30,495 nucleotides of DNA from a virus, in IMG/VR virus record IMGVR_UViG_3300009155_000174, positions 1-30,495 of that record; one strand, written 5' to 3'. The notes beneath the pieces are model-generated. The model made no database searches, was not told where the DNA came from, and was given only the letters and a program-made list of their open reading frames with translations. The first letter of the stretch is position 1; the number at the start of each line of letters is the position of its first letter. Below are positions 1 through 30,495 of this stretch, one piece after another. A program made the translations under genes and the position numbers.

Positions 1-326
1 AAGATCCTGCCACCTACACCAACAAGGAAATCAGCACCATTTTCCTCAGTGTTAATGTCTACCTTAAATAATTCTGCTGCTTTCTGTATAGCATCACAGA
101 AATCTATGCGTAGCCAGGCTTCAAGGTTCTCATACACTGGCTTGGGATAGGTAATCAGGTGTGCAAGCTGACCTGTACCCTGGGATGCAGAGTAACCCAT
201 AATTATGGGTCCAACCTTGTGTATCTTAGGTGTAACAATGCTACCTATGAACTCTTTGTCTGACATACCACGGTCACCAGCCATGTAAACCTTACCGTTG
301 TGGGCTATGCCCACTATGATCGTCAT
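1..326 (-). CDS. Proteasome/HslV-like Ntn-hydrolase peptidase, 5' part only
   Basis: The first 108 codons are inside the window and the C-terminus runs off the left edge. The start ATG (326-324) overlaps the stop of the TOPRIM primase gene as ATGA, so the two are translationally coupled. The N-terminus reads MTIIVGIAHNGK and then MAGDRG. If the Met is removed, the new N-terminal Thr is residue 1, and Asp 17 and Lys 33 fall exactly at the catalytic positions of proteasome beta subunits and HslV (Thr1/Asp17/Lys33). This supports an N-terminal-nucleophile threonine hydrolase. Such proteins are known in some actinophages, but their substrate is unclear. No ATPase partner gene is visible here. The fold call is fairly sure; whether it is a protease in the phage cycle is inference. 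Confidence 0.8.
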   Translation of the reverse strand, partial: MTIIVGIAHNGKVYMAGDRGMSDKEFIGSIVTPKIHKVGPIIMGYSASQGTGQLAHLITYPKPVYENLEAWLRIDFCDAIQKAAELFKVDINTEENGADFLVGVGGRI

Positions 327-958
327 GCCAGCGCCCTTTCACGTAGCCATTCCTCGCCACCGTCCAAGAACACCTGGTTTACATCATGGTTCTCAGGTAA
401 TGAGATGACTACTGCCTTATCCAAGTCCTCTTTGATGCGCTTGGCCAACTCCATGCCAGGGTTACGGCCATCCTCTTTCAAATCATTGTCTGCAAAGATA
501 ACAATACGATCAAACCCTTCAAACATCTTAGGAAAGTGTGGCTTCCATTGGCTTACGCCAGCAATACCCACAGCAGGCACACCCACAAGAGCAGACATAA
601 CCAAGGTATCCAACTCACCCTCGCAGATAGCAATAACATCTGAGCTTTTGTGTAGGTCAATGACGTTATACATCCCAACCTTTTGACCAGTAGGCCACAA
701 GTATTTAGGAGAGCCTCCGTCAACTTTACGAAACTTGATACCAACAATCCCAGTGGGAGTACGATAAGGGATACTAAGACAGCCAACAGCATGCTCATGG
801 CCAGGCGCGGGGTCATTTACTGTACCTAGGCGGAACATACCTGCGGCTTCCTTGGTTATTCCTCGACCTAGCAGGTAAGAGGCCGTTGCTTGATCCAGTG
901 TTCCTGCGTACTTCTCTGCGGTTTCCGTTAGCAATAGCTTCTGCTCTTGTGACAGCAT
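323..958 (-). CDS. DNA primase, TOPRIM (catalytic) half
   Basis: This 211-aa protein carries the TOPRIM part of a DnaG-type primase, which makes RNA primers for phage DNA replication. The TOPRIM motifs are ICEGELD (Glu113 metal ligand) and later IFADND (Asp157-Asp159). The N-terminal piece YLLGRGIT around residues 28-35 is typical of phage primases just before the catalytic core. No zinc finger is present in this frame: it is encoded by the overlapping upstream gene in the -1/+1 related frame. The two genes overlap by 146 nt, with this frame at +1 relative to the upstream one and a stop just before the ATG. At 211 aa it is much shorter than bacterial DnaG (about 600 aa) and has no helicase-binding domain. 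Confidence 0.85.
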   Translation of the reverse strand: MLSQEQKLLLTETAEKYAGTLDQATASYLLGRGITKEAAGMFRLGTVNDPAPGHEHAVGCLSIPYRTPTGIVGIKFRKVDGGSPKYLWPTGQKVGMYNVIDLHKSSDVIAICEGELDTLVMSALVGVPAVGIAGVSQWKPHFPKMFEGFDRIVIFADNDLKEDGRNPGMELAKRIKEDLDKAVVISLPENHDVNQVFLDGGEEWLRERALA

Positions 959-1175
959 CCTTAAAACCTATCTCTTCCTTCTTGGATACCACGTCATACA
1001 CATCGCCATCGAACTGGCAGACAAAGCAATGGTATCGTTGCTTGTCTATGTTCACTGTTGCACTTGAGTGCGTGTCCTCATGCAGTACACACCGCATTGA
1101 GATGTAGCCATACTTGTTAGGTATTGTTGCACCGTAGTGCTCTAGTACCGTGGCAAGGTCAGGCTTGTCGGTCAT
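813..1175 (-). CDS. DNA primase, CHC2 zinc-finger half
   Basis: A 120-aa protein with the zinc-binding domain of DnaG-type primases: Cys29-x2-His32, then Cys50-x2-Cys53, the CHC2 spacing used for template recognition. I place the start at ATG 1175, where ATGA overlaps the upstream stop by 4 nt; an ATG at 1199 is in frame but would overlap more. The last ~45 residues are Arg/Asn-rich and do not look like a folded domain. They lie where the frame overlaps the TOPRIM gene. Either two subunits are made, or a +1 frameshift near the end of the zinc domain joins them into one primase. Confidence 0.8.
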   Translation of the reverse strand: MTDKPDLATVLEHYGATIPNKYGYISMRCVLHEDTHSSATVNIDKQRYHCFVCQFDGDVYDVVSKKEEIGFKDAVTRAEAIANGNRREVRRNTGSSNGLLPARSRNNQGSRRYVPPRYSK

Positions 1176-1351
1176 AGTAGCTTGAGCACCAAGTCGCATG
1201 GATCTCCACCCTCATCCCATTGCTCACGCTCTTCATCGGTTGCGTACTCGTAAGTACCATCGTGAGTAGCGCAAATGCTATCTGTTACCCACCCCTTTTG
1301 GATACCGTATTGTACCCAATCAGCACGTTCATTCCATTGTTCAGTGTTCAC
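1172..1351 (-). CDS. Small acidic conserved phage protein
   Basis: A 59-aa acidic protein with no assigned function. Visible features are two Cys, a CATHDG segment and an EEGGDPC-like segment (ending WDEGGDPCDLVLKLL). I recall similar small proteins in actinobacterial phages, but no role is known to me. I choose the GTG at 1351 as start. It overlaps the stop of the resolvase gene as GTGA (4 nt), with an AGGA Shine-Dalgarno 5 nt upstream. In-frame ATGs at 1366 and 1390 lack a ribosome site and overlap more. Position between resolvase and primase suggests a DNA-metabolism accessory role, which is only inference. Confidence 0.6.
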   Translation of the reverse strand: MNTEQWNERADWVQYGIQKGWVTDSICATHDGTYEYATDEEREQWDEGGDPCDLVLKLL

Positions 1352-1704
1352 TGTTGTCCTATCCATTGTTCGAGGGTTTGTACTACCCATGCTTGGTCAA
1401 TGCTTGCTTGACGGCGCTTAACAATGACGTAGGCTGGTGGCACTGGGGTAATACCACGTGCCTTTGCATAGTTCTCGGCCTCAACTGTAGCCTCTCGCCA
1501 AAAAGCTGGTAGGTCCAGTCGTGCAGTAGCCTTAAGTTCAAGTACGTAAGGTGAGCCTGACACAAAACAAACGATGTCACCTTCGTCTGCCTTTCCTGCA
1601 AGCCGTAAACGCTCCGCAGTAATTCCTTTATTTCGCAACCACTTGAGAACTGACGTTTCAAAATTGGCTCCTTTTGCTTTAGCTGCTGCCTGTTTACTTG
1701 CCAT
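1348..1704 (-). CDS. Hjc-like Holliday junction resolvase (PD-(D/E)XK nuclease)
   Basis: A 118-aa small nuclease resembling archaeal/phage Hjc resolvases, which cut four-way junctions during recombination and genome processing before packaging. The PD-(D/E)XK signature is clear: Glu16 in the first helix (GANFETSVLKWL), then GKADEGDI with Asp43, and ELK with Glu56 and Lys58. Length matches the family (about 110-140 aa). The start at ATG 1704 has AAGGA 5 nt upstream and overlaps the previous gene by 11 nt. An ATG at 1710 is also possible. The exact junction specificity cannot be read from sequence; a general endonuclease of the same fold is the alternative. Confidence 0.75.
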   Translation of the reverse strand: MASKQAAAKAKGANFETSVLKWLRNKGITAERLRLAGKADEGDIVCFVSGSPYVLELKATARLDLPAFWREATVEAENYAKARGITPVPPAYVIVKRRQASIDQAWVVQTLEQWIGQQ

Positions 1705-1906
1705 CGTCATCCTTAAAGATTTCATTCCAGCACTCAGGATGAGTGCCACTAATTATCTGCTCACGTATTGGTGCAAGTAGATCAGGAAAAGCATCTTTAG
1801 CATCAGCACCATTAAGATACCTAGTGTAATCATGTTCCCAAATAGTTAACATGCCATGCTTCTTACAGCTTGGGCAGTCTTTAGTTACGTATGTCTTGTA
1901 GCTCAC
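1694..1906 (-). CDS. Small zinc-binding-like protein
   Basis: A 70-aa protein of unknown function. It has a CPSC motif near residue 11 and a later HPECW, so it could bind zinc through Cys/His ligands or act as a small adaptor. The centre contains LLAPIREQIISGT, a segment I associate with small actinophage proteins next to helicase genes. Start is GTG at 1906, overlapping the helicase stop as GTGA, with AGAGGA 6 nt upstream. The gene is tightly packed between helicase and resolvase, so it is co-translated with replication genes. Confidence 0.6.
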   Translation of the reverse strand: MSYKTYVTKDCPSCKKHGMLTIWEHDYTRYLNGADAKDAFPDLLAPIREQIISGTHPECWNEIFKDDDGK

Positions 1907-2730
1907 GATAATCCTCTCCAGTATTCTGCATTGCTACCACCTTGGCGATCGTTGTACAACGTCATGCGAGAAGCATCAGCATACAACACCGTAAAGTTAG
2001 CACCACTTGCACTGTTCTTAGCAAAACGATTCTTAACACACGCTATGCGGTATTCATTAGTGTCATGGTCCATTGCTACAGTAAGGATCATCTCAGGTAA
2101 CTGGCTGATCTTACCCTGAATAGACTTGCGTGATGGTGGTAGCTCTGGTCTACCTTCACCCTCTGACGTATGGTGCAACAGAAATACTGCTGCTTCTGTT
2201 TGCCTGGCCACGTGGTGCATAGCCTTGGCTATGTCACGCATACCAGTCCACTCATTGTCGTGTAGTGCAGCTACGTTCATTAAGTTGTCAATGATAATCA
2301 AGTGAGGGTATTCCCCAAACGCTTCACCGTACGCCTGGATAGACAGATCAATGTCATCCAAGGTAGGTGATGGATCAAAGCTGAACTGTAAGTTCTTCAA
2401 TGTTTCCAGTTCGTCTTGGTAAAACTCATACCCGTTGCCACTGTTGAATGATTCCTCAACACTGGACACCTGATTACCTGTGATAACTGCGGCAGCTCGG
2501 ATCGCTGTGGTGTAAGCATCTGTATCAGCACTGACGTACAGTGTTGGCACATCTGACTTAACCGCATAGAACAAAGCAAGCAATGACTTACCACTATTGG
2601 GTTGGCCAGCAATCATGGTTACCTGTCCCCTACGGAACCTGACACCATCATTAGCCAACGCAGGAAACAGATCAGGAAGTAGTTGCGCTCCACTCTTTTG
2701 CTTGTTCGCTGCTTGAGCGAGAGTCAACAT
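1903..2730 (-). CDS. DnaB/RecA-like replicative helicase (ATPase domain)
   Basis: A 275-aa RecA-fold ATPase, probably the replicative or primase-associated helicase. Walker A is GQPNSGKS (residues 42-49) and Walker B is LIIIDN (144-149), followed by FLLHHTSEG near 183-191, where DnaB/KaiC-like proteins carry a sensor His. The DnaB N-terminal primase-binding domain is missing; only the C-terminal motor is present, as in many small phage helicases. The ATG at 2730 has a good GGAG/GAGG ribosome site and overlaps the end of the HTH gene by 59 nt. The neighbouring split primase supports a primosome role. A RecA/AAA-type recombination ATPase is the main alternative. Confidence 0.82.
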   Translation of the reverse strand: MLTLAQAANKQKSGAQLLPDLFPALANDGVRFRRGQVTMIAGQPNSGKSLLALFYAVKSDVPTLYVSADTDAYTTAIRAAAVITGNQVSSVEESFNSGNGYEFYQDELETLKNLQFSFDPSPTLDDIDLSIQAYGEAFGEYPHLIIIDNLMNVAALHDNEWTGMRDIAKAMHHVARQTEAAVFLLHHTSEGEGRPELPPSRKSIQGKISQLPEMILTVAMDHDTNEYRIACVKNRFAKNSASGANFTVLYADASRMTLYNDRQGGSNAEYWRGLS

Positions 2731-2896
2731 CGTCTAATCCTCTCCTACGTTGGTGTAATACTATTTGCTGTACCCTCGATGGAGTAACGTCAAGTAGATC
2801 GCTGAGGTCTTCATAAGTAAAACCCCAACCATCTTTCAACTTGAGCACTATTTCAAACGACGCAGGGTGTACCTTAGTTCCCTTGCGTACGGTCAT
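2672..2896 (-). CDS. Small helix-turn-helix DNA-binding protein
   Basis: A 74-aa protein with a likely HTH around residues 26-50: a helix GFTYEDLSDLLDV, a turn TPS, and a recognition-type helix RVQQIVLHQRRR. The N-terminus is basic, the C-terminus Ser/acidic. It could be a transcription regulator of the early operon or a replication initiator accessory. It begins directly after the TAA of the upstream gene (TAAATG) and ends inside the helicase gene, a 59-nt overlap, so it is likely co-expressed with the helicase. The DNA target is not known. Confidence 0.65.
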   Translation of the reverse strand: MTVRKGTKVHPASFEIVLKLKDGWGFTYEDLSDLLDVTPSRVQQIVLHQRRRGLDDVDSRSSSEQAKEWSATTS

Positions 2897-3325
2897 TTAG
2901 CTTCGGACCCACTGTGGATCACACTTGTCAGCAGCACCCTTTTGTGCTGAACACATCCAAGCTTTCCAGTCCTTGCCATTCTTACTGCCAGTCTTCCACT
3001 CCATTGCACCGTGACGGCACATAGGTGCAGATGGTGCGGCAGATGAAGCATCCTGAACTGGTTGCTGTACTGGTGCTGGCTGTTGTACCTGCACTGGTAC
3101 TTGCTGTGGTGCTACTTGCTGTACTGCAGGTGCTAGTGGGATATGCTGTGCAATAGTCTGGCCCGTGGCCAGGGCCTGCTCAACAGAAATGATTACTGCC
3201 ACTAGATCACCCATGTCATTGAGTGCGCTGATGAACTCTTCGGTACTGCTGGCGTACACGTTGTACAGTGCGCCCGATGCTGTCTTGAAGTTGGCCTGGA
3301 ACTTAGTGCTTTCTGGTGCGCTCAT
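2897..3325 (-). CDS. Gln/Pro-linker protein with C-terminal zinc-ribbon-like domain
   Basis: A 142-aa protein in three parts. Residues 1-65 look like a small alpha/beta domain. About residues 66-100 are a Gln/Pro/Val/Ala linker of PAPVQQP type. The C-terminus has MCRHGAMEWKTGS, then WKAWMCSAQ and DKCDPQWV, so Cys/His residues could bind one zinc. I associate this C-terminal pattern with actinophage replication-region proteins, where the role may be ssDNA binding; that is inference. Start ATG 3325 overlaps the upstream TAA by one base (TAATG). It lies between the nuclease genes and the helicase. Confidence 0.6.
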   Translation of the reverse strand: MSAPESTKFQANFKTASGALYNVYASSTEEFISALNDMGDLVAVIISVEQALATGQTIAQHIPLAPAVQQVAPQQVPVQVQQPAPVQQPVQDASSAAPSAPMCRHGAMEWKTGSKNGKDWKAWMCSAQKGAADKCDPQWVRS

Positions 3326-3492
3326 TACTTAACCGCTTTCTTTGTGGTTTTTCCTACTGGATTGGTTGCTTTCTTTATTGCTTCTCTAGCTGTTGCCTTT
3401 GCAAGGCGTGAACGAAGTGATGCGTTTTCTAGTCTTACTATGTACAATTCATCCTGTAAGATCTGGATTTTCTTTTTACTTTTACTAAACAT
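3325..3492 (-). CDS. Small basic protein, 55 aa
   Basis: A very short basic protein beginning MFSKSKKKIQILQDELYIV. The middle (residues 9-35) is likely a coiled-coil helix of heptad type (ILQDELYIVRLENASLRSRL), and the tail is Lys-rich (VGKTTKKAVK). Starts at ATG 3492, inside the 3' end of the nuclease gene (8-nt overlap), and ends as TAATG with the next gene. Tight coupling on both sides and plausible protein composition make it likely real. Function is unknown; a DNA-binding or oligomerising accessory is possible. Confidence 0.6.
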   Translation of the reverse strand: MFSKSKKKIQILQDELYIVRLENASLRSRLAKATAREAIKKATNPVGKTTKKAVK

Positions 3493-4168
3493 TTATTTCC
3501 TTCGGGTTTGCTATTAGTGCTAATGGATCTACGGCATCCTTGAAGTCCCCGCCATAGGCGTAGCAAAAGTCTTTCACTGAGCAGTAGCTACACATCATGC
3601 TCAAGTTTGGTAAGAAGATCTGGTTCTGCACCGCAAACTCAAACTGCCTAAACAGTTCAGTAAACAGTGGGTATGTCCAGTTGTTAAAGCCTGCTGCTGG
3701 TAGCAACATGACGTTACGTGCATCATAATAATAACCCTGACTTGGGCGTAAGCCAAACTGCTTCTCAATACTGCAGGCATACAATGCCAACTGCATTGCA
3801 TTGGTTGGCATGTTAGCACCAGTCTTAAAGTCAATGACTACAAGTTCACCATCAGGAGTAACGGCAACCAGGTCAACGAAAGCTTTAATGCGTACGTCAC
3901 CGTAATCAATGTTTAACTGTAGTTCGATGGCTTTGATACCTTCAGGAGTTTCCCAAACCTGCCAGCCTGACTGTTCCCAGAACTCAATGAAGTTGGCAAC
4001 CATCTCTGGACCTTTCTCAGCCCACCAGTCACCGTTCTCTTTATTAGGCCAAGCCTTACTGGTTCTACCGCCAGCTTTCCAATCAACAGGGTTAGTGCCG
4101 TACTTCTCTTGCTCGGCACCGATGCTTTCATTGAAAGCCCTTTCCCATAATAGTTTTACGTTAAGCAT
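3485..4168 (-). CDS. Cas4/RecB-like PD-(D/E)XK nuclease, C-terminal part
   Basis: A 227-aa protein carrying the catalytic core of a RecB/Cas4-type exonuclease: FVDLVAV (metal-binding Asp) followed by VIDFKTG (the D-x-K pair) and the QLALYA helix with Gln. Near the C-terminus MCSYCSVKDFC gives three Cys in C-x2-C-x5-C spacing, as in Cas4/AddB iron-sulfur nucleases. The fourth Cys and the upstream His/Glu motif are not here but in the overlapping upstream gene, in another frame. So this is only part of a normal Cas4-like enzyme. It starts as ATG 4168, overlapping the upstream stop by 8 nt. Likely role: 5'-3' ssDNA processing in replication or recombination. Confidence 0.8.
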   Translation of the reverse strand: MLNVKLLWERAFNESIGAEQEKYGTNPVDWKAGGRTSKAWPNKENGDWWAEKGPEMVANFIEFWEQSGWQVWETPEGIKAIELQLNIDYGDVRIKAFVDLVAVTPDGELVVIDFKTGANMPTNAMQLALYACSIEKQFGLRPSQGYYYDARNVMLLPAAGFNNWTYPLFTELFRQFEFAVQNQIFLPNLSMMCSYCSVKDFCYAYGGDFKDAVDPLALIANPKEINV

Positions 4169-4355
4169 CAGGTAGTTCTCCCTTGAGGTAGCGTTCTGCT
4201 GCTAGATGGAAGGCTGACCCTCCGACAAAGTACCAAGCTGTTTCAGTAGGTACCTTTAATTCCCGTTCAAGTTGCCATGACTTACCGCACTTGACCCAGG
4301 ATGTAAATGACGAGAAGGATCTGTGTCCTATCGTTGTTTCTTTTAATATTCCCAT
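4161..4355 (-). CDS. Cas4/RecB-like nuclease, N-terminal part (leaderless gene)
   Basis: A 64-aa product that looks like the N-terminus of the same Cas4-like nuclease as the next gene. It has SFSSFTSWVKCGKSWQL, the S-x-S-x-x-x-x-x-x-C segment with the first Fe-S Cys, and GGSAFHLAAE, the RecB-family His...Glu helix. It then stops at TAA in GATGCTTAACG. The ATG of the next frame lies within this overlap. The frames differ by +1. Either two chains assemble, or the ribosome shifts. The start ATG 4355 has no Shine-Dalgarno but lies 7 nt after a TACAGT -10 box, fitting a leaderless mRNA. A TTG at 4391 is in frame but lies in the -35 region. Confidence 0.7.
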   Translation of the reverse strand: MGILKETTIGHRSFSSFTSWVKCGKSWQLERELKVPTETAWYFVGGSAFHLAAERYLKGELPDA

Positions 4356-4362
4356 GTCACAC

Positions 4363-4391
4363 ACTGTACACACAACGAGTACACAATGCAA
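4363..4391 (-). promoter_or_regulatory. Candidate leaderless promoter of the replication operon
   Basis: On the minus strand, TTGCAT (4391-4386), a 17-nt spacer, and TACAGT (4368-4363) resemble a sigma-A promoter with the actinobacterial TAnnnT -10. Seven nt later the expected transcription start is the A of ATG 4355. The -35 is weak (3 of 6). The absence of a ribosome site before that ATG supports it. Confidence 0.5.
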
Positions 4392-4534
4392 ACGAGCTTG
4401 GTAACGCCGTGATTTGACAAGTTCCTTGAAGGTGTGAGTATACTACGAGCACAAGCGAGTAAACAGGTAGGGCGGTTTCACCGCCCAACAGGGCCATGGT
4501 GCGTAAACCCCTTAGTTATGCCCCCAGGAACGAC
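4392..4534. other. Intergenic region between late and replication operons
   Basis: About 140 nt without a convincing gene. It holds a perfect 7-bp hairpin (4470-4476 with 4480-4486, GGGCGGT/ACCGCCC, 3-nt loop) without a U-tract on either side. It also holds a plus-strand promoter-like pair: TTGACA at 4414-4419 and TATACT at 4439-4444, spacer 19. A short 6-bp GC hairpin (TGGCGC/GCGCCA) lies just to the right, at about 4588-4602. These may be regulatory elements for the operon boundary. Confidence 0.45.
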
Positions 4535-4573
4535 AAAAAGGGCCACCTGATACCGAAGTACCAAGTGACCCTT
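4535..4573 (-). terminator. Rho-independent terminator with UUCG tetraloop
   Basis: Read on the minus strand, AAGGGTCAC pairs with GTGGCCCTT (one mismatch). Inside it TGGTAC pairs with GTATCA around a UUCG loop closed by C-G, and five U's follow directly. The stem is long and the U-tract sits only on the minus-strand side, so it should stop leftward transcription coming from the endolysin gene at the end of the late operon. Confidence 0.85.
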
Positions 4574-4636
4574 AAAGTCGCTCTACGTGGCGCTGTGCGC
4601 CAGCAATGGGTATGTTACCCCACTGTTTACTGAGTT

Positions 4637-5044
4637 TTATTTAGCGCTAATTATAGCTGCTGGATCTAGGCCTCCGCCTTTTTTCCAACCTGGACCAGCC
4701 TGTAATTCCATGTGAAGATGTGGACCTGTGACATTTCCGTCTGCTCCCACCTTCCCAATTACATCTCCAATTTTTAGGTCCTGGCCAACCTTAACGCCAT
4801 AGGATGACATGTGGGCAAAGAGAAGGTGTCCACCTGGAACCTTGACTAGCACGGAGTGCTTGCCAAAAGCTGCACCCCATACTTGACCAACCTTGGCTAC
4901 CCTGCCAGCAATAGGGGCAACAACTACTGCGCCAACTGGTGCAGCATAGTCAATTCCTTCATGCTTTCCGCTGGACCAGCGATCTCCCTTTATACCAAAA
5001 GCGGTCGTGGCCTTGTACTTCTTGTCCTGCATTGGTGAAGCCAT
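4637..5044 (-). CDS. Endolysin-like M23 (LytM) peptidase
   Basis: A 135-aa zinc metallopeptidase that should cut peptidoglycan cross-links at lysis. The M23 ligands are all present: HEGID (His28 and Asp32), FAHMS (His78) and GPHLHMEL (His109 and His111). Almost the whole protein is this one domain, with a short N-terminus and no signal peptide or separate wall-binding domain. It is the last gene of the late operon, right after a holin-like gene with which it shares TAATG, and it is followed by a strong terminator. This holin-lysin order supports lysis rather than a tail-associated role, though the latter cannot be excluded. Confidence 0.85.
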   Translation of the reverse strand: MASPMQDKKYKATTAFGIKGDRWSSGKHEGIDYAAPVGAVVVAPIAGRVAKVGQVWGAAFGKHSVLVKVPGGHLLFAHMSSYGVKVGQDLKIGDVIGKVGADGNVTGPHLHMELQAGPGWKKGGGLDPAAIISAK

Positions 5045-5259
5045 TATTTTACTTTTCCGTACCGTGCATCCATACCGTTAACATAGTTAATTGCTACTGG
5101 AAGTGCAGCACCTATGGCAACAATAAGAATTGGGTCTAGATTAAAAGATGTAAGGTTGTCTAGTATGTAAACAAGTGAAGCACCTAGTGCTGTCTTAAAG
5201 ATACCACCTAGCGGGCTATCGGCTAACCATATACCAAACTTACTGATTTTTTCTGACAT
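5044..5259 (-). CDS. Holin-like small membrane protein
   Basis: A 71-aa protein with two hydrophobic segments: a shorter one around residues 19-34 (GGIFKTALGASLVYIL) and a stronger one around 43-60 (PILIVAIGAALPVAINYV). The C-terminus is short and basic (DARYGKVK). That pattern, and its place directly before the endolysin (TAATG overlap), suggest a holin that opens the membrane for lysis. I chose ATG 5259 (MSEKISKFG), which has AGGAG/AAGGA upstream; an in-frame start at 5295 would overlap the previous gene by more. Function is inferred from topology and neighbours. Confidence 0.7.
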   Translation of the reverse strand: MSEKISKFGIWLADSPLGGIFKTALGASLVYILDNLTSFNLDPILIVAIGAALPVAINYVNGMDARYGKVK

Positions 5260-5548
5260 GTTCCTTGAACTCTCCTTTGAGTTGAGATAAATCATTACTT
5301 ACGTTGTCTAGCTTTACATCCATGTGTTTCAAATTATCAGAGATGTGGTTAACTGCTTCACGCAGGCCACCACCATTGGGTCCAAACTGGGATTCAATAC
5401 GGTCAAGTCTTACTTCCAAAATATCTGAACGCGCAGCGCTGTTAGCTTGGTGTTGATCTATCTTTCGCCAGATCTTCCATAGCGCAAACAACATGCCCCC
5501 CACAATAGATACTATTTGTGCAACACTTGCCCAGTAATCAACACCCAT
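5240..5548 (-). CDS. Membrane-anchored coiled-coil protein of the lysis cassette
   Basis: A 102-aa protein with one N-terminal membrane helix (about residues 6-25, VAQIVSIVGGMLFALWKIW) followed by a cytoplasmic or periplasmic coiled coil (residues 28-98). The middle contains FGPNGGGLREAV, a motif I have seen in small actinophage proteins next to holins. It could be a second holin, a holin regulator or a spanin-like protein. It overlaps the holin start by 20 nt and follows the large tail gene with TAATG. Function is inferred only from topology and position. Confidence 0.6.
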   Translation of the reverse strand: MGVDYWASVAQIVSIVGGMLFALWKIWRKIDQHQANSAARSDILEVRLDRIESQFGPNGGGLREAVNHISDNLKHMDVKLDNVSNDLSQLKGEFKEHVRKNQ

Positions 5549-7740
5549 TAGGTTGTTCTCACCGATACGTAGATGATTCCACCAAAGCCCTGGAACCTGC
5601 GGTCAGGTGGGGAGATGCGGTCAAAGGTTATCTTTTCAATCAAACCTTCTATTTGCTCACCGCTAGTAAAGTCCTGGATGGTAATGGTGTTACCGTTGGA
5701 CTCAATATCTTCTAGTGCAGATAAGCGTGACCAGGCACGGCCATCCCAACCAACCATGATGTTGTTACGGTCTTGCTCAAAGTCATAGCAAAGTAATGGT
5801 ATTGAAATACTGCGAGTTCTTTTGTTTGCAGGCAACGCCTTAACTTGGTAACCAACTATGCCACCACCCTTGGATGTGTCCACAGTGCTACGGCCAAGGG
5901 TAAACCTAAAGGCTAATTGCTCTTGAGCTGTAGTGATGTTAGTTGTAAAGTCTTGATCTGCTGAAGCCGCGCTACCTACGGTAATAATACTTGCTACATC
6001 ACCATCTTTAGCTATGGTTGAGATAGCAACCGTTCCCTCAAATGGGGAAGCAATGCGAACCTTAACTAACTTAAAGTGCTTCTTCTCCATGGTGTTGTAA
6101 CGTATTGCGCCAGTGTCTATGTAACCAGATGCAACGAGCTGAGTTGGATGTTGGAAGTACAAGCCACTACCCTCAACCACAAAAGCAAGGCGACCAGTTT
6201 CACCAATAAAAGCAACACTGTTGCAGTTACCAGTTGCAGATGATGCAAGGTCATTGGCATACGGGTATAAACCATCAGTGTTTGGAGCAGACAAGTCAAT
6301 GCGGATTAAACCAGATTTACCGTCAATACCTTGAGTTACGGTTGCGTAAGCAAAGCGATCTTGGAAAGCAAAGCCAGTAATGTGGTCGTTAGAACCTTGT
6401 TCGTAAGTTAGACCACCGTAGGCTATGTTACCTGCGGTATCTATTAAACCTACACGTACACCCTTGTTAGTTCCGATCAACATGTACTTACCAAGGTATG
6501 TTCCAAGGCTAGTTACATGTTCTTCATCTGGGAAGTCTGCTGCTGTTACGGCATTAGTTAGTGTAGGTAAAGTGCCATCAGTGTTAAGACTTATCTTGTA
6601 AATAGCCGAAGACGTGCCAGCATAACCTGAAGCATAGATAGCAGTTGGACCTTCAACAATAGAAGTCCATTTCCAGTTTGCATTAGGATGGTCGTAAATA
6701 GCTGTTGGAAGTGTCGGCCCAGTGCCAGTTAGTTGATACAGTTTGTCAGCAATGCCAGCAAACAGACGTTGCTTAACCCAACCCATAGATACATTAGATG
6801 AACCAGTGTTCCAGGCAAGAGTTCCAGTACCTGAGCCAGTTAATAGTCCCTTGTAAATACCAGTGCTGTTAGCTGCGTAGTAGTTAGTTCCATCTTGGGT
6901 CAAGGCAACTATGTCAGATCCTGAACCACCGTAAGTTACAGTAGTCGTAGATCCTGTGGCACCAGTAGGGGCAACGCGCTTAAGCGTTGCACCGTCAGAT
7001 ACAAATACACAAGATACATTGTTGCCATCAATAGCTCCAGTAATTTGGCTCTCGCCAGATACGGCTAGTACGTTAGCCACATCGGGCAACAAAGTTGCTT
7101 CGCCTGGAGTCCAAACATCTACACCGTTTGACTTATTGAATCGGTAGATAACATCGTCACCCTGCAATGGCTCAAGGTAGTTAATACCTGCGCCTAAATG
7201 CCAAGAAGACTGGGACCGAAGCCACCAGCCTTCAAAGGTCTGCTCACCTGGTTGTTGGGTGAGATCCAACTGTTGCCGTTTATAGGATGCAGTTTCCCTG
7301 TGGTACGGGTACTTGTCTGAGGCACCCAAAAAAAATGGTTCGCCACCAATAGCTACGTCGTACACATTGTTTTGATTTGTGTACAGAACTGTAGTTTCAG
7401 GTGGTCGGCCTATTGGACTTACTGGATCGTCTGTAATACTAAATGCAGTATTTGAATTTGCACTTGGATTAAAATAAAATGTTGTTGCAGTTCCACCACT
7501 TGACCAAGTACCAGACAAAGTGGAAGGTGGTAACAACACAGTAAAAGATGATCCACTGCAAGAGGCAATTTGAACATTAGAAACATTTAGTGTTGTTGGT
7601 GTAATACCAGTAATGTTTACACCATCACCAATATTAAATAAGTTAGTTGCTGTAAATACTACAGATTGATATGGTTGGGGACTGGTTGCATTTGTTATTG
7701 CAACACCAGTTATTGAAGCAGTTAATCCTACGGTTGTCAT
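5548..7740 (-). CDS. Large tail protein, propeller-like (possible tail nozzle)
   Basis: A 730-aa virion protein rich in beta strands. Residues about 1-115 look like a small beta-sandwich. Residues about 200-520 have repeated blade-like units of the kind NVYDVAIGG, YYAANSTGIYKG, TAIYASGYAG and FAYATVTQG, as in beta-propellers. The C-terminal ~200 residues form another beta-rich domain. In T7-like phages the tail nozzle (gp12) is a propeller of about 790 aa encoded after the adaptor. Here too an adaptor-like protein and fibres precede it, so a nozzle role is possible. A baseplate or receptor-binding protein is the alternative. Detection is by sequence feel, not by a profile search. Confidence 0.6.
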   Translation of the reverse strand: MTTVGLTASITGVAITNATSPQPYQSVVFTATNLFNIGDGVNITGITPTTLNVSNVQIASCSGSSFTVLLPPSTLSGTWSSGGTATTFYFNPSANSNTAFSITDDPVSPIGRPPETTVLYTNQNNVYDVAIGGEPFFLGASDKYPYHRETASYKRQQLDLTQQPGEQTFEGWWLRSQSSWHLGAGINYLEPLQGDDVIYRFNKSNGVDVWTPGEATLLPDVANVLAVSGESQITGAIDGNNVSCVFVSDGATLKRVAPTGATGSTTTVTYGGSGSDIVALTQDGTNYYAANSTGIYKGLLTGSGTGTLAWNTGSSNVSMGWVKQRLFAGIADKLYQLTGTGPTLPTAIYDHPNANWKWTSIVEGPTAIYASGYAGTSSAIYKISLNTDGTLPTLTNAVTAADFPDEEHVTSLGTYLGKYMLIGTNKGVRVGLIDTAGNIAYGGLTYEQGSNDHITGFAFQDRFAYATVTQGIDGKSGLIRIDLSAPNTDGLYPYANDLASSATGNCNSVAFIGETGRLAFVVEGSGLYFQHPTQLVASGYIDTGAIRYNTMEKKHFKLVKVRIASPFEGTVAISTIAKDGDVASIITVGSAASADQDFTTNITTAQEQLAFRFTLGRSTVDTSKGGGIVGYQVKALPANKRTRSISIPLLCYDFEQDRNNIMVGWDGRAWSRLSALEDIESNGNTITIQDFTSGEQIEGLIEKITFDRISPPDRRFQGFGGIIYVSVRTT

Positions 7741-8253
7741 TTAGATTCCATATTTCCATTCTGTGCCATTCCAAACGCGAGCTTGAGCAGTTACCCATGC
7801 GCTGCCATTCCAAACTTTTGGGGTGCCATCTACCCATGCACTACCATTCCAGACATTTATGATTCCACCTGGTCGTGCAGGTATAGCACTTGTTATGGTG
7901 TGCGTTGGTGTAACGCCATTGTAAGTTCCAGAAACAGTTGCTGTAAATGTTGCAGTACCTGGACTTGTACCGTAAGAACCAGCAGTATAGGTGTATGTGT
8001 AAGTTTTAGTTGCACGTAAAGTATCTAGCCCACCAGCTTGGTTATTGGTGTATGCGGTAGTACCAGATATATTTCCACTGTAAGTTAATGTCTGAGAATC
8101 AGCATACGAATATTGATTTTCTGTATAAATTTCTACAGTTGCTGTTACTGTTGTTGATGCACTAGTGACAGCAGACCATGTAACGGTAGACATGCCAACA
8201 CGCATACCGTTACCACTGGCATACTCCCAAGCACCATAAGTTGAAACTGCCAT
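7741..8253 (-). CDS. Tail fibre-like protein with tandem WNG repeats
   Basis: A 170-aa virion protein. Residues about 1-125 are Thr/Ser/Tyr-rich and predicted all-beta. The C-terminus has three tandem copies of a short Trp repeat (VWNGSAWVDGT, VWNGSAWVTAQ, VWNGTEWKYGI). Such WNG repeats are common at the C-termini of phage minor tail proteins and probably make a surface or carbohydrate contact. It sits between the fibre and the large tail protein, directly abutting the latter's start (TAAATG). The exact binding partner is unknown. Confidence 0.65.
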   Translation of the reverse strand: MAVSTYGAWEYASGNGMRVGMSTVTWSAVTSASTTVTATVEIYTENQYSYADSQTLTYSGNISGTTAYTNNQAGGLDTLRATKTYTYTYTAGSYGTSPGTATFTATVSGTYNGVTPTHTITSAIPARPGGIINVWNGSAWVDGTPKVWNGSAWVTAQARVWNGTEWKYGI

Positions 8254-8261
8254 GCTAGCTC

Positions 8262-9446
8262 CTAGTAGTCAATCCAGATATCATAAAGAGTTGGACTTGC
8301 TGGTGTTGAAGTTTGAATAAATACTTTGGCTCCAGTGCGACTAGTTTCTAGTCTGCTATTTAACTGTGTTTGAATAGCAGAAGTTACGCCGTTAAGATAC
8401 CCAATTTCTGCAGCAGTAGTAGCAGGCGAAGCAACGTTTCCACTTGAGTTAGTTACAACAGCGCGTGAAGCAATAAGATTCGCAAGTGCGCTAATTTGAA
8501 CACCAGTGCTACTAACTCCGTCAAGTTTATTTAATTCCGTAGAGGTAACAGTTAGCGCAGCCCCACCATTTAACGTGCCACCAGTAATTACTGGACTTGT
8601 TAGACCTTTATTGGTTAATATGTCTGAGCTAGTAGGGGTTACTACGCCACTTAGTTTAGAAGCAGCAATGGCAGCGCTAGCACTAATGTCAGCATTAACA
8701 ATAGTTCCGTCGGCAATGTTTGTCGAAGTAATAGTTCCAGACGCTATATCAGAACCAGTTACAGTTCCGTCCAAGATATTAGTTGAAGTTATAGTTCCAG
8801 TTGCTATGTCAGTTCCAGTAATGGTTCCATCAACAATGTTTGCACTAGTTACAACAGAGCCAGTAATAGTTCCAGAAATAGTTGGTGAGGCAATAATTGG
8901 ACTAGTCAAAGTCTTATCAGTTAATTCTTGTACGCCAGTTGTGGTAACTACAGGTAAGCCACCTTTTTGAAGCGTGGTTGCATTAACGGTTCCACCAGTA
9001 ATGGTCTTATTGGTTAGTGTTTGTGAAGCAGTTGTTCCGACAACGGTTCCACCACTTGCACCAGCAGGACCTGCAACTGCAAGTCCATGAATGTCAGCTT
9101 CAGCAGCAATGTGAGCCTGGGCTTCAGCCATGTCTCGCGCAGAAATGACATGCTTTACTGGTTCACCTGCAGCGTGAGCCTGGTCGTTTGTACCATCTAC
9201 GCCACGACCAGCTATGTTAGCGCCACCAGCAACAGTTGTACCTACGGTTAGAGTAGATCCAGATGCACCAACAATGGTAACAAGTTCTTCGTTACTTAAG
9301 TCGTAACCAACGGCAAGTGTGTATGGGTATGAAGTTGGAAAACCCGCTGTTGATCCAACAACAAGTGTAAGGTCGGAACTTGTAATTGAAAAACTTAATG
9401 TTGTATCAACGGCAACTGATGAATAATAACGATTTACTGCTGGCAT
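8262..9446 (-). CDS. Tail fibre protein with beta-solenoid repeats
   Basis: A 394-aa protein. The N-terminus (1-95) may attach to the tail. The middle has the fibre motif LTNKTITGG in variants (about 143-190 and again near 278). Residues about 190-250 repeat a ~10-residue unit such as DGTITGTDIA, TGTITSTNIL, DGTVTGSDIA, expected to form a trimeric beta-helix shaft. The C-terminus ends with a short SRTGAKVFIQT...LYDIWIDY segment. Repeats of this kind mark phage fibres that contact the host surface. The start has only a modest ribosome site (AGGT). No chaperone or enzymatic domain is seen. Confidence 0.75.
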   Translation of the reverse strand: MPAVNRYYSSVAVDTTLSFSITSSDLTLVVGSTAGFPTSYPYTLAVGYDLSNEELVTIVGASGSTLTVGTTVAGGANIAGRGVDGTNDQAHAAGEPVKHVISARDMAEAQAHIAAEADIHGLAVAGPAGASGGTVVGTTASQTLTNKTITGGTVNATTLQKGGLPVVTTTGVQELTDKTLTSPIIASPTISGTITGSVVTSANIVDGTITGTDIATGTITSTNILDGTVTGSDIASGTITSTNIADGTIVNADISASAAIAASKLSGVVTPTSSDILTNKGLTSPVITGGTLNGGAALTVTSTELNKLDGVSSTGVQISALANLIASRAVVTNSSGNVASPATTAAEIGYLNGVTSAIQTQLNSRLETSRTGAKVFIQTSTPASPTLYDIWIDY

Positions 9447-9453
9447 GGTTTAC

Positions 9454-10341
9454 CTATCTTGTGTAGTGAACGCGGACTGGGAAGTATTCTTGCTGACGAC
9501 GTATTTCAGAACTTAAGCGATCCTTGTACTGAGCAAAAAGATAACGGGAAACTTGAGCGCCAGCACCTGATGGGCTTGACTGGTCAAGAGCATCGGCCTC
9601 AACGGACATACCTGTAACACGTGCTTGATCTAGATAAGCGGCTACGCGGTATGAAGCACCTAAAAGGATAACTTCCTGGGCAGAGTTAGGTAAACCTGAA
9701 TCTGTAAAGTCATCTGAATTAAGTACAAGCTGGCTTGGTTGCTTAGAGTAAACTACGTTTACTGTACGGCCAGGAACAATACCATCGTAGATGGATAGTG
9801 ATTTACCTGTGTTAAATGTCTGTGGGTTTGCGGTCTTATCAATGCGCCAACGGCGTACTGGTAACCATTCCTTTGTAGGTCCTACGGTCTGCCAGGATAC
9901 GGCAAGCACATCTACTGCGTCCGAAGGTAACTGGTAGGTAGAGCGTGTAGCCACAAATGAGAACGTGGTGTAGAACGTACCGAATAGGTCAGGGTACACA
10001 CCATTGATGGCATTGTTGATTGCTTTCTTAACTACTACCCGTGGGTATGCAGGGCTAATAACAACACGTGCACCAATAGCGTGTGGTGCTACCGTTGAGT
10101 TACGAAAGCCACGGCCAGATGGTGCAACATAAGCAATACCATTGGCACGGTCAAAGCGGTCAACCCATACAAGTTCATCGTCAATTTCTACAAGGCCACG
10201 GGACAATACAGTTCCGTCTTGCACTGTGAACTGAAGCGCTGATTCGTTTATAGCAGCCGTTAAGAATGTTGCTTGATCCTGGCGCTGTGTATAGCCAGCC
10301 ACATTGATGAGTACCTCATCAACCATGTCTCCAAAATTCAT
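9454..10341 (-). CDS. Probable tail adaptor / connector protein
   Basis: A 295-aa protein beginning MNFGDMVDEVLINVAG. Residues 25-105 look like a beta-rich insertion (VEIDDELVWVDRFDR...). The rest is helix-strand mixed with AINNAINGVYPDLFG and STYQLPSDAVDVLAV, reminiscent of tail-tube adaptor proteins that sit below the portal (T7 gp11-like). The C-terminus is helical and basic (YLFAQYKDRLSSEIRRQQEY). Its location upstream of the fibres and nozzle-like gene agrees. It overlaps the previous small gene by 4 nt (ATGA). The assignment is inference from layout and general pattern. Confidence 0.55.
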   Translation of the reverse strand: MNFGDMVDEVLINVAGYTQRQDQATFLTAAINESALQFTVQDGTVLSRGLVEIDDELVWVDRFDRANGIAYVAPSGRGFRNSTVAPHAIGARVVISPAYPRVVVKKAINNAINGVYPDLFGTFYTTFSFVATRSTYQLPSDAVDVLAVSWQTVGPTKEWLPVRRWRIDKTANPQTFNTGKSLSIYDGIVPGRTVNVVYSKQPSQLVLNSDDFTDSGLPNSAQEVILLGASYRVAAYLDQARVTGMSVEADALDQSSPSGAGAQVSRYLFAQYKDRLSSEIRRQQEYFPVRVHYTR

Positions 10342-10592
10342 GCCGTAATCCTCGCTGCAGCTTCGTTAACGCCGAGACCAGAAGTCCCAGCAAGTTTGTT
10401 TAGTGCACCTTGAGTAGCAAGGCCAGATGTTCCAGCCTTTTTATTCAAAGCACCCTGAAGAGCCAGACCGCTGGTGCCAGCCCAAATATTTGCAGCACCT
10501 TGAGCGTCATAACGTGGGACGTTACTAGAGTTTAATGTCCCAGCCAAACGATTAAGGTGGTATTGCATTGTGCGTCCATCACCAGCAGCCAT
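10338..10592 (-). CDS. Small repeat protein (AGTSGL repeats)
   Basis: An 84-aa protein whose second half repeats a unit of about 18 residues three times: IWAGTSGLALQGALNKK, AGTSGLATQGALNKL, AGTSGLGVNEAA. The N-terminus MAAGDGRTMQYHLNRLAGTL looks like another degenerate copy. No enzyme motif is seen. The gene is coupled to the adaptor gene by an ATGA overlap and has a good AAGGG ribosome site. A virion or assembly role is likely from position only. Confidence 0.6.
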   Translation of the reverse strand: MAAGDGRTMQYHLNRLAGTLNSSNVPRYDAQGAANIWAGTSGLALQGALNKKAGTSGLATQGALNKLAGTSGLGVNEAAARITA

Positions 10593-10622
10593 AATTACTT
10601 ACCCTTCTTTTTAGAATTACTA

Positions 10623-10736
10623 TTACTTAGATCCGCCAACGCCTTCGTAACCGCCACCTGGTTTGTCAGGCTTGCCAGTTAACTTGTCATTGATCTTTCC
10701 AATTTGAGTCTTGTTGCATCCACATTCAACGCACAT
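10623..10736 (-). CDS. Tiny Cys-rich protein, 37 aa
   Basis: A 37-aa protein beginning MCVECGCNKTQIGKIND and ending GGGYEGVGGSK. The CxxCxC head could bind zinc. I associate short proteins of MC..CGC type with actinophage structural clusters, function unknown. It follows the 53-aa basic protein and overlaps its stop region by a few bases. Small size limits the evidence to its typical composition, start/stop coupling and position. Confidence 0.55.
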   Translation of the reverse strand: MCVECGCNKTQIGKINDKLTGKPDKPGGGYEGVGGSK

Positions 10737-10737
10737 G

Positions 10738-10899
10738 TTACTTTCCTTTCTTTTTAGCAGCGTTCATGTTGTCTACTAAATTTGGGTATGGTCTACCAGC
10801 AGCCTTGGCTTTAGCCTTAGCGCTAGACTTTTGACTTGATGTTAAAGGTTTAGATTTTGTATTTGGGTTTGGTTTATCCCATACTTCTTTCTTCACCAT
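10738..10899 (-). CDS. Small basic Lys/Ala-rich protein, 53 aa
   Basis: A 53-aa basic protein (MVKKEVWDKPNPNTKSK... then AKAKAKAAGRPYPNLVDN, ending AAKKKGK). It overlaps the preceding 88-aa gene by 7 nt. The basic tail could bind DNA, and the Pro/Lys N-terminus is probably disordered. No family recognised. It belongs to a run of very short genes between the glycosyltransferase and the tail genes. Confidence 0.5.
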   Translation of the reverse strand: MVKKEVWDKPNPNTKSKPLTSSQKSSAKAKAKAAGRPYPNLVDNMNAAKKKGK

Positions 10900-11159
10900 T
10901 TCTCCTTGTTTGCCCAGTAAGCTGCAGACATTTTGCCTTTAGCAATGTTTTTTGCATGACGTGCCTTAAACGCTTCGTTGCGTTTAGAACCATCGGGAGA
11001 ACCAGAGACACCTTGTTGACCAAAGCGAATGGTCTTAACCTGTGTGCCTTCTTTAGCCACAACAACATGTGACTTAGTTGGATGACTTGGTGTACGCTTT
11101 GGCTTGTTGTAGCCAGAGACACCAGCGTTCTTTAAGCGTGGATCGGGAGTATTAGCCAT
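10893..11159 (-). CDS. Conserved basic phage protein (FKARHAKNIAKGKMSAAYWANK family)
   Basis: An 88-aa basic protein. The core GYNKPKRTPSHPTKSHVVVAKEG, FGQQGVSGSP and the tail FKARHAKNIAKGKMSAAYWANK match a small protein type that I recall from many phages, including aquatic ones, with no established function. High Lys/Arg content suggests nucleic-acid contact. Starts in a TAATG overlap with the MACRTGC gene. Confidence in it being a gene is high; function is unknown. Confidence 0.75.
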   Translation of the reverse strand: MANTPDPRLKNAGVSGYNKPKRTPSHPTKSHVVVAKEGTQVKTIRFGQQGVSGSPDGSKRNEAFKARHAKNIAKGKMSAAYWANKEKW

Positions 11160-11476
11160 TACAGACCAACTTCTTTCATAGTATTTGCAGTTGCTTTATC
11201 TATCGTCTTAGCCGCTGGCATAGTGCCTGCGTCATATGCCCTACCCAAAGTTTCACTAGCCTTTTCAGCCTCAATAATTTGACCCATGCGAGTACCTGCA
11301 GGCTGTATGCCTTGTGCCCTGGCGTTAGCGTAAGCATCAAGCTCGCCGTTCCATTTAGCATTAGACATTGCTTTGCCACTGGCTGCATCGCCAGCGTTCA
11401 TTTGTATGTTGGAAGCGCGCAAGCAATCTCCCCAAGTGGGGTGATCCTGTGTGCGACAACCTGTTCTACATGCCAT
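11159..11476 (-). CDS. MACRTGC protein (long copy)
   Basis: A 105-aa protein starting MACRTGCRTQDHPTWGDCL. Cys3, Cys7 and Cys18 with His12 may bind metal. The rest is helical (residues 25-105). I associate MACxTGC proteins with actinophages; function unknown. A 31-aa protein with almost the same N-terminus lies on the other side of the glycosyltransferase gene, so the start region is duplicated in DNA as well as protein. In both cases the preceding gene ends inside the first codons, at the TAG of ATGGC(A/T)TGTAG. Confidence 0.75.
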   Translation of the reverse strand: MACRTGCRTQDHPTWGDCLRASNIQMNAGDAASGKAMSNAKWNGELDAYANARAQGIQPAGTRMGQIIEAEKASETLGRAYDAGTMPAAKTIDKATANTMKEVGL

Positions 11477-12548
11477 TAGTTTGTCCCTCTAACATAGTTT
11501 TGTAGTTATTTTCAAGCCGTAGGAAATTATCGCTATTAGGGCCCGCGCCCTCCATAGCCAATCTTGCCCACTTCTTAGCCGAACCTTTTTTGTTTAAGTT
11601 CCAAGATGATACGGCTAAAAGATCGTAGCAACGCCACTTCCACACTGATTCATTTATCAGGTAATGTGCGCCACATTCAAGTTCATTAACTTTGTTTGCT
11701 GCGTCCCAGCAAAGTTGCCATTCTTGATTCTGATAATAGTGGTGCGCTAGGGCAAACCATGATTCAAGTTGATCTGAGGCGCAATCCACATTCTTTAGGA
11801 ACCAATGTAGGGCTTGTTCTCTATTACCTAACCTGATGTAGCTATCGCCCACAGCGCGACAAGAAGCAGCAGACTCAATGTTCCAACCAGTATCTTCTCG
11901 TCCATCGAAGAATACGCTGGCTCGTTCAATGATTTCATCCCATTTTTCATGGAAGTAAAGTTCCCTAATGTAGTAATGCCACATGCGTGGATCATGCGGA
12001 TCTTCTTCTATCGCAGCTTTTAGCATTGGCAAATACTGACCGCGTGACTTATTGTTGTCTGGCTTGTGGAATACGGTAGTCTCAACTACCACTTCTTTAT
12101 CCACAGTTCCCATGCTTGTAACCGTAACTTCATGGCATGGCTTTACCCATCGGTATCCATGTCTTGCATGGATCCGATTGTTATTTGCCCAACGGTTATC
12201 ACCCTCGGTGTTCCAAAATACAAATGCTCTGGTTGTATCTGGTTGCCAGGCTTCGCGAAGTTTATCAAAGAACTCTGGCTCTGGAACTTCGTCTAGGTCC
12301 AAGGAAACACACACATCCACGTCAGCAGGCACTAGGGCTAGGGATGCATTACGAGCATCATCAAACCTAAAAGGGCTTACAGTAATGCTGTGGGTTTTTA
12401 TGCCATATTTGGCCAGCAGTTGCATTGTGTTGTCAGTTGACCCAGTATCTGCTACAATTCTTATATCAGCACCCGCTGTAGCCTTGGCCCAGCGAGCTAC
12501 GTGCTTTGCCTCATTTAGGGCAATGGCGTACACTGCTATCTTTACCAT
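11466..12548 (-). CDS. Family-2-like glycosyltransferase with TPR-like C-terminus
   Basis: A 360-aa GT-A-fold glycosyltransferase. The nucleotide-sugar site shows IVADTGSTDNT (residues 31-41) and the metal-binding DLDLDE-like region (SLDLDEVPEP, Asp84-Asp86). The C-terminal half (about 190-345) is helical with TPR-like repeats: YYIRELYFHEKWDEII, GDSYIRLGNREQALHWFL, LAHHYYQNQEW. The acceptor is not known. The neighbouring Thr-rich collagen-like fibre is a plausible target. No Shine-Dalgarno is seen; a TACAAT box ends 6 nt before the ATG, suggesting its own leaderless transcript. Flanked by two related MACRTGC genes, it looks like an inserted accessory (moron) gene. Confidence 0.85.
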   Translation of the reverse strand: MVKIAVYAIALNEAKHVARWAKATAGADIRIVADTGSTDNTMQLLAKYGIKTHSITVSPFRFDDARNASLALVPADVDVCVSLDLDEVPEPEFFDKLREAWQPDTTRAFVFWNTEGDNRWANNNRIHARHGYRWVKPCHEVTVTSMGTVDKEVVVETTVFHKPDNNKSRGQYLPMLKAAIEEDPHDPRMWHYYIRELYFHEKWDEIIERASVFFDGREDTGWNIESAASCRAVGDSYIRLGNREQALHWFLKNVDCASDQLESWFALAHHYYQNQEWQLCWDAANKVNELECGAHYLINESVWKWRCYDLLAVSSWNLNKKGSAKKWARLAMEGAGPNSDNFLRLENNYKTMLEGQTNGM

Positions 12549-12554
12549 GCCCAG

Positions 12555-12560
12555 ATTGTA
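12555..12560 (-). promoter_or_regulatory. Candidate -10 box for a leaderless glycosyltransferase mRNA
   Basis: TACAAT on the minus strand, then CTGGGC, then the ATG of the glycosyltransferase gene. The expected start of transcription is therefore the ATG itself. No good -35 hexamer lies 16-18 nt upstream, so the promoter is tentative. The lack of a ribosome-binding site favours it. Confidence 0.4.
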
Positions 12561-12565
12561 TCACA

Positions 12566-12661
12566 CTATGGGCGTAAAGACGATTTGTTTATAGCTACAC
12601 CCTTACAGCAGTCTGCGTATGATTCGCAATCCTGGGTAGGGCACCCTGTTCTACAAGCCAT
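12566..12661 (-). CDS. MACRTGC protein (short copy, 31 aa)
   Basis: A 31-aa protein beginning MACRTGCPTQDCESYADCC. It is almost the same as the start of the 105-aa MACRTGC protein on the far side of the glycosyltransferase gene, but ends at VAINKSSLRP. The first ~33 bp agree in most positions in DNA. It overlaps the preceding zinc-ribbon gene by 11 nt, and the stop of that gene is inside the same TGTAG. Either a short paralogue or a truncated remnant from duplication. Confidence 0.6.
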   Translation of the reverse strand: MACRTGCPTQDCESYADCCKGVAINKSSLRP

Positions 12662-12791
12662 CTACTTGAACCTTGTCTGTAATTTCCATACCACATGGTC
12701 CACAAAAACATAGGTCTGCAGGGTCTTCAAAAGGAATCGCAATGCTTTGGTTTTCACAACCATCTGTGTGACAAGTTAAATTGATAATCAC
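12651..12791 (-). CDS. Small zinc-ribbon-like protein, 46 aa
   Basis: A 46-aa protein with start GTG 12791, which overlaps the TAG stop of the collagen-like gene by one base, and an AGGAA ribosome site upstream. It has CHTDGC early and CFCGPCG later, likely a four-Cys zinc ribbon, and ends EITDKVQVDGL. An ATG-initiated longer form would overlap the fibre gene by 79 nt and is less likely. Similar short zinc-ribbon proteins follow structural genes in actinophages as I recall. Function unknown. Confidence 0.6.
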   Translation of the reverse strand: MIINLTCHTDGCENQSIAIPFEDPADLCFCGPCGMEITDKVQVDGL

Positions 12792-14368
12792 TATTGAGCC
12801 GTTCCTGCCGAGTAAGCGGATGTAGTCATTTGTATTGCTTGCCAACCAGCACTTAATGCACTTGTCCATGTCTGCGTAGCCGCACTGGGATTGTAAACAT
12901 AGTAAGTAAATCCAGTAGTGCTTGAAGCAAGTCCTCTTGGAACAAGGTTTCCAGTGCCAGAAGGAGCGCCCTGCAATGTTGTTATAACAACTGGGGCAAC
13001 ACTAAATCTACTAGCAGGAAAAGTGACAGAAGCATTTGTTTGTCCACTTGCAACAACAGAACCTGTTGCAAAACTAATAAGACCAGCAGAAATTGCATAT
13101 GGAAGTGGTTTACCACTAGAAGAGTTAGTTGCACTAGTTGCTGTACTTGCATTTCCAATTACACTACCAGTTAGTGTTCCACTAAAACCATTTTGTGCGT
13201 AGATATTTCCAATAGAACTTACGTTTCCCGAACCATCTACTTTGAACACAGGTGCAACAGCATCTTGACCATCTGGAGTATTCCTAAGTTCAAATAAATT
13301 ACCAGAGTGAGTTCCAGCAGCAACGGTTGTATCAATAATAATTGCTGATGAGTTAGCACTTGTTGTAGCAGTAACACCACCAGTTAATGCTGGACTTGCA
13401 GAAAATACCAGTGACCCAGTACCAGTTTCATTGGAGATAACTCCAGCAAGTTCTGCAGAAGTTGTAGCAGCAAACTGTGATAATTTACCTGCGGTAGTAG
13501 CAATACCAGTTACTGCACCAGTAGTACCATTAACTGAGTTAACACCAGTAACAGCGCCAGTAGCACCATTGAAAGATGCAACATAGGCTAACGGTGTTGA
13601 GCCTGTCGCTCCTGTTGCACCTGTTGCACCTGTAGCTCCATTAGTTCCGTTAGTACCATCAGTACCCGTAGCACCCGTTGAACCTGTTGGACCAGTGCTA
13701 CCTGTAGCACCAGTTGGACCTGTAGGTCCCGTACTTCCAGTAGAACCATTAGTGCCATTGGTACCTGCAGTACCAGTCGCTCCAGTAGGTCCAGTAGGAC
13801 CTGTCGCACCAGTTGCGCCAGTGGCTCCCGTAGCACCATTCGTACCATTCGTACCATTAGTTCCGTTAGTACCTGTAGGTCCAGTAGGACCTGTTGCACC
13901 CGTACTTCCAGTAGAACCAGTAGAACCTGTTGGTCCTGTAGGACCAGTTGCGCCTGTTGCACCATTAGTTCCATTTGTACCAGAGCTACCTGTTGGTCCA
14001 GTAGATCCAGTATTGCCTGTCGATCCAGTAGGACCAGTAGGACCCGTTACTGTACTTGCTGCTCCTGTTGCACCAGTTGGACCAGTTGGACCAGTTGGAC
14101 CAGCGACTGTACTATTAGCACCAGTAGAACCAGTGCTACCAGTTGCACCCGTAGAGCCAGTTGGACCTGTAGGTCCAGGAACCGTAGAGTTTGCGCCCGT
14201 AGGTCCTGTAGGACCCGTAACAGAAGGACCAGTTGATCCAGTTACACCTTGGGTTCCTTGAGGACCAATGACACCAAGTTCAATGGTAACGGTTTCTGAG
14301 TAGTTAACGTCCATAGTGGTACGTTCAACAGGAATTTCAACAACGGAAGTAATTTCAGTTAATGCCAT
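12791..14368 (-). CDS. Collagen-like Gly-X-Thr fibre protein
   Basis: A 525-aa virion fibre. Residues 1-34 (ending [12 protein letters not shown]) form an attachment segment. Residues ~35-257 are collagen-like Gly-X-Y repeats dominated by GPT, GST, GAT and TNG, with Thr in the Y position. Residues ~258-420 hold beta-rich linker motifs with two [19 protein letters not shown] units. The C-terminal ~105 residues ([19 protein letters not shown]...) look like a beta-sandwich, possibly an H-type-lectin-like receptor-binding tip. Thr at Y could be O-glycosylated, and a glycosyltransferase is encoded just downstream. It starts in a TAATG overlap. The repeat makes the DNA highly repetitive. Confidence 0.85.
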
Positions 14369-14715
14369 TACTGGGTTACCTCAGCAATCACGGAAAAGCC
14401 ACCAGTTAAAATTTTAGTTACTGTGCCACCAGGGGATGTAACCTCAAGGTCGTAAACGTAGTTGCCTGGAGGCAAAGCTGCAGTTTCAACAGCAGTAAGA
14501 GTAAGAGTAAATTTACCATCAGTAGTACCAGCAACAATGCGACCATTGGCGGTAGATAGTTCTACAATAACAGAAGCGGAATTAACATCTTGACGGACCT
14601 GCATCTTGGCAGAATAACCCGTAACATTGACATAGGAATTGTTGATCTTCCAAGCAGGGGAAGTATTAAAAGTGTCACCTTCATAGATGCGAAAGTTGAA
14701 ACGCCCAGGTTGCAC
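14368..14715 (-). CDS. Beta-sandwich virion protein (BppU-like)
   Basis: A 115-aa protein that begins [19 protein letters not shown] and contains [38 protein letters not shown] and [13 protein letters not shown]. This is the pattern of small Ig-like proteins close to the N-terminal domain of phage baseplate/tail fibre upper proteins (BppU-type). It sits just before the collagen-like fibre, so it may anchor it. Overlaps both neighbours by one base (TAATG). No catalytic residue is expected. Confidence 0.65.
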
Positions 14716-14975
14716 TATTCCTCCGTAATGTTAGGACCGTAGCCACCGTTAATTAGGCTTGTACGTTCCGCGTCTGTAATTGGATATTTATGTCCACCTT
14801 GGTAGAAGCGCACTGCAGCTTCAAGTTCTTCAATACCAGGGGATCGGTAATGCGAGTAAGTTCCGTCACTGTTAAGTAAAACGGTATCTGCTCGGTTAAG
14901 ACGGTAGCGGTAAAACAATGTTCCACCACCAGCAGGACCTTCTTCAACAGTAGGTGGGGTGAAGTAGTAAGTCAC
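14715..14975 (-). CDS. Small head/tail protein (TYYFTPPTVEE family)
   Basis: An 86-aa protein. I take GTG 14975 as start, giving VTYYFTPPTVEEGP..., because AAAGGA lies 5 nt upstream; a longer reading up to 15020 would begin inside the stem-loop after the capsid gene. I have seen similar proteins starting with TYYFTPPTV and containing a YxGGHxYxIT-like motif (here YQGGHKYPITDAE) in actinophages, next to the capsid gene. Role unknown, probably head completion or tail attachment. Confidence 0.65.
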   Translation of the reverse strand: MTYYFTPPTVEEGPAGGGTLFYRYRLNRADTVLLNSDGTYSHYRSPGIEELEAAVRFYQGGHKYPITDAERTSLINGGYGPNITEE

Positions 14976-15003
14976 TGCTATCCTTTCAAAAGTTATGGGG
15001 GTA

Positions 15004-15039
15004 GTGCAGTCCCCGCCCATTATATGACGGGGACTACAC
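15004..15039 (-). promoter_or_regulatory. Stem-loop after the capsid gene
   Basis: AGTCCCCG (15008-15015) pairs perfectly with CGGGGACT (15028-15035) around a 12-nt loop, and GTG/CAC extend it after one mismatch. No U-tract follows on either strand, so it is probably not a classic terminator. It may protect the capsid mRNA 3' side or reduce downstream transcription. The loop holds TATAAT on the minus strand, without a matching -35. Confidence 0.6.
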
Positions 15040-15058
15040 AGAATTACCTAGGGTTTAA

Positions 15059-16018
15059 TTAGGTAAGGTTGATGCTTGAGGTGGATTCGATACGGTAAAG
15101 CGCAGCTTCACGGTAACGCTTCCAGCCAAGTACGCCGTACCATCCGATTGGACGGAAGCGCATCAACTTGTCAACAACTGGGCCAATGATTACATGTGGC
15201 TCTTCTGCTACAGCCTCAGCAAGTGCTTGCTGGCCTGCAACGATGGTGCGGAACACGCGAGTGCTTGAAGTACCATCAGTTGTGTTGTATAGACGTGGAG
15301 ATTCAACGAACATTGCACCTTCGTATGTACCGATGGAGCCTGGCCATAGCTGACCTGCACCTGAATCGTTGTATACGTGGGCTTCGCGCCATCCACCTGC
15401 ACCAGTCTCAGCACGAAGATCGTGTGAAACTTCAGGGTGGATACCACACCAGTATAGTTCGCCCATACGTGGGACAGCCTTGCCAGCACGAAGCTTGGCT
15501 ACTGCCTTACGTACGTCAGCGGACTTAAGGGTGTTGGTTGTGCCAATGTAGGCAGTGCCAGTTGCGGCAGTGCCAGTTGAGTTAGCTGAGTAGATTACGT
15601 TGCTTCCACCGCGTAGTTCGGTAAGAGCTAGTTCATCTAGTGAGTCAGCCATGTTGAACGCGATGATGTTAGCAATAGCTGGATCAACATCGGACAGCGA
15701 GAACAGTTCCAACTTGCGAGTTGCAAGGGCTGCGTTGCCGTATTCGTTCAGTGTTACGGATACAGATGTGGTGTTGCCAAGAGCAACTGCATCTGGATCT
15801 GTTGTTTCGGTTAATGCTGTGGTAGCCTTAGCCATGTCGCTGTAAAGCTGGAACACGACTGAGGAACCTGGCATTGCTTGCTGCGCTGGGCGCTTGTCTG
15901 CAACGTCGCGGATCAGTGGGATCGCACGAAGCGCAAACTCTACATAGCGGTCATAGGCTGCTTGTACCAAGTTGGTACCGAGCGAGCTGCCGCTTGTATC
16001 TGTATATGCGTTAGCCAT
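15059..16018 (-). CDS. Major capsid protein (N4-gp56-like, HK97-fold family)
   Basis: A 319-aa protein with the sequence style of N4-gp56/P22-type coat proteins: MANAYTDTSGSSLGTNLVQ at the N-terminus, then an alpha-beta body including VFQLYSDMAKATTALTE, RKLELFSLSDVDPAIANIIA, YWCGIHPEVSHDLR, and the C-terminal GWYGVLGWKRYREAALYRIES. No N-terminal delta domain or protease is seen, and the scaffold is a separate gene directly upstream. It has the strongest ribosome site in the window (AAGGAGG, 9 nt upstream), as expected for the most abundant virion protein. A stem-loop follows the gene. Confidence 0.85.
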   Translation of the reverse strand: MANAYTDTSGSSLGTNLVQAAYDRYVEFALRAIPLIRDVADKRPAQQAMPGSSVVFQLYSDMAKATTALTETTDPDAVALGNTTSVSVTLNEYGNAALATRKLELFSLSDVDPAIANIIAFNMADSLDELALTELRGGSNVIYSANSTGTAATGTAYIGTTNTLKSADVRKAVAKLRAGKAVPRMGELYWCGIHPEVSHDLRAETGAGGWREAHVYNDSGAGQLWPGSIGTYEGAMFVESPRLYNTTDGTSSTRVFRTIVAGQQALAEAVAEEPHVIIGPVVDKLMRFRPIGWYGVLGWKRYREAALYRIESTSSINLT

Positions 16019-16024
16019 TCTTTA

Positions 16025-16039
16025 CCCCCTCCTTGGGGG
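16025..16039 (-). promoter_or_regulatory. Strong Shine-Dalgarno in a small hairpin before the capsid gene
   Basis: CCCCC and GGGGG flank the loop AAGGA, and the loop plus the first two G's form a consensus AAGGAGG 9 nt before the capsid ATG (16018). Opening or closing this short stem could tune capsid translation; whether it forms in vivo is not shown. Confidence 0.5.
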
Positions 16040-16061
16040 CTAGGGTTTGTTGTAGTTGCTG

Positions 16062-16523
16062 TTAACGACCTGTGGACATACCAAAGATCAGTTGATCCAG
16101 CTCTTCCTTGCTATTAGTTGCAGCTAAACGAGCACCTAAGTCCTCATCACGACTGGAAGTATTAGCAGTAGAAGTGGATTCCTGAATACGGCGAGCCGAA
16201 TCTGGAGCCACAATGTCGTCTGACTGCCCATTGGTTTGATACCCAAATACATCTGAGTATTCGTCAAGCCATAGAGCAACCTTTTCGGGTGTATCCGCAT
16301 CTGCTGGAATGAACGCAGCAATCTTTGGATTAACGCCCTTGGTTTCCAGGACGTCCTTTACGGTTCGTGAACGCGATTCTGATCGCAAAGAATTAAGTTC
16401 ATCTCGGAGCTGCTTTGATTCACGTTCAGCTTTTTTCAAAGCCTTGCGAAGGTTTGCAGGACCGCTTTCTTCTTCGGTATCGAAGTCATCGTCGTCATCG
16501 TAATCGTTGTACTGGTTGGCCAT
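16062..16523 (-). CDS. Capsid scaffold protein
   Basis: A 153-aa acidic/helical protein immediately upstream of the capsid gene, the standard position of a scaffold. It begins MANQYNDYDDDDDFDTEEES, has a predicted coiled coil (NLRKALKKAERESKQLRDEL) and ends with a Ser/Thr-rich part and an acidic helix DEDLGARLAATNSKEELDQL. I chose ATG 16523 (AAAGGGAG 8 nt upstream); a GTG three codons earlier has too short a spacing. Scaffolds vary in sequence, so the call rests on position and composition. Confidence 0.7.
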   Translation of the reverse strand: MANQYNDYDDDDDFDTEEESGPANLRKALKKAERESKQLRDELNSLRSESRSRTVKDVLETKGVNPKIAAFIPADADTPEKVALWLDEYSDVFGYQTNGQSDDIVAPDSARRIQESTSTANTSSRDEDLGARLAATNSKEELDQLIFGMSTGR

Positions 16524-16644
16524 AGCAGCCACTCCCTTTCATTTGTTGGGTTTAACGCGAACCACAATACAAGCAGGGGAACCTGTATTGGCTTTCACTA
16601 TCGGGCTTATTTACGCGCACAAGGGCCGATCGATCCGTGCGGAG

Positions 16645-16722
16645 TGGATGTGTGCGGAATCGAACCGCGTCCCGTATCTGTCCGTCATGCGGATTTTAGA
16701 TTCGGTCTAACCTGTCACACCC
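16645..16722 (-). tRNA. tRNA-like element, non-canonical or decayed
   Basis: On the minus strand the 78 nt fit tRNA geometry at both ends. GGGTGTG pairs with CACATCC (7 bp, one G-U) as an acceptor stem. A T-arm with the consensus loop TTCGATT and four good pairs plus one C-A mismatch lies in exactly the right place. The middle is not canonical. It has a 5-bp hairpin (TTAGA/TCTAA, 5-nt loop) and a 4-bp hairpin (TCCG/CGGA, loop CATGA), and no 7-nt anticodon loop with U33 is found. It lies 6 nt after the stop of the 282-aa gene and has no encoded CCA. It may be a tRNA remnant or a tRNA mimic. Confidence 0.4.
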
Positions 16723-16728
16723 TTGGGA

Positions 16729-17577
16729 CTAGAACTGTCCCGACTTGCTTGACTTTAATGAACCAGCGGCTACGCCAGACTGTCCACTAAAAGTTGAGGT
16801 TTCCATTTGGCCAAGTTTCTGGCGCTTACGCTTTGCAGACTCAAGGCCAGAGAATACTTCTTGTTCTGCTGTTGCCTGGTCGTAAGTTTCGCCGTAGATG
16901 TTTCCAAGGTTCTGAGCCGTTGGAAGCATCCCTGCAATAGCGCCGTAACCTTGATCTGCACTGTAGCCAGTGGTAGGACCACGCTGTGCAAATTGCTCAC
17001 CAAATGTAGTAGCTTGCAATCCTTGCCTAACAGCAGCAGTTCCAAACTCAACAGCCTTGGCTTGCTTTTCTACTAGAGGTAGTGCGCGATCTGGGTCTAA
17101 CATAAACGCAGTCATCATGCCTTCGTCTATGCCATAGATATCCCTAAGTGCTTTTGTGTATGCAGGATCTGTATTGTTTACAGCGCGAGCTGCTGCATCT
17201 GCTCTGGTTTTAATTTCAGCAGGAGAGGTATCTTGGCCAATGAATCCAGCAAAGTCATCTGAGCTGTCATAGAAACCTGATGGAAGCATAGCATCTTTAA
17301 GCACACCTCGGTACGAAGCTTCGGCAGATAGGTACTGAGATGGAGTTAGTGGGGTTAAACCATTTTTAATCCGAATTGCGTTAGCAGAAAATCTTTGGCT
17401 ATATACGGTTGTAGTAGGTAGTAAGTCCGAAACAATTTGAGCTGAAGTATAAGTTGATTGCCACTGAGTAACTTGTGGTAATAACTCATTTATCTGAGAA
17501 TCAGTAAATCCAAGGCTTTTAAGAGTTGTAGTAAAAACTTCACGGGAATCCGTTGATGGTGCTACTGCGTCAGCCAT
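16729..17577 (-). CDS. Helical virion protein, 282 aa
   Basis: A mostly helical 282-aa protein. Residues 1-140 include LKSLGFTDSQINELLPQV, YSQRFSANAIRIKNGLTPL, SQYLSAEASYRGVLKDA and FAGFIGQDTSPAEIKTRAD. The same kind of helical units, with sub-motifs like S-x-x-EYL and D-x-S-x-x-E-x-x-x-R, occur in large virion proteins of several phages. C-terminus is Gly/Ser-rich (FSGQSGVAAGSLKSSKSGQF). Joined to the previous gene by a one-base TAATG overlap. Its place between the large virion protein and the scaffold suggests an internal head or ejection protein. No enzyme motif found. Confidence 0.6.
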   Translation of the reverse strand: MADAVAPSTDSREVFTTTLKSLGFTDSQINELLPQVTQWQSTYTSAQIVSDLLPTTTVYSQRFSANAIRIKNGLTPLTPSQYLSAEASYRGVLKDAMLPSGFYDSSDDFAGFIGQDTSPAEIKTRADAAARAVNNTDPAYTKALRDIYGIDEGMMTAFMLDPDRALPLVEKQAKAVEFGTAAVRQGLQATTFGEQFAQRGPTTGYSADQGYGAIAGMLPTAQNLGNIYGETYDQATAEQEVFSGLESAKRKRQKLGQMETSTFSGQSGVAAGSLKSSKSGQF

Positions 17578-18452
17578 TACATCTTTCCAAACTGTCGGGC
17601 AATTTCAGAGGCTAGACCAGTCATGTCTTGAACTGATTTATTGGTTTTGAAATAGCGATCGTCTTGTTTTAGTTCACGCTCAAATGCCCAAACTGGTTTG
17701 GCAACTGGTTTGTTCTGTGCATCAAATCCCGATAGAGCTTGCTTAATTGTTTCATCATTTAAGTCAATTTCACTTGAGGGTAATTCTAGGATTCGTGCCA
17801 TACTTTGTACATACGGAGAAGCAATGGCTTCAACTGTTTGACCAGCATCAATTTGGTCAGCAAAGGCTGCATACTTACTTTTAGCGTCATCTTTAATTTT
17901 CTGGTTGTAGTAGTCAATGTTTGATGTACCAGAGAGTGTACTCTGTGCTGCATTAGCAAACCAATCATCACCGTATTGCATACCCATGCTACCAGCTTCA
18001 TTTTTAAGCTTTTGCATAAGAGTGGAAACTTCGCCACCAGTGCCAGTAATACGGCCTACAGTAGCAACGTGTTGCTTTAGTAAAGCATCGTCAATTCCTT
18101 TATTCCATGAAAGGTAAAGAGTGTCGCTAGCAAGCTTGTCAACATCTGCAACATTTAATTCAAATCCCATGTCTTTTGCAGACTGCTTAATCTTTGCTTT
18201 TGCTTCAGTTAATGCAGCGTTCCATGCGCCAGGATCAGCTAGACGTGCAGTTTCCGCCATACGCCATGTTGGTCCATTAGACTTAAACCATGTTGAATTT
18301 TCAAACCTAGCTTTGAATTTGGCGGGTGGCCATTTTTCAGCAACAGCCGTGTTGAATAAAGTTTTAAGTTCTGGGACATTATCAATCAATGCGGCTTGAG
18401 TTCCGTACTCTACTGTCCAGTCCTCAGCAGTCTTTACTTTTGTGGTTGCCAT
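17577..18452 (-). CDS. Helical virion protein, 291 aa
   Basis: A 291-aa helical protein without signal peptide or catalytic motif. The N-terminal segment has PELKTLFNTAVAEKWPPAKF, FENSTWFKSNGPTWRMAETA and RLADPGAW. The rest is amphipathic helix of the type found in internal virion proteins. It follows the 357-aa coiled-coil protein and precedes the 282-aa protein, each with TAATG overlaps, so three helical proteins are made in a row after the 1732-aa one. This resembles the set of internal/ejection proteins of short-tailed phages, an inference from order and composition. Confidence 0.6.
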   Translation of the reverse strand: MATTKVKTAEDWTVEYGTQAALIDNVPELKTLFNTAVAEKWPPAKFKARFENSTWFKSNGPTWRMAETARLADPGAWNAALTEAKAKIKQSAKDMGFELNVADVDKLASDTLYLSWNKGIDDALLKQHVATVGRITGTGGEVSTLMQKLKNEAGSMGMQYGDDWFANAAQSTLSGTSNIDYYNQKIKDDAKSKYAAFADQIDAGQTVEAIASPYVQSMARILELPSSEIDLNDETIKQALSGFDAQNKPVAKPVWAFERELKQDDRYFKTNKSVQDMTGLASEIARQFGKM

Positions 18453-19525
18453 TAAATGCCACCTCCGACTGGGCCTTGTAGTGTACTTAGCATTGCATCA
18501 AAGTAAGTTGTTGCTTTCTGGTAAGAAGCAAACTCTGGGTTAGTTTCTGCTTGTTGTTGCATAAACCCACGCTCATCAAGACCACCAGTAGTAGTTGTGT
18601 TACCTTTTGCATCTGTCTTAGTAACCGTAGGTGATGACTTAAGTGTGTTATTAAGTGACTGATGTAGCATCCGTAATTCGTCATCATTAAGTGCGCGACC
18701 AATGGAGTTCTGGTAAATGCTATCTGCGGCAGAACGAACTTGTTGCATTGTGTACTGAGTAGTTTGACTACGAGTAGATGCCAGACTTCCGTAGCCACCA
18801 CCACCTCCGCCGCCACCGCCGCCACCAGCGGCAGCAGTTGCATCGGCTAGTGAAAGTTGTATACCAGCTTTTGCAGCAGCGTCAATAATACTTTGGATAT
18901 AAGGATCTGAACTTTGTGCAACAACAGATGCGGCAGCACTTGGAGTACCATTACGGCCAGCAGAGCGAGCAACTTCACGCGATTCAGTTTGACCAGCAGT
19001 AGGGAATGGGCCTTTGACACCTTGGCGCTGTTGTCCTTCAGAGCGACCAGTGGTCTTTGAAAGAGTTGGTACTGGCCTGTACCCTGGAGGCTCAGTTCCA
19101 AATACTTTTACATAATCAGAAACAACAATTTTAAGATTGGCATCTGCATCAAGAATTAGTTGCCTGTATTTAGAATCACCAGTTTTGCGGTAAGACTCAA
19201 GTAAATCTTCACGCTTACGATAGGCTTGACCATACTTGTTTGAAAGATTAGTTTTGTTTTCTCTTTCAACCCGTTGATCTTGACCAGCATTATAGCCAGC
19301 TTCATTCTGTGGATTTAAGCGCTTCTCTGTAATAGGTGCGCCACGTTTTTCTGAGTTTTCTTTTGCAACTCTAACAGCTTCATCAGCACGTTTTTTTTGC
19401 TCGGCTTCTGCTTTGTCACGTGCAGCCTTTTGTTTAGCGGCACGTTCTTTAGCGGCTTTTTCTTTGGCTTTTCTTTCAGCCTCAATCTCGGCTAACCGTT
19501 CTTCAACAGTCTTATTTTCGGCCAT
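18452..19525 (-). CDS. Coiled-coil virion protein with poly-Gly linker
   Basis: A 357-aa protein in three parts. Residues ~1-60 are a long Lys/Glu/Ala coiled coil (AERKAKEKAAKERAAKQKAA). Residues 60-230 are mixed and polar. A run of 11 glycines follows near residue 240. The C-terminal domain (~260-350, YTMQQVRSAADSIYQNSIG... then QQAETNPEFASYQKATTYF) is helical. The poly-Gly linker is encoded by mixed GGN codons, so it is not a simple DNA repeat. Probably an internal virion or portal-associated protein; no catalytic site is visible. Confidence 0.6.
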   Translation of the reverse strand: MAENKTVEERLAEIEAERKAKEKAAKERAAKQKAARDKAEAEQKKRADEAVRVAKENSEKRGAPITEKRLNPQNEAGYNAGQDQRVERENKTNLSNKYGQAYRKREDLLESYRKTGDSKYRQLILDADANLKIVVSDYVKVFGTEPPGYRPVPTLSKTTGRSEGQQRQGVKGPFPTAGQTESREVARSAGRNGTPSAAASVVAQSSDPYIQSIIDAAAKAGIQLSLADATAAAGGGGGGGGGGGYGSLASTRSQTTQYTMQQVRSAADSIYQNSIGRALNDDELRMLHQSLNNTLKSSPTVTKTDAKGNTTTTGGLDERGFMQQQAETNPEFASYQKATTYFDAMLSTLQGPVGGGI

Positions 19526-22500
19526 TATTGAGCAACTCCTTGTGAATGAACGGCATCGTAAACCGAATCGTAAGATAGCCAGCGATCATAAAGATCACCG
19601 AAACCAATGTCTTGTTGTTTTAATTGATTGGCAACACTTTCAAATGCGTATTTAATGTCAGCGTTTGCTTGAGCATCAATACTCTTTGAAGGGCGTGATG
19701 CAAGTGCTTTTTCTGTTGCCTTGCGTACGTCTAGGTATACAGCAATGGACTTAAACGTAGGGTTATCACCGTATTGACTCATAAACTTTTCGTTGTTCAC
19801 GATAGTCTCAAGGCCACGTATAATTTTGTTAGTCTTTGATCCATCAGTATCTAGGTAATCATCATACCAGGCAGTGTTAGTTGAACCAAGTTGAGCAACC
19901 AGTTGCTTCTTCATTGACGCTAGATCTGCAGCTTTCTTAGACTGGAGATTAGTTAGTCCACGTCGTTGCATCTCTGAATCAATGTTAGCCATAACATCGC
20001 GGTACTTAATCCAACCAAGTGATCGCTCATTGTCTAGGGCAGCTTCTGCTGGATCCTTGCGTGTGCGGTAGGTCTCACTTGAACTTGGAGAAATCGTATT
20101 GGCTTGTTGCCACATGTAGGCGGCCTGTGAGAAATCATAAGCCTGGCCAGCATTGGTTACAATTCCAATAAGTTTAGGATCAATCAATGACAATTCTGAA
20201 ATTAAATCAGCATGTGCCTTGGCATTACCTACAGAACCTATTGATGCAAATGAGCCAGTTGTGTTTTTTGATAGTGACTGAGTGAACTCAAAGAAGTCAT
20301 CACCATAATCTTGCCAGTATTTAGTCTGAGCTTCCATGCCAAACTGTTCTTGATACTGTCTCCACTGGTCAACATAGAACTTATATGGTGTATTGAATGT
20401 AGGGGCAAACGGCAAGATTAAGTTAGCAACGGTACGCATGTTGTAATACGCATCAGTCATCTTTTGAACTTCAACAGCAGTAGCAGCAGGTTGTCCTGCT
20501 TCGCGACGCTTGTGCTGTTCAGTGGTCCAGATCAAAGCATAAGTGTTAGCGTACTGTTGATTACTCTGGCCATCTTGCTTGGTAAGCTGACGCTTAACCC
20601 AGGCTGGTAGGAAAGCGCGAACTGCGTTGCGCTCTGGCCCAAATGGAATAGCCCACTTTAAGCTATCTTCAAGTTCTGGTTTGCGTTTAACCATTTCCGA
20701 AATTGGAATAGCAACGTAAGGACCAACAGGTATCTGTGCAATGTCACCCTGGAATATAACATCAAGGGATCGTTTCTGAATACCCATTTGAGTTAATGAG
20801 GTAAGGCCTTTACCAATAAAGGGAGCGTTCTGTAATGATTTAGGAACCTCAAGCCAGATGTAATCGTTAATGCTTGCTTCTTCTGGTGGAACTGGATTGC
20901 CATTCTCATCAGTAGCAATACCTGCACGGTTAGGTGAGGTAAAGATTAAGTTAGCGCGGTTAATTGTTTGTGGCTTTTCGTAAGTAATTTTAGCCCAGGT
21001 TTTTGCAGTATTTTCAAACGCCGAGAAGAACGGGGAAATGAAACGCATGTAATGAGCAAGGTTAGTCTTACGGTCAATGGTAAACAACGTGTCTTTTAAC
21101 TGGCGCAAGGCAACCTTGTGAGTTACAGACATTGCTTCGTCCATCTCATTGCTAGTTAAACGACGTTCATTCATACCTTCAAACATCTTTACGCGACGCT
21201 GTAATTCAGTACGGTAAAGGGAAATGTATAAAGGATGACGAGCAATCAAGTCTTCTGGCATTGAGCCAATTAACCTAAATACTCCATTAACAATTTCTTG
21301 AGCATGTTTACGAGAAACAAGGTTTAAGTTTTCCTCAAGGATGTGACCATGGATAGTTGGTAATCCATCAGTGCCAGTGAATGTGCCACGTAACATGTCA
21401 GGACTAATAGGTGCACTATCTTCTGAGTTAATTAACAACTGGCGCAAGTCACGACTTGGAATGTAACTATCCACAAATCCTTTGACAGCAGCAACATGAG
21501 AATCAATTTCCCATGGGTCTAAGTTTAGACGCTTTGCTGTGATGCGACCTTCAGGATCTATTCGTAAATACTTGGCTACTGCAGCAGGATCTGCTCCATC
21601 TTCCATGAGCTTCATGGCTACGTCAGAATTGCGGAACTGGTAGTTTAGGGCATCCGACCAAGCCTGGTAATAGTTTGGCGCATCTGGTTTAACTTCGCCA
21701 TAGCCAGTCTTTGTAAGGCTACGAGAGAATAATCCAGCATTGTCATCAACCAAGGTGTTCATTGAGTTTTCTGCGCTGGCATTGGTGCGGTGAATGTCAG
21801 CAAACTGACCACCTAAACCGTCGTAGAAGTCATCGTAGTTGTCACCAAAAGCAGACTTTACTTTCCACTTGCCCTGGCCAATCTTACGTTTTTCTCCACG
21901 TTTTGCTGATTTTTCTAATGCAGTAAGCTGGTTTGCGTAATCTTCACGAACAGATTTTTTATCAGCAATGGCTTTTTCAATAACGCGCATGTCAGATTCT
22001 AGCTGCACGTTTGGTGTAATTGGTGAATAAGTTTGCGTTGCGTTCTGGCCATACCAAGCGTTAGCCTCATCAGTGTATTCAACAAGTGAGCGCTCAAGAA
22101 CCTGCATCTCATAGTAAGAATCAAACTGAGCAATGCCATCGCTTACGTATTCTTCACGTGTCTGTCTGCGCCATGGAACTTCAATGTATTTGCGACGTGA
22201 CTTGCCGTTCTGAACAGCTAAATACTTTAGGTCGCCTTCAGGGTAGTAAACGTAATCTTGACTTAACGGTCCATCGAGACTTGCAGATTCTATTTTTCCT
22301 GTTGAAATAATGCCAGATAATTCATCTGATCCAAGTCTACTGCCTTCTTCATAAGCATCTAAAATTTTATTTAATGGAATTAAACCTTTAGTTTCAAGGA
22401 GTGAAATATCTGTTTTGTCTAAATTAAAAGCGCTAGAAGCTTCGTCTATTTTTGCCTGTATGTCTGGATCAATAATTGCACGATGCTCATCAGCTAAACG

Positions 22501-24723
22501 CTTGGCTTCAGCCTTAGCAGCTTTTTGGTATTCTTCGCTCTTAAATCCAAGGCGCTCTGGAAGGATGCCTTGATCTAACTGGTTAACTTCTTCATCAGTA
22601 AATTTTGTACTAGTAAATATTGGATCTTCTGGTGGCACATAACCATTAAACTCATCAAGTTGTTTATTGTATTCATCAGCAATACCTTGGTACTTTGCCT
22701 GCAAGTCACCAAGTTCGCTGTCAACTTTATCCAAGGAACGCTTGGTTGACTGGTATGTTGCTGGTCCACCAGAGATTGATAGACGGTCTACTGTTCGGGC
22801 GGCCAAAGTATCTCTACTATTAAGCGCAAGATTCTTTATGCCAGGGCCAAGATGACGCATGGATGCCATTGATCCTACGGATGCAGCAATACGAAGCTGT
22901 GCTTCGGTACCATTACGGATTGTGTAACCAAGGCGCATAAGAACGCCAGCCTTAAACATAACTTGAAGTATGTCCATAGCTCCAGTAACTTCATTACCTA
23001 AGCCATAGATTCTTGCAAGTGACTTGCTCTTTGAAGCAATCTTATGTTGCTTAAGAACGGAGTTAAGAATATCTAAGTCCATCATTGGCAAGTAGTTTGC
23101 GGTCTGAGACTCAAAGACTGGAGCACTAATTAGGCTACCATTTTCATCAATCATAAATCCATTTTTACGTAGGGACTCTTGAGCACCCATACGTGAACGC
23201 CAATGGTTCTGGTAAATTTCATTTGCAGTAGCACGATCAATTCCGTACTTGCCACAGATAGCAGAGAATCCTGCGTTTTCAATAATGGATAAAGCTATTG
23301 CACGTTCTTCGGGGCTTGTAGCACGGTAGTAGTTAGCCATCATGCCAGCAGCACGTTCGTCAGTAACACCCTTAAACTGCTTTAGTACATCTGAATTGTT
23401 TGGAAGAAACGTGTACATGTCATCGCCAGCAATGCGGTGAGCGCGATTAACAAACGCCATAACTTCAGCACTTGATTCTGCTTCATTAAGATTAACAATA
23501 CCTGCTGGACGTTCGTTACCTAACCAAGATACAACCTGGTACATACGGTGAAATGGAGTTGGTTGCCATGCTTCAGCACGGGTTCCACCTGCAACAAACT
23601 TAGCCGAGCGACCTTTGGCAAGGAAATCATCTATCGCCTGCATTGGGCGAGCGCCAACGGTACGGTTAATTACACCGCCAGGGGTCTTAGCCATCTGCTC
23701 CCATGCAGCAAACATTGCATCGGTGTTGCGTAAATCTTCAAGTTCTTTAATTGCATCCTGTACAACAACTTGGTCTGTGTGCGGAAGGGAGGCAATACCT
23801 GTTGGGTCATCAGACTTTTTAAGCAAGAACTCTTGGTAAGGATCTAAAATACCTTGTTGACGAGCCATCGGATTGCCAATGCTGGCACGTACTACCTGCA
23901 GTTCTTCTAATGCTCTAGGATCTGCAAGCGCTGCTCGCATAACAAGAGAAGCATCGTACATGTTATCTGCTTGGCCAAGACCATAAGCAGCAGTGTCAGC
24001 CATTGGTGACTTACGAATCATAGGATGATTTCGAGCGTACTCTGCACCGTTGGCTACAAAGTTTTCAAGTAACGGAGTATATTTATTTACAACACCATTA
24101 CCAGCATCAGCAAAGTCGTTAATTGCTTTTGCTGCTTTTCTGCCATTGTTAATTTTATTAGTTATTAAAGATGATTCACGTGCAATTTTAGCAGCTTTAC
24201 CACCAGCAATAGACACGTCACCAAAGATTTGAATACTAACATCGCCAACACCAGACCAGAAACGTGGTGCGCCAGTAGAGAAAAACTTGTCTACTGCTGC
24301 GGTATCTTCATAATCAATCTTATCTACAGCCTGTTGACCTGGAAGTATGGCACCTAAACTGCCAACAATGGCTTGACCAAGTGAAGTATCTTGTGCCATT
24401 CCGTAGGCTTTTTTGAAATCTCCACCAGTTTCAGTGGCAGCAAGTAACCCAGTAGTTAGTGGTTCGCGGATTACTTCTCTATTAAAAGTATCTAGCTTTT
24501 GTAGTCCCTGTTTAATTCCTGGAGTTTCAGCAACATCTGCAATAGGCTTAATCATAGCCTGCGCCCATTTTGTTCCAGAGGTCTTAAAGGTGTTGGCAAA
24601 GCCGTTAAATTCTTCGTTATCATTCCACGGGGCAGAAGCTATATCCCAAAGAAACTTTGGTGATGCAGTAACTGCTCCCACGGTATCTTGGGCTAGTGTG
24701 CCCAGGCGATCCCAAAAACTCAA
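19525..24723 (-). CDS. Giant internal virion / DNA-ejection-like protein, 1732 aa
   Basis: The largest gene of the window. Starts at TTG 24723, which overlaps the previous stop as TTGA and has GGGAGA 5 nt upstream. The chain is almost all helical. Hydrophobic stretches occur near the N-terminus (LGQAIVGSLGAILPG) and near residue 590 (AGVLMRLGYTIRNGTEAQL). Residues ~700-960 hold charged coiled-coil sections, and around 1250 HKVALRQLKDTLFTIDR then HYMRFISPFFSAFENTAKTW look like a conserved helical domain. I could not assign a peptidase, lysozyme or polymerase motif. Large proteins between portal and capsid in short-tailed phages are often ejection proteins; that role is inferred. A tape-measure protein would usually sit after the capsid and tail tube. 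Confidence 0.6.
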   Translation of the reverse strand: MSFWDRLGTLAQDTVGAVTASPKFLWDIASAPWNDNEEFNGFANTFKTSGTKWAQAMIKPIADVAETPGIKQGLQKLDTFNREVIREPLTTGLLAATETGGDFKKAYGMAQDTSLGQAIVGSLGAILPGQQAVDKIDYEDTAAVDKFFSTGAPRFWSGVGDVSIQIFGDVSIAGGKAAKIARESSLITNKINNGRKAAKAINDFADAGNGVVNKYTPLLENFVANGAEYARNHPMIRKSPMADTAAYGLGQADNMYDASLVMRAALADPRALEELQVVRASIGNPMARQQGILDPYQEFLLKKSDDPTGIASLPHTDQVVVQDAIKELEDLRNTDAMFAAWEQMAKTPGGVINRTVGARPMQAIDDFLAKGRSAKFVAGGTRAEAWQPTPFHRMYQVVSWLGNERPAGIVNLNEAESSAEVMAFVNRAHRIAGDDMYTFLPNNSDVLKQFKGVTDERAAGMMANYYRATSPEERAIALSIIENAGFSAICGKYGIDRATANEIYQNHWRSRMGAQESLRKNGFMIDENGSLISAPVFESQTANYLPMMDLDILNSVLKQHKIASKSKSLARIYGLGNEVTGAMDILQVMFKAGVLMRLGYTIRNGTEAQLRIAASVGSMASMRHLGPGIKNLALNSRDTLAARTVDRLSISGGPATYQSTKRSLDKVDSELGDLQAKYQGIADEYNKQLDEFNGYVPPEDPIFTSTKFTDEEVNQLDQGILPERLGFKSEEYQKAAKAEAKRLADEHRAIIDPDIQAKIDEASSAFNLDKTDISLLETKGLIPLNKILDAYEEGSRLGSDELSGIISTGKIESASLDGPLSQDYVYYPEGDLKYLAVQNGKSRRKYIEVPWRRQTREEYVSDGIAQFDSYYEMQVLERSLVEYTDEANAWYGQNATQTYSPITPNVQLESDMRVIEKAIADKKSVREDYANQLTALEKSAKRGEKRKIGQGKWKVKSAFGDNYDDFYDGLGGQFADIHRTNASAENSMNTLVDDNAGLFSRSLTKTGYGEVKPDAPNYYQAWSDALNYQFRNSDVAMKLMEDGADPAAVAKYLRIDPEGRITAKRLNLDPWEIDSHVAAVKGFVDSYIPSRDLRQLLINSEDSAPISPDMLRGTFTGTDGLPTIHGHILEENLNLVSRKHAQEIVNGVFRLIGSMPEDLIARHPLYISLYRTELQRRVKMFEGMNERRLTSNEMDEAMSVTHKVALRQLKDTLFTIDRKTNLAHYMRFISPFFSAFENTAKTWAKITYEKPQTINRANLIFTSPNRAGIATDENGNPVPPEEASINDYIWLEVPKSLQNAPFIGKGLTSLTQMGIQKRSLDVIFQGDIAQIPVGPYVAIPISEMVKRKPELEDSLKWAIPFGPERNAVRAFLPAWVKRQLTKQDGQSNQQYANTYALIWTTEQHKRREAGQPAATAVEVQKMTDAYYNMRTVANLILPFAPTFNTPYKFYVDQWRQYQEQFGMEAQTKYWQDYGDDFFEFTQSLSKNTTGSFASIGSVGNAKAHADLISELSLIDPKLIGIVTNAGQAYDFSQAAYMWQQANTISPSSSETYRTRKDPAEAALDNERSLGWIKYRDVMANIDSEMQRRGLTNLQSKKAADLASMKKQLVAQLGSTNTAWYDDYLDTDGSKTNKIIRGLETIVNNEKFMSQYGDNPTFKSIAVYLDVRKATEKALASRPSKSIDAQANADIKYAFESVANQLKQQDIGFGDLYDRWLSYDSVYDAVHSQGVAQ

Positions 24724-25166
24724 ATCATCTCCCGCAACTGTCGGATGATGTTGCGTGTCTCTGGTGATGTATTAGAACGAGAAGCGACGTGCATAAGAAC
24801 TGGCATGTATGAGGCTATTGTAGCCTTAAACTCTTTATCTGCCGCTATGTCCTTTGCACCTAAACCTAGAGAACTCATGCCTGGCCCAGGGCCAGCATCT
24901 GCACCAGCAGTAACAGGCTCGTTAGGGCGCTGTGATGGTGCGTTAAGTGGTATGACGGGGGCAGACTCAGGCATCATGCCAGAAGCAGCCATAGGTGCCG
25001 CTTGCTGTGTAGCCATGAGAGCCTGCCCCTCGCCATACGGAAGACCAGATACGTACTGTGCTGCTTGTGTGTCTGCTGGTCCACCATCGGTACGTTGCGA
25101 CAATGCGCCTGGGCCTGAAACTGGAGCTGGATTTGTTGGGGCTTGATACCCACCTTTACCTGCCAT
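24720..25166 (-). CDS. Pro/Gly/Ala-rich virion-region protein, 148 aa
   Basis: A 148-aa protein starting MAGKGGYQAPTNPAPVSGPG, low complexity up to residue ~95 (Pro, Ala, Gly, Ser), then a C-terminal helical stretch (DKEFKATIASYMPVLMHV, SPETRNIIRQLREMI). I associate MAGKGGYQAP...GPGALSQRTDGGP starts with proteins next to the portal gene in actinophages; function unknown. The opposite strand has a long open frame here because of the repetitive codons, which I do not regard as coding. Coupled to the 1732-aa gene by TTGA. Confidence 0.65.
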   Translation of the reverse strand: MAGKGGYQAPTNPAPVSGPGALSQRTDGGPADTQAAQYVSGLPYGEGQALMATQQAAPMAASGMMPESAPVIPLNAPSQRPNEPVTAGADAGPGPGMSSLGLGAKDIAADKEFKATIASYMPVLMHVASRSNTSPETRNIIRQLREMI

Positions 25167-25211
25167 GATTCTACCGCCTTTTTAATTAAACCGAATGATT
25201 TTTCTTGCAAA

Positions 25212-25228
25212 CCAGAACACAGTTCTGG
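25212..25228. promoter_or_regulatory. Perfect 7-bp hairpin between two late genes
   Basis: CCAGAAC and GTTCTGG flank an ACA loop, and CAAAC/GTTTG extend it past a short bulge. It lies in the 70-nt gap between the 91-aa and 148-aa genes. No U-tract follows, so it is more likely an mRNA processing or stability element than a terminator. Confidence 0.45.
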
Positions 25229-25236
25229 ACGTTTGT

Positions 25237-25512
25237 TTACTTACCTTTGCCACCAGCACGTTGTTTATCACGCATTTTTTCTGATGTTGTCCAGTCCTTT
25301 GATGGCTTTACATCAGCCTGCGCCTTTGATACCTTTGGGGGCCTTGGATTTTTTGTTGAGCCACGGTAAGCGTTGTAACCTTCACGCTGGTTGTCATTGC
25401 CTACCTGTGTTGGTGTATTGCTACCACGTGAAGTTTTTGCTGACTGTGCAATCATGCCAAAGTCCTTGTTGTTTACGTAGGTGTTATCTCCTGCGTTTGT
25501 GCGTTCTCTCAT
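25237..25512 (-). CDS. Hypothetical polar protein, 91 aa
   Basis: A polar, basic and probably disordered protein (MRERTNAGDNTYVNNKDFGM... ending SEKMRDKQRAGGKGK). No recognised domain. It lies in the run between portal and the giant protein, and is joined to the previous small gene by TAATG. Real coding is supported by this coupling and by good spacing to neighbours. Possibly a minor head protein. Confidence 0.55.
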   Translation of the reverse strand: MRERTNAGDNTYVNNKDFGMIAQSAKTSRGSNTPTQVGNDNQREGYNAYRGSTKNPRPPKVSKAQADVKPSKDWTTSEKMRDKQRAGGKGK

Positions 25513-25703
25513 TACTTAAGCACTCCCTTACCACGACCTGAGGTAGATCCTGTGCCGCTAGTTCCACCTGGGTTGTAACCAAATAGAATCTTGCTTGGGC
25601 TTGGCTTGGCTGCGCTTGGTGTTCCGCTTACGTGAGGTGCATCGTAATTTACTTTTGCCATTGAACCTTGGTTCGCTGGTTTCTTTCCTGATCCGAAAGC
25701 CAT
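25512..25703 (-). CDS. Hypothetical Ser/Gly/Lys-rich protein, 63 aa
   Basis: A 63-aa low-complexity basic protein (MAFGSGKKPANQGSMAKV... FGYNPGGTSGTGSTSGRGKG). It directly follows the portal gene with a strong AAAGGAG ribosome site. No function recognised. Its composition resembles disordered virion-associated peptides. Confidence 0.55.
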   Translation of the reverse strand: MAFGSGKKPANQGSMAKVNYDAPHVSGTPSAAKPSPSKILFGYNPGGTSGTGSTSGRGKGVLK

Positions 25704-25717
25704 AGTTTTTTCTCCTT

Positions 25718-27538
25718 TTATCCTGCTGGCATCATTCTTGTGACACTAGAAGCTAGTGTCGGCTTACCCCTACTAGTTAAACCAGCAAGGAGGTATTGAA
25801 TTGGAGGCTTTCCGCCTACCCCTACCTGACCAGGAGCTACACCCGTAGGTGAACCTGTCAGTGGATTGAGTCCAGAAACACCACCGCCCGCAGCAGCGGC
25901 CGCTTCTTCTGGAGAGCCAGGGACTGCAGGCTGCGATCCAGGTGCGGACGGTGGTGGCTCTGGGGCGAATACTTCAGCAACGATTGATTCAATAGAGCTA
26001 CCCTTAAGGCGGCCATCAATGATTGCTGCTAGCTTTCCAATAAACTGTGAAGGATCTTGACCGCTTTGCACTAATGCTGGTAAAGACTGGGCTAGGCCAG
26101 AGACTGCAGCAAGTAGCGAATCGCGCATCTTTTCGACTTCAATCTTCTGTTCTTCCATGGTTACGTTGATTTCCCACGGCATTTGACGGCGCAGGAAGTC
26201 ACGTGAGATCAACTGATCTCCACGTGCCTGTAATCCAAAGACTAAAGCTTGGTTAGGGTTAAGGCCAGCCATCAAACCGTAGGTAACATCTACTACGTAT
26301 TCGCCAGCAATGTCTTTAGATGGGGTGTATTCCACCTGGAATGGTGCACCTGCATCCATGCCCTGTACGGTTTTGCGTACATTTCCAAAAATACTTTCGT
26401 CAACTTCAAAGCAAAGCGCCATAACCTGAGTTAATGCCTCAGCAAATACGGTCTGTGCGGTCTTTACCTGGGTATCAAATCCACCCATAAGGGCTTCTAC
26501 ACCACGGCCAGTAACGATAGATCCAGACATGTTACCTAGGCGACCCTCTGGGTAACGCCCACCAACACGTAGTTCTTGGTCTAATGCTGCTGATTCTTGG
26601 AACAAACCAGGGGGAACATTAAGATCTACACGGCGAATCTTCTCTGGGGAAGCAGAACGGATAGTGGCATCAGGGCCAATCTCCATTACGTTTACATCTG
26701 CTGGCAATGCGTATGGTGCCTGTACAGACTTCTGTGCAGCTTCAAGGCTTAGGGTAGCGAAGCGCGAACGCGCTACTTGAACCCATAGAATGTCATCGAA
26801 CTGACCACGGAACTCTGTATTTGAGTCAATGCCTGGGCGCACGGCCATAACAGCCATGATCTTGCCAATGGGATTAGGGGTTTCTGCAAGAACAAAGTTA
26901 TTACGCTCTGGCAAGAATAACATAGTTGTATCTTTATCGTGGTAACGATACATGTCCATGCGAGATAGGTCGTTAGTTGTGTTGTAACGGCCACGAATAA
27001 CAGACTCATGCTCTGGGAAGTCCCGAACTAGGTCAGCTACAGTCTTGGTGTAACGCTTGGTGTAAGAAACTAGACGGCCAAAGCGGTCGAAATCTGGGTA
27101 TGATCCGATAGGATCATCAATGTTAATAACTGGAGTCTTACGTTCGTAATCAATCTCAATAAGGATTGGTAACAAACCAAAGGTTACATAACGATCTGCA
27201 CCTGTAAACATCTGTACCTGCAGGCGTGACTGGTCACGGTATCCTGCAGCGATCATGGTGCGCTTGTCAGCCTTCTGACGTGCGCGGTCTGATACTGAGT
27301 TGGTTGCCGAGCAGTTAAACGCTGGAAGCGGGGCTATAACTTCAGATACGTCGCGAGCTGCAATGTCAATAAAGTTAGCAACCATAGGTTTAGGGTAGTC
27401 ATCTGGGAATAATCCAGGGAATACTTTGTTAATATTTCCCTTACGTACCTCAAGTACGTCAGACCAACGAGAGTCCCGTTCCCGCGCTTTTTCGCGCAGT
27501 TGCTTGACACGCGCAGCGATTTGCTGAATGTCAGCCAT
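25718..27538 (-). CDS. Portal protein
   Basis: A 606-aa portal, the dodecameric ring through which DNA enters the head. It lies directly after the large terminase (TAAATG junction). N-terminal helices (VKQLREKARERDSRW, VLEVRKGNINKVFPG) and FPDDYPKPMVANFIDIAARDVSE are typical of portals. The middle holds the wing/stem region (SYPDFDRFGRLVSYTKRY, GRGVEALMGGFDTQVKT). The C-terminus has helical barrel segments, then a Pro/Gly-rich tail from ~510 on (EPPPSAPGSQPAVPG). Length is in the normal portal range. Strong position evidence. Confidence 0.8.
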   Translation of the reverse strand: MADIQQIAARVKQLREKARERDSRWSDVLEVRKGNINKVFPGLFPDDYPKPMVANFIDIAARDVSEVIAPLPAFNCSATNSVSDRARQKADKRTMIAAGYRDQSRLQVQMFTGADRYVTFGLLPILIEIDYERKTPVINIDDPIGSYPDFDRFGRLVSYTKRYTKTVADLVRDFPEHESVIRGRYNTTNDLSRMDMYRYHDKDTTMLFLPERNNFVLAETPNPIGKIMAVMAVRPGIDSNTEFRGQFDDILWVQVARSRFATLSLEAAQKSVQAPYALPADVNVMEIGPDATIRSASPEKIRRVDLNVPPGLFQESAALDQELRVGGRYPEGRLGNMSGSIVTGRGVEALMGGFDTQVKTAQTVFAEALTQVMALCFEVDESIFGNVRKTVQGMDAGAPFQVEYTPSKDIAGEYVVDVTYGLMAGLNPNQALVFGLQARGDQLISRDFLRRQMPWEINVTMEEQKIEVEKMRDSLLAAVSGLAQSLPALVQSGQDPSQFIGKLAAIIDGRLKGSSIESIVAEVFAPEPPPSAPGSQPAVPGSPEEAAAAAGGGVSGLNPLTGSPTGVAPGQVGVGGKPPIQYLLAGLTSRGKPTLASSVTRMMPAG

Positions 27539-29434
27539 TTAGTAACCTCCCGCAGCTAGTTGCTGCTGTAATCTTGAATACTCTTCTAGGTCTACCGTCA
27601 TACGCTTTGCTAGATCTCTAGGAGTAGCAAAAGGATTACGAACCCAAGTATTACCATGTGACCCCATCTGGTTCACATAATCACGCAACTGGGTTTCTAC
27701 AAACCACAGCGCCATAGGACCATCCTGTTTATTCTTAGTTCCAGGTGCCCATGTAATTAGTTGCTCAATGAGCGCTTTAACGCCCTCGTTATCTGTACGA
27801 GGCAATTCAATAAGACTGGATCCCTTAATGTACTTTCCTGCCTGGTCCAACTGACCAAACAAGGGTCCAAGGGAAGCAACGCCATACTCCAAATCCATTT
27901 TATTAGCACCCGTGTAGTGGCTAATAAGTCTAATACCGCGAGAAGCTAGGAACTGGTTGATCTGTTCATCCTGAGTTAAGAACAACTGAAAGGCGTTCTT
28001 CTCAATAACCCATGCTTGTGGGCTATACTTCTCAGTCCACGTCATAATAAGTTCACGAATACGTTGCGGTGTGGGTGCGGGCATACGTGACGCATCAAGT
28101 AAATACCGTTTTTTTGTCGTTCTATCAGCCGACACCACAACACCGAACGTGTCACCAGACATAGCGGGATCTAAGCCGCATACTGTATAGAAACCATTGG
28201 TTTCTTTCGGGTGACCTGCAGCACCCGCAATCAGCGGGCCGCAAGCTCTCATACCATTAACAGATCCACGTACTGATTCGGGTGAAAACACCGATTCAGC
28301 CTGTACGTCTTGCTGTTGGTAAACCATTGCCCAGGTTTTAGGGTCTAGAAGTCCTCGTCTTTGTCGGAGTCTAGTTCCATCCCACCTAGGAAAGAAGCCA
28401 TCTTGGTCAGGGTCAACGGGATCATTAGCCCAAGGGCGGTCTGAACGCGGCCAAAGAGTGACCCATTTAGTCGGATCATCGTTGAACTCCAAAACGGCTG
28501 GCATTGCTAGGTACGTCCAGGGGGACGCACCGTCAGGGTAGCGATCTTCGTTACGAATCTCGCGATATAAATCTATAGGATCTACGCGGGTACCTACAAC
28601 CAGGATTTTCCCTGTCGGTCCAACACGGGTAAGTACTTCTTGTTGAATCCATCGGATCTGCTTTTCGTACTCTCCAGCATTTGCCAGAGTAACTGTGTCA
28701 TCAAGGATGATGAGATCTGCACGGGCACCGTAGATCTGCCCGCCAATACCCAAAGCTTGAAGTGTCGGATCTTTTTCACCTGAATCTCGCTCAAGATAAA
28801 TTGCATCCGCAGTCCACTTATCTGAAGTTGCTTTGAAACCGTCAGCAGGAGCGTAACGTCTTTGTAGCTCCGCGTAGGAAGGGGAGGTAAGGCGCTGTTT
28901 AACAGCATATAAGAACTCCTTAGCCATTTCCCTTGTCTTGGAAACAACCTTAATGCGAATGTTAGGGTCTGTGCAAATACGGTAGGTAATGTAGTCAATC
29001 GAGACCGTCATAGACTTAGCGTGTTCAGGTGGCATGTTGACTAATACGTACTGCGGCAATCCTGCCTCGTACGTCATTGATTCATGTACCCACCGTGGAG
29101 GCCGATTTTCAATTAGGTCTACCACATTTAGCTGGTGACCGAAGGTCACCGAGTTCAAATACTTGGTTCTAAATTCCTCGAAGGTAATCTCTTTGTCTTC
29201 ATCAGAGATATGGCCCTTGCGTTGCTGTACGGCCCGCATAAGCTTAACTGCCCGATTAAACTCTGGGTCAGACTGGATGTAATAGTAATACGTCTTCTCG
29301 GACTTGTTAACTCCAGCACAGGCATCTGCCACTGAGAAGCCATCCTGGAGCAGGGAAAGTAATCTTTCCTTGGCCTGGTCAGCAGTCAGCGTACCAACGG
29401 TACGATGCTGCGAATTTCTCTTAGGGCTAGACAT
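27539..29434 (-). CDS. terL: Terminase large subunit (DNA packaging motor)
   Basis: A 631-aa packaging ATPase/nuclease. Residues ~15-60 resemble an HTH of small-terminase type (GFSVADACAGVNKSEKTYYY), suggesting a DNA-recognition part fused at the N-terminus. The ATPase has a degenerate Walker A NMPPEHAKS (133-141), Walker B DLIILDD (240-246) and the coupling motif VVGTR (279-283). The RNase H-like nuclease follows, with GLDPAMSGD (Asp422) and WVIEKNAF (Glu478) and a C-terminal Asp. No separate small terminase is visible here. First gene of the late operon; GGAGG lies 5 nt before the ATG. High confidence. Confidence 0.92.
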   Translation of the reverse strand: MSSPKRNSQHRTVGTLTADQAKERLLSLLQDGFSVADACAGVNKSEKTYYYYIQSDPEFNRAVKLMRAVQQRKGHISDEDKEITFEEFRTKYLNSVTFGHQLNVVDLIENRPPRWVHESMTYEAGLPQYVLVNMPPEHAKSMTVSIDYITYRICTDPNIRIKVVSKTREMAKEFLYAVKQRLTSPSYAELQRRYAPADGFKATSDKWTADAIYLERDSGEKDPTLQALGIGGQIYGARADLIILDDTVTLANAGEYEKQIRWIQQEVLTRVGPTGKILVVGTRVDPIDLYREIRNEDRYPDGASPWTYLAMPAVLEFNDDPTKWVTLWPRSDRPWANDPVDPDQDGFFPRWDGTRLRQRRGLLDPKTWAMVYQQQDVQAESVFSPESVRGSVNGMRACGPLIAGAAGHPKETNGFYTVCGLDPAMSGDTFGVVVSADRTTKKRYLLDASRMPAPTPQRIRELIMTWTEKYSPQAWVIEKNAFQLFLTQDEQINQFLASRGIRLISHYTGANKMDLEYGVASLGPLFGQLDQAGKYIKGSSLIELPRTDNEGVKALIEQLITWAPGTKNKQDGPMALWFVETQLRDYVNQMGSHGNTWVRNPFATPRDLAKRMTVDLEEYSRLQQQLAAGGY

Positions 29435-29528
29435 TGTGCCTCCATGCTTTTACTCCCAAGGGAAAGCCTGGTTAGTAGTAGTCCTAGAATAAAACCTTGG
29501 TAGTGAAAAAACCACTTTTATACGGTGA

Positions 29529-29623
29529 GCAAGCGAAGCTTGCGAACCGTTACGGCCCGTTCCGCTTGCGCTACACGAACCGTAACAACCGTGAAGGTTC
29601 GGGGCTTCTAGGGGCGAAGCCCC
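29529..29623. repeat. Cluster of inverted and direct repeats (AACCGT motif)
   Basis: CGAACCGT occurs at 29543-29550 and 29576-29583, AACCGT again at 29587-29592, and the inverse GGTTCG at 29596-29601. Inverted pairs GCAAGC/GCTTGC, GTTACGG/CCGTAAC and GGGGCTTC/GAAGCCCC give three stems. This GC-rich block lies in an otherwise AT-rich intergenic stretch, so it is likely a protein-binding or structural control site near the late operon start. Confidence 0.5.
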
Positions 29624-29645
29624 TCACTAATACTAAGGGGGGGAA

Positions 29646-29762
29646 ATGTATGCTTTACCACGCTATTTTGAAAAAAACTTTTGTAACGATTTGGTAACGG
29701 GGATAAAACCCTTTATTTACAACGATTTTATAGCAGCTACTTTAGAAAAATTATTTCACTAG
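29646..29762 (+). CDS. Possible tiny protein, 38 aa
   Basis: A rightward frame of 38 codons (MYALPRYFEKNFCNDLVTGI... ending LEKLFH). Its amino-acid mix is protein-like, and a G-rich run (G7) lies just before the ATG as a possible ribosome site. But it is very short, has no visible promoter, no partner gene and no recognised family, so it may be chance. Confidence 0.25.
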   Translation: MYALPRYFEKNFCNDLVTGIKPFIYNDFIAATLEKLFH

Positions 29763-29880
29763 ATACTATACATCATGCTTCGCGCGTATTAAAAACCCGT
29801 GGGTCGTTGGCGTTGTGTGGCCTGATCTGGCAGACACCCCCCCTACCTTTTGGCTAGATCCCCCCCGTGTTATTTGCTGG

Positions 29881-29911
29881 CCGTGCCGTGCCGTGTTGTG
29901 GCCTTGCCTTG
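29881..29911 (+). repeat. Tandem pentanucleotide repeats (CCGTG x3, CCTTG x2)
   Basis: CCGTG at 29881, 29886 and 29891, a degenerate TTGTG, then CCTTG twice from 29902. Not coding in any plausible frame. It may be an iteron-like binding site or simple slippage product. Confidence 0.5.
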
Positions 29912-30063
29912 CCCTAGTTGTGGCTAAGTGTGCGGTGTGGGTTGTTAATGACACGGACACTACATACAGCTACCAACACGGCGAACACCTAGGGAAAAGC
30001 TGGCAGGAATTGGCAGGCCGTAACGGTGTGACACACGCCACAAAAAAAAGTTTTCAAATGTCC

Positions 30064-30092
30064 TTGACACCAGCTAGGCCTTGCCTTATGGT
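30064..30092 (+). promoter_or_regulatory. Plus-strand sigma-A-like promoter
   Basis: TTGACA (30064-30069), a 17-nt spacer and TATGGT (30087-30092) give a perfect -35 and a TAnnnT -10. Transcription would begin near 30099, about 40 nt before the 52-aa gene. It is the best promoter match in the right end and would drive the rightward early genes and the ribozyme. Confidence 0.7.
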
Positions 30093-30137
30093 CAATACAT
30101 AGGGCAACACCGCCCCAAGATTAGTAGGGATAATCTA

Positions 30138-30296
30138 ATGAGAAAAGATCTATGGTACTTTAGTAAATGCCTAAGCTGTAACAGCGTGAATGAGGCACTA
30201 TGGACAGACACGGACAACGGCTACGAAAGCGCGACACCGTGCCGTTATTGCCACCTAGTGGGCGAGCTGGTGCGGGTATGGGTGAAACACGTATGA
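30138..30296 (+). CDS. Small zinc-ribbon protein, 52 aa
   Basis: A 52-aa protein with CLSC at residues ~11-14 and CRYC at ~35-38, so a four-Cys zinc ribbon is likely (MRKDLWYFSKCLSCNSVNEA...). I take ATG 30138, with AGGGA 7 nt upstream; an upstream in-frame ATG at 30081 lies in the promoter. Zinc ribbons of this size may bind nucleic acid or regulate transcription. It is the first rightward gene and overlaps the next one by ATGA. Function not known. Confidence 0.65.
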   Translation: MRKDLWYFSKCLSCNSVNEALWTDTDNGYESATPCRYCHLVGELVRVWVKHV

Positions 30297-30412
30297 CTAA
30301 ATGGAATTGGACACCCAAGGCCTACCGCCTACGCGATAACCTGATCGCCCTAGCGTGTTGGTTAATGCTGGCGGGCGTGATCGCGCTATTCTTAATTAAG
30401 GCCACTAACTAA
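30293..30412 (+). CDS. Tiny membrane protein, 39 aa
   Basis: A 39-aa protein, MTKWNWTPKAYRLRDNL followed by one hydrophobic helix (IALACWLMLAGVIALFLI) and KATN. It starts inside the stop of the zinc-ribbon gene (ATGA), so it is translationally coupled. A single-pass membrane peptide; the role may be host-membrane modulation or superinfection exclusion, but nothing in the sequence shows that. The hammerhead ribozyme begins 2 nt after its stop codon. Confidence 0.6.
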   Translation: MTKWNWTPKAYRLRDNLIALACWLMLAGVIALFLIKATN

Positions 30413-30413
30413 A

Positions 30414-30463
30414 GATCGAAACCCCGCAAGGGGTCACACCGTAGGGCGGTGTCTGATGAGATC
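30414..30463 (+). ncRNA. Type II hammerhead self-cleaving ribozyme
   Basis: All core parts are present in the order of a hammerhead open at helix II. GATC (30414-30417) pairs with GATC (30460-30463) as helix II, with the G10.1-C11.1 pair. GAA (30418-30420) is G12-A13-A14. A15.1 (30421) pairs with U16.1 (30434) to close helix III, CCCC/GGGG with a GCAA tetraloop. C17 is 30435, so cleavage falls between 30435 and 30436. Helix I is ACACCG (30436-30441) with CGGTGT (30447-30452), loop TAGGG. CTGATGA (30453-30459) is the exact conserved core. It begins just after the stop of the 39-aa gene and precedes the next gene by about 25 nt. Helix II is only 4 bp. Confidence 0.88.
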
Positions 30464-30488
30464 AGGAACAAGATAGGAAACTAAGACA

Positions 30489-30495
30489 ATGGAAA
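30489..30495 (+). CDS. Start of the next rightward gene (only the first codons)
   Basis: ATG at 30489 with AGGAAA upstream (10-nt spacing), followed by GAA, runs off the window. The product cannot be told. Its mRNA would get a new 5' end if the ribozyme upstream cuts. Confidence 0.4.

Follow-up and report, generated by a model that had tools for sequence, protein, structure and literature searches.

A complete type II hammerhead ribozyme lies at positions 30414–30463 of the 30,495-nt viral DNA stretch analyzed here, an IMG/VR fragment (hereafter, the window). Judging from sequence comparisons, the element is likely to be catalytically competent and to act in cis as a processing site in the polycistronic early mRNA of the phage. 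The kind is already known: Perreault et al. 2011 (PMC3088659) describe phage type II hammerheads, suggest mRNA processing of phage transcripts as their role and report that tandem bacterial hammerhead sets cleave in vitro, an Agrobacterium set also in E. coli. What is new here is comparative evidence on function. A 2017 review (PMC6155905) still regarded the role of prokaryotic hammerheads as open, and a 2023 paper (PMC10085705) called the reason for hammerhead gene associations unknown. With open-access PMC as the literature scope, the searched text of PMC3088659 mentions neither stop codons nor RNase III. The replacement of the ribozyme by a long hairpin in close relatives suggests that phage hammerheads may serve to cut messages into gene-sized mRNAs with protected ends. 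This exchange, a stop-codon rule and an extra hairpin at type III elements point to one testable answer, mRNA end formation in phage operons.

A type II hammerhead between two early genes

The element is located in an early operon with the following parts.

30064–30092, + strand: sigma-70-like promoter of the early operon, TTGACA-17-TATGGT, 10/12 matches
30138–30296, + strand: 52-aa open reading frame (ORF), first gene of the operon, two CxxC motifs, zinc-ribbon-like
30293–30412, + strand: 39-aa membrane-type ORF (MTKWNWTP...), ATGA overlap with the preceding gene, stop codon TAA at 30410–30412
30414–30463, + strand: type II hammerhead ribozyme, 50 bases, helix II open, stems I and III loop-closed
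30414–30417, + strand: stem II, 3′ strand GAUC, pairs with 30460–30463; preceded by A30413, invariant in the subclass
30418–30420, + strand: core G12-A13-A14 (GAA)
30421–30434, + strand: hairpin III, A15.1-U16.1 closing pair, CCCC/GGGG, GCAA tetraloop
30435, + strand: C17; cut predicted at 30435/30436 from the established hammerhead mechanism
30436–30452, + strand: hairpin I, 6 bp, loop UAGGG with the invariant U30442
30453–30459, + strand: core CUGAUGA (C3–A9)
30453–30465, + strand: alternative hairpin CUGAU-GAG-AUCAG, mutually exclusive with stem II and core
30460–30463, + strand: stem II, 5′ strand GAUC, followed by A30464
30475–30478 and 30489–30491, + strand: Shine–Dalgarno AGGA and start ATG of the next gene, which runs off the contig end (30495)

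Read 5′ to 3′, the ribozyme RNA is GAUC GAA A-CCCC-GCAA-GGGG-U C ACACCG-UAGGG-CGGUGU CUGAUGA GAUC. It contains all strictly conserved hammerhead core positions (CUGANGA ... GAAA ... U-H17 with three helices), and their order, with stem II open-ended and stems I and III loop-closed, is that of type II. The original prediction had named this core and helix order, a U-C cleavage site and an intergenic position on the operon strand; each of these holds, the predicted site being C30435^A30436 by core position. Only A30413 separates the 5′ edge of the ribozyme from the TAA of the 39-aa gene, and the 3′ edge lies 25 nt upstream of the ATG at 30489.

Several elements of this locus recur in relatives. 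TTGACA...TTATGGT is also found in L205, as is a homolog of the 52-aa ORF (387–554), for which a Pfam search returned no match; the 39-aa ORF, named WNWTP here after its motif, has homologs in L205, L206, L207, L208, L008 and L009, and the next gene is complete in L205 (747) and L208 (2543). The large terminase and portal genes lie on the strand opposite to the early operon. A WhiB protein encoded in the early operon of a near-identical relative indicates an actinobacterial host.

Detection was assessed in several ways. A descriptor covering the type I, II and III permutations matched the window once and, applied to both strands, gave 0 matches in 600 dinucleotide shuffles of it. Covariance model R2, comprising 38 hammerheads from other phages with the window and all TerL-linked relatives left out, scored 63.0 bits (E = 2.3e-16), with the runner-up place in the window at 12.1 bits (filters off). 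A scan of the window at Rfam gathering thresholds returned no match, and the Rfam type II model RF02276 (Hammerhead_II) reached 22.2 bits (E = 0.0096), only with 116 bases supplied, against a gathering score of 37; the silence of the gathering scan is thus due to the structure of the subclass and not to absence of the element.

Conservation was studied in relatives linked by TerL. Three near-complete genomes of 39–41 kb (G001, G002 and G003; TerL 98–99% identical) each contain exactly one match to model R1, at the equivalent site, on contigs that break between the ribozyme and TerL; model R1 found no second ribozyme in the early operons of the closest relatives. A fourth relative (L116/L208) carries a 50-mer identical to that of the window between diverged flanking genes. 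In L205, stem III (CGGC/GCCG versus CCCC/GGGG in the window) and stem I (ACCCC/GGGGU versus ACACC/GGUGU) have both changed with pairing kept. Alignment A2, with 11 TerL-linked copies and TerL identity down to ~71%, has both-side changes in 10 of 15 pairs and all cells paired, as compared to 26–44% of cells in slid controls of A1 and A2; rows were admitted by a stem-demanding descriptor, which inflates the percentage paired, and the double changes are the informative part. In alignment A1 (52 rows), the hammerhead core is invariant and 12 of 15 pairs have both-side changes. The original prediction would have fallen with loss of pairing in homologous phages; instead, pairing is retained, with compensatory changes in A1, A2 and L205.

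A type II subclass without pseudoknot

To place the element among other phage hammerheads, validated type II examples were drawn from a pattern scan of viral contigs that returned at least 120 stretches and left the loop-I U and the stem-II-flanking A positions free. Among the matches listed, these hammerheads are of two kinds. Class B resembles RF02276: its stem II has 3 bp, its loop I is longer, and loop I forms a pseudoknot with the 3′ tail. Class A, to which the window element belongs, comprises at least 69 distinct members in which stem II has 4 bp, stem I has 6 bp and the pseudoknot is absent. Among the matches listed, its loop I is of the UNANG type with an invariant U (65/65), an A directly precedes stem II in 69/69 and follows it in 88%, and pairs between loop I and tail mostly number 0–3, versus 4–7 in class B. 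For the window, comparison by eye of loop UAGGG with the tail AGGAACAAGA revealed no match of the RF02276 pseudoknot type.

Relative to bacterial and phage type II hammerheads as presented in PMC3088659 and RF02276, the window element shares the core, the circular permutation, the C17 site, the position between phage genes and the proposed processing role, but differs from RF02276 by lacking the loop I/3′-tail pseudoknot and by its 4-bp stem II, UNANG loop I and invariant A. From their invariance, the loop-I U and the stem-II-side A likely form a contact in place of the pseudoknot. The principle is likely the same as in the classical type I and III hammerheads whose loops I and II make non-canonical contacts (for example, Schistosoma and sTRSV; PMC6155905), whereas the order in the window is type II and the contact would involve stem II at its open end, beside the stop codon. 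Class A is probably not wholly undescribed, given the remark of Perreault et al. (PMC3088659) that many hammerheads lack a pseudoknot.

As this subclass makes clear, many phage ribozymes, that of the window among them, escape routine Rfam annotation. Among 11 loci scanned, Rfam gathering matches were confined to L090, L091, L111 and L142, while all seven class A loci (L116, L020, L046, L049, L072, L119 and L141) were without one. A narrow subclass pattern, used in a scan of named genomes, matched three MAG contigs.

Two further observations concern type II diversity. Tandem arrays of 4 to 8 type II hammerheads on one strand between small genes, the most extreme among the loci examined, occur in L086, L090, L091, L111, L142, L159 and L197. 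A natural hammerhead variant at L015:1824–1876 (− strand) combines the core CUGACGA, changed at position 7, with A17 as the cleavage nucleotide and scores 45.7 bits with model R1.

Stop codons, gene slots and long hairpins

Placement relative to genes was analyzed with our own ORF and gene calls and with a stop-codon test that is independent of the gene caller. Among the matches listed, intergenic class A hammerheads are flanked on both sides by genes of the ribozyme strand in 60/65 cases, and their median distances to the stop codon and to the next start are 0 and 24 nt, respectively. In 89% of class A and 78% of class B elements, an ORF stop falls between −12 and +6 nt relative to the 5′ edge, as compared to 7.4% of random places in the same loci; most commonly, the first base of stem II is the last base of the stop codon. 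Taken together, phage type I and II elements adjoin an upstream stop codon in 65–81%, versus 7% in controls. This abutment could reflect genome compactness and not function.

The permutations differ in how they achieve this arrangement. A stop codon lies ≤12 nt from the edge in 65% of type I but 7% of type III elements. In type III, where hairpin III is not closed, a hairpin of at least 6 bp ends 0–4 nt upstream of the ribozyme in 21/40 (3.8 expected), with the stop codon upstream of this extra hairpin, mostly by 5–8 nt; types I and II have no excess of such hairpins (20 versus 16.2 expected and 18 versus 15.6 expected, respectively). Given the stop abutment of types I and II and the hairpin added in type III, the stop codon and the cut tend to be separated by a closed hairpin in all three permutations. 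Refolding of the type III stem III 5′ strand as a terminal hairpin was not enriched (6 seen, 8.6 expected). The idea that phages are restricted to types I and II, which give a 3′ hairpin, was rejected, as an unbiased hairpin-II pattern gave I:III = 75:30; a stem-III-biased pattern (53 stretches, 8 validated) had made type III look rare.

The extra hairpin directly before type III elements, for example in L409, L426, L451 and L433, often reads GGGAGUGUC-UUCAAA-GACACUCCC, with the stop a few bases upstream. In ~26/142 type I elements by histogram count (for example, L275, L268 and L269), the upstream stop lies 8–10 nt inside the motif, as would be expected if the UGA of the core CUGAUGA served as stop codon.

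Orthologous gene slots were compared by tblastn. The WNWTP membrane gene is followed by a hammerhead in the window, L205, L206, L207 and L208. In L008 (WNWTP protein 81% identical), a 21-bp hairpin takes the slot of the ribozyme, and in L009 (74% identical), a 24-bp irregular hairpin with the stop codon inside it. In a second, unrelated membrane gene family, L059 and L077 carry a hammerhead at this point, L061, L056, L058 and L060 a 21-bp hairpin, L078 a 16-bp hairpin and L075 a similar hairpin. Gap lengths are alike for hammerhead- and hairpin-bearing slots, and no T-run follows the slot hairpins. An irregular hairpin of about two turns at a gene end, as expected of an RNase III site, is absent from this slot in the window, where the ribozyme stands, and present in the slots of L008 and L009. 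We infer RNase III as the agent, and the slot hairpins of the sister phages are probably its sites.

Long hairpins also populate other gaps of the same operons: by histogram count, stems of at least 20 bp occur in 50/236 hammerhead-free gaps versus 6.7% in shuffles. Long irregular examples (L205:1046–1140, L208:2882–2970, L205:2180–2238 and L205:2489–2547) enclose the upstream stop codon (CTAG...CTAG), two L205 copies being 83% alike, and Rfam assigned the long gap hairpins of L205 and L208 to no family. Genes around the swapped elements, including downstream genes, are reshuffled (also in L208 versus L015), so an element may travel with a gene. The exchange of hammerhead and long hairpin at one slot suggests that both serve a common purpose, to divide the early transcript into separate gene blocks and to seal the ends.

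Proposed processing of the early transcript and rival readings

Hammerhead cleavage leaves a 2′,3′-cyclic phosphate on the upstream piece and a 5′-OH on the downstream piece, and hairpin-sealed RNA ends slow 3′ exonucleases and 5′-end-dependent RNases. In the proposed mechanism, the early transcript would be cut between C30435 and A30436. The upstream mRNA, with the 52-aa and 39-aa genes, would end 23 nt past the stop codon with a 2′,3′-cyclic phosphate, hairpin III (5 bp, GNRA loop) forming its 3′-terminal hairpin, while the downstream mRNA would begin with a 5′-OH right at hairpin I, followed by its own Shine–Dalgarno sequence. The sealed ends could give the two halves separate lifetimes. 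In sister phages, the long hairpin that embeds the stop codon would do the same job at the same place.

Intergenic mRNA processing, as raised in the original prediction, is supported comparatively by the hammerhead–hairpin exchange, the abutment to the stop codon and conservation with compensatory changes; cleavage in the cell and protection of the ends are what we infer from these sequence-level observations. Phage T7 has RNase III processing sites, R1–R5, between its early genes, and it is these that the long slot hairpins resemble most. By analogy, the window element would, like these, be an intergenic gene-end element that cuts an early polycistron and leaves a 3′ hairpin; unlike the T7 sites, its RNA would cut itself, without need for an RNase. 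Another parallel is the HHphage variant of haloviruses HF1/HF2, which, according to PMC3088659, precedes the start of an early gene by 13 nt, likewise in a virus that is lytic, but is a different structural variant from another host domain.

More tentatively, and with roughly balanced confidence, the reading may extend to tailed-phage hammerheads in general. All three permutations might be interchangeable, stop-codon-linked 3′-end formers for polycistronic mRNA that keep the stop codon and the cut apart by a closed hairpin (hairpin III for types I and II, the added one for type III) and are swapped freely with RNase III-type hairpins. The pseudoknot-free, Rfam-missed type II subclass would be a main carrier, part of it with an OFF or refolding hairpin built from the core.

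Such a hairpin brings in the idea of a regulated switch, in which ribosomes or a phage factor would set the balance between the active fold and an OFF hairpin at 30453–30465 and thereby time cleavage. In isolation, the minimum free energy fold of 30414–30463 (−18.6 kcal/mol; z = −1.9) is the hammerhead. In longer context, a nearest-neighbor model favors the 5-bp hairpin CUGAU-GAG-AUCAG over stem II, with probabilities of 0.89–0.97 versus 0.01–0.09 computed without tertiary energy, that is, ignoring loop–loop and core tertiary contacts. This preference, like the shortness of a 4-bp stem II that lacks a pseudoknot, also speaks against the processing reading itself. Among 79 class A hammerheads, the G needed for this hairpin is present in 22/25 with a GRUC stem II versus 7/54 with other stems (Fisher p ~1e-10, computed without tree correction), and the stop codon is placed such that a terminating ribosome would cover stem II. 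Yet stem II is other than GRUC in 54/79 members, which makes an OFF hairpin not general, and the hairpin would also form after cleavage and so may only prevent religation; its role may be that of a clamp after the cut or of a true OFF state. A conserved ligand-binding domain, as in riboswitches, is absent: the open stem II has the stop codon 1 nt away on one side and the start codon 25 nt away on the other, which leaves no room for an aptamer. The word ‘switch’ in the original prediction, in the sense of regulated cleavage, is unsupported, the competing hairpin being the one hint for it, and we regard this reading as unlikely.

Still less probable is that the hammerhead, active or inactive, is a mobile or neutral intergenic motif filling a compact genome, with no processing role. 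Hammerheads do occur in many unrelated phages and positions with varying neighboring genes, but compensatory changes, the fixed stop-codon placement and hairpins of the same length substituting at the same slot argue against this reading. A GC-rich hairpin III after a stop codon might also be a transcription terminator or plain 3′ stabilizing hairpin that merely resembles a hammerhead; this is very improbable, as all core bases are present and invariant across the 52-row alignment, the longest T run after the hairpin is 1 and a terminator scan lists none here. Paired hammerheads make RNA circles elsewhere (PMC7761336), as in retrozymes and viroid-like RNAs, and some phage loci have tandem copies; release of a circular or unit-length RNA is nonetheless the most improbable reading for an element with one copy in the window and one R1 match per 39–41-kb relative, and the account in PMC3088659 reports a search by Perreault et al. 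for circular and spliced products that found none.

Elsewhere in the window, a region of ~630 bases (29436–30062) between the divergent terminase and the early operon contains GCCGTGCC-type short repeats; near-identical phages have their contig ends between this region and the early operon. A 525-aa protein encoded at 12791–14368 (− strand) contains a long Gly-Pro-Thr-Gly collagen-like stretch and is probably a tail fiber.
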